From Methanolobus psychrophilus R15 (GTDB lineage Archaea > Halobacteriota > Methanosarcinia > Methanosarcinales > Methanosarcinaceae): a stretch of DNA of 64,000 nucleotides. Where the stretch lies: contig CP003083.1 of NCBI GenBank assembly GCA_000306725.1, positions 2,170,001-2,234,000 of the forward strand, written 5' to 3'. Both the position numbers and the translations under genes were made by a program. Positions 1 through 64,000 of this stretch are shown in pieces (the first letter of the stretch is position 1; each line of letters begins with the position of its first letter). A model generated the notes under the pieces. The model searched no databases. It saw only the letters and a list, made by a program, of their open reading frames with translations, and was not told where the DNA came from.

Positions 1-77
1 TTTTGAAGAGAGCAGCGTCGGAAGTAACATCTCATTATAAATCCTGTATTCCGTGGAGAAGCCAGCCTGTCTTTTCC
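1..77. other. window edge, no gene seen
   Basis: These bases lie downstream of the radical SAM gene on the minus strand. No credible coding frame or terminator is visible in so short a stretch. Confidence 0.5.
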
Positions 78-1187
78 TCATCCCCACGACCCTGTGGCCT
101 TCCCTTCCATTGCCAGTTTCCCAAGCACACGCTTGAAACGGTCATTAACAGAAGAAGGTACAGCATTTTCGTAGGGCGTCCCTGGCAGGGGGGTAAGGTA
201 ATGCGCATGTACAGTGCCGCCTTTCCTGCATATCCATTCTATCATTTCCAGGCTCTTGTTCTGGTCGTCTTCTGTCTCATCCGGGAAACCTACGATAAAG
301 TCTACTACAGGAGTGATGCCATTATCAAAACATAGTTCGATTCCCAGGTACGTATCTTCTACAGTGTGACCTCTCAGGATATCTCTCAAAACGTCTTCAC
401 TGCCGGACTGAGCACCCAGGTTCAGTCGTGTATTGTCACAATATTTAGTGATAAGCCCGATAGACTCCTCGGTAATGAACTCCGGCCTGACCTCTGAGGG
501 GAACGTACCAAAGTAGATATTCTTTCCTTCGATACTGCGCAGCTTTGAGAGTAATTTCTCCACCCGGTCAAACCGCGGATGGACTCCGTCACTTCCATAT
601 GCAAGCGCGTTGGATGATGTGAATCGCATATCCTTGAAGTATTTTGCCCACTTTGCGATCGAATCGATACTTCTGTGCCTGAGTTTGCCTCCGAATATAC
701 GAGGGGTCTGGCAGTATTTGCATCTGAAAGGGCATCCTCTGCTTATCTCCATGGGGGCCATGGCGATACCGGGATCAAAACAGGGGTATTTATCCAGGTC
801 AACAGGCTCCCTGCATGCTGTGAAAACAGCATTCCCTCTGTTATCCCTGTATGCGATGCCTTTCACCTCACATGTATCTTCCCCGGAGGTGATCGCTTTT
901 ATGAGTTCGGGAAGGGTCTCTTCTCCTTCTCCTAAGACCACGTAGTCAAAATAGCTGAGAGTCTCCTCAGGTGATCCTGACGGGTGAGGGCCCCCGGCTA
1001 TGAATATCGAATCAGTGCCTGCACCTGTGATTTCCTCAAAAACAGAATCTTTCTGCCTGGTTGCAAAGCTGTAGACCATTATCCCGTCTCTGGGACCTTT
1101 CGATTTCTGCGCCCCTGGGAGAAGAGGCGCCAGTGCAGCGAAACTATAGGAGTTCTTATTGTCCCAGCGAAGATTGATGTCCATGTG
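78..1187 (-). CDS. B12-binding/radical SAM protein, TIGR04013-like
   Basis: This is a radical SAM enzyme of the class with an N-terminal B12-binding-like domain (about residues 1-130) followed by a radical SAM barrel. The 4Fe-4S loop reads RGCPFRCKYCQTP, the CxxxCxxC signature, near residue 155. Upstream motifs such as FIAGGPHPSGSPEE fit the B12-binding half. I chose the ATG at 1187 because it follows the stop of the aconitase X small subunit by one base, so the genes should be translated together; a longer frame to 1238 would overlap that gene. The reaction is unknown. Its place at the end of the mevalonate operon may mean nothing for its function, but cotranscription is likely. The family is widespread in methanogens. 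Confidence 0.8.
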   Translation of the reverse strand, partial: HMDINLRWDNKNSYSFAALAPLLPGAQKSKGPRDGIMVYSFATRQKDSVFEEITGAGTDSIFIAGGPHPSGSPEETLSYFDYVVLGEGEETLPELIKAITSGEDTCEVKGIAYRDNRGNAVFTACREPVDLDKYPCFDPGIAMAPMEISRGCPFRCKYCQTPRIFGGKLRHRSIDSIAKWAKYFKDMRFTSSNALAYGSDGVHPRFDRVEKLLSKLRSIEGKNIYFGTFPSEVRPEFITEESIGLITKYCDNTRLNLGAQSGSEDVLRDILRGHTVEDTYLGIELCFDNGITPVVDFIVGFPDETEDDQNKSLEMIEWICRKGGTVHAHYLTPLPGTPYENAVPSSVNDRFKRVLGKLAMEGKATGSWG

Positions 1188-1188
1188 T

Positions 1189-1602
1189 TTACAATTCTGA
1201 TCCTTCAGGAATTTCCACCGACCCGGAAGTGCCGTCAACCCTGACAGTATCTCCGTTCTTCAGAACCTCGAAAGGATCCCGTTCCATCCTGTCAACAAGA
1301 GGTATACAGGATATTATTGCCCCTACCGCAACGATGGGTTCTGACTCTACATTTATCATAGCAGCGGGCGCAACATTGTTCTTTATGAGCTGGTAAAGTA
1401 CGTATGACCCTACCGTCGATCCTTTCCCCTGGGGAAACACAAGTACTCTATCCTTGATGCACTGCCCGAAAAGTTCGTGCTTTGGCTCGACTATAATCCC
1501 GGTCTTAGGGTCAACATTGCCAAGGAATGATATCGCTTCGTGTGTAAGCAGCACCTGCCCCTCTGCAACTCCCCTGGAAATCTTCCTGCATTTAATTATC
1601 AT
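1189..1602 (-). CDS. phosphomevalonate dehydratase small subunit (aconitase X, DUF126)
   Basis: This 137-residue protein is the swivelling domain of aconitase X. With the large subunit it dehydrates (R)-5-phosphomevalonate to trans-anhydromevalonate 5-phosphate in the archaeal mevalonate pathway. The family hallmarks seen are [12 protein letters not shown] and the stretch [19 protein letters not shown]. Its start overlaps the last 11 bases of the large-subunit gene, and its stop is followed almost at once by the radical SAM start, so the order is decarboxylase, large subunit, small subunit, radical SAM. Length agrees with the family. Function rests on known family biochemistry; assignment to isoprenoid synthesis is supported by the adjacent UbiD-like decarboxylase. 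Confidence 0.88.
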
Positions 1603-2779
1603 TCACAGCCTCCCGGATGCACTCCTCAATACTTCCGTACCTTGAGGCAACACCGCACATGCTGGGGACGTATGCAAGGGCCTTCCCGGAGTTGACCATC
1701 ATGCAACGGTAATTGTTGGTAGCAGGGGAAACTACCATGCAGGTATCACACACTACTTTTGCCCCACTTTTCTCGATATCTTTCACAAGGTCGGGATATC
1801 TTTCCGCGACCTCTCTTGAGGTGCATACCCACATCTCTTTGCTGACCTGCTTACCGGCAAGCAACCCTGCAATGCTCTCCAGTTCAGCGGGTGAGCAGTG
1901 CGGACATCCCAGGGTGATTATGTCAGTATCCCGCGAGCTTCCTCCGCATTTTCCGGTTTCGTAAACTTCCAATATCTGCTCTTTCTCAATCGTGAGATTC
2001 TCATCCGGTCTTTCATACTTAGACCTGATTGCATCGGGTGTAATGCCTTCTATATGATAAAGTGCAACCGCTCCTGAGGCTGCCAGTGCAGCACCAAGTG
2101 ACTTCATCTCATCTCCCGATGGCTGTCCCTTCAGGTAGAATATTGGCACCCTGTTACCGATGACCTTCCCGGCCACATATCCAAGTGCTCCGTAGTCCGC
2201 TCCTGACATTTCGAAGTCAACCGTGACAGACATGGCCGGCTCGCGCATCTCATCAAGATGATATCCGTAGTTTGCGGTCTTGCCCACAAGAGCCGCCGAA
2301 AGTGCAGAAGGTCCGCCTTCCCTGTTCGTCCTTGCACCTATCACTGAATTTGCGTAACATACTGCTGAAGACTCGCTCCAGGCCAGATGGTCGCCATAGC
2401 CTGTATCAAATCCTTCCAGGTAGTATGGTGTGCAGGTGCATTTTGTCCGGATGCCTAGGTTCTCGTAGGCAGCAATGATATCCTGCTGCTTTTTCGCAAA
2501 ATCAGCTTCAACACCCATTTCCTCCCAGCGCATCATGTCCATTCCTGCAGGGTTGAGTATCGCAGGTATCCTGGCCTTGCCCTTAAGATCGGATATCCAT
2601 TCCAGTCCGGCATCGCCTATTGTCTTATAGGATACTCCGGCTATCTGTGCGCTCTTGACCGGTATCAGGCTGTCGGCACCGTAAATGTCCCCAAGCGCCA
2701 CAAGGATTTCTATGGCCTTGCGCAGCGTCTCGCCGTACTCGCCCTCCAGGGTCTTTTCCTCTTCTTTTGTAAGATACAT
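1592..2779 (-). CDS. phosphomevalonate dehydratase large subunit (aconitase X, DUF521)
   Basis: This 395-residue protein is the catalytic large subunit of archaeal aconitase X, an Fe-S dehydratase in cytoplasmic isoprenoid synthesis. Cysteines expected to hold the cluster are seen in [20 protein letters not shown] and [10 protein letters not shown]. The N-terminal [16 protein letters not shown] is typical of the family. It lies 28 bases downstream of the UbiD-like gene and overlaps the small subunit by 11 bases, so the three genes form one translationally coupled unit. Nothing looks broken. The alternative, a generic aconitase-like hydratase acting on hydroxyproline-type substrates, is less likely because of the neighbouring decarboxylase. 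Confidence 0.9.
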
Positions 2780-2807
2780 AGGAATCCTTCACACAGCTGT
2801 TAAATAA

Positions 2808-4070
2808 TCACTCCGGGGGCATTTTCGCCCTTTCGAAATTCTCTTTCTCCGCCAGCACTTTTGTTGCATCGATGCCAACCTTTGTGGTCGTACCGTCCGG
2901 TGCTCCCCTGGGATCAAGGGAACTGCCGCGAACATGGGGTATTATCATAATATCCATATCTCCCTTTACCCTGGTGGCTATGGCGAACTCCACATCCTTA
3001 ATGTCAAAGATATCTATATCCTCGTCCACCACGACCACGTGCTTGAGGCTGGTGTGGCTGGCAAATGCCGCCATGATGGCGTTCTTACCGTCGCCTTCCG
3101 TTTGCTTCTCTATCTGGACGACAGCATGCAGGTAGCAGCATCCTCCTTCGGTGAGCACGACATTCTTCACGGTAGTAACCTCGCTCACAGCCTTGTATAT
3201 CCTGGGCTCGTAAGGTACTCCCATCATTAGCAGGTGCTCAGGTCCTGCAGGAAGGATGCCGTGGTATATGGGGTCCTTACGGTGCAATATCCTGGTTATG
3301 TGGATGACAGGTTCTTTTCGCACAAGGTCGTAGGTGCCTGTGATGTCGACAAATGGGCCCTCATCCACACGGTCCTTCGGGTCTATGTATCCTTCCAGTA
3401 CTATCTCTGCATGTGGAACCTTGATGCTATTGCTGCATTCGAAAACTTCGAGTGGCTTGCCCATAAGCGCCGCAGCATAATTGAACTCCTTCCCTGCAGG
3501 CACTCGTGTGGTGGAAGCATAGGTAACTGCCGGATCGGCGCCGATGACTATTGATACGGGTAGTTTCTCTCCCTTCTCGGCAGCTTTCTTGTGCATTACG
3601 TATGTATGCCTCGGAGCCACCAATCTTGCAGCTATCCTGTTCTTATCCACCACCAGAAGCCTGTGAATTGCTGCGTTCATGATACCTCCGTACTCGGTAA
3701 CAACCACGCCTGCGGTAATATAGGGCCCTGCATCCTTCTCAAAATGTGTCATTATGGGGAGCCTCGTTAGGTCGACTTCTGTTTCCACCACTTCCTTTGT
3801 GGGCGAGTCCTTTACAAGTACGACTTTTCCGTCAGGGCTTATTTCAGAAAGCTTCTGTATTATCCTGTCCTTATCCACGCCGAACATAGCCGCAAGTTCG
3901 TCCCTGGAACCAAGGACATTCATTATGGCCCGACTTCCGCTGATGTCATGGAAAAGTACAGGGGCAAGTGTCTGCTTTGCTATCCTCGGAGCCTCGAACA
4001 CCTTTGAAACAGGACGTGTGATCTCGACAAGTTTCCCCGTCTCTTTGAGTTTTTCGATGAATTCCCTCAT
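2808..4070 (-). CDS. anhydromevalonate phosphate decarboxylase (UbiD family)
   Basis: This 420-residue UbiD-superfamily decarboxylase should use prenylated FMN to decarboxylate trans-anhydromevalonate 5-phosphate to isopentenyl phosphate, the next step after aconitase X. Family sequence is clear along its length, for example TAGVVVTEYGGIMNAAIHR and LEGYIDPKDRVDEGPFVDI, the latter holding the Glu/Asp region of the active site. It is the first gene of the operon, with about 130 bases of AT-rich sequence upstream before the divergent or unrelated ABC gene. The general UbiD annotation (3-octaprenyl-4-hydroxybenzoate decarboxylase) would be misleading here, since ubiquinone is not made by methanogens and the aconitase X partner is adjacent. 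Confidence 0.88.
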   Translation of the reverse strand: MREFIEKLKETGKLVEITRPVSKVFEAPRIAKQTLAPVLFHDISGSRAIMNVLGSRDELAAMFGVDKDRIIQKLSEISPDGKVVLVKDSPTKEVVETEVDLTRLPIMTHFEKDAGPYITAGVVVTEYGGIMNAAIHRLLVVDKNRIAARLVAPRHTYVMHKKAAEKGEKLPVSIVIGADPAVTYASTTRVPAGKEFNYAAALMGKPLEVFECSNSIKVPHAEIVLEGYIDPKDRVDEGPFVDITGTYDLVRKEPVIHITRILHRKDPIYHGILPAGPEHLLMMGVPYEPRIYKAVSEVTTVKNVVLTEGGCCYLHAVVQIEKQTEGDGKNAIMAAFASHTSLKHVVVVDEDIDIFDIKDVEFAIATRVKGDMDIMIIPHVRGSSLDPRGAPDGTTTKVGIDATKVLAEKENFERAKMPPE

Positions 4071-4204
4071 AGTATCATCCGTATTACAATTATGGATAGA
4101 TAATGGGAATTGTGCCTTAAATCATTATCTTAAAAACGGAAGAATAGTCTGACATCATTTTTCCAGGAAAACTGTTCCTCTGGGTGGATCGTACTACTTA
4201 AAGG

Positions 4205-5017
4205 TCAATATATCGCATGATAGTAGCCGTTGTTCCTTGTAACTTTCACAGGAAGCCCGAAAAGAAGAGACAGATTCTCTTCGCTAAGGATTTCTTCCTT
4301 CTCTCCGTCTGCAAAGACCTTTCCATCCTTCAGTAGTACCACCCGGTTTATTTCGGGAATTATATCTCCGAGATCGTGGGTCACAAGAACGATGCTCTTA
4401 CCATGAAATGCTACCCTGCGGGTCAGTTCCCTGAACTGGTGATGGCTTTTCATATCCAGGCTGTTTGCGGGCTCATCCAGCACAAGGATCTGCGGGTCAT
4501 GGACCAGCGCCCGGCCTATAAGTATTCTCCGTGCTTCCCCGGTGGACATCTCTGATATGAGCTTGTCTGAAAGGTGGAATATTTCCAGGAACTTCATTAC
4601 CTCGTAAACCGTATGTATCATTTCCGGCTTCACTTTATGGTTGGAGTAGATGCCGATACTGCTGAAGAAACCCGACACTACGACATCAAAGCCACTGATA
4701 TCCCTTGTGTAATCGAACTGAAGGTCTCCCGAAACTATACCCAGAAGGCTTCTGAGGTCGAATAGGTTCCAGGTTTCTTTCCCCCTTATCCTGAATACCA
4801 TGTTCCTGTTGTCTGCACGCGGACGGTAATCTCCTGTTATCACTTTGACCAGAGAAGATTTTCCGGAGCCGTTAGGTCCTATTATGGCAATGTTCTCTCC
4901 CTTGCATATCTGCAGGCTGATGGAATCCAGTATCTTCCGGCCATTTCTGGATACTGTCACATTCCTCATTTCAATAAGTGGTATTTTCAGGTCTGCTGCT
5001 ATTTTTGTTGAAGGCAT
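4205..5017 (-). CDS. ABC transporter-type ATPase, ModC/PhrA-like, orphan
   Basis: This 270-residue ATP-binding protein has a Walker A GPNGSGKSS (about residue 47), a signature STGEARR, a Walker B ILVLDEPANSLD and an H-loop VTHD, in normal order. The sequence resembles the archaeal and bacterial group labelled molybdenum-transport ATPase or photorepair protein PhrA. No permease or binding protein is beside it, so it may serve a distant transporter or act in the cytosol. It stands alone between the mevalonate operon and a DUF389 gene on the same strand, with about 90-130 bases either side. Substrate cannot be told from sequence. Confidence 0.85.
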   Translation of the reverse strand: MPSTKIAADLKIPLIEMRNVTVSRNGRKILDSISLQICKGENIAIIGPNGSGKSSLVKVITGDYRPRADNRNMVFRIRGKETWNLFDLRSLLGIVSGDLQFDYTRDISGFDVVVSGFFSSIGIYSNHKVKPEMIHTVYEVMKFLEIFHLSDKLISEMSTGEARRILIGRALVHDPQILVLDEPANSLDMKSHHQFRELTRRVAFHGKSIVLVTHDLGDIIPEINRVVLLKDGKVFADGEKEEILSEENLSLLFGLPVKVTRNNGYYHAIY

Positions 5018-5110
5018 CTTCAGTCACACGGTTCTTTGAGGGTAGGATTTGTTTTTCTGTTAACCTGATCCACACTAATAAAGTTTTGCAGGAAAGCATA
5101 CCCGGTTATT

Positions 5111-6403
5111 TCAGGCTGTCTGCTGGGCTTCCACGAATCCTACCGTTACACGAACCTCCCTGCCGGTGGCAGTGGTCAGGTGTTCATCTACACGGCTGGC
5201 TATGTCAGGAGGGATGACCTGTCCGGCCTGGTAACCCATGATAACAGTTACCATGGGTGGATTGTCAAGCAGGAGGTCGGCAGGTCTGTAGTCAACATTG
5301 ATATTTGAGAGAATAACTCCCTGCTCAGCATAGCCGGATTCCTCATACATGAGCTGTACTTCCTGTTTTGCCTGTTGTGCAAATAGATTGGACTGGTAGG
5401 TGGAATAGGTGACCAGCCCGAGGACAATAGAGAGGATGGCAATGGCTGCAACAAGAGTTACTGTGCGGACTATCACGGCTGAACGTGCACTTTCGACAGC
5501 AGCCACTTCCATCGGTCTGTAGCCTGAAATCCAGAAAAGGACAAGTGCAGATACATTAATGGCAAGAAGGTTCACAAGCACCAGCACGGCCGCAGTGATG
5601 GCAACCCCAGGGAGACCCCATGCAATGCCAAGTCCTGCAGTTGCCGCAGGTGGTATAAGAGCCACGGCAATGGCAACTCCTACCAGAGCAGATCCGGCAT
5701 TACGCATAATGCTGATGGCACCGGCAAGCCCTGAACCAAGGGCAAGGAAGAGGGACAGAAAGTTCGGGCTTGTGCGCTCGGCGATCTGGGGCACTTCACG
5801 GATATCAAGCCCGGGAGCTACAAGTATCGTATTCTGTATGATAATTCCGATAACAGCAGCAACTGCGATTGCTGCAAGAAGGCCTGTAACCTGCAACATT
5901 ATACCTCGTGATGCAAGCTTTCGGTTATCTAGGACAGTTCCTACGCTGGCAGAGACAGCCGGTCCCATAAGAGGAGCAACTACCATAGCTCCGATGATGG
6001 TTGCAGCTGAGTCGAGCAGCAGCCCTCCGGTGGCAATAATAGTGCTAAGGATCAGGAATGCAAAAAATGTAGAGGTTGCAGGCGCCAGCTCTTCAGCACG
6101 TGCTATGAGTTCCTCCCTGGCTATGCGTTTGCCTGAATAACGCTTTTCCAGTGCTTCGATGCGTGTGGAAACAACCATCTCGGGAGAATAAACAATGGTA
6201 TATGTGTCCCTGCTGACTCCTGCCTTGCGAAGCTTATCGAGCACAGGTTCAACGCCGATGGGTGGTACCGGGAACTGCACAAGGGCTTCGAAGTCTCTCC
6301 TCCCCGTCTCTTCCCATACGGCATAATCGATATTTTCATCATCCAGCAAAGCCAGTACAGGCTCCCGTTTCCCATTAGGGATAAGTACCTGGACTATTCG
6401 CAT
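5111..6403 (-). CDS. DUF389 (TIGR00341-type) membrane protein
   Basis: This 430-residue protein has a soluble N-terminal region of about 110 residues, then a long DUF389 membrane domain with repeated hydrophobic stretches rich in Ala, Gly and Val. Typical family text includes SAATIIGAMVVAPLMGP and VGVAIAVALIPPAATAGLG. A C-terminal soluble tail of about 90 residues follows. The family is common in archaea and bacteria and its function is not established. The ATG at 6403 is followed by a plausible start MRIVQVLIPNGKRE. It faces away from the histidine kinase end by about 70 bases and is probably its own transcript. Confidence 0.85.
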   Translation of the reverse strand: MRIVQVLIPNGKREPVLALLDDENIDYAVWEETGRRDFEALVQFPVPPIGVEPVLDKLRKAGVSRDTYTIVYSPEMVVSTRIEALEKRYSGKRIAREELIARAEELAPATSTFFAFLILSTIIATGGLLLDSAATIIGAMVVAPLMGPAVSASVGTVLDNRKLASRGIMLQVTGLLAAIAVAAVIGIIIQNTILVAPGLDIREVPQIAERTSPNFLSLFLALGSGLAGAISIMRNAGSALVGVAIAVALIPPAATAGLGIAWGLPGVAITAAVLVLVNLLAINVSALVLFWISGYRPMEVAAVESARSAVIVRTVTLVAAIAILSIVLGLVTYSTYQSNLFAQQAKQEVQLMYEESGYAEQGVILSNINVDYRPADLLLDNPPMVTVIMGYQAGQVIPPDIASRVDEHLTTATGREVRVTVGFVEAQQTA

Positions 6404-6471
6404 ATTTATACTGTGTCCGTGAAAGATATATTCTTACATGAAATATTGTTAAGCAAGAAAGATACTTTACT

Positions 6472-8919
6472 TTATGCTTTTTTTGCTGATGAAATCAGAG
6501 GTATTGTAAAAGCAAAGGTGCTCCCTTTCCCAACCTCGCTTTTAACACTAATATCTCCGTCATGCAGTTCCACGAGTTTCTTTACAATGGATAGTCCAAG
6601 TCCGCTACCATTATACTGGCGTGAGAGTTGGCTGTCGATTTGTTTGAATGGCATAAAAAGCTGATCTAGATCCTCTTCAGATATGCCGATGCCAGTATCT
6701 CTTACGGATATCTTAATTTTATTGTGGGTTACTGCTGCCAGGAGATTTACCTCTCCATTGTCCGGAGTGAATTTTATGGCATTGCTGAGAAGATTATAGA
6801 TTATCTGTTTTATCTTGATCTTATCTGCAACGATTTCGATGTTTTCTAATTTCTGGATTTGCAACTTGATATTCTTCTTCCTGGCCAGATGACCTGCCAG
6901 TTTCTCAGCGTCCTCAAATACCTCGTCCATAGTGAAATGTTCGGGTTCCAGCTCCATTTTACCGTTCTCTATCTTGGCAATATCAAGTATATTATTAATG
7001 AGTGTGAGCAGATACTTTCCGCTTGTTGAGATATACTGGGAATATTTTCTTTGAATATCACTTAAGGACCCTGCATAGCCTTCTGAAAGCATGTCTGAAA
7101 AGCCGATTATGGAGTTAAGGGGGGTGCGCAACTCATGGCTCATGCTCGCAAGGAATTCGCTCTTGCTACGGTTTGCAGACTCAGCCTCTATCTTTGTCAG
7201 GAGCATGATCTCTTCTGCCTTTTTGCGTTCTGTGATATCTCTTACAACTGCCTGGGCAATGTCCTTGTATCCTTCCAGCACTGATGCACTGATCTCTACA
7301 TCTAGGACATCACCTTTTGAGGTAAGGTACCTTGTTTCACCCTGCACATACCTTCGCTTTTTAAAAGTCTCCAATACCTGTGATCCATTTTCCCTTTCAT
7401 CCGGAACCATCAGGTCAATGACTGACATCTTCTTCAGTTGTTCCTGGGTATATCCCATCATCCTGCAGGCTCTGCTATTGACTTCGATGATCTGTCCATC
7501 CAGCTTGTTTACAAAGATTGCGTCATTTGATTGTTCTATAAGGGACCTGTATTTTCTCTCACTTTTGCTGAGTTCTTCTTCTGCGACCTTTTGCTTTGTT
7601 ATGTTGCGGGTAGTGCCAAACACCTGTATATTCCCATTTTCCAGAACACAGGCAGTTGCTGTGGAGTTCATCCAGAAGATATTGCCATCACTTCCGATGA
7701 GCCGGTAATCCAGATTCTCAGTGGTTCCTGTGTTGATGGAATCAGATCCAAGAAGGCTTAAAAGTATATTTCTGTCCTCCGGGTGTATTGATGAGAAATA
7801 CTTGTACCAGTTCGTTCCGATAGAGTCTCCGGGAAGCCCGAGTATCTTATCTGCAGGCGCGGAAACATAAGGATTAATGAAATTTCCTCCCCTGTCAACA
7901 TCTGTCTTCCAAATGATAGTATCAATGGAGTTGATGACCTTTCTGTAATCTTCCTCTTTACTTAACAGTCGGCTTTCCGTAGATTTGCGTTCAAGAAGGT
8001 TTGTGATCATCTCGCCGATAAGTTTCAATAAATAAAATTCGGATTCATCCCATTCCTTTTTCTTGTTTACCGAATCTATTCCTATAAATCCTTTAAATAT
8101 ACTTTTATAGAATAGGGGTACCATCACAATTGATACTATCCCCATCTTTTCAAATTCTTCTTTTATCAACTTGCCTTCATCAGGAAACTGCTTGACATCG
8201 GGAACACTGACAATCAACTGTTTATGAAATTGCTCTGATATCCATGCGTTCTTTTTTATCGTCCCTTTTACTCCCACGTATGAATGGAGACCTTCAGTGT
8301 GCCATCCGTGGGACTTTGTCATATAGTCTTGGTCCTTGTTATCTGAATACAGGACAGCACGTTGTGCATCAAGAAACTTAGCCATTAATTCAAGGGAATT
8401 ATTGATTTCGAGATCAATGTCATTCAAAGTGCTGTTTATGAACCTGCCGGATATGTGTGAAATGAGTTTTTCTTTCCGGAACTTTTTTTCAAGGATCTCT
8501 TCTGTTTCTATTGCTTTGGTTGCATCTTCCACTATGCTATAGCAGTCGATTATCTTTCCGGTGGAATCAAAACGGGGGACTGCCTTAAAACGAAGGAACA
8601 GGCATTTCCCCCATCTTGAACAATATGATGTCTCGATAGAGGTAACTATCCCTTTTTCTAAAATTTCTTTAATAGTTACTGATATGCCTGATGCGACAAG
8701 TGGTGGAAATGTCAGCATATTGATGCGTTTTGTGGCTTCTGCAGAAGGAGAACCTAATAGGGTCAGAAGGGCTTTGTTAACATCGATGATATTCCCTTCT
8801 AAGTCGCATGAAACTATCCCGACAGGTAATTCATCCAGAAAGTTGCGATGTTTATCTTCCTCTACATGCCGGTGTAACAGTGGTCTCTCGATTTCGTGGG
8901 ATGTCATAATCCGGTTCAA
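6472..8919 (-). CDS. soluble PAS/GAF sensor histidine kinase
   Basis: This 815-residue kinase has no clear membrane segment. In order I see a PAS domain (about 25-140, LPVGIVSCDLEGNIIDVNK), a GAF domain (about 160-315), two more PAS domains (about 325-445 and 455-580), a dimerisation domain with the phospho-acceptor His near residue 595 in MSHELRTPLNS, and an ATPase domain with N-box NLLSNAIKFTP (about 710), DTGIGIS and GSGLGLSIVKK. All catalytic motifs are intact. No response regulator is adjacent, which is usual for Methanosarcinales kinases. The signal is unknown; GAF and PAS domains suggest a small molecule, redox or haem cue. An AT-rich promoter region lies beyond 8919. Confidence 0.92.
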   Translation of the reverse strand: MNRIMTSHEIERPLLHRHVEEDKHRNFLDELPVGIVSCDLEGNIIDVNKALLTLLGSPSAEATKRINMLTFPPLVASGISVTIKEILEKGIVTSIETSYCSRWGKCLFLRFKAVPRFDSTGKIIDCYSIVEDATKAIETEEILEKKFRKEKLISHISGRFINSTLNDIDLEINNSLELMAKFLDAQRAVLYSDNKDQDYMTKSHGWHTEGLHSYVGVKGTIKKNAWISEQFHKQLIVSVPDVKQFPDEGKLIKEEFEKMGIVSIVMVPLFYKSIFKGFIGIDSVNKKKEWDESEFYLLKLIGEMITNLLERKSTESRLLSKEEDYRKVINSIDTIIWKTDVDRGGNFINPYVSAPADKILGLPGDSIGTNWYKYFSSIHPEDRNILLSLLGSDSINTGTTENLDYRLIGSDGNIFWMNSTATACVLENGNIQVFGTTRNITKQKVAEEELSKSERKYRSLIEQSNDAIFVNKLDGQIIEVNSRACRMMGYTQEQLKKMSVIDLMVPDERENGSQVLETFKKRRYVQGETRYLTSKGDVLDVEISASVLEGYKDIAQAVVRDITERKKAEEIMLLTKIEAESANRSKSEFLASMSHELRTPLNSIIGFSDMLSEGYAGSLSDIQRKYSQYISTSGKYLLTLINNILDIAKIENGKMELEPEHFTMDEVFEDAEKLAGHLARKKNIKLQIQKLENIEIVADKIKIKQIIYNLLSNAIKFTPDNGEVNLLAAVTHNKIKISVRDTGIGISEEDLDQLFMPFKQIDSQLSRQYNGSGLGLSIVKKLVELHDGDISVKSEVGKGSTFAFTIPLISSAKKA

Positions 8920-9085
8920 ATAATCTGTGTTTTATGGTGGGACATTAAGCAAGAGTTGTATCTTCTATATGCAATATCTTTGTATTGCAACATATTTATA
9001 ATTTAACACTAAATACTCTTTTGTTATTTTGGGATACTACATTTATGAATCTCGGAAAGATGATCGATCTAAGGACAGTGAACTC

Positions 9086-9559
9086 ATGGAACAAGAAAAA
9101 AGTATAATTGGTGTCATGCCATATTTGAGAAAAAGTAAAATGCTGGGACTACTATCTGACTCTTTCACACTGGTAGCGACCCGTGACGAGAGCATATTTG
9201 CGAAAGTCACAAATGATATGTTGAAGCAGGCTGTTATGGATGCCAGGGATAAGGCAAAGGCTGAAGGCAAGGGTTTTTTCGGGCAATGGGGCTCCCAGAT
9301 GGGTGCATCCTTTAACTATGCTGAAAAGTATCTGGACATGTCCCCTGATACGGTACGCTCAGAGAATACTGAAAATTTCAGTATCCCTAATGCTGGCATT
9401 GTCTCGGTCAAAGCCCGGGAAAAGAACAAATATGATGATGAAAGGACTTCCGCTTTATGGGAGATCACCATCAATTCAGGTGCTGGCAAACTTAAGTTCA
9501 AATCCAGTTATGATCCTCGCAAAGGGCTGAAGGAGATATATGGTGGGAAAGTGCAGTAA
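9086..9559 (+). CDS. hypothetical protein, PH-like fold possible
   Basis: I do not recognise this 157-residue cytoplasmic protein. It begins MEQEKSIIGVMPYLRKSKM and ends in a beta-rich stretch with ITINSGAGKLKFKSSYDP that looks like the second half of a PH-like sheet; a helical insert rich in Lys and Ala lies between. I chose the ATG at 9086 because an AAGGAC-type ribosome site precedes it; the longer frame would need a TTG at 9029. It stands between the divergent histidine kinase and a convergent GNAT gene, so it is likely monocistronic. Confidence 0.6.
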   Translation: MEQEKSIIGVMPYLRKSKMLGLLSDSFTLVATRDESIFAKVTNDMLKQAVMDARDKAKAEGKGFFGQWGSQMGASFNYAEKYLDMSPDTVRSENTENFSIPNAGIVSVKAREKNKYDDERTSALWEITINSGAGKLKFKSSYDPRKGLKEIYGGKVQ

Positions 9560-9578
9560 GATTTGTTGATATGGGGGC

Positions 9579-10100
9579 TTATAGGTGCTTGCGCATCACA
9601 ATTCCCTCATTTCCCGTATCAAAGAAGCCGGGAATTCTGCACATTTCCTCAAAACCATTCTTCTCATAAATCTTCCTCGCAGCATCCCAGCTTGTAGAAA
9701 CAAGCAGGATCATACTTGAAATTGCATATTTTTCAATCATACGGCATGATAATTCTGTGAATAGCAGATTTCCGTAACCTTTTCCGCGATACTTTTCCAG
9801 GATGCCTATGGAGGAGATATAAAGTTCAGATCCGGTGGTTGTATGGGTCTCACTTATCCTGTGGTCCAATGTGAACCTGGTAGCAGTGATGTTCTCTGAG
9901 TAGTCCCATATTTCCGAAGAAATATATCCGCAAATATCCTCACAGATCTCCATGACAAGGAAACCTTCCCGGAAAGCAGATATCCTGTCCAGGAATACGT
10001 CCCTGCTTTCACGGATGTGTTCCTGGAAAGATTCATGCTCGATGTGCATTATCTGTTCTATGTCTCCTGGCTCAGCACTCCGGATGGATATCTTTTCCAT
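9579..10100 (-). CDS. GNAT family N-acetyltransferase
   Basis: This 173-residue protein (starting MEKISIRSAEPGD) is a GNAT acetyltransferase. The acetyl-CoA loop is seen in LEKYRGKGYGNLL (R/QxxGxG/A), preceded by the beta-4 strand LYISSIGI, and the C-terminal half has the usual AARKIYEKNGFEE. It is close to RimI-like enzymes that acetylate protein N-termini, but the sequence alone does not fix the substrate. The gene ends 20 bases from the convergent gene before it. An upstream in-frame ATG at 10136 would add 12 residues without a clear ribosome site. Confidence 0.82.
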   Translation of the reverse strand: MEKISIRSAEPGDIEQIMHIEHESFQEHIRESRDVFLDRISAFREGFLVMEICEDICGYISSEIWDYSENITATRFTLDHRISETHTTTGSELYISSIGILEKYRGKGYGNLLFTELSCRMIEKYAISSMILLVSTSWDAARKIYEKNGFEEMCRIPGFFDTGNEGIVMRKHL

Positions 10101-10208
10101 AGGACTACCTGACAGGGAAGTAGAATATAAATCCACTCATAAGGTAATAGTTTTGCATGTTTGGATTTGCTTGCCTTAAAGGTTCATGAAATATGTTTGA
10201 CAGCAAAC

Positions 10209-10434
10209 ATTTTATATATCATGGTGTTTATTATTAGGTATCAGTTCGATTGCTCAACGATTTAGTAAAGAATTATCCATCATTGTGTGCTTCTTTTAGT
10301 GAATTGCTTGGACAGTAAAGAGTAAACCGTATCGAAAAGTAGATCTGGCTAAAATCAGATCGAATTCGTCATGCGAAATTTCTCGATCCTGATGACCATC
10401 AGGACGAACTAGAACAATATAAAGGAAATCAAAT
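10209..10434 (+). promoter_or_regulatory. conserved structured 5' leader of the CxxC mini-protein
   Basis: About 220 bases upstream of the first mini-protein match the leader of its paralogue (13219-13448) along most of their length. Shared blocks include TTTATATATCAT, TAAAGAATTAT, GCTTCTTTTA and CATGCGAA. Two stems keep pairing while changing sequence: GATCTG...CAGATC here against ACCTGA...TCAGGT there, and TCCTGA...TCAGGA here against CTCGGC...GCTGAG there. This is compensatory change and argues for a functional RNA leader, possibly a thermosensor or cold-shock-type regulator. Confidence 0.7.
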
Positions 10435-10626
10435 ATGAGATTCGATAACAGAAGCGGAGACAGCAGAGGCGGCAGCGGTGGTTTCAGATCAACAGGTCCA
10501 AGAGAGATGCACAAGGCAACTTGCTCGGACTGTAAACAGGAAACTGAAGTACCTTTTGTTCCTGCTGCAGACAGGCCTGTATATTGCAGGGACTGCTACC
10601 AGAAGCACAGACCAGCCAGATATTAG
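10435..10626 (+). CDS. CxxC-x17-CxxC zinc mini-protein, copy 1
   Basis: This 63-residue protein has a basic, Gly/Ser/Arg-rich start (RGGSGGFRSTGPREMHK) followed by CSDCKQETEVPFVP...YCRDCYQKH, the CxxC-x17-CxxC pattern of a family found in methanogens and bacteria. The cysteines should bind one zinc, and the RGG-like head suggests RNA or DNA binding. It has an AAAGGA ribosome site and a long structured leader. Its sequence is about 75 percent identical to the product at 13449-13664. The shared leader suggests the two respond to the same signal. Function is not established. Confidence 0.85.
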   Translation: MRFDNRSGDSRGGSGGFRSTGPREMHKATCSDCKQETEVPFVPAADRPVYCRDCYQKHRPARY

Positions 10627-10666
10627 AGTTATATTCATATAATCATCTAATTTATTTTACATGCTG

Positions 10667-10726
10667 GGCAGATATTGAAAGCAGAGTCTATGATTCATGG
10701 CATTCTATCTGCCTGACGGATTTTTT
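10667..10726 (+). terminator. long hairpin plus T-run
   Basis: The arms GGCAGATA (10667-10674) and TATCTGCC (10706-10713) pair perfectly and are followed by ATTTTTTC. This is placed as a terminator for the mini-protein gene. The copy-2 gene has a comparable CTGCC-ending hairpin and T-run. Confidence 0.6.
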
Positions 10727-10792
10727 CAAGTATCTTTCTTTTATGGTACCATCTATTAACTTACATGGTTAAGGGAATCAAGGGAACGTGGA

Positions 10793-10981
10793 ATGAAAAT
10801 TGAAAATGTATTATGCCCGGTATGCGGGACCCAGATCCTTGCGACAATACCTTCAGGACAGCGCATCATCTGTGTTTCAATAGATTCTCAGATCCCGGCT
10901 GACTTTGGAGCGGCCTATAAGTCTGCTTCCAGATGCACCAGCTGCAAAAAAAGTTTTGTTTGCTATACCACAAATGGATAG
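10793..10981 (+). CDS. small double CxxC zinc-ribbon protein
   Basis: This 62-residue protein reads MKIENVLCPVCGTQIL at the start and RCTSCKKSFVCYT at the end, so two CxxC knuckles about 40 residues apart should form one zinc ribbon. A ribosome site of the form AAGGGAACG precedes the ATG. It is not part of a recognised family in my reading; such orphan ribbons are common in Methanosarcinales. It lies 66 bases after the terminator of the upstream gene, so it should have its own promoter, and it ends beside the convergent YwbE gene. Confidence 0.65.
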   Translation: MKIENVLCPVCGTQILATIPSGQRIICVSIDSQIPADFGAAYKSASRCTSCKKSFVCYTTNG

Positions 10982-11070
10982 TCATGCATAAGGCAATTGC
11001 ATGTAAGTAATGCACGATGCAACTTGATGAGTCATGCTGTTATCATGACAAGTATTACTTCGTGCATTTC

Positions 11071-11265
11071 TCAATGCATTTCCTTCACTCTTCCTATGCT
11101 TCCGTTTTCCAGTTCGACCTTTATCCCATGTGGATGGGTCGATGAATTTGTTAAGATCCTCTTTACAACACCTCGGGTTATCTTCCCGCTTCTCTGATCC
11201 TGCTTGAGAACTATTCCCACACTGGATCCGATTTTGATATTGTTCCTGGTAGTACCGCTGTTCAT
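11071..11265 (-). CDS. YwbE family protein (DUF2196)
   Basis: This 64-residue protein matches the YwbE family through nearly its full length: IKIGSSVGIVLKQDQRSGK, then TRGVVKRILTNSSTHPHGIK and GSIGRVKEMH. These are the defining repeats of DUF2196, a small beta-barrel of unknown function found in bacteria and archaea. The longer overlapping frames in this stretch lack family similarity, so I take this one as the real gene. The ATG gives MNSGTTRNN, a normal family start. Confidence 0.88.
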   Translation of the reverse strand: MNSGTTRNNIKIGSSVGIVLKQDQRSGKITRGVVKRILTNSSTHPHGIKVELENGSIGRVKEMH

Positions 11266-11311
11266 AGTATAATGTAATCACATGACTATTATAAAAGCAT
11301 TCATCCATGCC

Positions 11312-11620
11312 CTATAGGCTGGAAGTTTCCCATTCGACTTCGATGAAATGCTTGAAAATATGGACCTGCTCTTTCCCGTTGTACCAGGTGGCGGCGATGT
11401 TCAGGGGAAGACTCTCATCCTTTATGGTTATTATAAGAATCTCCGTGTCATCGACAACAGGTATCCCTCCTTTCAAAGGGTGCGATTTCTCTGCCTCATA
11501 TGCTCTTACCTCCGCACCGGGGAACTCTTTATCAATATCGCCTATCCAACTTCTATTTCGTGCGGTTAGCTTTACCTTCACTCCCTCTTTGATCTGATTC
11601 TGGATTATGTTTCTTTGCAC
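11312..11620 (-). CDS. hypothetical protein
   Basis: I do not recognise this 102-residue frame. It uses GTG at 11620; the translated text (KEGVKVKLTARNRSWIGD, then KSHPLKGGIPVVDDTEILI) has protein-like composition, with a possible PUA or SH3-like beta pattern. No strong ribosome site is seen upstream of GTG. It lies between YwbE and the disulfide reductase on the same strand. A competing plus-strand frame looks less protein-like. Confidence 0.45.
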   Translation of the reverse strand: MQRNIIQNQIKEGVKVKLTARNRSWIGDIDKEFPGAEVRAYEAEKSHPLKGGIPVVDDTEILIITIKDESLPLNIAATWYNGKEQVHIFKHFIEVEWETSSL

Positions 11621-11749
11621 ACTTAGACGGAAGCGTATACTCTTAAAAGCAGGTCTGATGAAAAAAGGACTAAGATAAGAATTAGAATTATGGTTTCTTT
11701 TACCGAGGGAGTTATAGTTGGGATGAATTGATTTGTCCCGGGAAGATTT

Positions 11750-13096
11750 CTATTTGAGTATGTAATTCAGATCGTAGGATATGCTTGGGTAGGCAAATAT
11801 CGTTGACCTGAGTTGTGTTGCAGTCAGGCCATATTTCATGGCAATTGCAAAGAGATTGATCACTTCCTCAGCATTAGGTCCCAGTATGTGGGCTCCGAGT
11901 ATCCTGTCAGTCTGCTCATCAATGATAACTTTTGATGCTGAATATCTGATGTTCGTCCGCTTGGCAGAGTACCATTGGCTCATGTCATGGAAAAGCACTT
12001 TGTGACCAGACGATGATGTGCTCTCTGAGATCCCAACCCTTGCAAGAGGTGGAATAGTGAATACTGTTGAGGGTATGACGCTATAGTCGGCACCGGACTT
12101 GTTACCTTCGAGAATATTGCTTGCGGCTATATCTGCCTGCATGTTTACGACAGGGGTGAGTTTGGGTCCCGGGAGTATGCAGTCGCCGGCAGCGTATACT
12201 TTAGGATTGGAAACACTCTGGAGGTATTCGTTCAGTACAATATTTCCTTTTTCCAATGCAACATTGCCTTTTTCAAGCTGCAGCTCTTCTATGGCAGGAA
12301 CTCTTCCAAGGCCGTGCACGATTATGTCTGCAGAAAATGTCTCCTCTTTTCCGTCCTTACGGCAGCAAGTTGTCACTATTGATTCGTTTATTTTCTCTAT
12401 CTTCCTGACCTCATGTCCTGTAATCACACGAATACCTGCATCCTCTGATGCTTTAACAAGAAAATCCACCAGGTCCGGATCAAACTCTTTTAAAACTCTG
12501 TCCCCTCTTTGCAGTATCGTCACTTGAGAGCCTGCCCGTGCTGCAACATGGGCGAACTCGAAGGAAATGTAACCTCCGCCTGCAAAGATGATCCTTTCCG
12601 GGATATTTTCCATTTCCATAAATTGCTTGCTGGTGACAAAATACTCTTCTCCGGGTATGTCAGGCATGCGAGGTTTTGACCCGGTTGCGATTGCGATGTA
12701 ATTTGTTCTGATCCTCTGGTCACCAACTATCAGGGTGGACTCGCTTGCAAAGCGTACGATTCCATGATACGTATCTATGCCTGCATCTTTGAAGCCGCCT
12801 TCCCTTTGCTGAGGATGAGGGATGATAAAAGTCCTTTTAAAATCTATGAGCGCCGGCCAATCGAGAAACATTGTCTCTTTACCGCTGCCTTTTTCACGCA
12901 TCCTGTTGTGAGCATCAATGATATTAGCCGCACCTGTTAGCACCTTTTTTGGGATGCATCCTCTCAGGGCACAGGTTCCCCCATATTCTCGGCAGTCGGC
13001 TATTGCCACTTTCATTCCGGCAGCTTTCAGCTTATATGCAAAAGTGGCCCCTGCAGCTCCTGTCCCAATCACAAAAGCGTCATAGTTCTCGTCCAT
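11750..13096 (-). CDS. FAD-dependent pyridine nucleotide-disulfide oxidoreductase
   Basis: This 448-residue enzyme belongs to the glutathione/mercuric reductase and dihydrolipoamide dehydrogenase group. It has the FAD loop VIGTGAAGATFA near residue 9, the redox pair C42 and C47 in GGTCALRGCIPKK, a second Rossmann loop FAGGGYISFEFAHVAARAG, the ATG-like FAD motif VYAAGDC, and a C-terminal dimer domain. The usual C-terminal His-Glu pair (HPxxxE) is not evident; instead the tail reads FAYPSISYDLNYILK. Substrate cannot be named. It may reduce a low-molecular-weight disulfide or act in oxidative stress. It is transcribed divergently from the second mini-protein leader. Confidence 0.88.
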   Translation of the reverse strand: MDENYDAFVIGTGAAGATFAYKLKAAGMKVAIADCREYGGTCALRGCIPKKVLTGAANIIDAHNRMREKGSGKETMFLDWPALIDFKRTFIIPHPQQREGGFKDAGIDTYHGIVRFASESTLIVGDQRIRTNYIAIATGSKPRMPDIPGEEYFVTSKQFMEMENIPERIIFAGGGYISFEFAHVAARAGSQVTILQRGDRVLKEFDPDLVDFLVKASEDAGIRVITGHEVRKIEKINESIVTTCCRKDGKEETFSADIIVHGLGRVPAIEELQLEKGNVALEKGNIVLNEYLQSVSNPKVYAAGDCILPGPKLTPVVNMQADIAASNILEGNKSGADYSVIPSTVFTIPPLARVGISESTSSSGHKVLFHDMSQWYSAKRTNIRYSASKVIIDEQTDRILGAHILGPNAEEVINLFAIAMKYGLTATQLRSTIFAYPSISYDLNYILK

Positions 13097-13218
13097 TGTT
13101 CCCTTAGATAGTCTTTCTTACAACTATTTATGTTTATGCGCAGGGGGATGCTTACTATTTTTGAGGACTTCATGAGGGGCGCGGTCTATCTACTGCAGAT
13201 CCCGGAGGAATCATTAAT

Positions 13219-13448
13219 AGCATCGGGTTTATATATCATAGTGTGCTTGATACAGCTAGTTCGATTGGTCAAGGATTTAATAAAGAATTATTCATCACTG
13301 TATGCTTCTTTTAATAATTGCTCGGACAATTAGAGTTAGTCGTATCAGAATGAGGTACCTGATTGATCTCAGGTAGAACTAATCATGCGAATATTCTCGA
13401 TCTCGGCTTCTGCTGAGCGAACTAATAAAATCAAGGAGAAATAAAATA
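13219..13448 (+). promoter_or_regulatory. conserved structured 5' leader, copy 2
   Basis: This leader is homologous to 10209-10434. A TTTATATATCAT block near 13228 probably contains the TATA element or transcript start in both. Stem 1 is ACCTGA/TCAGGT around 13348-13367, stem 2 is CTCGGC/GCTGAG around 13403-13419; both differ in sequence from copy 1 while keeping complementarity. An AAGGAGAAA ribosome site ends the leader. Confidence 0.7.
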
Positions 13449-13664
13449 ATGGGATACGATAACAGAGGCGGAAATAGCAGAGGCGGAAGCAGCAGAGGCG
13501 GAAGCGGTGGCAGCGGTGGATTCAGGCCAAGCGGCCCAAGAGAAATGCACAAGGCAGTCTGTGCAGACTGCAAACAGGAAACTGAAGTGCCTTTCGTGCC
13601 ATCCGGTGACAGGCCTGTATACTGCAGGGAATGCTACCAGAACCACAGACCAGCAAGATATTAA
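13449..13664 (+). CDS. CxxC-x17-CxxC zinc mini-protein, copy 2
   Basis: This 71-residue paralogue of the 10435 gene has a longer Arg-Gly-Gly/Ser head (RGGNSRGGSSRGG) and the zinc part CADCKQETEVPFVP...YCRECYQNH. The extra residues lie in the RGG repeats, consistent with slippage of GGCGGAAGC-type repeats. The strong ribosome site AAGGAG and the long leader suggest high, regulated expression. The protein is likely a nucleic-acid-binding accessory factor; the exact role is unknown. Confidence 0.85.
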   Translation: MGYDNRGGNSRGGSSRGGSGGSGGFRPSGPREMHKAVCADCKQETEVPFVPSGDRPVYCRECYQNHRPARY

Positions 13665-13692
13665 GTTATCAATATAACGAATATACGCAAGA

Positions 13693-13748
13693 AGGCAGGT
13701 GCGCTAAGATCAACTTCGGTTGATTCGTATCTGCCTAATGGCCTTTTT
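13693..13748 (+). terminator. hairpin with TTCG loop and T-run
   Basis: GGCAG and CTGCC enclose an inner stem ATCAAC-ttcg-GTTGAT, followed by CCTTTTTTT. It closes the second mini-protein gene and faces the end of the HepT gene. Confidence 0.7.
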
Positions 13749-13835
13749 TTAATTGGCGCTTTCTTGAATAGCTTTTTGCAACTTTAATGCATAAGCACAC
13801 TGATCTTACGTCATGGACAGTAATATCGCATAATT

Positions 13836-14183
13836 TTACTCTAAACTGTCAAAGATCTTTCTGATTTTAGGTTCGATTTTAGGTACTTCTATAGTAGCTG
13901 CTTTCCAGAGAATTTCCATGTCTATACCAAAATAGGCATGTATCAGTTTATCGCGCATTCCTGCAATATTTCGCCATGGGATCGACGGGTGTTTGTTCTT
14001 TATAGGGTCCGGAATGTTTTTTGCGGCTTCTCCTATGACCTCGATTGCCCTGATAACTGCAAACTGTGTTTTTTCATCTTCTACAAACTGATCATAAGTT
14101 AAATCACTGGTAAAGTCATCCACTTTCTTTATGGCATACAGCATGTCCTGCAAATAATCAGTGGCTTTTCGCTCATTTTTCAT
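13836..14183 (-). CDS. hepT: HepT-like toxin (HEPN, DUF86)
   Basis: This 115-residue HEPN protein is the toxin of a MntA-HepT (type VII) toxin-antitoxin pair. The RNase motif is present as R77-x4-H82 followed by Y84 in MRDKLIHAYF. In characterised systems the partner nucleotidyltransferase adds AMP to the Tyr near this motif and so silences the RNase; Y84 is in the right place. The gene overlaps the antitoxin gene by four bases, with the antitoxin first. Length is normal. It should act on cellular RNA, tRNA in studied cases. Confidence 0.88.
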   Translation of the reverse strand: MKNERKATDYLQDMLYAIKKVDDFTSDLTYDQFVEDEKTQFAVIRAIEVIGEAAKNIPDPIKNKHPSIPWRNIAGMRDKLIHAYFGIDMEILWKAATIEVPKIEPKIRKIFDSLE

Positions 14184-14488
14184 ACAGGTATTGCCTCATT
14201 CAGTATGTTTTTACCTATATTTGGCTTTAAAGCTCTTTTGAGCACCAGATCTACTTTTATCTCCAGAGTATCAGAAAGATAGTTTTCAAGCTCAATAAAT
14301 TCGAGCAGGCCCGGAGCTTCACTGAATTCCACCAACATATCTAGATCGCTGGCTGTTGTTTGCTCTCCTCTTATATAAGAGCCGAAAACAGCAAGAGAAC
14401 TGACTTTAAATATCTTTTCAAGTTCCGGCTTCATATCATGAAGCTGCTGAATATAGTTCTCAATTGTATTGTTGGATTGTGAGGTCAT
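14180..14488 (-). CDS. mntA: MntA-like nucleotidyltransferase antitoxin
   Basis: This 102-residue minimal nucleotidyltransferase has the exact GSx10DxD motif: G36 S37 and D48-x-D50 in FGSYIRGEQTTASDLDMLVE, followed by a helical C-terminus. Family members polyadenylylate or AMPylate the HepT toxin. It is the first gene of the pair and its end overlaps hepT (14180-14183), so translation is coupled. Upstream is an AT-rich promoter region of about 80 bases, then the remnant of a DNA glycosylase gene. Confidence 0.88.
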   Translation of the reverse strand: MTSQSNNTIENYIQQLHDMKPELEKIFKVSSLAVFGSYIRGEQTTASDLDMLVEFSEAPGLLEFIELENYLSDTLEIKVDLVLKRALKPNIGKNILNEAIPV

Positions 14489-14569
14489 AAGCGTAAATTT
14501 AGTTGTTTTTCATGATATTAATTGGTATCGAAAATACGAGTTCAGAGATGTTTGTCGATCCTAGGGGTA

Positions 14570-14771
14570 TTCATGTGAGGAAATAGTACAGTTCTTATGG
14601 TTGAAACCGTGGATAAAAGCAATTGGCATCATTTTTGTCCCATATGGTCAAATGGGTAATGATGAATATTTTGGATTGAAGGATGATGGCATATGCCTCA
14701 GCATAAACCCAAAATGCGATAGATGCGGTATCAGGGAATACTGTGAGGATGAAGTATTCGAGAGAACGTAG
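14570..14771 (+). pseudogene. remnant of an EndoIII-type DNA glycosylase C-terminus
   Basis: One frame at 14660-14771 reads GICLSINPKCDRCGIREYC, a perfect C-x6-C-x2-C-x5-C Fe-S loop as in endonuclease III and related glycosylases, and then a stop. A neighbouring frame just upstream reads VETVDKSNWHHF, which resembles the segment before that loop. The two are out of frame and no start is present, so I read it as a decayed gene tail. Similarity is by eye only. Confidence 0.45.
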
Positions 14772-14925
14772 ACGAATTATTAAAACAACGTTTCTGGTTG
14801 AGATTGAGAAGCCCCGGGCGGACTCGGAACCCCGTGTTGAAAGCCGCCATGTCATCTGCCTTGTGAGGAACGTTTGAATACACTTTATCCTTTGTAAGTT
14901 TATTATTAAAAGCTTTCGTTAAGGG

Positions 14926-15070
14926 GTTGTTGGATATAAACATGGTAATGGTTGTGTGTGAGTGCCGCACGTTCGTGTGTCTGTTGATAACTTAAGGATT
15001 ATTGGATAGAATCATGATAAAGGTTATGTGTGAATGCCGCACGTTCATGTGTTTGTTGATAATGAACTAG
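14926..15070 (+). repeat. 70-bp tandem duplication carrying two micro-ORFs
   Basis: Two units (about 14926-14994 and 14996-15066) are roughly 80 percent identical. Each holds a short frame: 14942-14995 (MVMVVCECRTFVCLLIT) and 15014-15070 (MIKVMCECRTFMCLLIMN). Base changes between units are synonymous or Val/Met swaps in the core, so the peptide CECRTFxCLLI is kept. No strong ribosome site is seen before either ATG beyond GGTA/GATA. They may be real Cys-rich micropeptides or a structured RNA repeated in tandem. Confidence 0.45.
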
Positions 15071-15134
15071 CAGATGAAATATTTATTTAAATACTTTAGA
15101 ATAAGATATGAGATATAACAAATACAACTCTTCT

Positions 15135-15923
15135 TCAAAAAGAGCTTAACAGGATCTCACTGATCTCTGCTATTACTTTTCCTGAATCGGTTAAATGAAT
15201 GTCTTTTTTCCGACCGCTCCTATTTGTTGAAACAAAGCCATCTCTTTCTAGTTTAGTTACGATTTGAGAGTATTTGTTTCTGTTAGAACCATTGTATTCC
15301 AAGGCAAGGCCATCCTCTACAAGTGACTTAAGTGATTTGTATTTTCCATCATCAGCAGTATTTATGGTCTCTAAGACATCTAATTCTATTTTACTGGGAG
15401 GTTGCATTTTTAATACAGGTATTTCATATGCCTCTTTAACTCCAATGCTCAAATACCTATTTTCTTCAACAAATTTATAAATCTGCTCCTTTTTTTGATC
15501 TAAGTCATCCAGATTCAGTAGTGGTAATATTTCTGTTGACATATATTTTTCTGCAGGAACATAATAGATTCTTGCAGAAAATAGAGAGGCAGCCATATAA
15601 GCGGCTTGAATAATTACTTTTGTTGATGAAGAAATATTGATATAAATCAATTCATCTTCACTTTCACATCGTAGAGCTGTAATAATCTTAGCAAAAGTCT
15701 TCATCGCATCAGCGAATTTAAATAACTCTGCTTTATGTTCGGAAACAGCTACGTGTTTTCCGACATTTTCTTCCACTGTCTCTTTTATTTTTATTGCTTC
15801 ACGTTCGATATCGGAGTCCTCAGTCCCCATTAGAAAGATGACCTTTGATGGAGCAAATTTTCTGAACCCCTCAATAAACCTATCAGGAGAGTCCAAGCCA
15901 ATTGGAACGATGTGAATAGTCAT
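15135..15923 (-). CDS. CARF-wHTH regulator, DUF6293-like, copy 1
   Basis: This 262-residue protein joins an N-terminal CARF-like Rossmann domain to a C-terminal winged helix. The CARF ligand loop is seen as YINISSSTKVIIQAAYMAA (residues 95-113), and the first strand reads IHIVPIGLDSPDRF. The winged helix occupies about 175-260 (SLVEDGLALEYNGSNRNKYS, then KLERDGFVSTNRSGRKKD). Such proteins (DUF6293/Csa3-like) are thought to sense cyclic oligonucleotides or similar nucleotides and control transcription. It is divergent from the membrane/nuclease operon that starts at 16052, with an inverted repeat between. No CRISPR effector genes are near. Confidence 0.78.
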   Translation of the reverse strand: MTIHIVPIGLDSPDRFIEGFRKFAPSKVIFLMGTEDSDIEREAIKIKETVEENVGKHVAVSEHKAELFKFADAMKTFAKIITALRCESEDELIYINISSSTKVIIQAAYMAASLFSARIYYVPAEKYMSTEILPLLNLDDLDQKKEQIYKFVEENRYLSIGVKEAYEIPVLKMQPPSKIELDVLETINTADDGKYKSLKSLVEDGLALEYNGSNRNKYSQIVTKLERDGFVSTNRSGRKKDIHLTDSGKVIAEISEILLSSF

Positions 15924-15961
15924 TGTTTTTCCTTTATTTTAATAGTATTCTTATTTAATTT

Positions 15962-15974
15962 CATAATATTTATG
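15962..15974. promoter_or_regulatory. inverted repeat between CARF regulator and operon
   Basis: CATAA-tat-TTATG is a short dyad lying 39 bases from the CARF-wHTH start and about 78 bases before the divergent gene. It is a candidate operator, though AT-rich dyads arise by chance. Confidence 0.35.
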
Positions 15975-16051
15975 ATATTTGCACTAAACAAATAATTATA
16001 CTCATTAAAACATAATGCATATTGGCTAAAATTCAATATACAGGAAAAACT

Positions 16052-16324
16052 ATGAGTTCAGAAAGTGGATTTTTAAAATACATAGTAAACACACCCTTAA
16101 CCCTTGTAGGGTTTGCATCAATGTATGTGTATGGAGGACTAATCCTAACATTCTTCCTTACTGCTAAATATCTGCTTGAAGGGGACTTCATCGATGCTTT
16201 CATCGAGTATTTTGTATCCAGTGCACTACCACCAACTTTCTTAGAGCAATTATTAATGCAAGTTATTGTAGGAACAGTTGCTGCTGGGATGAAATGGTAT
16301 GTTGCAATGTCAATCATGAGGTAA
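16052..16324 (+). CDS. small membrane protein
   Basis: This 90-residue protein begins MSSESGFLKYIVNTPLTLVG and has two hydrophobic segments (about 14-38 and 63-83), so it is likely an inner-membrane protein. I start at the ATG with a CAGGAAAA site rather than the upstream TTG at 16022. It is followed after 13 bases by the nuclease gene, so the two are cotranscribed. I do not recognise the family. Its position opposite a CARF regulator makes a membrane effector or anchor possible, but that is inference. Confidence 0.6.
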   Translation: MSSESGFLKYIVNTPLTLVGFASMYVYGGLILTFFLTAKYLLEGDFIDAFIEYFVSSALPPTFLEQLLMQVIVGTVAAGMKWYVAMSIMR

Positions 16325-16337
16325 GGAAGGAGATCAC

Positions 16338-16637
16338 ATGGTGCGAATAACCAAAAAATATACACGTAACGTAAAGTTCAAAGATGGAGACTCAGGAACT
16401 TTTTCGGATGGAACTGGATTTAGATTATCTAATGTACGTGCACCAGAAAAAAAGCAAGTTGGGGGACAAAAAGCAAAGAAAGTTGCATCTGGAATGGTAG
16501 GGCGAAGTAAAGGGCGAGTCAACATAGAAGAAGTGGGCAGAGACAAATATGGAAGACTTTTGGTCAAGATGAGTAATAAAGATGGATCAGTTAATGAAAG
16601 AATGAGAAAAAAGGGTTATACAAACAAGGGGAGATAA
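16338..16637 (+). CDS. compact SNase-like (thermonuclease) protein
   Basis: This 99-residue protein resembles the staphylococcal nuclease OB-fold. KFKDGDSGTFSDG corresponds to the first catalytic Asp region, FRLSNVRAPEK to the Arg35...Glu43 segment (here R-L-S-N-V-R-A-P-E, so Glu is kept but Asp40-Thr41 are replaced by Arg-Ala), and GRDKYGRLLVKM to the YGR strand with Arg87. It ends VNERMRKKGYTNKGR, as the family does. It lacks a signal peptide, so it would act inside the cell. A strong AAGGAGAT ribosome site precedes the ATG. It sits between two membrane-protein genes in one operon. Confidence 0.7.
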   Translation: MVRITKKYTRNVKFKDGDSGTFSDGTGFRLSNVRAPEKKQVGGQKAKKVASGMVGRSKGRVNIEEVGRDKYGRLLVKMSNKDGSVNERMRKKGYTNKGR

Positions 16638-16667
16638 ATGAACTTTGCTATGTTTGATAGGTAATAT

Positions 16668-17003
16668 ATGAATCCTCTTATAGAGATTGCTGAAGGTGGT
16701 GGTTTTTCAGTTGGGCCATTTGAATGGTTTATATTAACTTTATGTGGGTACTTTGTGCTTGGTTTTGGAGGCATGACTTTTGACTTTGCCTGCAATAGAT
16801 TTAGAAACTCTGGAAATGGGCAATTTGTAAAGTGGGAGTTTGCAGCGCTGATAGGTGGTATTATTGAACTCTTCTTTATTATTGCATTGAAAGACACAAT
16901 GGGATTTTTTGATTTGTTGTCTTCTTTGATTGCATGGGTTATGTGCATTGGGCTTACAATACTTTTAGGACTAAATACAAGATCATCAACTCGTTGGATT
17001 TAG
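16668..17003 (+). CDS. three-helix membrane protein
   Basis: This 111-residue protein has about three hydrophobic segments (near 18-42, 57-74 and 83-102), with a short basic link FACNRFRNSGNGQ between the first two. The tail NTRSSTRWI is likely cytoplasmic. I do not recognise the family. It is the last gene of the operon 16052-17003 and is followed by a small CACT-ttgt-AGTG hairpin about 50 bases downstream. Function unknown; the operon context suggests work with the SNase-like protein. Confidence 0.6.
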   Translation: MNPLIEIAEGGGFSVGPFEWFILTLCGYFVLGFGGMTFDFACNRFRNSGNGQFVKWEFAALIGGIIELFFIIALKDTMGFFDLLSSLIAWVMCIGLTILLGLNTRSSTRWI

Positions 17004-17259
17004 TAGTGAAAAAATCGCTAGTTTAAAAATGATATTAAATCCTCGAACGGTGTACATCACTTTGTAGTGTAAAACACCCACTTTTTACTTGCCTTAATAG
17101 GAAAATCAGATTTGATACTTATTAATTGGTATACACTCATTAAAAAGGTTTTTGATCGTAAAGAGGATAGGTTTTCTACTTCACTGTAGATTTAAGAAGT
17201 GTTCCATGGGTACTATCTATTTCCTTTCTATGATATGGATTTCATGAAACAGGTTCAAT

Positions 17260-18342
17260 TCAAGGGAGGGAATATTCTGATTGTTTATAGTAGTCATTTC
17301 CATATATAAATTTGAATTTTTTAGTTGCATCAGGAACTAACATTTTCTCACTGCGGGGAATATGTGTTGAACAGAAAAAATTATGGTAGTCCGCTAACCA
17401 TTCATATTTTTCATAAATAGCCTCGTCTTTACCTTTAAATTTTCTTAAGTTTTCACAAATTAGATTCTTATGTTTGAGCAAGTGGATTTCAATAGGGCCA
17501 GAGCAAATGTATGAGGAATCTATTTCTTCCTCCAATATTAAATAATATAAATAGTTGATGAAGTATGGCCCGTCTACTTCTTTTGTAATAAAGGATAGCA
17601 TGGGGATATATGCATTTTTTTTGAAACGTTTGAGATAAAAAGACATCGCTTTAATTGTAGTTTTATCAATGATAATTTTAGGATGCCCTCCTTTTTCTTT
17701 TTCAAGATTAGATGCTTTTACTAATGGATAACCAACAACCAAAGTATCTGTACAATACATATCTCCTACTACGATTGCACCTCTTGAAACAAATCCACCT
17801 AATACTAAACGCAATTGATAGAGAGCAATTTGATCAATGAAGTGTACCAAATCTATCTCTCCATCACTTCCTGTCAATTCATTTAAATATAGTATATTGT
17901 CTGAAAAAATTCTAGCATAAGACATTTTGTTAATACGAGATTTTCTTTTAAATTCACTAAATTTACAAAGTTCATGGTATGCTGGATCAACTGCTTTTTT
18001 GTAATTAATTAGAAAATGATTCATTTCTTCTGTATTATTTGAAATATTTTCCATCATTTTGCTAAAACCAAGGACATCGACAAGAGCAACTATTGACAAT
18101 TTAACAGACGGCTTTAGGTATTTTTTGACAAAATCCATGAACTCAAGTTCTGGTATATTCGTTTGTTTCAAAATAGAATACAGTAATTTATCGCAATATG
18201 TTTCTTTTTGTGGAATTGTTAATATATTATTCATTCCATTAATATAGTGCAAATAATCTTCATCCTTTGAATATTCTTTGTATCCACAATTTTTTAAAAC
18301 AATTTCTAGATGCTCTTTTTTAAATGAGGGTGGTAGAGTCAT
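17260..18342 (-). CDS. HicA-like domain fused to class III nucleotidyl-cyclase-like domain
   Basis: Residues 1-75 resemble HicA: KNCGYKEYSKDEDYLHY with a His at 32, then TIPQKETYCDKLLYSILKQ. Residues 80-230 resemble a class III nucleotide cyclase: ALVDVLGFSKMM with metal-binding D89, ARIFSDNILYL with D148, then RGAIVVGDMY and LVVGYPLVKASNLE, which match the later strands. The remaining 130 residues are unrecognised. Two aspartates are retained, so catalysis is plausible. Related stand-alone cyclases make cCMP or cUMP in Pycsar defence. Here no classical Pycsar effector is fused; a small acidic protein precedes it with a four-base overlap. The HicA and cyclase reading is by motif, not by search. 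Confidence 0.6.
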   Translation of the reverse strand: MTLPPSFKKEHLEIVLKNCGYKEYSKDEDYLHYINGMNNILTIPQKETYCDKLLYSILKQTNIPELEFMDFVKKYLKPSVKLSIVALVDVLGFSKMMENISNNTEEMNHFLINYKKAVDPAYHELCKFSEFKRKSRINKMSYARIFSDNILYLNELTGSDGEIDLVHFIDQIALYQLRLVLGGFVSRGAIVVGDMYCTDTLVVGYPLVKASNLEKEKGGHPKIIIDKTTIKAMSFYLKRFKKNAYIPMLSFITKEVDGPYFINYLYYLILEEEIDSSYICSGPIEIHLLKHKNLICENLRKFKGKDEAIYEKYEWLADYHNFFCSTHIPRSEKMLVPDATKKFKFIYGNDYYKQSEYSLP

Positions 18343-18611
18343 TCTTTATCCTCAAACATTTCTTTGCATAACTCTTCCATCTTTGCTTCTTTTCTTTTCT
18401 CTTCAGATAATTGTTTTTCAACAACATCTAAATGTTTTAGCAACATTTTCTTAACTTTTTTGACGGCTTCTTCTTCTGTTAAGCCTGTATCACTTAAACG
18501 TGTTATGAGTTCAGTTCCAAGAAAATAATCTTGTACTTTTTCAGTTTTGATTGTATTTTTAAACAAAAAATCGACTGCCTCTTCCTTCGAACACATCATG
18601 CTCTCCCTCAT
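18339..18611 (-). CDS. small acidic helical protein, cyclase partner
   Basis: This 90-residue protein is highly charged and helical (LTEEEAVKKVKKMLLKHLD, then EKQLSEEKRKEAKMEELCK). Its stop overlaps the cyclase-like gene by four bases (ATGA type), so they are coupled. It could be an antitoxin-like or regulatory subunit for the HicA-like partner, but I see no family match. MCSKEE offers an alternative start six residues in. A perfect palindrome lies about 10 bases upstream of the ATG. Confidence 0.6.
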   Translation of the reverse strand: MRESMMCSKEEAVDFLFKNTIKTEKVQDYFLGTELITRLSDTGLTEEEAVKKVKKMLLKHLDVVEKQLSEEKRKEAKMEELCKEMFEDKE

Positions 18612-18620
18612 TTTGATTTA

Positions 18621-18632
18621 TAATCTAGATTA
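18621..18632. promoter_or_regulatory. palindrome TAATCTAGATTA
   Basis: This perfect 12-base palindrome sits just upstream of the cyclase operon. Its half-site TAGATTA recurs before the nuclease-like gene (26713) and in the CARF/viperin promoter (28288). It is a candidate shared operator. Confidence 0.45.
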
Positions 18633-18893
18633 TTGTGGATATATTCTCATATCAATTACAATGCAAATATCTTCTATTATTATTAAATGATTAAATCTTA
18701 TCGACAGATAAGATGCTTTAGTTGATATTATTAATACTAATGGTGATGTGCAAAACAAAAGCTTCTTAGTATTGTATTGATTTAGATTAGTCAATTTGGA
18801 ATTTCAAAAAGGAATGGAAGATATATGATTCAATTGGATCAAACAGATGGCTTAATTTTTTTACAATATACGGAAGAACAAAGAATACCTGAA
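18633..18893. other. AT-rich intergenic sequence
   Basis: No gene is seen. A further TTTAGATTAG block occurs near 18781. A short frame from 18825 is interrupted quickly and is not convincing. Confidence 0.4.
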
Positions 18894-19070
18894 ACTTATC
18901 AATATACCACGTTTAGATCCTCATGTAGTATTCTTACATGAGATTAATCCCAGCAAGAACAGTTTAGCGTATGACCTACAAGAGCCTTTCAGGTTCCTTA
19001 TTGATCTTGCGGTTATCAGCCTGACTGAATCAGGGAAGATGGACAATAAAGAATTCATCAAGAAGGTTTA
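18894..19070 (+). pseudogene. cas1: cas1 fragment, middle region
   Basis: The open stretch translates to RLDPHVVFLHEINPSKNSLA, then YDLQEPFRFLIDLAVISL and ESGKMDNKEFIKKV before a stop. These are hallmark Cas1 sequences (the FLHE and NSLAYDLQEPFR region before the C-terminal catalytic part). No start, N-terminus or C-terminus is attached. The matching C-terminal region lies 3.2 kb away at 22270. I read it as a decayed CRISPR integrase gene. Confidence 0.85.
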
Positions 19071-19249
19071 AAAATCATCATGATGGGAATTACATATGTT
19101 GTCCTTGTGTGCGTTGACCATGGCTTTTGATGAGGCACAATTATTGAACAGATTGACCAAAGTGTGGGGAGTAAATAATTTCTATAGATGTCTCTTGCAT
19201 TCGAGAAATATGTTCAATCCCTGATTTTTGTAGAAAAGCTTAATATACT

Positions 19250-19495
19250 AGGTATGATCCATTCGTTGAAGTGGGTATAGAATAAATAGCAAAGTTGTTT
19301 GTACACCCCTTGCCGAAAGTGCGCTGTCTAAATTTATTATCACGGGGTTGTAATCACGGGGAAGCAAGAACCATCTACAGAAAATTCCTGGCCTGAATGC
19401 ACGTGGGGATATATAGTACCTGCAGGCGGGGACCAAATATGTACTTCACAGCCAGTCCTATGTATGTGCATACATGACGAAAAGTAGCAAATCCT
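19250..19495. repeat. dispersed repeat, copy 1
   Basis: This stretch aligns with 23795-24060 at roughly 70-75 percent by eye, including TTGAAGTG, GCAAAGT, CCGAAAGTGCGCTGT, the block GAAGCAAGAA..CATCTACAG and TGTATGTGCAT. No coding frame is conserved. It is a duplicated non-coding element or the edge of a lost mobile element. Confidence 0.55.
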
Positions 19496-19797
19496 CCATT
19501 ACTGATTTCTTCTCCATCTATGAAAGCAGTATGGGTTACTCTCCTTAAAGACCAAGAAGAAATACCTGAGTCTTCATGAAAATTGATGTGACACTGAATA
19601 GACAGACCTTACAAACTGTGTATTCAATGTCACTTTATTCCATTTCCCACTCCTCAAATTGTCATTCACCACATTTATTATGATGTTTGACATTTTTATG
19701 TATGGGACTATTAAAATTGCTTCTTATATACTCTTTTTTGAAATTAGTCATATACTATTTTGTAAGTCAGTCTCGATATTGAGATTCTAAAAGCTTT
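19496..19797. other. intergenic sequence, nothing recognised
   Basis: AT-rich sequence with no credible gene on either strand. The end (19730-19797) is the 3' flank of the DUF1699 gene. Confidence 0.4.
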
Positions 19798-20199
19798 TCA
19801 CTTTCTGTTTTTAAGGATGAATCGCAGTAAATCTGGGCCCATGTTCAATTCTCTGACCATCTTTATTTCTATTTCATCGTCTGAAAGGCCATCTGCTCTG
19901 TACTGGTCTATACGGTCGTAGATACTTTGTGAGATCTCTGAATACTCATTGATGTCCTTGCGGTGACCCCATACATCACCCTCTATGAGAGCAATACCTC
20001 GCATTTCGAGGAACATCTCAGTAGACTTGGAAATGGTCTTCTTGTAGGATGGCGGTACGTGAAGCGCTTTCATCTTTGGACACTTTGTGACCATAGTTAA
20101 AATATCGGTATTTGATGGCCTGAAAGCAAGGTGCACGATCTGTTCATTTGAACTGAGGGTGTTTATCTCATCTTTGGAGCTTACAACTCTAATTTTCAT
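19798..20199 (-). CDS. DUF1699 family protein
   Basis: This 133-residue protein matches the Methanosarcinales-specific DUF1699 family: MKIRVVSSKDEINTLSSNEQ, the LHVPPSYKKTISKS loop, IALIEGDVWGHRKDINEY and the C-terminal NMGPDLLRFILKN. The C-terminal part (DGLSDDEIEIKMVREL) is HTH-like. Function is unknown; members are found mainly in methanogens. It stands alone with an AT-rich upstream region containing a possible TATA box. Confidence 0.82.
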   Translation of the reverse strand: MKIRVVSSKDEINTLSSNEQIVHLAFRPSNTDILTMVTKCPKMKALHVPPSYKKTISKSTEMFLEMRGIALIEGDVWGHRKDINEYSEISQSIYDRIDQYRADGLSDDEIEIKMVRELNMGPDLLRFILKNRK

Positions 20200-20411
20200 T
20201 TTTTATCTCCGACGTTCAGAAATTCATTTTCTCGGCGAAACGCTTACAAATTATTTAAAATTACTGTATATACAGTACATGACAAAACTGATTGTTACTT
20301 TTGGGACAACATTGCATAAAAATGCATATGCAATTTAATTTATGGTGTTGACCAATTCACTTTCGCCTCGCTTGGAACATCTGGATATTATCCTGATGTC
20401 GATATCCTATT

Positions 20412-20651
20412 ATGATCCCAACACAAACCGAACAGGAACTGTACGACAAGCTGAACGACTATAGAAAACAGCTCCAGGCCGATTCCCTTACATTGTTTGA
20501 CATCCAGCAGTTCATGAAGACATGTCAGATACATGAGGTCGAACCCAAAGAAATCTACAAGCATATAGCACTGGGTAATGCCTGCTCATGGAAACCATAC
20601 AAGATGGCCTGTGCTGATCATGAAAAATACAAGCGCAAATCGAAGAAATGA
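20412..20651 (+). CDS. small hypothetical protein
   Basis: This 79-residue, charged protein begins MIPTQTEQELYDKLNDYRK and has HEVEPKEIYKHIALGNACSW in the middle and a basic tail. It looks like a helical regulator, and similar short proteins occur in Methanosarcinales. No ribosome site is obvious (TATTATG context), so it may be leaderless. It is flanked by about 210 bases of non-coding sequence on each side. Confidence 0.55.
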   Translation: MIPTQTEQELYDKLNDYRKQLQADSLTLFDIQQFMKTCQIHEVEPKEIYKHIALGNACSWKPYKMACADHEKYKRKSKK

Positions 20652-20881
20652 ACATTAAATGATTGTGATGTAATGGCGCAGCATTCAAATAAAAGGTTGG
20701 TTGGTATTTTTTGAATTTATTCGGTCTTGCTGCGCCACACTATATCCAAAGTTACTACATTTATTTATCTATTCCTAAATGAATTTACTAACCATGTTAA
20801 CTGGTAAATACCATATATCACCTGCTACCACATATATATATTAAATAGATATAGAAAACATAGTTTCAAGGGGATGATTAA

Positions 20882-21892
20882 ATAAAAACAAAACAACTGT
20901 TCATACTTGTATTAACTGCATTGACAGTGATCTTTGCATCAGGCTGCATTTCACCTGAATCCATCAATTCAGATTACAATGCAAGTGATTCACAACCACA
21001 TGTTCCAGATCTTACTACAAATAATCTTTCTGAAGAACCCCAGCCACCCTCTCCAGAACCAGTACTACCTACCATCAACCAGAGCATCTTAACGGTCCAC
21101 TTCATTGATGTGGGTCAGGGTGACTCTATCCTCATCCAGATTAACGATAAGAACATGCTTATCGATGCAGGAGATAACAGGGCAGGAAGTACTGTCGTAT
21201 CTTACCTTAAAGACAATGGTGTCACTGAATTAGATTCAGTGGTGGCCACACATGCCCATGCTGACCATATTGGCGGGATGGTAACGGTACTGAACAACTT
21301 CAAGGTAAATAGGTTCATTGACAGCGGGAACCCTCATACTACCAAGACCTACGAGAACATGCTGATAGCTATCGACGAGAAAGATATACCTTTCAGCCTT
21401 GCAGAAGCGGGTCAGACCATAGACCTTGACCCTGCAGCGACAATTGATATCCTCAATCCTGGAAAGCTCACAGGTAACCTCAACGATGATTCAGTAGTCC
21501 TTAAGCTGACATATGGAGATGTTTCTTTCCTGTTCACAGGCGATGCGGAGACACATGCTGAGAACAAAATGATTGTTGCAGGATACGATATTAACAGTGA
21601 CATTCTCAAGGTTGCTCATCATGGTAGCAGGTCATCCACCGATTCTGACTTCCTGCAGCAGGTCAATCCAGAAGTCTGCATAATCATGGTCGGAACTGAT
21701 AACCGATATGGCCACCCGCACCAAGAAATTATCGATAGGTTCAACCTCTTTGGATGTGAATTGTACAGGACAGACCTTGACGGTGACATTGTTGTCAAGA
21801 CAGATGGAAAAGAATATTCTATTGAGACCCAGAACAAAGGGTTGGTATTTCCATTGACTGCTATGGCCTTTGCACTTATGGCGGAAGCATAG
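20882..21892 (+). CDS. ComEC/Rec2-like MBL-fold lipoprotein
   Basis: This protein is a secreted metallo-beta-lactamase-fold hydrolase of the ComEC C-terminal type: FIDVGQGDSILIQ, the metal motif THAHADHIGG, FLFTGDAE and KVAHHGSRSSTD. The frame opens directly after a stop at 20879-20881 with ATA AAA ACA AAA, and reading from that ATA gives a perfect lipoprotein signal ending IFASGC (Cys22). A GGGGATGAT ribosome site lies just before the ATA. The first standard start in frame is TTG at 20921, which would remove most of the signal peptide. So an AUA start or a mutated ATG is likely. It is followed after nine bases by the DUF3006 gene. Confidence 0.8.
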   Translation: MKTKQLFILVLTALTVIFASGCISPESINSDYNASDSQPHVPDLTTNNLSEEPQPPSPEPVLPTINQSILTVHFIDVGQGDSILIQINDKNMLIDAGDNRAGSTVVSYLKDNGVTELDSVVATHAHADHIGGMVTVLNNFKVNRFIDSGNPHTTKTYENMLIAIDEKDIPFSLAEAGQTIDLDPAATIDILNPGKLTGNLNDDSVVLKLTYGDVSFLFTGDAETHAENKMIVAGYDINSDILKVAHHGSRSSTDSDFLQQVNPEVCIIMVGTDNRYGHPHQEIIDRFNLFGCELYRTDLDGDIVVKTDGKEYSIETQNKGLVFPLTAMAFALMAEA

Positions 21893-21900
21893 GAGAAATC

Positions 21901-22128
21901 ATGACAGGTTTCAAGGTATCACTTGACAGGATAGAAGGCGACATTGCAGTGCTTCTTGTGAGGGATGAGGAGTCGATAAAAATCGACATTCCCTTATCCC
22001 TCCTTCCCGAAGGTTCAAGAGAAGGAGATATTCTTGATATCAGCATTCTGAGAGATGAAAATGAAACTGAGGATATCAAGAAGCGAGTTTCATTGTTGCT
22101 AGAGAAGCTGAAGAACAAGAAACAATAA
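21901..22128 (+). CDS. DUF3006 domain protein
   Basis: This 75-residue protein has the DUF3006 pattern: VSLDRIEGDIAVLLVRDEES, LPEGSREGDILDISI, then a Lys-rich helix. DUF3006 genes very often follow ComEC-like hydrolase genes, as here, with an eight-base gap and GGAGAAATC as ribosome site. It is a small beta-barrel of unknown function, probably the partner of the hydrolase. A MITE begins about ten bases after its stop. Confidence 0.82.
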   Translation: MTGFKVSLDRIEGDIAVLLVRDEESIKIDIPLSLLPEGSREGDILDISILRDENETEDIKKRVSLLLEKLKNKKQ

Positions 22129-22136
22129 GTGAATAT

Positions 22137-22270
22137 GCCACTTCGTAGAAATCTTCGTTTGAACAAAACATTAACCATTTATTTTTTTCCATTGCAAGCA
22201 ACACTTTGGGTTTTTATCCTTTTCAAAGCATCAAGTATTTTTCAACTGGAAATAGGTTTTCTACAGAGCT
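22137..22270. mobile_element. MITE, about 134 bp, copy 1
   Basis: The right end AATAGGTTTTCTACAGAGC matches the right end of the element at 63820-63951, and the left end (CGTAGAAATCTTCG) matches that element's left end. The length is the same. It separates the DUF3006 gene from the cas1 fragment, whose frame begins at its right border, so it probably inserted into or beside cas1. Confidence 0.6.
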
Positions 22271-22699
22271 GTTATTGCCCTAGTTAAATCTGAAAGAATG
22301 GATAACAAGGACTTGGTTAGGACTGAAAGTTACTCACTCAGGCTCAAGCCTTCAGGAGCAAAGAAAGTAACTGAAGAGTTCAACAAGTGGATGAACAGGA
22401 AAACATATCAGAAACATTCTTTTATGTGGAGTTATGCCTTGTTATTGAAAACTAGAGAACTTGTTCAGTTCCTTATTGAAAAGAAAAAGACTATTAATTT
22501 TTGTAAGCCTGCTTATGCCATTGGAAGACAGGATTCAGAAGAGATGATGCGAAATATATTGAATATTTCTTATACCAAAGGGGAGAATATGGGATTTTCT
22601 AAGGGTACATTGCATTATATGAAGAAGAATGCTAACGCTAATAAGCCATTTACTTTAAATGCTCATGTAAGGGAACGGTTGAAGATGCGGGATAATTAG
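22267..22699 (+). pseudogene. cas1: cas1 fragment, C-terminal region
   Basis: From the MITE border the frame reads AVIALVKSERMDNK, then RTESYSLRLKPSGAKKV, FNKWMNRKTYQ, RELVQFLIEKKKTINF and MGFSKGTLHYMKKNA, ending FTLNAHVRERL. This is the C-terminal domain of a Cas1 integrase. An ATG at 22298 allows a 133-residue product, but the N-terminal domain and the first catalytic Glu region are absent, so it should be inactive. There is a small deformity at ISYTKGENMG where other copies have a Trp. Confidence 0.85.
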
Positions 22700-22752
22700 T
22701 GCTCATTTATGTCATGCTAGAAATCTTAAACTTTCATTGCTTGCCATTAAAT

Positions 22753-23112
22753 CTAAAACATAGAAGAAAATAAACCCCTAGTTAAGTTGAATACATGAAA
22801 AGGAAGCATCAATGAAATTAAAATCAGTAATAAAATTAAATAAGCCAATTTTGTTCTTTTAAACCATTCTTTTGCATTGATAAAAATAATCCAGTAAATA
22901 GTCCATATAATTATATCAAAAATAAAACTTGATAAATCAAATTTATAAGGCCCAAATCCCATTCCCCATGTAGCAGTAATAAAAGGAAGTGGATGTCCAC
23001 GGAATAGAAAATCTCCAGCGTCGATTTCAAAGATACCCATGCCTGAAATAAGGGTTGTTACAAAACCTAAAACTATAGATATAAGGACACTGGAATAAAA
23101 TTTGCTGTTCAT
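22753..23112 (-). CDS. small polytopic membrane protein
   Basis: This 119-residue protein has about four hydrophobic segments (near 6-26, 40-52, 58-76 and 86-106) and short loops with FRGHPLPF and EWFKRTK. It resembles hypothetical membrane proteins of Methanosarcinales but I cannot name a family. A GTGAG site precedes the ATG. It is convergent with the cas1 remnant and has no operon partner. Confidence 0.6.
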   Translation of the reverse strand: MNSKFYSSVLISIVLGFVTTLISGMGIFEIDAGDFLFRGHPLPFITATWGMGFGPYKFDLSSFIFDIIIWTIYWIIFINAKEWFKRTKLAYLILLLILISLMLPFHVFNLTRGLFSSMF

Positions 23113-23439
23113 CTCACTAAAATTTAGTTATAGTTGTTTGCCTTTAAGTATTTGATGCTTATAAAAATTTGCAACTCCCTTGTTAACATAAAACGAACAC
23201 AATCTATTGACTTTGTTTATGCTTGCCAATAGAAACTATCTAAGCCTACATCGCGTGAAATGTATTGGTCTGCATCGCAAGGTAAATGATGCCGTCTGTA
23301 GAAGGCAAGTATATGGGAATTGAATATATTCTCCTAGATGTACTAACCATTGTTTTTTTGTGTGGCGCAAAGTGCTAAAAAAAATGCCCAGAAGTTAAGA
23401 ATCGAGTAAGTCCTATAGATGTCTCCTGCAGCTGTTTGT

Positions 23440-23900
23440 ATACGTACTCCCCTAGTTTAGACTATGTTAATTTAACTTAGTTTGGACTATGCTGAGTCTA
23501 GACTATGCTTAGTTTAGACTATGTTAGTCATATCCGAAAGGGCCTCTATTTATTGTCGTCATTGCTTCCATAACAGTATTTAAACACCCCTTGATAAAAG
23601 TGTTAATTTTAAACCCGTTGATTAAAGTGTAAAGTTAGTTAATATACCCCTTTGTTGGAGTGGAGATTGAAAGCCTTAAAGATGTTAGTTTACACACCCC
23701 TTCTCCGAAGTGCACTGTTAGGATTTATTGTTAAAGTTGATTGAATCATATATCTCAATCACATGGATACCTTCATTTACATAGGCCACATAGTTACATA
23801 GATCAGTTCATTGAAGTGAAAATCGAAGAATTCTGCAAAGTCGTTCGTATAACCCCTTCACAAAGTATTATGTTATAGACCCCTGTCCGAAAGTGCGCTG
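23440..23900. repeat. degenerate short repeats (iteron-like)
   Basis: Four copies of TAGTTTAGACTATG (23453, 23478, 23494 as GAGTCTAGACTATG, 23510) are followed by at least five boxes of the form CCCCTT-N5-AAGTG (near 23583, 23646, 23695, 23852, 23880). The same box occurs in the repeat at 19303. No gene is present between 23113 and 24167. These may be protein-binding iterons, remains of a replicon, or a decayed repeat array; spacing is too irregular for a CRISPR. Confidence 0.5.
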
Positions 23901-24060
23901 TTTAAATTTGTAAATACAGTGAAGTGCTCGCACATGTGAAGCAAGAAACATCTACAGAAAATATCCTGGCATGATTGCCCTATGGAATATATCGGATATG
24001 CAGGGCAGAAACCATGCAGAAACTTCACAATCCTTTGTATGTATGTGCATGGTTGAAAAT
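23795..24060. repeat. dispersed repeat, copy 2
   Basis: Second copy of the 19250-19495 element, with an internal extra CCCCTT box. The two flank the DUF1699/MBL/cas1 block in direct orientation. Confidence 0.55.
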
Positions 24061-24167
24061 GTACTGATTTCTGGCTATTTCAGGGGTTCATATGATATTA
24101 ACATCGTGACGCAGGCAATTTCATAGGACATCCATGTGGTGGCCTTAAACTATAACATTCTGTGAGT

Positions 24168-24293
24168 ATGAAGATGCTGAGTACTTCCTATTATGCGTTT
24201 AAAAAACAGATATATAGGGATACGTTGCATTACTGGAAGAAGAATGCTGAGTATCTTCATAACAAGACTCATTTTTACAATAAATCTGTATAA
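24168..24293 (+). CDS. possible 41-residue basic peptide
   Basis: A frame from ATG 24168 reads MKMLSTSYYAFKKQIYRD then TLHYWKKNAEYLHNK and ends at 24293. It is Tyr/Lys/His rich. A short similarity to the Cas1 tail (TLHYMKKNAE) is noted, so it may be a further cas1 scrap rather than a gene. No strong ribosome site is present. Confidence 0.25.
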   Translation: MKMLSTSYYAFKKQIYRDTLHYWKKNAEYLHNKTHFYNKSV

Positions 24294-24335
24294 TCCTTTT
24301 TTACCATAAACAGGCTTATGAAATCAATCCATACA

Positions 24336-24911
24336 TCATATGATTTTCATCAGTGCTTCCGCAACTGAAGTATCCTCCTCTGTCGTAGTGATTGCAGGAT
24401 CATAACTTGGAGTATTAGGCTCATTCCAATCCCCAAACAGCAGATAATGTGTTAAATCCCTGAGCTGAGCAACATCATCAACTGCTCGATAGAATGTTGT
24501 ATGCTCGATCTTATCAAGGATATCTGTTTTGATCTTAGCGAACATGGCAATATCATTATCTCGTAAGATACTTAATTGCTGGCAGTTATGAATGAAATCT
24601 CGGACATAGCTGTCTTCTTCAAGGTACATGTCCAGGATTGTGTAGGCCGTCATGATATGGGAACACATCTCAAATTTTGCAACACAGGAACAATCATGAT
24701 TGACCATATACCCTTTGATACCATCTTCGACATATTGGCAGATTTGAACTCGTGCTTCATCCACGAATTTCACTTCAATACATGAAGTGAACTTAACTGT
24801 CCTATATAGCGGAAAAACTGAAATGGGAATATCATTGATCGACAGTATATTGCTGTCCATAGCGGACAATCTGTTTACGGTATCTTCTACCATACTGGGA
24901 AATACTTTCAT
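24336..24911 (-). CDS. SWIM zinc-finger protein
   Basis: This 191-residue protein carries a SWIM motif CxCx6CxH: C74, C76, C83 and H85 in DCSCVAKFEMCSHI. The preceding beta strands (VEDGIKGYMVNH) are typical of SWIM domains. The C-terminal half is helical and acidic, without a recognised domain. SWIM proteins bind DNA, RNA or proteins and are common in haloarchaea and methanogens next to mobile genes. It stands alone; the ATG gives MKVFPSMVEDTVNRL. About 250 bases of AT-rich sequence lie upstream. Confidence 0.65.
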   Translation of the reverse strand: MKVFPSMVEDTVNRLSAMDSNILSINDIPISVFPLYRTVKFTSCIEVKFVDEARVQICQYVEDGIKGYMVNHDCSCVAKFEMCSHIMTAYTILDMYLEEDSYVRDFIHNCQQLSILRDNDIAMFAKIKTDILDKIEHTTFYRAVDDVAQLRDLTHYLLFGDWNEPNTPSYDPAITTTEEDTSVAEALMKII

Positions 24912-25562
24912 GGTACTTCACAAACCTTCTACATTTTTTAGATTCATTCCTACATTCCTGTTCTAGTATATGCTCTTCTGAAATGTTCAGTTCATTTATT
25001 ATGTAACTCGGAAAATTTTATCATATCCTGCCTCAACTGATTAGATTTTTCTATAGACTTTATTGCAAACATGGAATTGGAATATATTTTATAGGCCAAA
25101 AGGCGAACTTTTTATCGGTCATGCATATGCGGCTTCCCAAACATTTTAGAAAGGATCTGTGCTACATACTTATCAAAAGAACGTAATAAGTCCAGTAATG
25201 GAATTTTATCCATTTCATATGAATGATCGAATTAATCTACCAGGTGTATGGAATTTAATTTATCATAGAATTTCATGGCTAAAGTTGGACTTTCATGTGG
25301 GTAGATTTCGGCCTTTATTAACTATACTACCCTGGCCGTCGTTATAATTTATTTAAGAATGTGTTTGAGAAGTTGGGTGTGATTTTTTCAATCACATTTT
25401 TGAGCCAGCCACATATTGCTAAGGATTAGTCGTGTTGAACCCAATTCACTGTTTTTTGAGAAGTTTAATACTCTAAACCCAGGAAAAACTTGCTATGAGA
25501 TTCATGTTTTAATCCACATAATCATGATTTCAGAAGAAGTAAATCGAACAAACATACACAAT
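24912..25562. other. AT-rich intergenic sequence
   Basis: No gene is supported. A frame at 25159-25347 (MLHTYQKNVISPVMEF) lacks a ribosome site and has no recognisable pattern. Confidence 0.4.
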
Positions 25563-25830
25563 CCAATAATATAATAAACTATATATATAAATCCCTGCGT
25601 ATGTTATTTGGGGATTTAGTATATGGATAGACCCATATACACAAAATTCACACGATATCCTTCGATTGTGTGGCATGTCGGGGGCGTGCTGCGCTACTAC
25701 GCATTGACTCAACCCTACAGCTGTGGGGGAGCAGTTGTATCAAATCAATGACCAGAAGAGACATCTCGGGTAATTCAATCAGATTAGCTAACCACTCCGC
25801 CGACCCGAGCAAGTGTGAACTTTTGTAAGA
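25563..25830 (+). ncRNA. candidate structured RNA, GC-rich island
   Basis: A strong TATA-like run (AAACTATATATATAAATCC, near 25572) is followed 100 bases later by a GC-rich block in otherwise AT-rich DNA (for example TGTCGGGGGCGTGCTGCGCT near 25677 and GCCGACCCGAGC near 25800). GTCGG and CCGAC at the two ends of the block could close a long stem. I tested it as a tRNA on both strands and found no T-arm. It could be a regulatory or guide RNA. Confidence 0.35.
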
Positions 25831-25873
25831 TTAGGCAACCAGATGCCTTGTATATATTCTCTTAGGAGGATGT

Positions 25874-26014
25874 ATGCTATGTTCTGGAATAGCCTACGCT
25901 GTACCATTTCTGCTAATCGGAATGGTACCCCTGGATGCATGCATCTTAGCTGAAAAGCATGGATGCATGTATCCTTACTTCATTAAAAAATATAATTCTG
26001 AAAATCTGTTTTGA
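25874..26014 (+). CDS. possible 46-residue hydrophobic peptide
   Basis: A perfect AGGAGG site four bases before ATG 25874 opens a frame MLCSGIAYAVPFLLIGMVP ending at 26014. It is hydrophobic at the start and may be a membrane peptide. The DNA also holds two inverted repeats (GTACCATT/AATGGTAC and GGATGCATGCATC/GGATGCATGTATCC), so the region might be RNA structure rather than gene. Confidence 0.35.
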   Translation: MLCSGIAYAVPFLLIGMVPLDACILAEKHGCMYPYFIKKYNSENLF

Positions 26015-26744
26015 AGTAAATCTTTACGTGTTGAAATAATCCTGATTTTGACCATAATTATAGAATTTTAAAGGCTCAAAAGATTAACTTAATTCTATTA
26101 ATATACACATCGACTTCGCTTTAAGATTCGATTCAATAACAACAGATATGCCTATTACATATCTCACCTGGATCATTGCCTTTCTACTACTTTGTCTCAA
26201 TCATGAGACTCCTTTCAGAGACTGTAAGTTCCTTATACATCCTAGGCTGGTGAGTAGACACCATATGATCTGACGCATGATGAGAGGCATCTCCTGCTTG
26301 TAGAGTTCAAAAACAGATATCTTCTATCCTCTGGTTTAAATGTCAGGTAATTTAACTCTGATGAACTGATTCAAGTTCAAACCCATGTCCGAAAAAGGAT
26401 TGGATTTCCATAGGACAAATAACAGGTCTATAGATAATGTCTTTTCTTAGATGATGCAGGTTTTGGCTGAGATATCACTAATTGACAGACTACATATCCA
26501 ACTTGCTGCTATTGAAATTGAGCTATTAATATTTGCACTTAGATTTGGTAATGTTGACTATACTTCTAAAGAAGTAGTATTTTTATTCCAATATTAAATC
26601 AAAAGTATTAGGAATTATGAGGTAGGATTTGTACACAAATAATAATCCAGGGCAGATAATAAAATATTTAAATTAATGTGGCACAATTCGTTATTGACAA
26701 GTATTCAAATTTAGATTATTCTAATTCTATTATGAATCAAAGAG
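26015..26744. other. intergenic sequence, nothing recognised
   Basis: No credible gene in 730 bases. Near 26711 a TTTAGATTATTCTAATT stretch lies before the next gene and shares the TAGATTA half-site noted elsewhere. Confidence 0.4.
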
Positions 26745-27503
26745 ATGAGTATGTTGGTCAATAAACAAGGGAATCATATTGTAGAACTCAATGAAGAAAT
26801 GTATTACGCATGTTCAAAATGTAGTACAAATTCAAAAGTAAAATGGCATAGGCCACATAACAAAAAATGGTATGAGCACAAAAACTTTATAAATTTGGAT
26901 GAAACAAACTCAAACCGACCAAGATATTTCTGGTGCACTTACTGTAATAAATCACACGATTTCACAAGAAACTGTCTTGCATATAAAGCAATTGTTTCAT
27001 ATAAAGGAAAAACAGGAACAGTTAATAAAAAAACTATTCAAAAATCTCATGAGGATGTCCTAATTGAGATAAATACATATGTTTTAAAGCATACCAAAAT
27101 CCTCAATTGGAGAACTGTGATAGGTAGAAACAGTCTTCCATGGAAATGTACTATGTCATCAAGATTGATTGTTCCTGATCTAATTTATTGTGTTCCTAAT
27201 AAAAATCTCAGATACAAATGTTCAATTACAAACATAATTGAATTTGAAACCGCAACTTCTGAAGAAACAATCATTGGTAAAGTAAAACGATTTGATATGT
27301 CGTCTAAGAAAATGATTGAAGATAACGCCCAAAGTAAAGTTCAGTTACCAAGGATAATTTTTCTCTATGAGAATCAAACAGATATTAATATTGAGCACGT
27401 AAAAAATGCCATTGATAGCTTAAACTTTCAATTTCTCGATGATGTCATCGTAGATTACTATGATGAAGAAGGAGATTGGTTTAGGCATTTTTTGAAAACA
27501 TAG
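26745..27503 (+). CDS. zinc-ribbon protein with possible PD-(D/E)xK nuclease core
   Basis: This 252-residue protein has a split zinc ribbon (C23-x2-C26 in ACSKC and C64-x2-C67 in WCTYC) followed by a stretch that could be a restriction-endonuclease fold: RLIVPDLIYCVP with D145, IIEFETATSEE with E166 and E168, and IIGKVKRF with K179. Similar zinc-ribbon plus nuclease proteins occur in mobile and defence loci. The usual Lys of ExK is replaced by Glu, so activity is uncertain. It lies just before the CARF/viperin locus and is convergent with the CARF gene. Confidence 0.5.
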   Translation: MSMLVNKQGNHIVELNEEMYYACSKCSTNSKVKWHRPHNKKWYEHKNFINLDETNSNRPRYFWCTYCNKSHDFTRNCLAYKAIVSYKGKTGTVNKKTIQKSHEDVLIEINTYVLKHTKILNWRTVIGRNSLPWKCTMSSRLIVPDLIYCVPNKNLRYKCSITNIIEFETATSEETIIGKVKRFDMSSKKMIEDNAQSKVQLPRIIFLYENQTDINIEHVKNAIDSLNFQFLDDVIVDYYDEEGDWFRHFLKT

Positions 27504-27539
27504 TTTCAACTATTTAACCATCAACCACCTTTTTTAAAT

Positions 27540-28259
27540 TCAAATCATCACGAACCGCAGCGTAAACTCCCCATCAGGTGTTATACAATACTCAACTTCC
27601 TTTTCGCTACCTTCTCGAAATTTTTTTTCAATTAACTTCCATTCAATCAAGTCTGAAATCAAGGAATTAAAACCAGTTGGAGAAAGTGTTCTTTTAGTTT
27701 TACTGGCTGACTTAACAGGGGCATACTTGGCACATAAGTCATGATACAACTTCTTTTTTGCATAATATTTTCCTGATTTACTATTAAGTATCTCAAGAAT
27801 GGTCACTCTGTTTGGATTTTTCTTAAAATCAGCCATATGAACTTTTGGTATGGGTATTAATCTGGAATCTTTGTCGATACCAACATGATAGGGAATTGCA
27901 TCAATCCATAATGCCATCATAAAAAGGCCAATTGAAAGACCTTTAGTTCCACTAGATAAATTAAAGTAGTACTGAGCATCCCGATTTTTTTCATATATTG
28001 ATAAAACTGCATCTCTTATATAGTCAAGAGTATCATCAACAATTTTAACAACTTCTATGCCATCTTCAACAAATGGATTTGCTATTTCCTTCAGTTTATC
28101 AATTGAGTCCAGTATTTCTTTTTTTCCATAGTTATAAACACGATCTTCTACAATCACATACAATTTAGTGACATAGGAAATATCATTGAGTACTGTAGGA
28201 AACGTCTCATGGATACTTTGCCCAGCACTCATAATGTGAATTCGTTTCTTCTGACTCAT
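27540..28259 (-). CDS. CARF-wHTH regulator, DUF6293/Csa3-like, copy 2
   Basis: This 239-residue protein has an N-terminal CARF-like domain with strand RIHIMSAGQSIHETF and ligand loop YYFNLSSGTKGLSIGLF (N100 to K106, the N-x-SSGTK signature), then a winged helix at about 150-235 (VTILEILNSKSGKYYAKK, then LSPTGFNSLISDLIEWKLI). It is divergent from the viperin operon with a 106-base shared promoter holding two palindromes, so it probably controls that operon in response to a nucleotide ligand. It is only distantly similar to the 15135 protein. No Cas10 or ring nuclease is near. Confidence 0.8.
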   Translation of the reverse strand: MSQKKRIHIMSAGQSIHETFPTVLNDISYVTKLYVIVEDRVYNYGKKEILDSIDKLKEIANPFVEDGIEVVKIVDDTLDYIRDAVLSIYEKNRDAQYYFNLSSGTKGLSIGLFMMALWIDAIPYHVGIDKDSRLIPIPKVHMADFKKNPNRVTILEILNSKSGKYYAKKKLYHDLCAKYAPVKSASKTKRTLSPTGFNSLISDLIEWKLIEKKFREGSEKEVEYCITPDGEFTLRFVMI

Positions 28260-28280
28260 CCGATTCCTCGATTAAAATTT

Positions 28281-28305
28281 ATCTAATTTAGATTAGATAT
28301 ATCTA
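28281..28305. promoter_or_regulatory. twin palindromes in CARF/viperin promoter
   Basis: ATCTA-att-TAGAT (28281-28293) is followed directly by the perfect palindrome TAGATATATCTA (28294-28305). Both share the core TAGAT. They lie 22-46 bases before the CARF start and 61-85 bases before the viperin start, a good place for an operator serving both directions. Confidence 0.55.
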
Positions 28306-28365
28306 TTAATAAATAGTTTTTGTCTAAAAAATATTGATATTGAATGTTTTGAATAGTAAGAATTG

Positions 28366-29208
28366 ATGACTGGAAACAAAATTCAATCAGTAAACTGGCA
28401 TATAACAGGGAAATGCAATTACAACTGTAAGTTCTGCTACGTTCAGAATCTCAATGCTGAAATTAAGGATATTGAGACAGCACATCAAATATTACATAAA
28501 CTAAGGTACACCAAAACAGATCAACTCGATATACAGAAGATCAATTTTGTTGGTGGGGAGCCATTCCTTCATCCTAATTTTTACGACCTCCTGTCAATGG
28601 CATATGATATGGGGTTTGTTACATCTATTGTTACAAACGGATCATTTATCAACAAAGACAATATTGAAAAAATTTCCCGATATACTGATTGGATTGGTAT
28701 TTCTGTAGACTCTATTGATAACCAGGTAGAAGCAGAACTCGGAAGAGGTAGAGGAAAACATGTAACTCACGCTCTGGAAGTTGCAGATCTTGTTCACGAT
28801 CACGGGATTAAACTGAAAGTGAATACGACAGTTACAAGACCAACCTACAAAGAAGATATGCATAATCTGATAGAGACAATGGATCCGCATAGATGGAAGA
28901 TATTCCAGATGCTCCACATCGAAGGCCAGAACGATTCATGTGTCAGTGATTTATCCATAACCGATCAACAATTTGAATCTTTCAGAATACGTCATCAAGA
29001 TATTCGCCTGCAGAACAATATAAAACCGACTTTTGAAACAAACGATGACATGATTGGTTCATATTTAATTCTCGATCCAGCAGGGAAGGTATTGTCCAAC
29101 GGTGATGGAAAATATACTCCATTTGAACTTGATCAATTCCTCTTAAATCCTGCTGTTGTAGTTAATTCAAGGAAATATGTAGGAAGGGAGGGTGTCTATG
29201 CCTGGTAA
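28366..29208 (+). CDS. prokaryotic viperin (radical SAM ddh-nucleotide synthase)
   Basis: This 280-residue protein is a viperin homologue. Hallmarks are SVNWHITGKCNYNCKFCY (C17, C21, C24 for the 4Fe-4S cluster), KINFVGGEPFLHP, TSIVTNGSFI, DWIGISVDSID, ELGRGRGKHV, and the viperin-specific DPHRWKIFQMLHIEGQND and GSYLILDPAGKVLSN. Human and prokaryotic viperins remove the 3'-OH region of a nucleoside triphosphate to form ddh-nucleotides, which stop viral RNA synthesis. I start at ATG 28366; no clear ribosome site is seen, so it may be leaderless. It overlaps the kinase gene by 11 bases. Which NTP it uses cannot be told. Confidence 0.93.
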   Translation: MTGNKIQSVNWHITGKCNYNCKFCYVQNLNAEIKDIETAHQILHKLRYTKTDQLDIQKINFVGGEPFLHPNFYDLLSMAYDMGFVTSIVTNGSFINKDNIEKISRYTDWIGISVDSIDNQVEAELGRGRGKHVTHALEVADLVHDHGIKLKVNTTVTRPTYKEDMHNLIETMDPHRWKIFQMLHIEGQNDSCVSDLSITDQQFESFRIRHQDIRLQNNIKPTFETNDDMIGSYLILDPAGKVLSNGDGKYTPFELDQFLLNPAVVVNSRKYVGREGVYAW

Positions 29209-29776
29209 AGATAAAACCTCTCCGTCCTTTCGAAGATTTTGTTTTACAGGAGTAAGGGGTGTAGGGAAGAGTACTGTAATAAACCGAATACGTTCAAGCG
29301 TTCCAGACATTAAATTCGTTTCTGGATCAGATATGCTTCAGGGTATGATGGGAGAGGACTACAAGCATTTTGAATATCTTCCTGAAGAGGAAAAGTATGC
29401 TTTAAGAATAAAGCTCAATAGCATGCTGCAGATTATACAGAAGGATGCTGCAAAAGATCTGGTTGTTGATTCACATCTTACAGTTTTCAATCTAAACACA
29501 GATGTAATTGATACTATCTTTACTGAGAAAGACTTTGAATTTTATACAGACATCATCTTGCTGGATTCTTATCCTGAGAAGATCTACGACCACCGTGCAA
29601 GAGATTTTTCTAAAAAACGGATTGTTGACAAGGAGATCATCGCAAAAGAACTTGATACCGAAAAGCAAGAAGCATTCCGAGTTGCTTCTGAATATAATAT
29701 CAGACTGCATGTCATTGAGATGGGAGATGAAGCTGATGAGAAGATGATCAGTGTGTTATATGGTGGTATGGGATGA
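29198..29776 (+). CDS. P-loop nucleotide kinase-like protein of viperin operon
   Basis: This 192-residue protein has a Walker A TGVRGVGKST (about residues 17-26) and looks like an NMP or deoxynucleoside kinase fold: VDSHLTVFN is the substrate/Walker-B-like strand and HRARDFSKKR a lid-like basic loop. Nucleotide kinases are known neighbours or fusions of viperins (CMPK2 in animals, kinases beside some pVips), where they supply phosphorylated substrate. I chose ATG 29198 because GGAGGG lies six bases upstream; a GTG at 29192 is possible. It overlaps the genes on both sides (11 and 4 bases), so the three are tightly coupled. Confidence 0.82.
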   Translation: MPGKDKTSPSFRRFCFTGVRGVGKSTVINRIRSSVPDIKFVSGSDMLQGMMGEDYKHFEYLPEEEKYALRIKLNSMLQIIQKDAAKDLVVDSHLTVFNLNTDVIDTIFTEKDFEFYTDIILLDSYPEKIYDHRARDFSKKRIVDKEIIAKELDTEKQEAFRVASEYNIRLHVIEMGDEADEKMISVLYGGMG

Positions 29777-30525
29777 TTAACCTGACAGAAGGATTTCTTC
29801 CAGGCAGAGTTATTGATGTTGTAAATTGGCACATCACACCAAGATGCGGGTACAATTGCAAGTTTTGTAATGTTCACAATTGCTACTTTGAAATTCGAGA
29901 TATGAAATATGCAAAGAAGAATCTAAAAAAATTGAAAGAATTGGAGGAGCAGGATGTTCATATAAATACTTTGAACATTGCAGGAGGAGAGCCCTTACTT
30001 CATCCTAATTTATTTGACCTTTTGAAGATGGGAAATGAAGAAGGCTTCAATCTCTGGATAACAACCAATGGCACTCTGCTGAATGAAACGAATATTGATC
30101 AGCTGAGCAACTATATTGATGGGATCTCAGTTTCCGTAGATTGTATCAGTAATATCAAGCAAAAAAAGATCGGTCGAGGTTATGGAACGCATGTGTCAGA
30201 GATGCTCAATGTTTCAGATCGGATACATGATACAGGGATCAAGCTTGGTGTGAACACTTTAGTTACAAAACTAAACTATAAAGACGATCTTCATGCCCTT
30301 CTTCATAGGCTTGACCCATATCAATGGAACGTTTATCAAACCCTCCCTTGCCTTTATCAAAATAACTATCTAAGGAGCATAGAGGTCAATGAGAATGATT
30401 TTTACCTTTTTTTAAGAAGACATAGCCATTTAAGGTTTGGGCCATGCAATGAGCCTACTTTTTGGTCAAAAAACGACATGCAGAAAAAATACTATTTTCT
30501 GGTAGATGGGACAATAAGGATTTGA
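29773..30525 (+). CDS. second viperin-like radical SAM protein, C-terminally short
   Basis: This 250-residue paralogue has VVNWHITPRCGYNCKFCN (C25, C29, C32), NIAGGEPLLHP, LWITTNGTLL, GISVSVDCIS, KKIGRGYGTHV and DPYQWNVYQTLPCLYQNN in the place of the viperin substrate segment. It ends soon after PTFWSKNDMQKKYYFLVDG, where the first viperin has a further 40 residues, so the C-terminal substrate region is missing or minimal. All cluster cysteines are kept. It may act on a different substrate or modify the first product. ATGA overlap with the kinase stop. Confidence 0.82.
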   Translation: MINLTEGFLPGRVIDVVNWHITPRCGYNCKFCNVHNCYFEIRDMKYAKKNLKKLKELEEQDVHINTLNIAGGEPLLHPNLFDLLKMGNEEGFNLWITTNGTLLNETNIDQLSNYIDGISVSVDCISNIKQKKIGRGYGTHVSEMLNVSDRIHDTGIKLGVNTLVTKLNYKDDLHALLHRLDPYQWNVYQTLPCLYQNNYLRSIEVNENDFYLFLRRHSHLRFGPCNEPTFWSKNDMQKKYYFLVDGTIRI

Positions 30526-30589
30526 GAAGTTTATTAATAACTAAATATAATAACATTAGATATATACATGTACTAAAGGGGACAAACAA

Positions 30590-33500
30590 ATGATAGATTC
30601 AATTTCAACAACCGATTTTTTCAACCTGAACTTACGCGAGAGATTTTTTTTAGAAAGAGAACTAGAGATTTTGCCTTATCATTTGAGAAAAAACAACACC
30701 AACAAAAATCAAAGGATACTTGAAGATCTTTTCATAAACAAGGTCCTCAGCGATCCACATTTTAGCATGTATGTTTCTAAACAAATAGAAGGCAGTGACT
30801 TTGATCTCAAAGACGTTTTTGCGTACTTAAGTTATGTTTTGTTAGAAAATTATCTCTCCAAGAGTCCCTTGTTGAACAACATAGAAGTAAAAGAAAGAAA
30901 CTTGAATTTAGAACAAGCTCTCGATAAAAGAAACTTTGACTATTTCTCACTAAAAAGTAGTACGTACTACCACGACAAAAGGGATTTCAAAAAAGCTATA
31001 GATGCTCTTCCTTTCAGAGGAGAAGGAATAAACAATCGTTGGTACAAAGGTTCATTGCTCAACTGGGATGCGGTAATGGAGATTCCTTATTATTCTTTAA
31101 GATCTGAGGAAAAAGTTGAATATCAGATGTTTGAAACAACTCATGCCCTTGAGAGTCTTGAAAATTTAGCAGATTTTCGCGATGAACATAGGTTCATATT
31201 TGAAAATATAGAGTCTAATTTTAGATATGATAGACAAACCGAATATATGAACATAAACGCTCCATTGTTTGGTTTTCTAAATAGTAGTACTGGTTTTATT
31301 TCATCTATCAAAAACCTACTTGAAAAATATGGATATCACAGGGACTTTAGTAATGATGAAATTGGGAAATACTTCAAAATATATACGGATTCTATTTTAA
31401 TCGGACAGTTCTATTGGTTTGTATCTCTTAATCAGAATCAAATGCTTTCGTTATTAAACGCATATTATGATGAACAGGGTCTATCATTTAAAGAGGAAAA
31501 CCTTAACATCTTCCCAAATTCTAAACTGGTTCATTACTTTGTTTATTCCAATGTAAGGTGTATATGTGATAAGAAAGACTATAATGAAGCCATTAATCTC
31601 CTGAATAAACTAAGTGAATCAACAGATGATATGTTCCTTAAACACCTGTGCTTTTTATGGACAGGGGATATCTATCAGGAAAGAAACGATTTTGATTTTG
31701 CTGCAAGTGCTTTTAATAAGGCCTATGAACTTGCTAGGGACAATGATCTAACAAGAGATGATGAACTCCGTTTTTTGTATGAAATAGTATCAGGTAAGAA
31801 ATCTCGAGTCGCTGAAGAACAAAATAAGAAATATGTCAATCTCTTGGAAGCCGCAGAAATGTATCACCATGCAGGCAATGTAAACAAATCAAATGAATTG
31901 ATTCAACAATTGAATAGTGAACTGCACTCATTGTCTATTCCAAAACAGATGCATGTATGGTATGATATTTATCTTGACATATATTCTAGACAGGAAAAAG
32001 TCAGTGGGGCAATATTAAACAAGATCATTGAACTTGCAGGCATATTTAACGATTCAAATTCAGATTATCTTGAAGAAGATATGGAAATAATAGATTGTTC
32101 TGTGTGGGATAAAAATGTCTCAAGAATGGACTGCATTGTAAAACACATAAACCACTTGAAAACGATTGCTGAAGAGAATAAAAAGAATTTAGACTCAAAA
32201 AATCTAGACCTTACTGCTGATTTATTTGTTATGAATCGTTTTTATGGTGGAAAATATCAATTCAATGAAAAAACAATCACTGGACAATTATTATCTTCAA
32301 TGGGTTTAATTCGTGATGTCATTCACATTGATGATACGATTCCCTTTCTATTTGCTCCCAACAAACGCCTAGAAAAGATTGAAACAGCTATTTGCGAGAT
32401 TGAATCAATGGACAAGGATGAACATGTAAATATTGCAAATCTTTATACTGGATCAATTTCTGACGTAGTACAAAGATTGAAACTAAAACAAGCTAGATGC
32501 TATTATCTTTTGAATAAAAATGATTCTGCACAGGACATTTTGAAAGATATTTTGGATACTGCAACTGAAGTTGGAGTTCAATATCATGCACATTGTGTGC
32601 TTGGAACCATTTTTGCAAAAAAGCAGATGGTTGAAGATTCAATTGAACACTTTAAGCTAGCTATTGATAGTAAGTATTTATCAGAATCAGGCTCTGGAAT
32701 AGTGATTGAATATTGTAGAGATGAACTTTTACAATCCGTTTCGAAAGAACTGTTTTTCGAAACCGTAGACTCTATAATTGATCACATAAACATGAAATCT
32801 AAAGATAGATCATATAAAGACAACGGTTTTTGGCAAGCAGTTGATCTATGCAATCAATTCGGACTTACCGAAGAGTCTCTGCATTTTATTGAACGTGGGC
32901 TTTTAGAAAAAGATGAATTTGTGAAGTCGAAGTTACTTGAAGAAAAAGCATATATAAAGTACCTTGATGGAAATCTAGATGCATCTCAGGAATTATTAGA
33001 GGTAGCAAAACAAGAAATTAAATCAGTTATTGTAATGAAAAACACAGAATATCGTGAGCTCTGCTCTTCAATTTTCCATAAATCATCAATCATAGCGGGA
33101 AAACGGCTTGATTTCAAGAAAGCAGAAAAAGATATGGAGATGGCAATTAAGATTTTGGAAAATTCTGCAGGTAAGCAAGAGAACTCTAAATTAAAATGTT
33201 ATAGTAGATTAAAAGATGTATATCGCAATCTTTCCAAGAATGTAATCGAATATAACAAAATAACGGATCCTGATGTAGTTACTATTCTTAAAACGGGGGA
33301 AATGATTGTTTCAGATTTGTTAAATGGTGCACGCAACAGAAAAATAGATTATTCCCTAGCACTTGCAGAATATGGTAAAGGTCTAGAAACTGCACTAGAT
33401 AAAGTTATAACAGCAGCTCTTAGAGAACATATATTTTCGCTACATACACAAAAACCTATTGAAGATTCATACTTTAAAGGTGAAGGCAAGTTTAAAAATG

Positions 33501-33835
33501 AAGGTATATCATATGTTTCTCCATATGGATTAAAAGACGCATTGAACTGCAATGAGCATAAAACAATCTCACTTGGTAGTTGGAAAGGTTTTATTCAAGA
33601 TGAGATACTCAAGTCGAAAAGCTATAAAAACCCATATTTGAAAGATTCTTATGAGTTTTTACGAGGTTCCAAGTCAAAAGAAGAATGGAATGTAATAGCA
33701 GAAAATTGTGCGGTCGTTAAGGAATACCGCAATGGTTCTTCACATTATGGAACAAAGAAGATAGACTATATTTTTGAAAAGAGAGCAGATACTATCAGAA
33801 AAATAAATGAAATTATCGATATACTTTATCCTTAG
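30590..33835 (+). CDS. large TPR protein with C-terminal HEPN RNase motif
   Basis: This 1081-residue protein is mostly helical. TPR-like units are seen between about 330 and 860, for example KDYNEAINLLNKLSE, RNDFDFAASAFNKAYELA, DSIEHFKLAIDSKY and LDFKKAEKDMEMAIKILE. The end (about 900-1081) contains EYRNGSSHYG with R1047-N-x3-H1052, the R-N-x3-H form of the HEPN RNase motif. The first 300 residues are unrecognised. It follows the viperin operon by 64 bases with its own AAGGGG ribosome site and an AT-rich promoter-like gap. A TPR sensor joined to a HEPN RNase would fit abortive defence. The HEPN call rests on motif and position. Confidence 0.6.
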   Translation: MIDSISTTDFFNLNLRERFFLERELEILPYHLRKNNTNKNQRILEDLFINKVLSDPHFSMYVSKQIEGSDFDLKDVFAYLSYVLLENYLSKSPLLNNIEVKERNLNLEQALDKRNFDYFSLKSSTYYHDKRDFKKAIDALPFRGEGINNRWYKGSLLNWDAVMEIPYYSLRSEEKVEYQMFETTHALESLENLADFRDEHRFIFENIESNFRYDRQTEYMNINAPLFGFLNSSTGFISSIKNLLEKYGYHRDFSNDEIGKYFKIYTDSILIGQFYWFVSLNQNQMLSLLNAYYDEQGLSFKEENLNIFPNSKLVHYFVYSNVRCICDKKDYNEAINLLNKLSESTDDMFLKHLCFLWTGDIYQERNDFDFAASAFNKAYELARDNDLTRDDELRFLYEIVSGKKSRVAEEQNKKYVNLLEAAEMYHHAGNVNKSNELIQQLNSELHSLSIPKQMHVWYDIYLDIYSRQEKVSGAILNKIIELAGIFNDSNSDYLEEDMEIIDCSVWDKNVSRMDCIVKHINHLKTIAEENKKNLDSKNLDLTADLFVMNRFYGGKYQFNEKTITGQLLSSMGLIRDVIHIDDTIPFLFAPNKRLEKIETAICEIESMDKDEHVNIANLYTGSISDVVQRLKLKQARCYYLLNKNDSAQDILKDILDTATEVGVQYHAHCVLGTIFAKKQMVEDSIEHFKLAIDSKYLSESGSGIVIEYCRDELLQSVSKELFFETVDSIIDHINMKSKDRSYKDNGFWQAVDLCNQFGLTEESLHFIERGLLEKDEFVKSKLLEEKAYIKYLDGNLDASQELLEVAKQEIKSVIVMKNTEYRELCSSIFHKSSIIAGKRLDFKKAEKDMEMAIKILENSAGKQENSKLKCYSRLKDVYRNLSKNVIEYNKITDPDVVTILKTGEMIVSDLLNGARNRKIDYSLALAEYGKGLETALDKVITAALREHIFSLHTQKPIEDSYFKGEGKFKNEGISYVSPYGLKDALNCNEHKTISLGSWKGFIQDEILKSKSYKNPYLKDSYEFLRGSKSKEEWNVIAENCAVVKEYRNGSSHYGTKKIDYIFEKRADTIRKINEIIDILYP

Positions 33836-33986
33836 AATGTACTCTTAATTTTTTTTGAGTACAAGTGATAGTATGGTAGCTGATTCTATTGGGAAGATAG
33901 AGAAAACCGTGATTTCAAAAAGTTAGAAGATGATCTCGGGATGAATGGGAGTTTAATCAACGACACACGAATGTTCATTAAACCCC
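33836..33986. other. intergenic sequence after TPR-HEPN gene
   Basis: No gene. A TTAATTTTTTTT-like run at 33846 is the likely transcription stop. Confidence 0.4.
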
Positions 33987-34089
33987 CCGCCTCAGTCAGG
34001 CAGAGTTAAAACATAGCCATAATTCTTAGCATTTATTGATTAAAGCAAAGCAACTTTGATATAATTATAGACTCTGCCTACCTAAGTGG
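33987..34089. mobile_element. hairpin element (MITE-like) with 20-bp inverted ends
   Basis: Left end CCGCCTCAGTCAGGCAGAGT pairs with right end ACTCTGCCTACCTAAGTGG (GGCAGAGT/ACTCTGCC perfect). It is about 103 bp and non-coding. Its right border is where the cas1 fragment begins. A related element lies at 38733-38812 and a small GCCTcaatcAGGC hairpin at 35565. Confidence 0.5.
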
Positions 34090-34272
34090 TCCTATAATTT
34101 CAAAGGACATAAGGCAAAAGATACTAAGCATCTCTTATACAGATTGGGAGAATATGGGATTCTCCAAAGGTACTCTCCATTACATGAAGAAGAATGCTGA
34201 AGTTGATAAGCCATTTACTCTTAATTGCTCATGTTAAGGAAAGGTTGGAAGGATGGAGTAAGCATATGGTGG
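34090..34272 (+). pseudogene. cas1: cas1 fragment, extreme C-terminus, frameshifted
   Basis: The frame reads DIRQKILSISYTDWENMGFS then KGTLHYMKKNAEVDKPFTLN, then shifts. Ignoring one T near 34220 restores AHVKERLEGWSK. This is the tail of Cas1, more regular here (TDWENMG) than in the 22267 fragment, so it comes from a second cas1 copy. It is cut on the left by the hairpin element. Confidence 0.8.
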
Positions 34273-34476
34273 GATAAATTGTTAATTAATATGAAAAACT
34301 ATAAACAAAATTCTGTGAGTGGTATTTTCATTATGAGTGTATTGAAGTTATTACTGATTCTGGAATTGAAAGTTTTTCCTCTTGTGATTCAGGAGAAAAA
34401 TAAAGAACTTCCACGAGGCGTGCAGTGTGCTACACCGCTACTATTCGAAGCGAGCCACTTGAGTCCTGTATGCTCC

Positions 34477-35262
34477 TTATTCTGGCATGAGGATTTCGGT
34501 AACTCCAGTTCCTTTTTTGAACATCGTACGCCGATTTAGAACAACGATGACCACTGCCGTGAGAGCGATAAGGAGGCTATCCCAGGGTTGAGCATCGGGA
34601 AAGATGGGATTCATTATTTGAAAGTGGTACAGGTAAGCTATCAGCAGACTGCCGCGAGCGCTGTTGAACATGGGAGTAAGGATGACGGAGAGGGCGATAA
34701 CACCGCCAAAGTATGGCACGGCTGACCATGCCTCATATTGAAGTCCGCTAATATAGAAAGCAGGGATGTGCCAGGCTGCCCAGATGATGCCCAAGATCAA
34801 ACCCGCCCAGAAGGGGGAATATTTGCGCTGCAGTAGAGGCAAGGCGACTCCCCGCCATCCGAATTCCTCGTTCGTACCCAAGAGGAAAAAGGAAAGCGCC
34901 AGAGCTGAAAATACCTGATACCAGGGGGAAAAGGGAAAAGGATCGCTGATGGTTCCTTTCAGTGCGGCGCCAAGGTAAATAGTGGCAGGAAAGCCCACGA
35001 GCAAGTACAACCACCACTTCCGAGGCATCCGCCATAAGGTCAATCGTCGAAAGAAGCTACCCAACCCTTTCAATCCGTAATATCGCCAGACCAGAATTAT
35101 GCCAACAATACCAGGCGAATAAACCGCAAGGAGAAATACGGGAGTGCTAAATGATACGAAAATCAGCACTGCAGCGAGACCCCAAGTCAGAGTGAAGGTA
35201 AGTATGAGGAAAGGAACAAGCGTTTTTACTGTCATACCTTGAGTTTTCGGTTTCGTTTGCAT
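34477..35262 (-). CDS. CPBP family intramembrane metalloprotease
   Basis: This 261-residue membrane protein has the CPBP/CAAX-protease motifs: EEFGWRG (132-138), WAAWHIPAFY with H165, and an FNSARGSLLIAYLYH stretch for the last motif. About seven or eight hydrophobic segments are visible. The family processes prenylated proteins or bacteriocins, or confers immunity; the role in archaea is unclear. Codons are GC-richer than in all neighbours, which suggests recent transfer, perhaps from a bacterium. The start gives MQTKPKTQGMTVKTL, with GAGGT seven to eleven bases upstream. Confidence 0.88.
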   Translation of the reverse strand: MQTKPKTQGMTVKTLVPFLILTFTLTWGLAAVLIFVSFSTPVFLLAVYSPGIVGIILVWRYYGLKGLGSFFRRLTLWRMPRKWWLYLLVGFPATIYLGAALKGTISDPFPFSPWYQVFSALALSFFLLGTNEEFGWRGVALPLLQRKYSPFWAGLILGIIWAAWHIPAFYISGLQYEAWSAVPYFGGVIALSVILTPMFNSARGSLLIAYLYHFQIMNPIFPDAQPWDSLLIALTAVVIVVLNRRTMFKKGTGVTEILMPE

Positions 35263-35638
35263 TATAACCTCCTCTTATATTCTTTTTCTATCGTATAGCA
35301 AGTATTTAGGTAGCACACTTGGCGAAAAAATAAAATCTTATATAGGACACATTTATGCCACATATTATACTTGTTTCTCGTATAATATACCGTTTTTATG
35401 ACATAATTATTTTTTGATTTTATTTTTTTACTAAGCGTGATTATCAGTATTTTCTTTTTAATTGAGGCGCGTGATTTATTAAAACAAACCCGAAACCAAA
35501 TAGAGTTATAAGAAGATTGAAATTATACAATTACTAACTTCAGAAGTTTGAAGCCTATAACATTGCCTCAATCAGGCAGTACTTCATTTTTGCGATTTCT
35601 AATGGCAGCGTTTGCTTAATTTTTAAAAAATAGATAAA
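35263..35638. other. AT-rich intergenic sequence
   Basis: No gene. A GCCTcaatcAGGC hairpin (35565-35577) resembles the ends of the elements at 33987 and 38733. Confidence 0.4.
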
Positions 35639-35854
35639 TCATAAACCCCTCCGAATTTCTCTACGTTTATCTTCCCACTCTTCTCTTTCAATGAGAAGCT
35701 GTTCTTTTTCCATTTTCAAATCGTTTATTACATCTTGACTAAACGCATTCTGAATCCTTTCATCAATTCGCTCAATCTCATCATCAATCTCGATGATTTT
35801 CTCGGCATAATAATTAGATTCTGAAATCTCATCTATGAACTCATCCATATCCAT
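35639..35854 (-). CDS. short coiled-coil protein
   Basis: This 71-residue acidic protein is almost wholly coiled-coil: EIDDEIERIDERIQNAF then LKMEKEQLLIEREEWEDKR. It starts six bases after the stop of the 35861 gene, so it is the last gene of the Orc1-like operon. No family is recognised. It may be an accessory subunit for replication or partition of the element. Confidence 0.6.
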   Translation of the reverse strand: MDMDEFIDEISESNYYAEKIIEIDDEIERIDERIQNAFSQDVINDLKMEKEQLLIEREEWEDKRREIRRGL

Positions 35855-35860
35855 GTCACA

Positions 35861-37117
35861 TCACATCTTGAAATCAATAAGCCTAAATGTTTCCATATTC
35901 GGACAATAAACAATACCTTTCTTTCGAAGTATATCGAATGTTTCCTCTATAAGCCAAAATTCTACACTCTTTACATCTTTCAATACAGACATTGGAATAG
36001 GCTCTTCCAGACCATACATGTCCTGAAGTTCCTGATACAACCTAAACTCATCTGGCCTTAATTTAAAAAGATGATCTACATCAATTCCCGCTTTCTCAAT
36101 TTTCAAACTATGATGATACATATCCAGCCATATATCACCACATTCAATGACATCAGCTTCAGTAAAAACATCAGACAACTTCAAGCGAGCAAACGCAGAA
36201 CTTAATTTTGAAGCAGTTGAACTAACATCAATATTACAGGCCATTGATTGTGTACTACTAACTTTATTCAAAATTGAATGAATCATATCTACAACTCTTT
36301 TTTCAACCTTCTCCGATGCAGGCTGTGGCTCAAACAATAAAGTATCAAGCATATAAGCTCTTATTATTGGAATTTGATAGAGAACATTCTCTTTATACTG
36401 ACTTTTCCTCCGCACTTCGCCATCAACAAGAATAGGAATATGAATAGCAGTAGACTTAGGAGTTAACAATGACATATTTATTTCTTTACTGTTAACTGGA
36501 TTTATAAGAGCATCTTTCTCAGTTTGGTTATAATAATATTTTGACTGTGCTCTTTTAAAATCAGATGGAATCAAGCCCATAACATCCTTGTACGAACTCC
36601 ATACATCCTTCTTTCCAAAGATCCCAGTATCAATTCCACCTTTTCCGTTTGCCCCGATCATTGGAGATGATACTGTAGATAAAGCCATACAAAAAGAAAG
36701 ATCCTCAACACTATTCTTATTATTTCCCCTGAATGGCTGACCAAAAAAATCAGTATATTCATCCCGTTTCATGGCCTTACTCTGGATATACTTATTCGGG
36801 CTCAGTTTCCTCCAATCCTTAACATATTTAATTACAACTCGAATGCAATTATGCACAGGTCCTTCAAAATTCTTTTCATCAGTTTCAAGTGTAATTACTT
36901 CAATGAGCTCCCCCTCTTTAGGCAGGTTCTCACATTCGAATACATAAACCTCCCTCTTTGGAGTTTTTTTAAAAGGAGATGGATCAAGATAAGCCTTTGT
37001 TTTATATCCTATATTATATCTAACAAATCCAATATTATCATTCTCAAAGATTAATTTCATCTCTGTACCAGATAATTCATAACCACGCCAACGATTATCC
37101 AATGATCTTCTTGCCAT
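35861..37117 (-). CDS. unknown protein cotranscribed with Orc1-like gene
   Basis: I do not recognise this 418-residue protein. The N-terminal 120 residues are beta-rich (KLIFENDNIGFVRYNIGYK, then GELIEVITLETDE) and could hold an OB-like fold; the middle has SKEINMSLLTPKSTAIHIPI; the end is helical with a wHTH-like tail (FWLIEETFDILRKKGIVY). Its ATG shares a base with the stop of the Orc1-like gene, so translation is coupled. A role in replication initiation or DNA binding is inferred from the partner only. Confidence 0.6.
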   Translation of the reverse strand: MARRSLDNRWRGYELSGTEMKLIFENDNIGFVRYNIGYKTKAYLDPSPFKKTPKREVYVFECENLPKEGELIEVITLETDEKNFEGPVHNCIRVVIKYVKDWRKLSPNKYIQSKAMKRDEYTDFFGQPFRGNNKNSVEDLSFCMALSTVSSPMIGANGKGGIDTGIFGKKDVWSSYKDVMGLIPSDFKRAQSKYYYNQTEKDALINPVNSKEINMSLLTPKSTAIHIPILVDGEVRRKSQYKENVLYQIPIIRAYMLDTLLFEPQPASEKVEKRVVDMIHSILNKVSSTQSMACNIDVSSTASKLSSAFARLKLSDVFTEADVIECGDIWLDMYHHSLKIEKAGIDVDHLFKLRPDEFRLYQELQDMYGLEEPIPMSVLKDVKSVEFWLIEETFDILRKKGIVYCPNMETFRLIDFKM

Positions 37118-38322
37118 TATGCACCTTCGCTATTTTTCATAATATCTAGCATTTCATTGTCTGCATTCAATGCGATGCGAATATAATGGAGTGAATTTTC
37201 TGCAAATGATATTGATTTGTAGCGTCCTTTACCAGTATTTTTTTGTTTTATGGTTGATGAAATTAAACCACTTGCTTCGATTTTGGAAATGTTGCGAGAT
37301 GTTTGGCGGAGTAATGTTTCTTTGAACTTATATTTTTTACATAATGCAACATATGCCGACAATATCTCTGTAGCAAGCATTTCGTTTACTCCCGTTTTAT
37401 CATATTTCTTTACCATTGCTTGCAGAATGAGTTTTTCATTGGTTGGCATATTGTAGATGATGTGGCATATTTTATTCTGTTGCATTAATTTTGCAGCAAG
37501 ATCAATATACGATTCAGTTACTATAGATTGAAATTCCTTTTCAGTTAGTAAAGCTGCATTTTTTAATAATGTGATTGCATACTCGATGTTATTGTCGTTT
37601 TTTATTGCTAATGATGCACATAATGGTATTACTTCATTGGAAATACTACCTTGTCTAAAAAACATATTTGAAAATTGATTGAGTATATCTGTTATTTCCT
37701 GAGCAGAGTACGGTGGGACTTCAATGTGGTGGAATGATAGATATGATAATGTGGATGGGCTTGTATTTTCGATAATGTTATCGGAATTTGTGATTGCAAT
37801 CACGTTGATTTTTTGATTCAGATTTGGGATTTCTGGCGATTGCATTATTTTTTTAATTTTGTCTAGATCGGAGGAGGTTTGTATATTTTCAAAGATTACT
37901 GAATAGGTTTTACATGCTGAGGGTTTGGCAAAATAAGTATTGAATTCTTGTGATAATATTTCGGCTATTTCATCATCGAATGTTGTTATTCTTTTGGTTA
38001 TAGTTTTGTATTTGGCAGTAGAAATGTCATATATTTCGCAGAAGTGGGTTGGATTTCCTGTATTTCTTGCGGTGATATAAATATATTGCATCACTTTATC
38101 TAATGTGAATGATTTTCCAGATTTCGCATGTCCTGAGAGTAGTATATTTGGTGCCTGGTTTCCGTTGATTAATGGGAGTAATGAAGTAATGAGATCTGTT
38201 ACAACCTGATCTCTGTGAAGAAGAGTGGGTAAGTTTATTTTTCCCTGATGATTTGTAAATTCACAGATGTCAAGAATAATTGGGTCATGTGTTTTGATTT
38301 TGTTAAGTAATTCCATGTCCAT
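37117..38322 (-). CDS. Orc1/Cdc6-like AAA ATPase
   Basis: This 401-residue protein has the layout of an archaeal Orc1/Cdc6: an entry region HRDQVVTDLITSLLPLING, a Walker A SGHAKSGKSFT (about 60-70), a Walker-B/sensor region KTYSVIFENIQ and NVIAITNSDNI, a lid, and a C-terminal winged helix (LRQTSRNISKIEASGLISS). The Walker B lacks the usual DE pair (F-E-N instead), so ATP hydrolysis may be altered. Such divergent Orc proteins are typical of plasmids and integrated elements. Sequence upstream holds an inverted repeat that might be its binding site. Confidence 0.7.
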   Translation of the reverse strand: MDMELLNKIKTHDPIILDICEFTNHQGKINLPTLLHRDQVVTDLITSLLPLINGNQAPNILLSGHAKSGKSFTLDKVMQYIYITARNTGNPTHFCEIYDISTAKYKTITKRITTFDDEIAEILSQEFNTYFAKPSACKTYSVIFENIQTSSDLDKIKKIMQSPEIPNLNQKINVIAITNSDNIIENTSPSTLSYLSFHHIEVPPYSAQEITDILNQFSNMFFRQGSISNEVIPLCASLAIKNDNNIEYAITLLKNAALLTEKEFQSIVTESYIDLAAKLMQQNKICHIIYNMPTNEKLILQAMVKKYDKTGVNEMLATEILSAYVALCKKYKFKETLLRQTSRNISKIEASGLISSTIKQKNTGKGRYKSISFAENSLHYIRIALNADNEMLDIMKNSEGA

Positions 38323-38405
38323 TACAGTACCTCATACATTGTAGAGGTTGGTATTGCATATAACCATGACTTTTGTGACATTTTTGACTTCTAAGACACT
38401 TGATG

Positions 38406-38440
38406 TAACATGTTAGTTTTTACTGTTGCTAACTATGTTA
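38406..38440. repeat. inverted repeat near Orc1-like gene
   Basis: TAACATGTTAG and CTAACTATGTTA form an imperfect inverted repeat around a 12-base spacer, 84 bases before the Orc1-like start. It is a candidate operator or origin box. Confidence 0.35.
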
Positions 38441-38732
38441 TATGCGCAAAACTTAGAGATAAATATTTTAGAGTTATTTATTAATTATTAGTTTTTAAAT
38501 AGGGCGAATATTTCAGTTTTGGATAATGCATCGTATATTTGCTCGAATGGGAATGTGACAAAAACTGAACAGTAGCGACTTTTTCCTTCTTCTTTCTGTT
38601 TCATAGTAGTGTGTACTATTCCTAATGATTTCAGCCCATCTTATTGAGAGGAGCATAATTTGAACCAACACAATATCCAGTAAAGTTGCAAATATCCGAT
38701 CACTAAATTCTGCAACAAATATATCCTATAAT

Positions 38733-38812
38733 CCCCGCCCCATCTAGGCGAAGTAAAAAGACTGAGTTTGGAATTCAATAAATATATCAAAGCAACCAAA
38801 GCAAACGGGGCG
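38733..38812. repeat. hairpin element related to 33987-34089
   Basis: The ends CCCCGCCCC and GGGGCG can pair. Inner blocks (AGGCGAAGTAAAAAG and ATATCAAAGCAACCAAAGC) resemble the 33987 element. The two copies lie on either side of the protease/Orc1 block. Confidence 0.4.
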
Positions 38813-39239
38813 ATTCAAGGATAGAGTAAGAGTTACGGGACATAGTATCACATCGTGACAATAGATGGTATAGTCTTCTGATATTTTTCCATGAATAAAG
38901 CAGTCTTTATGTATTTCCTCTTCGGTGTGGCACTACCCATGAGCTGCAGGTTTAGTGCGATCACTTTGCAATGTAGGATCCATATATTTTCCGTTTGATT
39001 GGGTAAGGGTAATCTACAGATTTGTCTCTTCTTTTGGGGCCATGATTTCTTTCTCCGTTTGTTTTCGGGTACACTATCAACATTTTGTAGTAGGAATCAG
39101 AATTATAATCAAGGATGTCCATGGATGGCATTAGATTAAATTTCATTAGAATATGCTTCTTTCAATTGATGCAAATAAGAATCAAAGGATAAGGGAAAAA
39201 GAAGGGCCATTAGGTGTGGCCACATTCATACGCTTTAGT

Positions 39240-39650
39240 TCAGTGACTGGCAAGAATCTCTTCTGCCACTCCTAAGAACTCAAAATGTTCTCCATAATTG
39301 CCACTTACTTTCAAGTATTCGAGATAAAATCCTATAATCATAAGTGTAATCGGATCGTTACAAAGCATTTCCTTGATATCTTCGATGTCCATACCAAGAG
39401 ATGGTCCAAATTTTCCGCATCCTATGCAGTGGTATTTGGGGACCACAAGACCCAATTGTATACCACGTTCCATTATTCTGCTGGCACAGTTCCCTGCAAT
39501 TGTGTAGGGTAACGTGCAATCAGTGAGACCAATCAGAACGAAACTGGAGATGATCATTCTAGGAAGGGTCTCGCTGGTTATAATTATTCCTTCTGGTTCA
39601 GATTTTATGTCTTTGAATCCGTTGGATGATTTTGAATTCATAGTTATCAT
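39240..39650 (-). CDS. hypothetical protein with CxxC
   Basis: This roughly 136-residue frame begins MITMNSKSSNGFKD and holds YHCIGCGKFGPSLGMDIED and an acidic tail FEFLGVAEEILASH. Composition is protein-like, and one CxxC pair is present, but I cannot assign a family. No partner gene is adjacent. A start ten residues further up is possible. Confidence 0.45.
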   Translation of the reverse strand: MITMNSKSSNGFKDIKSEPEGIIITSETLPRMIISSFVLIGLTDCTLPYTIAGNCASRIMERGIQLGLVVPKYHCIGCGKFGPSLGMDIEDIKEMLCNDPITLMIIGFYLEYLKVSGNYGEHFEFLGVAEEILASH

Positions 39651-40153
39651 GCTCTTATATTGGTTCAGATAGATTTTCATTTAAACATTGGTACCAAGTC
39701 AGGGTGGTCGATATTGTGCAGGTATACATGGACATTGTCAATGTCCATGGAAGTGTTGATGACTAATGAATTGTACAATCCATTCTCACAAACTGTCTTT
39801 GTTTCTTCATGCCTATTCATGTTTTATTTTCCTTATATTTTATTTTCTTGATACTATTACATTTGAGTATAAAATATTTCAAGTATATAAAAGCATGTAT
39901 TTATATAATGGAGGTTAAATACAAACCAAATAAACATGCTGAACTCCAATTTTTACCCCTTTTTTGCAAGAGTGTGTTTGAATTTTGAGAGATTACATAT
40001 AAAATAGTCAGAAGTTGCTGTTAAATTACTATAAAATCGATTCAGAAATTCTATATTTGATCGAGTTGCGCGCTACCACCAAGAGATTCTACCATAATCT
40101 AAATAAGCATGAAATAAATATTAATATATAGTTATTAAAATCAATTGCTTTTT
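39651..40153. other. intergenic sequence
   Basis: AT-rich and without a gene I can support. The last 60 bases have TATA-like runs that may drive the large gene at 40154. Confidence 0.4.
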
Positions 40154-42406
40154 ATGATAAACATAGATAACAGGATAAGAGGTCCAAATGAAAAATATGC
40201 TAGATGGTGCGATAAAAACATCGATTTCAACAGGCGTAGTTTAAAGACTGCTAACATAAAGGGATTAGATGAATGTGCAGCTATTGGCATTCATAGTGAT
40301 GAGCGATTTGGAAGTAAACCAGCTGATACTAAACTTGACCACACAAACCTTGCAGAGGTTGCAGCTCACCTGAACCAACTTGCTGATAACTATCAAGACC
40401 TATATCATGAACATCGAAGCCTTGCGAGAAAGCAATACAGAAACAATCAGATAGATATTAAAACCTACAAAAAACACCGAGTTAAATATCTCGAATACAG
40501 AGCTTTTGCCAAACAATATCGACACTATTCCAATGAGCTAAAACAAGCAAACAATAACGAGATTGCTGGGCATAAATATGTAACATATATAAAACGGAAA
40601 TTGACTAGGGTACCACATACCGAAAATGTATTGTTAATCTTGCCTGGCGAATCAAGTATCCCTATTGCTGCCAAGAAGGTGTATGTAAATCGGGAGCATA
40701 TCTCAATATCGGCCTCCCATCGTGAGAAGATACGTTTATCTTTGATTAACAGTCGGATCCTCAATTGGAAATGGATGGTCTATCAGGACCATAAAGGGGA
40801 ACTTCACAATGCAACACCATATTTTTTGAATGCCATGGGGAAGTTCTACTACAATGTTCGATTCAATAAGAGTCCTGACAGTGTTGCCAAGTCCTTTTAT
40901 CAGAACAGAGCTGTGCAGAACCGTGCCTTTTCAATATTGCATATTACGTTGCTTGAGGACTTCTATCGTAAGGGTGGACATGATGTTGAAGTTGGACGAT
41001 ATCCATTCGATCTGATAATTGATGGCAAACATGCGTTTATCTGCACTGAATTCCATGAAAATAGTGTTGGTATTGAGATGCGCCTATCAGAGGCGATGTA
41101 TCAATGTGAGCAGAAGGACATGGTATTGTATTTGCCTGCAATGAACCCTGAGCACCGCAGGCGCATAAGTTCAATTATGGCTGGATTGTTGTTTGAAGGC
41201 CGTGTTGGACTATACACATATGTTACATATCTCGAAGCACAGATATGTTCGAATATTAAAGCATCAGACTGGTCATACATGCGGACCAAGACCGATTATG
41301 ATACGATATCACCCCTTCCTGAGAATAGATTACCGTTCCCGAAAGTAAGTATCTCCAGTAAAGACATTGTCATCAATGAGATGTTAAAAACTGAAGATGA
41401 TGAAGATGATAAAAAATGTTTCCAGGACAACTGGGATGACGGAATAACAACTCGTAAGAAGAGACGAAAGAAAGATTATGGTCAGTTCGGTCGTGGGTTC
41501 AAGTACTCTACAACATTTATCAATGGATTGAACAGCCACCAACTTGTTCCTGGTGTCAAGGTTACTGTTAGTGTTGGGCAGATGGGGAACCTATGGAGGG
41601 AGATGTCTGTTGGTGCCGATGTAATTATAACGGGGATCTGCAGGGAGCATATCCGAGATGGAATAAAGTTAAGTGAATTACCTGATTCCAAGAAATATCC
41701 AAAACTATTGATTGTCAATGATGTTCGGGAAAGCGATGTCCATGAAAGGATTATTGGGATATTCGAATCACATGGCACTCAGGTAAAGCGTCTTCACAGG
41801 AACCATGGAAAAGCGATTTTGAATCGGTATGAACTGCTTATACATTCCATGACCACCACCAATTATATGGGGAATAATCGAGAGTCATACTGTCTGATCG
41901 ACTTTAGTGAACATATACAGCGGGAGTTTATTCGCCAGGCTCTGATCAACATGTTCCATGCGTATGGTAATGCTGATGCCTTGGGGTTCATCAAGATATG
42001 GAAGTCTATATGTCATCTATTCGGTGGAAAATTGGGAATTTTTGTCCATTTTAGCAAACATGATTATAATCGCTCACAAGCAGGGAATAAGTCAGGGAAA
42101 ACCATAAACTGGATGTTCTATAAGGAGCTTGTGAAATTTGGTACTCGGCAACCTTTGACAGTATATACGTCACACCTTGATATGCGAAAGATTGCCTTGT
42201 GTTGTAAGGAGCTCAGGATACAGGGAACAAGTCGGTTCAGTAATCACTTGTGTAGCATGGATGTGAAAGGCAGGGTCATCAAGGAGAGATTGTGGCACCC
42301 CCGCCTCGCATTCAATAATCGCATAGTTGCCCTTGGCAGCTGGGACTTTTCCCAGATACTTGATCAAAAAGAACTGCAGGTGATTATATACATTGACGAT
42401 AAATGA
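40154..42406 (+). CDS. large protein with possible PD-(D/E)xK and PLD-like parts
   Basis: This 750-residue protein is not recognised as a whole. The first 140 residues are helical and Lys/Arg/Tyr-rich. Near 275-300 GGHDVEVGRYPFDLIIDGK followed by FICTEFHEN fits a PD-(D/E)xK strand pair, D287 and E298 approximate. Near 550 RNHGKAILNRYELLIHS and near 715 HPRLAFNNRIVALGSWDF have HxK/R spacing and GS-like ends of degenerate phospholipase-D nuclease motifs. I start at ATG 40154 rather than the TTG at 40145. It is isolated, next to defence-like genes. A nuclease role is inference. Confidence 0.55.
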   Translation: MINIDNRIRGPNEKYARWCDKNIDFNRRSLKTANIKGLDECAAIGIHSDERFGSKPADTKLDHTNLAEVAAHLNQLADNYQDLYHEHRSLARKQYRNNQIDIKTYKKHRVKYLEYRAFAKQYRHYSNELKQANNNEIAGHKYVTYIKRKLTRVPHTENVLLILPGESSIPIAAKKVYVNREHISISASHREKIRLSLINSRILNWKWMVYQDHKGELHNATPYFLNAMGKFYYNVRFNKSPDSVAKSFYQNRAVQNRAFSILHITLLEDFYRKGGHDVEVGRYPFDLIIDGKHAFICTEFHENSVGIEMRLSEAMYQCEQKDMVLYLPAMNPEHRRRISSIMAGLLFEGRVGLYTYVTYLEAQICSNIKASDWSYMRTKTDYDTISPLPENRLPFPKVSISSKDIVINEMLKTEDDEDDKKCFQDNWDDGITTRKKRRKKDYGQFGRGFKYSTTFINGLNSHQLVPGVKVTVSVGQMGNLWREMSVGADVIITGICREHIRDGIKLSELPDSKKYPKLLIVNDVRESDVHERIIGIFESHGTQVKRLHRNHGKAILNRYELLIHSMTTTNYMGNNRESYCLIDFSEHIQREFIRQALINMFHAYGNADALGFIKIWKSICHLFGGKLGIFVHFSKHDYNRSQAGNKSGKTINWMFYKELVKFGTRQPLTVYTSHLDMRKIALCCKELRIQGTSRFSNHLCSMDVKGRVIKERLWHPRLAFNNRIVALGSWDFSQILDQKELQVIIYIDDK

Positions 42407-42682
42407 AGCATAGTATATTTAAGGCAACAGACTCTGCAGACATGGATTTTTCTTTCGTCTCGTCATGCATACGGTGCATACAATTGATTAGAATAATATG
42501 TTTCCATGTTTTCTGAAAAATTCTCTCGTACGACAGGGAAGCTATTACCTATAGACTTGCTGCAACATTCAGGTTTTTGCCAACTTGATTGGCATTGGCG
42601 GGCTACAGATTTATCTTGTCATTACTCTGGTTAAACTATTTTTTACTTGTTGATTTAAAAAACCAATTCACCATATTTGGAT

Positions 42683-43117
42683 TTAAGAGAAACGGCTTAA
42701 TTTGATACTATTTTTTCCAGATGGAAAATTCCACGAATTTTCTTTTATATAATAGAAAGATTGAGGAGCTTTAAAATTATCAAATTCTACAAAGGGATCA
42801 ATCGGGCTCTTAAAGATATCAAGATCCTCAATTGAAATTGCAACAGCTTTATCATTATTTTTGAAATATTCAAAGAAATCTGTTCTACTAATTCCTGCAA
42901 AATCTTGACACTGCTCCCATATATACTCGGGAGTTCCTGAAATTACACGCCCAACTTTAAAAGACCCGATTATTTTTTTAATTGGGGAAGTTGAATATAT
43001 GTATACACGATTCAAACCATCGCCATTTTTAAACTCAGTTTTACGAAATTCGTATTTTTTCTCTCTACTAATAATCTTATCAACAAACTTTGGTTTAATT
43101 GATAGTAAAACGTTCAT
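42683..43117 (-). CDS. ASCH/PUA-like domain protein
   Basis: This 144-residue protein resembles ASCH domains: MNVLLSIKPKFVDKIISREK then KKYEFRKTEFK at the start, matching the substrate-pocket strand with the E-F-R-K signature, followed by VYIYSTSPIKKIIGSFKVG. ASCH proteins bind RNA or nucleosides. Its start overlaps the end of the PIN-GNAT gene by 23 bases, so it is the second gene of that operon. It could modulate the PIN or acetyltransferase activity of its partner. Confidence 0.72.
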   Translation of the reverse strand: MNVLLSIKPKFVDKIISREKKYEFRKTEFKNGDGLNRVYIYSTSPIKKIIGSFKVGRVISGTPEYIWEQCQDFAGISRTDFFEYFKNNDKAVAISIEDLDIFKSPIDPFVEFDNFKAPQSFYYIKENSWNFPSGKNSIKLSRFS

Positions 43118-44633
43118 CTATCCTGCCTTGCTCTTTTATTATAAGATACTTGTCGTGCGAAATTTCCATTAACCGTTGAGGCGGCCCTTTTAGAATTCCC
43201 CACTCTTCAAGATTTGTATATTCCAACTGGTTTGGGAGATGAAAGTGGAATGTAAATAATATGATTAATGTAGACTTTTGTGCAAGATTTGCAATTTCAT
43301 CTTTTAAATAAACCGACTTTTTACCAACGATTTGAGCGATTTCATCTGGAGTATGCTTTCCTTTAAATACTTTTTCGATAACTCCTAATGAAGTAATTGC
43401 TTTTTCATCACCTGATCTGTAAAAAAGTAAGATGTCTCCTTCCTTTATTTTTTTGGACAGCGCATGGCAGATATATGACTTTTTAATTGTGTTTCCTTCA
43501 ATAACAAATTGACCTACAAATTCGACTAGAGTTGGTTGACGGCCTTTTTTTATTTTTTCCCCCATTCGAGTTCGATTATAATCTGTAAACAACCTTTCGT
43601 GCCACTGTGACTGGATGGGAATTATAAATTTATTCACACTTTCTCCATCATAATATGTGGGATAGAATTTCTTAGAGATATCGGCAGGATTGAGGTTGCT
43701 AATTGGTTCATCAGAAACTTCAAGTTTTTTAATAAATACTGCTTCTCCTGTCTGATTTAGAACCGCTTTTTTTTGAAAGCCGTAACTATCAATGAGTTCT
43801 ACTAAATAATCAACATCATTCAGAACATGATGAGTAAGATAGAGTTCTTTTAAGTCATTATCTCTTGCATAATTAACTGCAAGTTTGATGAATAGTTCAC
43901 CTATTTTGTTTCCAATATTAGATACCTTAAATGTCGACAATTTAAGTCTCTTTTTTTTAGGGAGAACAGGAAAAGAATCTAAAACCTCATCTTCGATTTT
44001 GTATATTAAAAGAGCTCCAATTTTATTATTTTCCTTATAATGAACATAACATTTCCTACCACTTTTTGAAATTTTAGTAAACCAAGTTTCAAAACCCCTA
44101 TATTCATCTTTTAATGAGTCGAAAAAAGGATCATTAACGTTTAAATTATACACAAAATCCTTTTTCAATGCTGGAAGGTTAACTAGGTTTTCGGTAGCCA
44201 TTTCTTTTTTGAATATTTCAAGAGCAGTATTTACATCTAAAACACGGTCGTTAAGATTTATCCTCTTTGCTTTTTTATGTATACCCCTATCGTTAGTGAC
44301 TAAAAAATCTACGCTGTTTCTATATAGCGAATATAAAATAGAATTATCGATGATATCATTTATTTTTGAAGTGCTGCCCATATTTTCTGCAAAATAAGGA
44401 TCCCGACCGATTTCAGGAGGAGACTCTAAAAGAGCATATGATCGCACTTTAGATAATATGATTGATTTTCTTTTCTCATCCGAATCTCTTTTTATATCAT
44501 CAATTGATTTAGGATGGACTATTATTTCAGCATGAATCTTGTTAATAATAAACATCATTTCTTGCAAATCTTTCGATAATTCTTTGTTGTCTTCTCTATA
44601 AACAAAGATGTTTGTATCAATCAAGATTCGCAT
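43095..44633 (-). CDS. PIN-GNAT-PUA fusion protein
   Basis: This 512-residue protein joins three parts. Residues 1-145 are a PIN RNase domain: MRILIDTNIFVYRED with the first Asp, INDIIDNSILYSLY, and DFLVTNDRGIHKKAK with the last acidic residue. Residues about 190-315 are a GNAT-like acetyltransferase (LSTFKVSNIGNKIGELFIKL, then ELIDSYGFQKKAV). Residues about 365-500 are an EVE/PUA-like domain (KIKEGDILLFYRSGDEKAI). Such proteins are likely toxins or RNA-acting stress enzymes. It is divergent from another GNAT-PUA gene at 44734, and the ASCH gene follows it. Confidence 0.72.
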   Translation of the reverse strand: MRILIDTNIFVYREDNKELSKDLQEMMFIINKIHAEIIVHPKSIDDIKRDSDEKRKSIILSKVRSYALLESPPEIGRDPYFAENMGSTSKINDIIDNSILYSLYRNSVDFLVTNDRGIHKKAKRINLNDRVLDVNTALEIFKKEMATENLVNLPALKKDFVYNLNVNDPFFDSLKDEYRGFETWFTKISKSGRKCYVHYKENNKIGALLIYKIEDEVLDSFPVLPKKKRLKLSTFKVSNIGNKIGELFIKLAVNYARDNDLKELYLTHHVLNDVDYLVELIDSYGFQKKAVLNQTGEAVFIKKLEVSDEPISNLNPADISKKFYPTYYDGESVNKFIIPIQSQWHERLFTDYNRTRMGEKIKKGRQPTLVEFVGQFVIEGNTIKKSYICHALSKKIKEGDILLFYRSGDEKAITSLGVIEKVFKGKHTPDEIAQIVGKKSVYLKDEIANLAQKSTLIILFTFHFHLPNQLEYTNLEEWGILKGPPQRLMEISHDKYLIIKEQGRIDERFTIN

Positions 44634-44733
44634 ATTGTTATACTATCGGAACAAATATATTTTAAACTATTTCTTGAATACACTGTTAGATAATTATTTA
44701 TTTTACCTGATATCTTAACTATATCAATAAATA

Positions 44734-46500
44734 ATGAAGCACTTATATTTTTGGAGCATCAAAGTGGATTTTGAAGACAAATATGAGTTCAGGGCATTAT
44801 TCTTAAAAAAAGAGTTCGATGAAGTAAAGGATTTACTTGTTAACGAACCTACATTTAAAAATTACTATCCTGATTTTGAAAAGTGGCTTGAAAAAGCTTT
44901 AAAAGAAGCTTTGAAAGGCGAAAGGCTTGTTTATGCATTGTATGAAGCAGCTCTTCGTTTAGGCAAGCCTCAGTTAAAAATAAACAGTGTTGCTATTGTC
45001 AAAATTGCTGGTGAATCCGCTGAGTTAAAGTGTTTGTTTATCGATGAAATAATGGATTCCAACGGGAGTGGCAAATTACTCTATGAGCGTGTAGAAGAGC
45101 AACTTACAAAAAAAGGCATCGGAAAAATAATCACTGACGTACCTTACGAAAATAAAGAACTTAACTGGTTTCTAATTCAAAATGGATTTCAAGTTAATGG
45201 ATTTGTTGAAAGGTACAAAAAAGGAAGGTTTGACTATATTTTGTCAAAAGATGTTCCTATGTGTTATACAGGAGATCCCTTTAATTGGTATTCCATTTCC
45301 AAATGGTTCTTGGAAAATGTTTATGGATTTAAAATTGCTGATTGCGAAGAGAAAGATGAAGAATTCATTCAAGAACATCGATTACTAGTTACATCTAAAA
45401 ACGATACGAACTTGATGCTACCTTACATCAAGGGTAACTCAATTGTTTATGATGGCATGCTCCAAAATGACAAGCTAAATCATATAATAGAGGCGATTAA
45501 CACCACAAATTCTTTTAACATCATTATCGCCCATGAATTTGAAGACGAGAATCTTGATTCACATTCACAAAAAAACATTTTATGTTTTGATAAAAAATCC
45601 GTTTTTGAAAAATGCGGATGTGATGAACCACTTTTTGAAAAGGAAGATATTAATGGAATTATTGTTGAGGTTAAAAAAGAGCGTTTTGAAAAAATACCCT
45701 TAGATGACAGCCATTTTACTTACGTAAAAGGATCTGGTAGTGGGAGGTTTGCAAGAATTAATAATTATGTCTTGTTCCTTGTTGATTCACACGGTGATTC
45801 TCCTTTTGGAGCAATTATGGGATATGGAAAGATTAAAAAAATATCGTGCTCGGATCCAATATCACAATGGGAAGCACATAAAGATTTAAATCCAATTTTC
45901 TCAAAGGATGACTATGATCAATTTACTGCTCATAAAAAAGAAGTAATTGCTATTGTTGTTGAAGGTTTTAAAGAAATAGAACCGATTTTATACAACGACT
46001 TTAAGGTAGAATTCAAAGAGCATTTCCAAGGCGATTACATTGGAAATGTATATGTTAATGAGGATTTCACAACATCATTCTTATTATATCTTTCCCAAAA
46101 ACAAGATTTGTTGCAAGGTATTAGTGAAATTGAAGAAGATGATTCAGAGGAAGGACAACTTAAACTACTACTGGAAAAAGTAAATGCAGTTCTCGAAGAT
46201 TTCAAAAGACAGAATACTGATTTCACTATGATGAAAAAAGATATAGAAGAAATTAGAATCAAACAACAACCTAGTATAAAAGAAGAGATCGTTATATCAG
46301 TTGGTCTTGAAGCTCTTGGAACAGGTGGTCAACATATAGTTACTATCCCTATACAAGATATTCCTTACAAAGATTTAAAAGAAGAGTTGGAAGGGTTCTT
46401 TTCAGCCGAATCAAGCGGGAAGTATCCACAAAAAATTGTTAATCGAATTTTAAAATCACTCTTAGAGAAAAAATTGTCACAAGAAGATAAGTCAGATTAA
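44734..46500 (+). CDS. GNAT-PUA protein with coiled-coil tail
   Basis: This 588-residue protein has a GNAT-like domain at about 85-180 (LKCLFIDEIMDSNGSGKLL with the acetyl-CoA loop, then NWFLIQNGFQVNGFVERY), a middle PUA/EVE-like region at about 315-430 (FEKIPLDDSHFTYVKGSG, then AIMGYGKIKKISC), and an acidic coiled-coil near 460-510. It is divergent from the PIN-GNAT-PUA gene with a 100-base promoter gap. The shared GNAT and PUA parts suggest common origin or joint function. No PIN domain is present here. Confidence 0.65.
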   Translation: MKHLYFWSIKVDFEDKYEFRALFLKKEFDEVKDLLVNEPTFKNYYPDFEKWLEKALKEALKGERLVYALYEAALRLGKPQLKINSVAIVKIAGESAELKCLFIDEIMDSNGSGKLLYERVEEQLTKKGIGKIITDVPYENKELNWFLIQNGFQVNGFVERYKKGRFDYILSKDVPMCYTGDPFNWYSISKWFLENVYGFKIADCEEKDEEFIQEHRLLVTSKNDTNLMLPYIKGNSIVYDGMLQNDKLNHIIEAINTTNSFNIIIAHEFEDENLDSHSQKNILCFDKKSVFEKCGCDEPLFEKEDINGIIVEVKKERFEKIPLDDSHFTYVKGSGSGRFARINNYVLFLVDSHGDSPFGAIMGYGKIKKISCSDPISQWEAHKDLNPIFSKDDYDQFTAHKKEVIAIVVEGFKEIEPILYNDFKVEFKEHFQGDYIGNVYVNEDFTTSFLLYLSQKQDLLQGISEIEEDDSEEGQLKLLLEKVNAVLEDFKRQNTDFTMMKKDIEEIRIKQQPSIKEEIVISVGLEALGTGGQHIVTIPIQDIPYKDLKEELEGFFSAESSGKYPQKIVNRILKSLLEKKLSQEDKSD

Positions 46501-46769
46501 AGTAAAATGTTGGATACCGCTTATGCATAAATTTTGAAATACAACCATAAATTATTCATTTTAATTGTTTACTCGAGTTACTTTACTTAAATACAATTCC
46601 AAGCCAATACATATCCGAAAGAGACAAATATTCATCGCCATATTTTGGCGATGTAATCAAACATATTCAAAACTAGTAGATATATCTCGCATTGGAACAT
46701 TTTATTTTCACCAATACTGAATTGTTCTCTTTCCATTATTATGTAAAATGGAGACTGGAAGCCTCCATT

Positions 46770-48284
46770 TCACTTTTCAGTTATTAAACACGCTTTCAGT
46801 TTATCGTTCAGTGCCTCCATCTTTACCTGGATATCATTTTCATATGCCTGCAGCCTGCCGTAAAGAACATCTGCTGGCTCGTAGTCGGTTTCTTCGTAAT
46901 TCATCTCTGTGTACTTGGATATGCTCAGGTCGTATCCATTTCCACGGATCTCATCTCCAGGAACAAAGAAACACTTGCCAGTACGGTCAGAAAAGTCCTG
47001 ATTTTCCCTGTCATGGAACTTTTCGATGATATCAGGTATATCGCCCTTACCATCGACGAAGGTCCGTTTGTCGTCAAGTGTGAACCCGTCAGACTCCATG
47101 CGGTAGAACCAGACCTTTTCAGTGGGTTCACCTTTGGTAAAGACAAGTATTCCCGTAGATACTCCTGCATACGGCTTGAAGACACCAGAAGGCATGGATA
47201 TGACCGCATCCAGCCTGCACTTGTCAAGGATCATCTCACGAACGCCTCTATGAGCTTTACTGCTTCCGAACAGGACACCATCAGGAACAATGACGGCACA
47301 GCGTCCACCAATCTGCAAGAGTTCAAACATCTGCTCAATGTAGAGCAATTCGGTCTTGGTAGTGGTGACCTTGAACTTGCCTTTGATCTCTTCCTCGTTG
47401 ATACTGCCCTTGAAAGGCGGATTTGCCAGTACCAGGGTGTATTTACCCTTTTCCTTGTCACATTCGACCAGGCTGTTACGGTGGGATATGTGCGGATTCT
47501 TGATACCGTGCATCATCAGGTTCATCATAGCAATACGGACCATTGTCTGATCAATGTCGGAACCGTATAGTGTGTTGTTGAGTAACGTTTCCCATTCATC
47601 TTTGCTCAGTTTATCTCCCACAAAATTGTGTTCGAATCCCTGTTCATCGACCTCAATGAATTTGGGTGATGTATATGTTTTCAATATATGCAGCAATGCT
47701 GAAATGATGAAACCAGCAGTACCACATGCAGGATCGCATATCTTGTCCGACCGTAGGTTCGGTAAGCGCAGCATTAGTTTCCTTATATGGTTTGGGGTCC
47801 TGAACTGACCGTTCTTACCTGATGTTCTAAGCTCACTCAGGATATATTCGTAGATGTCTCCCTGAGCATCCCTGTTCTGTTCAAGAATATGGAGATCTTC
47901 TATGATCTTTACGGCCTCAGAGAGGAGTGCACCCGTTGGGATTACGAATGAAGCATCTTCCATGTACTTGGAATAAAGGGTGTTGTCCCCGTTCAGTTTC
48001 TTCAGGAAAGGGAACACAATAGTACGTACATGTTCGAGCATGTCGTTGGCTGGATATTCTTTCCAGATGGACCATTTGCAATTCTCATGACCTTCAAGGA
48101 TGGACTGGTAGCTTTCACCCCTCAGCCGAGCCTTATTCATGCCCTGAATATCTTCGTCCTCGATCCTCTTCATGAAGATAAGGTACGATATCTGTTCGAT
48201 GGCTGTAAGCGGATTGGAGATACCATTGCTCCAGAAACGGTCCCACAGCTTGTTAATGTCGGATTTCATCTTAGGATTTAGCAT
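46770..48284 (-). CDS. hsdM: type I restriction-modification methyltransferase HsdM
   Basis: This 504-residue protein is a type I DNA adenine methyltransferase subunit. The SAM motif DPACGTAGFI lies near residue 180 and the catalytic NPPF in LANPPFKGSINEEE near 287; the N-terminal helical HsdM domain (WDRFWSNGISNPLTAIEQ) is present. Length is normal. No intact hsdS or hsdR lies near. An hsdS tail overlaps its start, so the specificity subunit was lost and the enzyme should have no target unless another HsdS is elsewhere. Codons are GC-richer than the flanks. Confidence 0.9.
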   Translation of the reverse strand: MLNPKMKSDINKLWDRFWSNGISNPLTAIEQISYLIFMKRIEDEDIQGMNKARLRGESYQSILEGHENCKWSIWKEYPANDMLEHVRTIVFPFLKKLNGDNTLYSKYMEDASFVIPTGALLSEAVKIIEDLHILEQNRDAQGDIYEYILSELRTSGKNGQFRTPNHIRKLMLRLPNLRSDKICDPACGTAGFIISALLHILKTYTSPKFIEVDEQGFEHNFVGDKLSKDEWETLLNNTLYGSDIDQTMVRIAMMNLMMHGIKNPHISHRNSLVECDKEKGKYTLVLANPPFKGSINEEEIKGKFKVTTTKTELLYIEQMFELLQIGGRCAVIVPDGVLFGSSKAHRGVREMILDKCRLDAVISMPSGVFKPYAGVSTGILVFTKGEPTEKVWFYRMESDGFTLDDKRTFVDGKGDIPDIIEKFHDRENQDFSDRTGKCFFVPGDEIRGNGYDLSISKYTEMNYEETDYEPADVLYGRLQAYENDIQVKMEALNDKLKACLITEK

Positions 48285-48375
48285 ACAAGTTCACCTTTGA
48301 AGGCTTTATCAAGGAAAGAATTGAACATTTCATCCATAGTGTCAGCAGAACCAGTTACCGAATTGTGCAATTGAC
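48278..48375 (-). pseudogene. hsdS: hsdS C-terminal remnant
   Basis: The frame reads MDEMFNSFLDKAFKGELVC and stops inside the hsdM start (GTATGCTAA overlap). LDKAFKGEL is the usual end of type I specificity subunits. Upstream the frame continues only to about 48375 before similarity is lost. The overlap shows the original hsdS-hsdM order. Confidence 0.7.
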
Positions 48376-48729
48376 ATCGAGGTGAAATCTTTAGAAAATA
48401 ATGCCTATATGTGAAATGTGAAGAAAGTAGGTACTGCTATATATCGCGCTTTCTGGTGATAGTACTGCTGGGAGTAAGAAATGGGGTGAAACTGTTCCAT
48501 GCGTGTGGTTGATGATACTATATTTCCACAACTTCTGTACATAGAGGGCCATGATTTTCCATATAACGATATAATCAGTTCCCATGGTTCAAGGGGAAAG
48601 TTTCAAGATGGTTCCTTTTCCGCTTGATTGTGCGTGGATGCATAGGCATGTGTGACATGTTCAGATGATTTAAAACGCACGAAAAGTTGGTACGATATAT
48701 TCAGAATGAAAATTAAAAGTTCAGATGAT
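48376..48729. other. intergenic junction
   Basis: No gene. It holds the first copy of the GTTCAGATGATTTAA repeat and separates the broken hsd locus from the helicase module, so it may be an integration border. Confidence 0.4.
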
Positions 48730-48753
48730 TTAAGCATCGTGAAAAGTCAAAAG
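48659..48753. repeat. direct repeat spanning helicase gene end
   Basis: GTTCAGATGATTTAAAACGC (48659) and GTTCAGATGATTTAAGCATC (48719) are followed by nearly identical GAAAAGT blocks, 60 bases apart. The second copy contains the stop and last codons of the helicase gene. It could be an att-type duplication or local duplication. Confidence 0.4.
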
Positions 48754-50292
48754 GTAATAGCGGCGGGGTACCAGGCCGCCGCCACGGGGATAAATTGGGC
48801 AATCTGCGCCAACAAAAACCAGTTTATCCAGGTCCACATAGCCCTTATTGAACAAACCGCGAACGTTGATCTGGATCTTTCGGGCGCGTGTCCTACCCAC
48901 GAAGTCCAAAGACGCAAGCTGCGATTTGTCGGATCCTGCCTGTTTCACCCAATAATTAGGAAGTTCTGGATTACTAATAGCAAGTTCAAACGTGCCCCCC
49001 TTTGCTCCATGGAACGTGTCACACGCACGTGGATGGAATGGATCATCGTGGTTGTTACGCATGATTGTACCCATACGGGCTACCTGGGCATTGGTAGGGG
49101 CAATAAATGCAGCCTTCTCAATCTCTTTGCCGCTAAAGGAATTCATGATATCGATAAACCCACGTTCGCCCCTGACGTTGATTACTTCATCATCATTGCA
49201 TTCCAATGGGTTAATACCATCTACATTATAAGGTGCGCGGGTATACGGAATAAGCCATTTAGCGTCTGCCCATATATTCTGTCCATATCTGTAAATTGTA
49301 TCCAGACAATCCGTTCTATACCGTGGGAACTCCAATAACTCGTCGGGTGAGGTGCCCTGAAATGAAAATACGCATTGTGCGACGTCCCCGACTATATATG
49401 CTCGAGTAACAGTAGGACTGGCAATCCAGTTCGAAACGATCATCCACTGCAGCGGGGTAAGATCATTAGCTTCATCGATTATAATTATATTCTCGTCGGG
49501 TGTGTAGCCTTCCACTGCGACTTCTACCAGTGTATCAGTATAATCAATGAACCCATGTTCACTCTTCCAATTCTCATATGCAATAGCATGTTTGATAAAA
49601 GCATTTACAGACAGACCATGTTCACTACTACGTGTCATGTCATTAGTATACGACTTGTATGTAGGCTCATGTCCACCATGATCTTTAATGATACTGCGAT
49701 AAATACTTTTAATACCATCTACTGACGGAACGCATTGTTTATCTGAAGCGCGCCAATCGAACACTTCACCCATATAGCTATTGCGGATACGATTCCATAA
49801 TTGAACTGAAGCACCAAATTCAGTCTTTTTTAGCCGATCACAGACATCGTCGGGTACTTTCATCAATTCTTTTAACTCCTGCCTGGAATACTTGCGATCA
49901 TATGCCATTTCCACAAGATAGTCCAGATCTAACTTGTCTTTTTTGGCATATAATCCCATCAACACTTTTTCCTTGATGTAACTACCATCAGGATCACCTG
50001 TCAATTGTGCACATTGGGATTGAATGGTCTGACCATCTTCACCATATTCGGATACAGCCATATTGGAATGTGAAAATACGCGGCATCTGTTTCCGTTTGC
50101 TACTTCATCATAGAATGTTTCTCGGACCCATGTCGTCTTTCCAGTTCCCGCTGTACCATACACAACCTGGGTTTTTGCACCGACAATATCAGTCGAACCA
50201 TAGTCGATTTCAGTATTCTCACGTTTAAGGTTACTGTTCTCACATAAAAGGTTACACTTATCGCGTATAGGGGTACGTTTCTTGGTTTGCAT
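48730..50292 (-). CDS. superfamily 1 (UvrD-like) helicase, virus/plasmid type
   Basis: This 520-residue protein is a compact SF1 helicase. Seen in order: Walker A YGTAGTGKTTW, Walker B IIIIDEANDLTPLQW, motif III YIVGDVAQCVFSFQG, and a late motif ACDTFHGAKGGTFELA (the THGAKG-like motif V), then RTRARK near the end for the arginine motif. It lacks the long insertions of chromosomal UvrD, like phage Dda-type or viral enzymes. I start at ATG 50292, where GGTGAT lies three bases upstream. It is the first identifiable function of the 48.7-52.9 kb module. Confidence 0.78.
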   Translation of the reverse strand: MQTKKRTPIRDKCNLLCENSNLKRENTEIDYGSTDIVGAKTQVVYGTAGTGKTTWVRETFYDEVANGNRCRVFSHSNMAVSEYGEDGQTIQSQCAQLTGDPDGSYIKEKVLMGLYAKKDKLDLDYLVEMAYDRKYSRQELKELMKVPDDVCDRLKKTEFGASVQLWNRIRNSYMGEVFDWRASDKQCVPSVDGIKSIYRSIIKDHGGHEPTYKSYTNDMTRSSEHGLSVNAFIKHAIAYENWKSEHGFIDYTDTLVEVAVEGYTPDENIIIIDEANDLTPLQWMIVSNWIASPTVTRAYIVGDVAQCVFSFQGTSPDELLEFPRYRTDCLDTIYRYGQNIWADAKWLIPYTRAPYNVDGINPLECNDDEVINVRGERGFIDIMNSFSGKEIEKAAFIAPTNAQVARMGTIMRNNHDDPFHPRACDTFHGAKGGTFELAISNPELPNYWVKQAGSDKSQLASLDFVGRTRARKIQINVRGLFNKGYVDLDKLVFVGADCPIYPRGGGLVPRRYYLLTFHDA

Positions 50293-51250
50293 TGTATCAC
50301 CGTTATTCAATTATATAATAGGTAGATTATAATATATCAGTGATGATTATATATACCTTTCCAATTCGCACCATAACCCCAACCCCACATTCCCGTACCA
50401 CATCCCCACGCTCATATCCCCAAACCACATCCCCAACACCCGACGTTTGCCATCCTGTGTGGCAAGAGTTCGAACCAATAAAACGGGCGAAAATTGGCAA
50501 AATTTCGTGTCTGTTTTCTTGGGGTAGGACTTATCCGTAGATGTATTGTAGTCATGGGTTGGTAGGTCGTTTTCCCGTTATAACGGGCAGGAATCATTCA
50601 CGTATCGATTGTGTTCAAACAAATAAAACGTTCATAGACGTTTACCCTTTATAAAGGGAAATACATCCACGATCAGTTAAAACTGAACAGTCTATAGATT
50701 TTGTTTGACCGTACCTAACGGGCTGGCTTTTTCTTATATTATATAGTATTTTATGTAACTAACGTAACGGTATCCCCCATATAATTTATAAAAAATCTCT
50801 ATAATATATGGCAAAACCTCGGGGTTGGGGAAAATGTTCAGGAAAATGTGGGAAATTGGCGGGCAAAACATCGGGGTTGGGGAAAATGTGTAATTCCGTA
50901 AAATTTGGTAATGAATATACCGATTTATGTAACGCATCAGTCTAAAATATGTTAAGTAAAGATGGGTGTCTATCGGCGGGAATTGTTAAGTTTGGTAACG
51001 GATGTAACGATTTAGGCATGTTTTTTGCATATGTTTTTTTAGGCCTTATTTCGTTACATCTATTACGCGTTTGTCCAGATTCCGTATGCTTCGCCTTCGA
51101 ACTTATCGTGTCTTTTTTGACTGATGCGTTACATATTTCGACTTTGCGTTACATGATTTTTACATAACGGTCCAGATTCCATATGTGTCGGGTTCGAACT
51201 TATTGTATATGTATGTAACGCATTTTAAACAGTGTGATGCATATTTTTAC
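50293..51250. other. non-coding region with GC-rich repeats, candidate origin
   Basis: No gene is supported. It holds a C-rich stretch near 50378 (CCCCAACCCCACATTCCC, then CCACATCCCC twice) and two direct copies of TCGGGGTTGGGGAAAATGT (50820 and 50873) that are its approximate inverse. Palindromes CCCTTTATAAAGGG (50645) and CCCGTTATAACGGG (50573) and many GTAACG words follow. Such repeats between replication genes suggest an origin or packaging site. Confidence 0.5.
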
Positions 51251-52489
51251 TTAAATGATCCTGATCTTTCGGGACGTGTTCTTTTCCGCAACCGTGCGTG
51301 TTGGTTCATTGTCGGTTGGTACTTGGGTTGCCATGATATGCCCTGTTCTGACATATTTATATGGTATATCGACTGTGGTTGTCCTTGCGCCTCGGGACTG
51401 TGTAACTGGTGTTATTTCTAATGTCCACTTGAGGTGCCCGTAATCGATATTATGTACTCGACATGCCTCTATGATGATTGCGGCAGGTATCGTTATAGGG
51501 GTATCATCATTTAATATGACTTCTGGCATATATATAGTTTTTCTATCCTTATCGTCTTGCATTACTGTTAGATCATGTGTCCAGATACAGTTTCGCAGAT
51601 TCTCTGCATATGCATCCAATGCGATCCAGATGGCCTCTTTATCAGTGGATGATGAATCGATGCCCGTTTTCAAATCATCTATGAATTCGGCAATGAACTT
51701 TTCGAATGATTCTTTGTTCGTTTTATCCAATTTACGCAGGGTACAGTTTGTCATCGAACGGAAAAGATTGAACCACGTTACAAAAGCTTCAGCTTTAGTT
51801 AAATCAATTTTTGTAGGATTGAATTGTTTTGATAATGTGTCGAATATGCAACATTCAATGACCGATCCTTTTTCGGTGGTTTTGATTTTTACACCATCTT
51901 CTATGAACATTGGGATCTGTGTATAATCCAGATGTTCGCCTGGCTTGATGATCTTTGCGCCTGGAATATAGTCATCTGTTATGATTATCATTCCGCCATG
52001 TGTATCGTGGGTTTTTCCGAAGTTCACGTTGTGTGGTATGTCGAACTTGCCGTTTTCGATGATTTCCTTATTTATTGTGAAAATGCGCTCCTTTGGGGCG
52101 GGGGCAGTGTAGTTGACTATATGTTCAAAATGTTTCTTCAGTAGTACAGGATGCTTTGATTCCACTTTTGCAATGAAATTGAATATTTTCTCTGAACTTA
52201 GCAGGATCGAATAGTCGACTTTGCTGTATGTGCCTATCAGAAAATTCAGGATACTCTCTAACTCGCCATCATTGAGCGGGCACTCTACCATGTCCTCGAA
52301 GATTTTTTTGATCTGGTCTTTGTAGATCACATATCCTGATGTTTCTTCATAGACGGTTTCTTTGTTTCCGCTTTCGATCAATGCCATTTCGAGCTTTGAG
52401 CGTTTGAACAGTGTGTAGTTGCCATCTATTAGCATCTGGATATTGTCTTTCTTCGTTTCATCTTTGGGTATAGGTCCGTTGTTGGTCAT
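51251..52489 (-). CDS. unknown protein of helicase module
   Basis: I do not recognise this 412-residue protein. It starts MTNNGPIPKDETKKDNIQML with GGTGATATT as ribosome site. Segments such as SGYVIYKDQIKKIFEDMV and PIPAAIIIEACRVHNIDY-like helices and a beta-rich C-terminus (LKWTLEITPVTQ, TTTVDIPYKYVRT) are seen. Lack of hits by eye, operon with small genes, and proximity to an SF1 helicase suggest a viral or plasmid replication protein. The same type of GGTGATA ribosome site is used by the helicase gene. Confidence 0.6.
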   Translation of the reverse strand: MTNNGPIPKDETKKDNIQMLIDGNYTLFKRSKLEMALIESGNKETVYEETSGYVIYKDQIKKIFEDMVECPLNDGELESILNFLIGTYSKVDYSILLSSEKIFNFIAKVESKHPVLLKKHFEHIVNYTAPAPKERIFTINKEIIENGKFDIPHNVNFGKTHDTHGGMIIITDDYIPGAKIIKPGEHLDYTQIPMFIEDGVKIKTTEKGSVIECCIFDTLSKQFNPTKIDLTKAEAFVTWFNLFRSMTNCTLRKLDKTNKESFEKFIAEFIDDLKTGIDSSSTDKEAIWIALDAYAENLRNCIWTHDLTVMQDDKDRKTIYMPEVILNDDTPITIPAAIIIEACRVHNIDYGHLKWTLEITPVTQSRGARTTTVDIPYKYVRTGHIMATQVPTDNEPTRTVAEKNTSRKIRII

Positions 52490-52513
52490 AATATCACCGT
52501 TTTTACATAATAA

Positions 52514-52714
52514 TTAATAGTCAATCTTCAATGTCTCGTACTTAATATCGTCTGTGGTTGGTTCTGGGCATTCTCCGTCGTCGACTTCCTCTGAAAAGGA
52601 ATCCTCTTCATATATCCCGTTCATTTTATCGTAGTCCTCTGGCTGACTGATCGCCCAATTGAGCAAGGCATCAGCGCGATCATAGTCTTTAATAAAAAAG
52701 TCATCGTGGGACAT
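52514..52714 (-). CDS. small acidic protein of helicase module
   Basis: This 66-residue protein (MSHDDFFIKDYDRADALLNW) is strongly acidic toward the C-terminus (EEDSFSEEVDDGECPEP). It lies 24 bases upstream of the 412-residue gene and 4 bases after the small gene at 52719. The GAGTGAT ribosome site overlaps the preceding stop. Function unknown; acidic mini-proteins of viruses often block host DNA-binding factors, but nothing here shows that. Confidence 0.6.
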   Translation of the reverse strand: MSHDDFFIKDYDRADALLNWAISQPEDYDKMNGIYEEDSFSEEVDDGECPEPTTDDIKYETLKIDY

Positions 52715-52718
52715 GGTA

Positions 52719-52856
52719 TCACTCCCACCCGTTCATTTTTCGGATCTGTCCGACATTCGCGGAAAATACGCGGCGGAAGGGCATGGGTTGTAATTTATCC
52801 ATCTGTGCGGGCTCAACGTGAGCAAGATTAACTGTGATTATTGTGGTGTATAGCAT
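52719..52856 (-). CDS. 45-residue protein, first gene of helicase module operon
   Basis: A frame from ATG 52856 reads MLYTTIITVNLAHVEPAQMD then KLQPMPFRRVFSANVGQIRK and ends MNGWE. AGGTG lies six bases before the ATG, and its stop is four bases before the next start, so it is likely translated. Composition is protein-like. No family recognised. Confidence 0.55.
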   Translation of the reverse strand: MLYTTIITVNLAHVEPAQMDKLQPMPFRRVFSANVGQIRKMNGWE

Positions 52857-53339
52857 TCAAGCACCTATGTATGTAATCAATTATTATTTAAGTTTTTTTA
52901 TTATTTACATGTTATGTATATAACTGAGGCATATTTTATAATTTTATTCATATATATCTTGCGCTATTTTTTAAATCATATTCAGCCGATGTATATTGTA
53001 CAAAAATGAGAAACCGAAACTGTCGGCTATGAACAGTTAAACATCTAAAATAATTACATATGCGAAAAGAAAGAATCGTTCTACATATTGAGCAGGACTC
53101 ATCTACAGAATTGCCCTGACCCGTATAAAGGGTTGATTAATATGTCGCAGTGTTAATTATTTTGTAATTCTACTTATCGCCATGTTCGTATGTCACCATA
53201 TAGACTACGTGGTAGAGTGATTTTGGTAAAGGGGTTTGTAAGAAATTATATACTCCTCCTTATATAATTCTGTCATGTTAAATAGAAGTCGTAGATTTGC
53301 AAACTGAAGGTTTTTTGTGCCTTCGCACGTGAAGTGTGT
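52857..53339. other. AT-rich intergenic sequence
   Basis: No gene. A TATA-rich stretch near 52870-52960 may contain the promoter of the minus-strand operon. Confidence 0.4.
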
Positions 53340-53745
53340 CTAGTCTAATATGATGAAGCCACCACACTCGGCTACCAGTGCGCTTGCAAGATCCATTGAT
53401 TCGCTGGTATTGTATTGACACGCGTTGAGGAACGATTGAGATTGTCGGTTTGCTAATAGGAGGAACATCGCATTACATGGACAACATGCAAAAGCTGATA
53501 AGTCTTTTACACTGAATACATGTTTATCAAATATCCAAGGTTATCTACCCATATCGTTGCTGGCGTTCAATAGTGTTCAGAATCTCGTTCTTTGCATGCA
53601 CTTTTATGCCTACTCTCTGTCGTCCAGATACCGAAGGTTCGGTGGTCAGAGTAAAGTGAATAGAGAAATATTTCAGAATATCTGCTTTGATAGTGTGGGT
53701 TGGACATATCATCTGACGACATAAAAAAAAGATGGGATTATTCAT
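53340..53745 (-). pseudogene. possible decayed gene, unrecognised
   Basis: Two minus-strand frames meet here: 53545-53745 (KADILKYFSIHFTLTTEPSV) and 53340-53540 (DLSAFACCPCNAMFLLLANR then ECGGFIILD). Each has protein-like composition, but stops separate them and the second lacks a good start. I read them as parts of one broken gene. No family recognised. Confidence 0.3.
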
Positions 53746-54495
53746 TTATAAGCATACTTAAATTGTGATAAACTAGTATCTATTTAAATAAATAATAATT
53801 GAAAAAATTGACCTTGTTTCTAATTTAAACATATAAAAAAAATGCATCTAAGTAGTATTATAATTTCAAAAAAATATGGTAAGTTGGTTTTTAGTATTCC
53901 ATGATAACTCCAATTATTGAGACACGACTGCGTTGATCGCAGACTCTATTACGGTGTGCCATCATCTGAGTGAATGCCATTCAATGTTCAGTTGGACTAC
54001 AATATCTCTTTTTACAGTTACATAAAAATCTCAACACTTGGATAGGCAAGTTGCCCTAGGTGCCGCAGGTCAGGCCAGTTCCTCCATTCTACCATCAAAT
54101 ATTGCATATTAAGCTGGAAATCGTATAATTTCTCCACAGATGGTCAAAAATATTTATTCAAATCCCATATGAAAAAAATAGCAAAAAATGCATTTTTTAG
54201 CAAATAAACTGCATTTACGTATAGACTTACCTAACCCCATAATTATCATGGATTTGATTCAATTTTAATGCATTTTCTAGCACATTCCAATGAGGTTGTT
54301 CAAAATCTTCCATCGGAACTGCAAGAGATACTCACTTTAACTCAATTAAAATCGATACTGACAGAAGCAGAGCTAAATTAATTATAAGCGTGAACTATAA
54401 ATGGTAGTAGCATAATTGGGATTTGGACAAGGACTAATACAGAGGTAAACAAAAAATGGAGGGTAATGTGGTAATTTGAATTAAGTGTGGTTACC
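53746..54495. other. intergenic sequence, nothing recognised
   Basis: No gene on either strand. The sequence is AT-rich. Confidence 0.4.
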
Positions 54496-54678
54496 ATGAA
54501 TACATCTACAATAAACCCAGAAGTACAAAGAAAAGCAAGAGAAACATATCTAAAATACAAAGAAGTAATTGATTCAGATGCGGTACATGCTACTGGCTGG
54601 AATAAAGCAGTAGCACGCACATACATCCAGCTTGCTGGCTATGATGTAGGGGTAAAATCTGCTATCAATGAGGCATAA
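54496..54678 (+). CDS. small helical protein
   Basis: This 60-residue protein (MNTSTINPEVQRKARETYLK) ends IQLAGYDVGVKSAINEA. It is basic and helical, without a recognised family. The in-frame GTG at 54487 is less likely than ATG 54496. Its stop overlaps or abuts the start of the zinc-finger gene at 54681, so they form a two-gene unit, perhaps from a virus or plasmid. Confidence 0.5.
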   Translation: MNTSTINPEVQRKARETYLKYKEVIDSDAVHATGWNKAVARTYIQLAGYDVGVKSAINEA

Positions 54679-54680
54679 GA

Positions 54681-54806
54681 ATGGTAAACAAGAAATGCCT
54701 CAGTTGCGGATCTAAGTTCACTACATCACCGTGCAGAATAAAAAAAGGACATGGAAAATATTGCAGTCGAAGTTGTATGAGGAACTATAAGGATAAAATG
54801 CATTAA
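54681..54806 (+). CDS. 41-residue zinc-finger mini-protein
   Basis: The frame reads MVNKKCLSCGSKFTTSPCRI then KKGHGKYCSRSCMRNYKDK. The pairs CLSC and CSRSC resemble the short treble-clef zinc finger found in HNH-linked viral proteins. It starts two bases after the preceding stop. A T-rich terminator (CTTTTAATCTTTTTT) follows at about 54827. Confidence 0.6.
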   Translation: MVNKKCLSCGSKFTTSPCRIKKGHGKYCSRSCMRNYKDKMH

Positions 54807-55498
54807 ATACCAAAATACACTATACTTTTAATCTTTTTTACAAAACACTCCCCTTATGAAAATGTGACATAAATTTGCTCATTTTGGAGGGGAGATTTTT
54901 ATCTTTTTAATTATAGTCTCTAACTCAACAAATCACATTTTTTATCTGTGCATTAAATGTTTCCATCCATTTTTTGCAAACGATAATGAGCTCTTTACCC
55001 TCATAAATTCCATTTTGATAGTATTTCTCAACTGTTCTTTTGATCTGGCAAATTTGAGTGACACTTCTCTTTTGATTGTTTTCCAGACAAATTCACTCTA
55101 AATCGTATTCACATTAAGCGGACTTTTCCGACAGTCTCTAGTAAGTTACGTTGAACATTATAACTGACTGACTCAAGGATTCCACCAGTTTGCACATCCC
55201 AGGTGGAATCTACCATTCTTATATGAGAGAGCATATCATTTTCTTACGCGAAACATGTATATTAGCGCGACCAAAGGCAATGAAACATCTATAGATTTGT
55301 TTTTGTGCTTCTGTATGGGAATTATTTTCTATTGTGTTTGAGAAGAGACATCAATACCACCGCGTTAAGTGAATGATTTATATTACATCATTTATATTAT
55401 AACATATGGCCGATGGTTATATAGAAACATTATTTATTTTCTATGCCGCCAAGTGTACATATTATTAATTATCGACAGTCAATTTTGGCAGGGACAAA
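54807..55498. other. 692-base intergenic region before surface protein
   Basis: No gene. TATA-like runs lie near 55380-55440 (TATTACATCATTTATATTATAAC), likely the promoter of the large surface-protein gene, giving a leader of about 60 bases. Confidence 0.45.
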
Positions 55499-58400
55499 AT
55501 GATAGAAAAAAAACATTTATTAAAAAAAGTTAGCTCGACTCTGTTCGTAAGTGCTATGATTGTGCTAATGTTCACAACTATGAGCGCATCGGCAGACGGA
55601 AACTATTACGATGCGACCAATCATACAATGAATATTGTGTCGTTTGCTACGGGTTCACTTTCGGCCAGTATAGAATCCGCACATTCTACTCCCAGTGAGA
55701 TAAACACATTGAGGATCACAGGCGGTACATTAAATCCAGTGGATACGCTCTGGATAAAGTCCAATTTAGTCAACCTCGGGACGTTTGAGGTTATCGAGGA
55801 TGGAGCATTTTTTGCAAATGCAGTACCATCAACTATGTTTGAATATAACGGGAATATTGTTAATGTAACTTTTACTACAGTTACCAAGGTCGAATATTCG
55901 GCGTTTATGTCTTGTGGGGCATTGGAATATGTAAATTTACCTCTGGTTGAAACAATAGAGTTCAACAGTTTTAGTGAGTGTATAAGTTTGTCAACGATTA
56001 TTGCTCCCAACGTGAAGACAATCGGTTCGAGTGCTTTCTTGGGTTCTAAACTTGAAACTATAGATTTTCCAGAGCTCATTTCTGTAGCAAATGGTGCCTT
56101 TTATCATTGTAATTGGCTTGCCAATGTAAGCATGCCAAATGTGAGTTCCATTGGAGGAATGGCATTTAATGGTTGTAATAATCTTACTGATGTATATATG
56201 CCAAATGTGACGACAATCGATTCGAGTGCTTTCAGTGGTTCTAAACTTGAAACTATAGATGTGCCAGAGCTCATTTCTGTAGGATTTGGTGCATTTTTCA
56301 ATTGTGATTGGCTTGTCAATGTAAGCATGCCAAATGTAACTACGATTGGTGGTTTTGCATTTGATGATTGTAATAATCTTACTGATGTATATATGCCAAA
56401 AGTTACTACATTTGGAAGCGGTGTTTTTGATGGGTGTTCTCAATTGGATTCATTGACCCTTGGTAGCACTATTCCGTCAGTAGCTGATTCCGCTGTATTC
56501 AATGGCCTGCCAGCAACCCGTACACTATACGTACCCAACGAAAACATCAGTTCATATAAGGAATATGACGACGGGGATGATCCAGCAAGTGATTTATGGT
56601 ATGGGTGGATTGTGTGTGGAATAGATGAACTCTATTACGTAACATATGATAATAATGGAGCAATTGACGGATTTGTACCCGTTGATGGGTCATCCTATCT
56701 GAATGGTACTAATGTTACATTGCCAGGTAAAGGCGATCTACTCAAAATCGGCTATGAGTTCTCTGGATGGAATACTCTAGCTGATGGTAACGGGACCAAC
56801 TATTTGCCTGGTGAAGAGTTCACAATTTCAGGCAATACTACCTTGTACGCAAACTGGACCGCAATCTACTTCGCAATATACCATGGAACTGGTGCCATAA
56901 GCGGGAGTGCGCCAGTTGACTTGAACATATACCACCTGGGCGATGAGGTTACCGTCAGTGACCAGAATACCCTTGTCAAAACGGGATATGTATTCGATGG
57001 ATGGACCACCATGCTAGACGGAACTGGAAACAGCTACACTCCAGGTGATACGTTCAACATTGATGGCACTGTAAATCTCTACGCACAGTGGATTTGTTTC
57101 GTAACATATGACGACAATAACGCAACCGAAGGATCTTTACCTGTCGATGTGGAAGAATATTCTGAAGGTGACATTGTTAACATAATGGGTCCAAGTGATC
57201 TCCTGAAAGATGGCCATGAGTTTTCTGGATGGAACACTGCGGATGATGGTAGTGGGACCAACTATGTCCAAAATGATACATTTACAATTTTAGGTAACAC
57301 TACCCTGTATGCAAACTGGACAGCAGTTTATTCCGTAACATACAATGCAAATGGTGCTACAAGTGGCGATGTACATGTTGATTCAACGGTATATTACCTG
57401 AATGATGAAGTTACCGTAAAGAACGAAAATACTCTTGTCAGGACAGGATATGCATTCGATGGATGGAACACAGCTGCCGATGGAACTGGTACAGATTATG
57501 CATCACTTGAGACCTTTGAAATAACTGAAGATGTAAACCTGTATGCACAGTGGATCTGTTTTGTAACGTATAATAATAATGGTGCTACGAGCGGAACCGT
57601 ACCAGTTGACCAGGGCAATTATTCTGAGGATGACTCTGTTATCGTATTAGGACAAAGCGATCTCATGAACACTGGACATGAGTTCATGGGATGGAACACC
57701 GCATCTGATGGTACTGGAACCAACTATGTACTTGATGATACGTTTACAATTGTATGCAATACTACTCTGTACGCAAACTGGGCACTCAATTATTCCGTGA
57801 CGTATAATGGCAATGGTGAAACGGGCGGTGCTGTACCTATCGATGGAAATGTCTACCATATAAATGATTCTGCGTTTGTAGAAAATCAAAATACTCTTGT
57901 CAGAACAGGCCACGTATTTGCTGGATGGAATAGTGCAGCTGATGGAACTGGCTCAGAACACGCGCCATTTGATGCATTTGTGATAACAGGTGATGTAACT
58001 CTCTATGCACAATGGATATGTTATATAACATATGATGGCAATGATGCAACTGAAGGAACTGCGCCTGCGGATGTGTCACCATATCCGACTGGTACTAATG
58101 TTACATTACCAGGTGAGGGCGATCTCCTGAAAACTGGCCATATATTCACTGGATGGAACACGGCAGTCGATGGTAGTGGAGACAACTACATGCCTGGTGT
58201 CGAGTTCACAATGACAGGTAACACTACTTTCTATGCGAACTGGACCGCAGTTTATTCTGTGATATATGATGTAAATGGCGCAACCGAATGGACTCTGCCC
58301 ATCGATCCAAATAACCCGCATGTAACTGGTACCAATGTTACTGTAATGGATGGTACACTTGCCAGAACAGACTATGTGTTTGATGGATGGAATACTGCAG

Positions 58401-60787
58401 CAGATGGAACTGGAACCAGCTACAATCCAGCCGAGGAGTTCACCATAACCAGTGATGTAACTCTCTATGCGCAATGGATATGTTTTGTGACATATGATGA
58501 CAATGGTGCAACCAGTGGATCCGCTCCATCTGATCTATACGGTTATTCCGAGAACGAATCTGTTACTGTACTGGGTCAAAACGATCTGCTGAAGATGGAC
58601 CATGAATTCATGGGATGGAACACTGCTGCAGATGGCAATGGGACCAACTATGTACAAGACACTTCATTTGCAGCATCAGGCAATGTAACATTGTATGCAA
58701 ATTGGATGCTCAACTGTTCAGTGACATACCATGCCAATGGAGATGTGACGGGCTCGGTGCCTGTGGATACAGTTGTCTATCACCCAGGCGATGAAGTTAC
58801 CGTGAAAACAAATGATACCATTGTAAGAGATGGTTATGTATTTGCAGGATGGAACACTCTAGCCGATGGTAATGGAACCAGCTACAATCCAACAGAGACA
58901 TTCAATATAGAAAATGATGTGGATCTCTATGCTCAATGGTTAAAGATTTGTTATGTGACATATTATCCAAACAATGCAGATGACGGCGATGTTCCAGTAG
59001 ATAACGACAGTCCGTATATCGAAGGTGACATGGTTACTGTAAAGGACCAAAATACCCTCATTAGAAACGAACACGGATTTGATGGCTGGAATACCATAGC
59101 AAACGGAAGCGGAACTGCATATCAATCTGGAGAAATGTTCGGAATATCTGGCAATGTCAGCCTGTATGCACAATGGAATGTCAATTATTATGACGCAGGA
59201 ACACTTACAGTCATTGACTTTACCACAGGTTCTATTTCATCAGAAATTGTACACGTTCAGCCAGCACTTGCTGATATAACAACGTTGAAGGTTAAGAACG
59301 GAACATTGGATATTGTCGATATTCACTGGATACGTGATAACCTGACCAGTTTGGAAACGTTTGAAGTAACAGAGAATGGCGCATTTGTCAATGATACATT
59401 GCCCAATTCAGCATTCCATAACAACTTATTGGGACATGCGAACATAACTAATGTAACTCTTACCACGGTTAATGTGATAGGCGATCATGCATTTAATTCC
59501 TGTTACAACCTGACTACCCTGGACATACCAAATGTAATATCCATTGGCGATTATTCAGTTACATCATGCTATTCATTGATCAATATTACGGCACCAGAAG
59601 TCGTTAATATTGGAGCATTTGCATTTGAAGATTGCTATCGACTTGAATCGATCGATATGCCAAACCTGACCATTGCATCTGATGGTGCATTTTACGACAC
59701 TGGCTTTACCGAGGTTTCGCTGCCAAAATTAACTAATGTCAGCAGGTTTATGTTTGTCAGTTGTCACAACTTGACAAGCGCATTTTTACCAAATGTTACC
59801 AACATTGGTAGATATGCTTTCCACGACTGCACCCAACTTGATTCACTTACACTTGGTAGTTCCATACCTATCGTCGATAATTCCAGCATGGATATAGATT
59901 CTGTTGACTATGTTGCCGATGACAGGATCCATGTTTCTGGTATCAGTGGTGGTACGTTTTACGGATTGCCGACAAATCGTATCCTGCATGTACCAGATGC
60001 TGCTATAAGTTCTTATAAGGCGTATGACGATGGCGATGATCCAGCCACAGATCTCTGGTATGGGTGGACAGTATATGAAGAACCAGCCGACAGATCACCA
60101 AGTGGTTCAGGTGGGTACTACATTGCCAATCCAGGCACAGACCCTGACAATTTAGAAAGCTCAGCTACACGCACTCTTCGTATATCTGCAGGCGTAAATG
60201 CAAACTACGACTTTTCAGCAAGTGAAGGTCCAGTGTTTGGCATAAGCTTTGTGCCAATGAAGAATGTAGGCACTGTAGTAACCAGGGTTGATGTTCTTTC
60301 CAATACACCATCGGATGTTACAGAATCATCAGGTATGTCGTACAAGATGATGAACATCGAGGTTGGTCGCGCGGGAACCATTTCTTCATCCAACGCAAAG
60401 GATATTATTATCAATTTCAAGGTATCTAAAACATGGATCGAAGAGAATAACATCGATATTTCAACTATTCGCTTATCCAGGTATCACGCAGATCAGTGGA
60501 ATGATCTTCCGACTACCCAGGAAAGCGAAGACGATGAGTATATCTACTTCTCTGCTGAAACGCCAGGATTCTCTGTTTTCGAGATCAAAGGAGATATCAT
60601 TTCTACGTCCGATGAAAAGCCTGGACAGATTCCAGTAGCGGAGCCCAACTCAGATGTTGAAGATGTACCAATCGAGAATACAAAAGACAAGAACAATGGA
60701 TATATCTTCCTCGTGCTTGGTATTCTGGTTGTCATCGGAGCAGCTGGATACATCTATTGGACGAAGCAGAATAGGGGCAGAAAGTAA
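55499..60787 (+). CDS. giant LRR/InlB-repeat surface protein with PGF-pre-PGF domain
   Basis: This 1762-residue protein has a signal peptide (about 1-33, STLFVSAMIVLMFTTMSASA), then BspA-like leucine-rich repeats (about 65-330, for example VTTIGGFAFDDCNNLTDVYM), then eleven InlB/Flg_new-type repeats (about 378-1230) each ending YANW or YAQW with a GWNTAADGTG core, then a second BspA-like LRR block (about 1240-1490), a PGF-pre-PGF domain (about 1555-1700, ending ETPGFSVFEIKG), an acidic linker and a C-terminal membrane helix (about 1732-1752) with KQNRGRK outside. It is anchored outside the cell and probably mediates adhesion. The YANW and YAQW repeats alternate, so duplication went in two-repeat units. 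No PGF-CTERM sorting signal is seen. Confidence 0.9.
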   Translation: MIEKKHLLKKVSSTLFVSAMIVLMFTTMSASADGNYYDATNHTMNIVSFATGSLSASIESAHSTPSEINTLRITGGTLNPVDTLWIKSNLVNLGTFEVIEDGAFFANAVPSTMFEYNGNIVNVTFTTVTKVEYSAFMSCGALEYVNLPLVETIEFNSFSECISLSTIIAPNVKTIGSSAFLGSKLETIDFPELISVANGAFYHCNWLANVSMPNVSSIGGMAFNGCNNLTDVYMPNVTTIDSSAFSGSKLETIDVPELISVGFGAFFNCDWLVNVSMPNVTTIGGFAFDDCNNLTDVYMPKVTTFGSGVFDGCSQLDSLTLGSTIPSVADSAVFNGLPATRTLYVPNENISSYKEYDDGDDPASDLWYGWIVCGIDELYYVTYDNNGAIDGFVPVDGSSYLNGTNVTLPGKGDLLKIGYEFSGWNTLADGNGTNYLPGEEFTISGNTTLYANWTAIYFAIYHGTGAISGSAPVDLNIYHLGDEVTVSDQNTLVKTGYVFDGWTTMLDGTGNSYTPGDTFNIDGTVNLYAQWICFVTYDDNNATEGSLPVDVEEYSEGDIVNIMGPSDLLKDGHEFSGWNTADDGSGTNYVQNDTFTILGNTTLYANWTAVYSVTYNANGATSGDVHVDSTVYYLNDEVTVKNENTLVRTGYAFDGWNTAADGTGTDYASLETFEITEDVNLYAQWICFVTYNNNGATSGTVPVDQGNYSEDDSVIVLGQSDLMNTGHEFMGWNTASDGTGTNYVLDDTFTIVCNTTLYANWALNYSVTYNGNGETGGAVPIDGNVYHINDSAFVENQNTLVRTGHVFAGWNSAADGTGSEHAPFDAFVITGDVTLYAQWICYITYDGNDATEGTAPADVSPYPTGTNVTLPGEGDLLKTGHIFTGWNTAVDGSGDNYMPGVEFTMTGNTTFYANWTAVYSVIYDVNGATEWTLPIDPNNPHVTGTNVTVMDGTLARTDYVFDGWNTAADGTGTSYNPAEEFTITSDVTLYAQWICFVTYDDNGATSGSAPSDLYGYSENESVTVLGQNDLLKMDHEFMGWNTAADGNGTNYVQDTSFAASGNVTLYANWMLNCSVTYHANGDVTGSVPVDTVVYHPGDEVTVKTNDTIVRDGYVFAGWNTLADGNGTSYNPTETFNIENDVDLYAQWLKICYVTYYPNNADDGDVPVDNDSPYIEGDMVTVKDQNTLIRNEHGFDGWNTIANGSGTAYQSGEMFGISGNVSLYAQWNVNYYDAGTLTVIDFTTGSISSEIVHVQPALADITTLKVKNGTLDIVDIHWIRDNLTSLETFEVTENGAFVNDTLPNSAFHNNLLGHANITNVTLTTVNVIGDHAFNSCYNLTTLDIPNVISIGDYSVTSCYSLINITAPEVVNIGAFAFEDCYRLESIDMPNLTIASDGAFYDTGFTEVSLPKLTNVSRFMFVSCHNLTSAFLPNVTNIGRYAFHDCTQLDSLTLGSSIPIVDNSSMDIDSVDYVADDRIHVSGISGGTFYGLPTNRILHVPDAAISSYKAYDDGDDPATDLWYGWTVYEEPADRSPSGSGGYYIANPGTDPDNLESSATRTLRISAGVNANYDFSASEGPVFGISFVPMKNVGTVVTRVDVLSNTPSDVTESSGMSYKMMNIEVGRAGTISSSNAKDIIINFKVSKTWIEENNIDISTIRLSRYHADQWNDLPTTQESEDDEYIYFSAETPGFSVFEIKGDIISTSDEKPGQIPVAEPNSDVEDVPIENTKDKNNGYIFLVLGILVVIGAAGYIYWTKQNRGRK

Positions 60788-60789
60788 TA

Positions 60790-60858
60790 ACCTTTCTCCC
60801 TTTCTTTTTTATTTTTTTATCAGCATATAGCAAGGAGACCCCCGTATTTATACGGGGG
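60790..60858 (+). terminator. T-rich tract plus CCCCCGTAT hairpin
   Basis: CTTTCTTTTTTATTTTTTTA directly follows the stop of the surface-protein gene, and CCCCCGTAT-tt-ATACGGGGG (60839-60858) pairs perfectly just beyond. Archaeal transcription ends at T-runs; the hairpin is extra. Confidence 0.6.
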
Positions 60859-60987
60859 GAGAATTGAGTTTTCAAATATCATAAACTACTATTTGTTCGA
60901 AAATAACAAGGGTTTCTACAGAACTCATTTATTACTAATTGTGTTCATACTTGAAATGATTGAACATCTGCTTTCCATGGGTAAACA

Positions 60988-61338
60988 TTAACTAGTTTTC
61001 CTCTGGTTTTTGAGGTTGAGTTTAATTGTTCTATCGTCAACAGTAGTATCTGCTCGGATGGTATTCGATATTCTTGATTTTGCAGGTACAAATTCTGTGC
61101 TTCTGGCGACTACACCACGCTCAGTTTCAATAACTACATCGATTATGCCATCGGCATCTCCAGAATTAAATAGGGTATAGCTTACGTCGGTATAGGCTCC
61201 AAGTGCCAAATTAAAGCCTTCATTATGATTCCATTGAGAAAGCTGAATGTCTGGTTCAGCTGTTAAACCTGTCAAAAATCCTGAACTAACTAGAAACCAA
61301 GCAACAATTATCAGGATTAATATATTTATAAATTTCAT
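60988..61338 (-). CDS. secreted or membrane-anchored protein of unknown function
   Basis: This 116-residue protein begins with a signal or anchor MKFINILILIIVAWFLVSSG and then a beta-rich domain (GAYTDVSYTLFNSGDADGII then DVVIETERGVVARSTEF), like CARDB or FxLYD-type extracytoplasmic domains. It has no Cys. It is convergent with the surface-protein gene and stands alone. No family can be named with confidence. Confidence 0.6.
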   Translation of the reverse strand: MKFINILILIIVAWFLVSSGFLTGLTAEPDIQLSQWNHNEGFNLALGAYTDVSYTLFNSGDADGIIDVVIETERGVVARSTEFVPAKSRISNTIRADTTVDDRTIKLNLKNQRKTS

Positions 61339-62282
61339 ATTTTTAAAAGGATGTTTTCTTACTTAATTTTGATGGTTATTATTTGAAGGTTGTAGCCATA
61401 AGCAGTAAAAAGTGAGGTAAATTATAGTTATACATTTCATTGAATTTCGAAAAGTTATCGCGCAATTTATCAGTTAACTTTTCAAAGTTTCCCGAAAAGA
61501 AGCAATCGCATCTTCTCGGCATATTTTGAAAAGTTAATTTAATTTGATGGATTATTTTTTTTCTAGTAATGCAATCCAAAAAAAAAATTACTATTTTAAT
61601 AATTTTATTTATTTTTGTAAATTATATTTTGTCAAAGTTGGGTAAAAATATGCCAAAATTAGGTATATTAGGGCTTTTAAACCATTCAGATACTGCGATA
61701 TCAAAGTCAATTTTTAAGTGTCATTTTTCCCCTGCTTTTGAAGTAAATATTTTAATAATGTACCACAATTGTTATATAGTTGATTCTTTTAACGATCGAA
61801 AAAACGCTATTTGGAGCTCTATTTGAGTGAACCTCTTTGTTACCTGTTATATACGAATATCAACTTGTCCTTCGACTCGGTAGTGGTGGTACAGGTAAAA
61901 AGTATAAGAAACACATAGCACGCTAAAAAATCGATAGCTGTAGACATGTTATTGTTTAAATTAGCCTCGATTTTACTGAAATTTCCGATTATCGGGCTTT
62001 CTACAAAATATTCAGCAAACTGGAAAAAAGCCTACCTGAATCGACCTCTGGAGAAAATACTTCTCGAAATGTTATGATAAGTTTCCGAATTTTAATCGCT
62101 ATAAAATCTGTTCGTATTGAGTAAAACCATGGGTATGAAAGTTTGAAGATAAGAATAAATCCTCAAGAAAAAGTTGAACACAAAAATACTTAACTTATCA
62201 AAGAAGCTTGAAATCAAATCTGCCAGAGATGGTGACTAAAATCCTAATTTTTTTGAATTAATACCTCTGGCTTTATTCTAAT
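61339..62282. other. intergenic sequence left of IS element
   Basis: Very AT-rich with no gene I can support. A frame at 61569-61826 is hydrophobic but lacks a ribosome site. CCCGATAATCGGG near 61984 is a small palindrome. Confidence 0.4.
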
Positions 62283-63022
62283 GGCATTGTTAATTAAACA
62301 TCGCTAGTTCTTTATTTCTGTACTTCATTAACAGGAGAACAGAGTATCTCAACATTTCAAGACTCTTTGAATAACATTTAGACTTTCTTCTCAATCTTGC
62401 CAGGAAATGCCTAAATATGCTGTTATATCCTTCTACGGTATATGTTTCAGCTTTGGATCGAGTATGAATAACCTCTGGAAGAAACTCTGCATATGCTTTC
62501 CAGTGATCGGTCATGACTTCTTTTATTTCCTTATCCTTTAGTATTTCCCAGAGTTGTCTTCCAGTTTCCGTGCCTCTGCTACCAAAAGAGCAGTTGATGA
62601 ACTTTTTCCCAATCCTATCAACAGCAATCCAGATCCAGCAATATTTTTTTTGTTGCCTATATAAGTGTGCATTTCATCTAATTCAACAATCTCAATCTCA
62701 TTTTCACTTTTTAGGTCCTCTAACTCCTGACCAAATTTCTTAATCCAATTATAAACAGAAACATGACTTACTCCCAAAAATCTTCCGATCGAACGAAATC
62801 CTAATCCTTCAAGATAGAGTTGTAAAGCCTGCCTTTTAATGGAAGTAGAACTCGCAGTCGATTTTATCTCGACTGTATAGTTATATCCGCAATCATAACA
62901 TTTGTAGCGTTGACGTTCATCGACTTTCCCATTCTTTTTGTGGTTGGAACTCTTACATTTAGGGCAGTTCATACTGAAGTATAGGCTTTCATCCTATATA
63001 CCTCTATTTACTTAACAATGCC
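62283..63022 (-). mobile_element. IS1-family insertion sequence, about 740 bp
   Basis: The ends GGCATTGTTAATTAAAC (62283) and, on the other strand, GGCATTGTTAAGTAAATAG (63022 inward) are inverted repeats. The inside encodes an IS1-family transposase in two frames. Length fits the family (about 770 bp). No target duplication is visible, and the right end interrupts a TBP gene. Confidence 0.78.
62290..62972 (-). CDS. IS1 transposase, two frames joined by -1 frameshift
   Basis: The first frame (62972 to about 62640) has a zinc ribbon CPKCKSSNHKKNG...YKCYDCGYN and an HTH (GFRSIGRFLGVSHVSVYNWI), then VELDEMHTYIGNKKN. The catalytic part continues in the -1 frame: YCWIWIAVDR, RGTETGRQLWE, MTDHWKAYAEFLPE and HTRSKAETYTVEGYNS then FRHFLARLRRKSK. 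The switch lies at a run of eight A (on the coding strand) in GGCAACAAAAAAAATATTGC. IS1 of bacteria uses a programmed -1 shift at such a run. A simple indel mutation is the other explanation. Confidence 0.8.
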
Positions 63023-63473
63023 TGCCAGTTATCGTAATTTTTCCTGAAGAAAATAAAATAAACGATGCTCCCCAGTCTTTATAAACTAAACCTGGGAATT
63101 GTTCAGGTTCATAACTGGCCTTGGATTGATCAAGAACATACATGAGTTTTTCGAGGGTTGATTTCATTTCAATATGATCCTGTATCACAAAATTGTGGAT
63201 GGAAATCTTTATTTGGCCAATAGATATTTCTGCATCCTTTAAAAGAGAAATAATTTTGTCCGCAATTATTTCCACCTCTGAAACTGATTTAACCCCTGTG
63301 ATCAAAAACTTACCTGACTTATAGAACGCAACATAATACCCTTCAGGAATTAATCGCATTTTCAGCCAAGCTTTTGTAGACGCAAACTCTCCACCTTTTA
63401 CCTTTTCCTGTATTTCAGCAAGCTCAAAAGATTGAGATGCCTTGACTGTTGCAACTACATTCACAATTTCCAT
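63012..63473 (-). pseudogene. tbp: TATA-binding protein, divergent, C-terminally truncated by IS1
   Basis: From MEIVNVVATVKASQSFELAE the protein shows both TBP repeats: AFYKSGKFLITGVKS in the first and YEPEQFPGLVYKDWGASFIL then FSSGKITITG in the second. After ITG the frame runs into the IS end (RHC stop). About 28 residues of the second repeat are lost. The first half is divergent from canonical TBP, without FPGLVY at its usual place, so it was already an unusual paralogue. A start eight residues earlier (MPSFNYES) is possible. Loss of the last helix should destroy or alter function. Confidence 0.8.
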
Positions 63474-63538
63474 GCTCTCATAATTGAAAGAGGGCATATT
63501 TAAGGGTACGTAGGTAGTATCCTCTGTATCAATACACT

Positions 63539-63703
63539 TATATGTTGTTGAACAATTTTTCTTTGACCAGATTTGCAAAGTCATTCTCATTTTTAATCAT
63601 GGAGAATAACTTAAAGTTTACATCAATCAATTTGTCAATGTCTTTATCAAACTCGTCTCTGACCATGTGAATGTGCCATACTTCTGCATGTATAGACTCC
63701 TTT
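63539..63703 (-). pseudogene. C-terminal fragment of an unrecognised gene upstream of tbp
   Basis: A frame without a start reads HAEVWHIHMVRDEFDKDIDK then LIDVNFKLFSMIKNENDF and ends LVKEKLFNNI 66 bases before the tbp start. The frame is cut by a stop at its upstream side. Composition is protein-like. It may have been cotranscribed with tbp before decay. Confidence 0.4.
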
Positions 63704-63819
63704 CACAAGACAAAACTTGTTTAAGGTGCTTCTATTTCTTGCCACATATCTTGTTGGAGCAGCCCGCCGATATTTGTTGATTCCACTCCGAGTATTTCAT
63801 ATATCGCTTTTTGCCAGAA

Positions 63820-63951
63820 GGCTCTGTGGAAATCCTCGCTATTCAGGCAAGAATGGAAATTAGCAATAATTCAAAATGTGCTGTCAGCTATTGACGACAT
63901 TTGATAATTTTGATCTGTAGCTAGTGGTTTCGATAGGTTTTCTACAGAGCC
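63820..63951. mobile_element. MITE, 132 bp, copy 2
   Basis: Left end GGCTCTGTGGAAATCCTCGC and right end (reverse complement) GGCTCTGTAGAAAACCTATC match at about 16 of 20 bases. The inside is non-coding. It is the same family as 22137-22270; the ends are like those of IS5-type elements of Methanosarcina, from memory only. Confidence 0.7.
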
Positions 63952-64000
63952 AAAGCTTTTTAATTTTAAAAATGGATATTTTTCTATCCAGAATGCGATT

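Follow-up and report, generated by a model that had tools for sequence, protein, structure and literature searches.

Viperin, which makes chain-terminating nucleotides, is one of the few antiviral enzymes common to humans, bacteria, and archaea. A locus of the archaeon Methanolobus psychrophilus R15 that carries two viperin-family genes raises the questions of which of its genes belong together and what the second copy contributes. The locus lies in the window analysed here, a stretch of 64,000 nucleotides (positions 2,170,001 to 2,234,000 of contig CP003083.1) from a genome of one contig with 3,072,769 bases. An original prediction had placed five genes at 27540–33835, two pairs of them overlapping, and every open reading frame (CARF-wHTH, viperin 1, kinase, viperin 2, and TPR) is present as placed:

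27540..28259, minus strand: CARF-wHTH regulator (Csa3-like), 239 aa, divergent from viperin 1; PADLOC Csa3 match
28260..28362, no strand: divergent intergenic promoter region, containing TATCTAAT-TTAG-ATTAGATA
28366..29208, plus strand: viperin 1, canonical; matched by NCBIfam NF038283, PADLOC pVip, and PDB viperins
29198..29776, plus strand: P-loop nucleotide kinase, VakA/archaeal adenylate-kinase-like; matched by PADLOC VakA, Pfam AAA_17, and PRK04040
29773..30525, plus strand: viperin 2, altered paralogue; cluster cysteines kept, substrate-site residues changed
30590..33835, plus strand: TPR protein, 1081 aa, with a probable HEPN domain at the C-terminus; PADLOC TPR match, AF2 model, and PDB search
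33191..33832, plus strand: C-terminal all-helical HEPN-like domain of the TPR protein, residues 868–1081, with RNGSSH at 33728–33745

For viperin 1, ATG at 28366 is favoured over TTG at 28363 as the start codon. The better kinase start is ATG at 29198 (GTG at 29192 is the alternative), which gives the predicted overlap of 11 nt with viperin 1; the start of viperin 2 at 29773 shares 4 nt (ATGA) with the kinase end, likewise as predicted. Because the same arrangement recurs in many genomes, it is not a product of chance. The locus belongs to a known type of defence operon, genuinely present and recurrent, with a predicted antiviral role; what is new in it is a variant viperin paralogue. Our leading, still tentative reading is that of a viperin-based antiviral operon with two modules, a CARF–viperin–kinase core and a cassette of viperin 2 and the TPR-HEPN protein, in which viperin 2 would act as the partner of a probable RNase.

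Viperin 1 and the recurrent neighbourhood

The first radical SAM protein is a canonical viperin, in line with the prediction. It reaches 272 bits with NCBIfam NF038283, the model for prokaryotic viperins (cut-off 180), matches PADLOC pVip (2.7e-78) and PDB viperins (E-values down to 5.9e-42), contains the cluster motif CX3CX2C, and keeps all substrate-site residues checked, namely N76, K119, K219, R244, K246, and Y301 (positions are given in human numbering; mouse numbers are one higher). The P-loop kinase expected beside it was recovered as well: the PADLOC VakA profile (8.5e-24) makes it a VakA member, Pfam AAA_17 matches at 9.6e-12, and the match to the PRK04040 adenylate kinase model (1.3e-8) lies under the cut-off. 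When viral contigs were searched for viperin 1 and for the TPR protein, no pattern match encoded a relative of the former and the latter gave no pattern match.

Linkage was counted by hand from locus tables covering 36 intact viperin loci, 19 from the same order (window included) and 17 from elsewhere in the phylum, with fragments left out. A CARF gene adjoins viperin at 28 of the 36 loci, 26 times divergently and twice upstream on the same strand. TPR genes are linked to viperin at 21 of the 36, and all 21 are CARF loci; viperin 2 is missing from 15 of these 21, so the TPR protein can do without it in some cases. The kinase occurs at 12 of the 36 loci, all within the window's family, and its copy in genome G132 (locus L063) has an internal deletion. 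Across 17 viperin-bearing genomes, strong CARF homologues adjoin viperin in 14 of 14 cases, with one weak match of 38 residues elsewhere. This neighbourhood check (CARF 28/36; TPR 21/21 at CARF loci) agrees with the proposal that the components are linked as a recurrent system.

At two loci (L133 and L134), a stand-alone CARF gene and a helicase resembling Mokosh MkoA take the place of the TPR gene, a replacement that likewise points to a core that stays the same while its partners change.

The altered second viperin and its joint exchange with the TPR gene

The operon had been described as a twin-viperin operon. The family assignment held, as viperin 2 matches PADLOC pVip at 3.4e-58, reaches 178 bits with the NCBIfam prokaryotic viperin model, just below the cut-off of 180, and keeps CX3CX2C (C25, C29, and C32) together with N76 and Y301. 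The notion of a plain twin did not, since the second copy has lost its nucleotide-triphosphate residues (Lys119>Thr, Lys219>Gly, Arg244>Gln, and Lys246>Asn) and also about 40 C-terminal residues. Positions 119, 219, 244, 246, and 301 are those that we take, after mouse viperin structures, to serve nucleotide binding and catalysis. Ordinary viperins show N76, the three cysteines, K219, R244, K246, and Y301 in 36 of 36 sequences and K119 in 35 of 36. Judged by its residues, viperin 2 is an evolutionary relative of viperins that we do not class as a ddhNTP synthase.

Six such second copies were found, falling into two classes:

Class A (window, G113b, G170): position 119 T/C/C; 219 G/G/A; 244 Q/Y/R; 246 N/N/N
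Class B (G184, G137, G118): positions 119 and 219 kept; 244 K; 246 E/E/E; Y301 replaced by C in two

All six copies retain the Fe–S cysteines, Asn76, and GG(E/D)P, and all six have lost Lys246. From Y301 onward, the class A proteins have 11, 12, and 23 residues, compared with 40–77 in ordinary viperins. The two classes form separate clades in the viperin tree, so that two label changes, i.e., two origins, are needed; as the replacement is Asn in one clade and Glu in the other, Lys246 was changed twice.

A third, unrelated downstream viperin-like protein, in genome G205 (L128:9774-10517; 92 bits), has lost two of its three cluster cysteines. A search for this copy in 199 genomes of its order yielded, besides itself, weaker matches only (at most 27% identity among the best), and we therefore treat it as a single case; most comparable matches among these sit at known viperin loci.

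The motifs retained in all six copies would suit an active radical SAM enzyme that acts on another substrate and provides a second signal or a poison; the substrate might be the product of viperin 1, an oligonucleotide (linear or cyclic), or a nucleotide that lacks the gamma-phosphate. The class B exchange of Lys246 for Glu would disfavour a gamma-phosphate, with Lys119 and Lys219 kept, and thus points in the same direction. We nevertheless consider such an enzyme rather unlikely, because class A changes several conserved positions together and has lost its C-terminal tail, and because the L128 copy, albeit a single case, persists minus two of three cluster cysteines and so shows that such a downstream gene can last when the chemistry is lost. 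Our preferred reading, a partner of the TPR protein within a gating cassette, draws on how viperin 2 is inherited.

In the TPR tree, the partners of class A form one clade and those of class B another (100/100 each). In the trees of the kinase and of CARF, the two classes are intermingled, and 0% of the bootstrap trees unite either one. The same mosaic appears in two direct comparisons. The proteins of G113b (class A) and G137 (class B) are 81% identical for CARF, 91% for viperin 1, and 89% for the kinase, vs 38% for viperin 2 and 23% for TPR; at the DNA level, 87% similarity extends from the CARF stop codon to 103 nt inside viperin 2. Between loci L049 and L063, a block reaching from the 3′ part of the kinase gene through the TPR gene is 90% identical, yet the viperin 1 copies of these loci fall into different clades. 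Taken together, the mismatch between trees and these breakpoints indicate that viperin 2 goes with the TPR gene and not with viperin 1. Viperin 2 and TPR are thus a cassette that has been swapped on a CARF–viperin–kinase core with a different tree, at three loci per class.

It could be argued that this is an ordinary archaeal viperin–TPR system of the PADLOC type, in which viperin 2 and its exchange arose as mere side effects when a defence island underwent duplication and recombination. PADLOC models and a published census (PMC12988326) do cover CARF, kinase, TPR, and viperin, and recombination is frequent in defence islands. The class of viperin 2, however, matches the TPR type at six of six loci, unlike the other three genes, and makes an incidental origin unlikely. 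We also considered a broader form of the preferred gating reading: beside active viperins, paralogues whose nucleotide site was rewritten would have arisen repeatedly, each acting as the sensor or lock for a TPR-HEPN RNase that can be interchanged. One operon would then join chain-terminator synthesis to an RNA-cutting arm, with a pseudoenzyme derived from viperin as its gate. This is possible, if doubtful.

Probable RNase arm, operon control, and proposed mechanism

The TPR protein matches PADLOC TPR at 1.4e-31, with the best stretch in its C-terminal half, and its full-length AF2 model resembles TPR superhelices in the PDB (E 4.2e-6, at low TM-scores). The predicted HEPN-like RNxxxH motif is present as RNGSSH at residues 1047–1052. 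Across 21 aligned homologues of about 20–53% identity, the R and the H do not vary, so the C-terminus has the conserved RX4-6H motif of HEPN RNases. The domain model is all-helical (pLDDT 81), and the motif sits where a long helix ends. Pfam searches with individual members gave HEPN_Apea as the best match (E 0.0042), followed by HEPN_Swt1 (0.032), and Foldseek searches of the domain against the PDB returned Csm6, HepT, and a HEPN toxin among matches that all had E > 1 (best 1.1); the domain profile had no match among PDB sequences. From its motif and helical model, the C-terminus is a probable HEPN domain, and the TPR protein would then be an RNase. In the literature searched, we found no such TPR protein described as ending in a HEPN motif. 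The HEPN-like C-terminal domain is also fused to other proteins (L146 and L147).

The gene divergent from viperin 1 encodes a CARF-wHTH protein, as claimed. Its identity comes from a whole-length profile match to PADLOC Csa3 (E 4.6e-77, residues 10–237) that spans CARF and a C-terminal winged helix, making it Csa3-like; the match to Pfam HFX_2341_N/DUF6293, the family named at first, remains at 22.4 under the cut-off of 30. The protein presumably controls the operon. The palindrome in the window's divergent promoter was rejected as an operator, since it is not significant against shuffled sequences (p ~0.19). The divergent promoters of related loci contain palindromes as long as 2 x 15 nt, and those of L050, L056, L062, and L063 beat shuffles (single-test p 0.005–0.015).

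A nucleotide second messenger acting via CARF had been proposed as the switch. Type III CRISPR is unlikely to provide such a signal here as a cyclic oligonucleotide, because searches of the source genome with the Csm1 and Cmr2 Cas10 profiles gave no match; type III CRISPR was rejected as the signal source for this genome. Among 13 genomes with a CARF–viperin pair, the two profiles detected full-length Csm1 in G044 only and a weak partial match in G184. The same result bears on the original view of the whole operon, with two working viperins, a nucleotide messenger sensed by CARF, and an RNase side arm. Both proteins match viperin models and CARF is divergent, as this view would have it. Yet the second copy is without residues that are invariant in 36 of 36 ordinary viperins and neither Csm1 nor Cmr2 was detected in the source genome, which leaves it improbable.

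In the sole close pair (G137 vs G118), dN/dS is 0.36 for viperin 2, 0.20 for TPR, and 0.09 for viperin 1, and the window vs G113b gives 0.08 for viperin 2 at saturated dS; these values indicate purifying selection, so viperin 2 is not decaying. A functionless duplicate in decay, to which the truncated C-terminus, the lost active-site residues, and the dN/dS above that of viperin 1 in one close pair might point, is very improbable in view of this selection, the open frame with its overlapping start (ATGA), and the recurrence of the paralogue, with two independent origins changing the same position and co-inheritance with the TPR type.

We return to the two-module reading, which builds on the computed gene content and linkage, the residue losses of viperin 2, and its co-inheritance and swapping with TPR. 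The mechanism that we infer covers the enzyme products, what CARF binds and in which direction it controls, RNase activity, and gating, and would run as follows. Viperin 1 would make a ddh-nucleotide chain terminator, and the VakA kinase would feed or re-phosphorylate the ddh-nucleotide pool; together with the CARF-wHTH regulator, these two form the core. The regulator would bind a nucleotide ligand, here not from type III CRISPR, and switch the divergent promoter. The second module would be the interchangeable cassette, in which viperin 2, devoid of viperin-like NTP binding, may work with the TPR-HEPN protein, most likely in a sensing or gating role, with the HEPN RNase becoming active in the presence of infection or of ddh-nucleotides. 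The locus offers a testable division of labour between a constant CARF–viperin–kinase core and an exchangeable cassette of an altered viperin and a probable RNase; the natural swaps reveal which genes belong together.

Comparison with known systems

The statement that no described system has the full set of genes holds only in part. PADLOC includes models for pVip 'associated with kinases', pVip 'not associated with kinases', a pVip–kinase fusion, TPR, Csa3, and VakA, which cover every component type and carry neighbouring accession numbers, suggesting one curated viperin group. In addition, a 2026 census that cites Bernheim 2021 names viperin–TPR as the only system type exclusive to archaea (PMC12988326). 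The parts list is therefore not new. New are the altered second viperin and its co-travel and exchange with a probable TPR-HEPN partner. On tandem or paralogous archaeal viperins, or VakA with viperin, we found nothing relevant in the literature searched, to which Bernheim 2021, Shomar 2024, and Makarova 2020, where twin viperins may be mentioned, did not belong.

Csa3, the CARF-wHTH regulator of archaeal CRISPR, corresponds to the window's regulator in its whole-length PADLOC match and divergent position, whereas the window's gene adjoins viperin, and searches of its genome detected neither Csm1 nor Cmr2. With the HEPN RNases (Csm6, HepT, Apea-like, and Swt1-like), the TPR C-terminus shares RX4H at the end of a long helix and an all-helical domain, but it differs from them in having no significant fold or profile match. 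Bacterial viperins adjoin HicA or RelE RNases (PMC10865869), likewise a viperin beside an RNA-cleaving partner, which is probable here; the window is archaeal and has a different nuclease type, a probable HEPN with TPR. Viperin 1 and the nucleotide kinase next to it fit the family models of pVip (Bernheim et al. 2021) and of the PADLOC viperin systems with a kinase (VakA); what the window adds to these is an altered viperin between the kinase and the TPR gene. With the archaea-only viperin–TPR system of PADLOC (PMC12988326), the window shares a TPR protein of the same family that lies downstream of viperin, adjacent to a viperin gene; to this system the window adds CARF, the kinase, viperin 2, and the HEPN motif at the TPR C-terminus.

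Surroundings of the operon

Judged from gene content, the viperin operon is part of a larger defence-like island, because the window also encodes two further proteins:

46770-48284 (-), Type I HsdM-like methylase
48730-50310 (-), UvrD-like helicase

The operon lies between two copies of a 127-nt direct repeat, at 22534-22660 and 34099-34225 (77% identity, spacing 11,565 nt), and a third copy is partial:

24215-24248, partial copy of the 127-nt repeat

Since weak Cas1-profile matches occur at 22256-22489 and 18886-19071, these traces look, at the sequence level, like what is left of Cas1-like genes, perhaps with a casposon connection.

Operon-type genes in other contexts

The same genome carries an isolated viperin fragment elsewhere, and the window a second CARF-type gene, which no viperin adjoins:

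L067:6754-7014 (-), viperin C-terminal fragment, 86 aa
15135-15923 (-), protein of the CARF/HFX_2341 type, carrying a DUF6293 winged helix (Pfam 1.3e-18 and 2e-10)

At two loci elsewhere (L146:7533-9545 and L147:6240-8207), the HEPN-like domain is fused behind an unrelated N-terminal region, with viperin not nearby.

Junctions and other partners

Near a junction of the viperin 2-TPR cassette, the kinase of related locus L063 (10799-11330) has an internal deletion separating the P-loop from the remainder. In two other loci (L133:10045-13474 and L134:5966-9423), a stand-alone CARF protein plus an MkoA-like helicase come after CARF-wHTH and viperin, a layout that represents a possible link of viperin to Mokosh-like modules.
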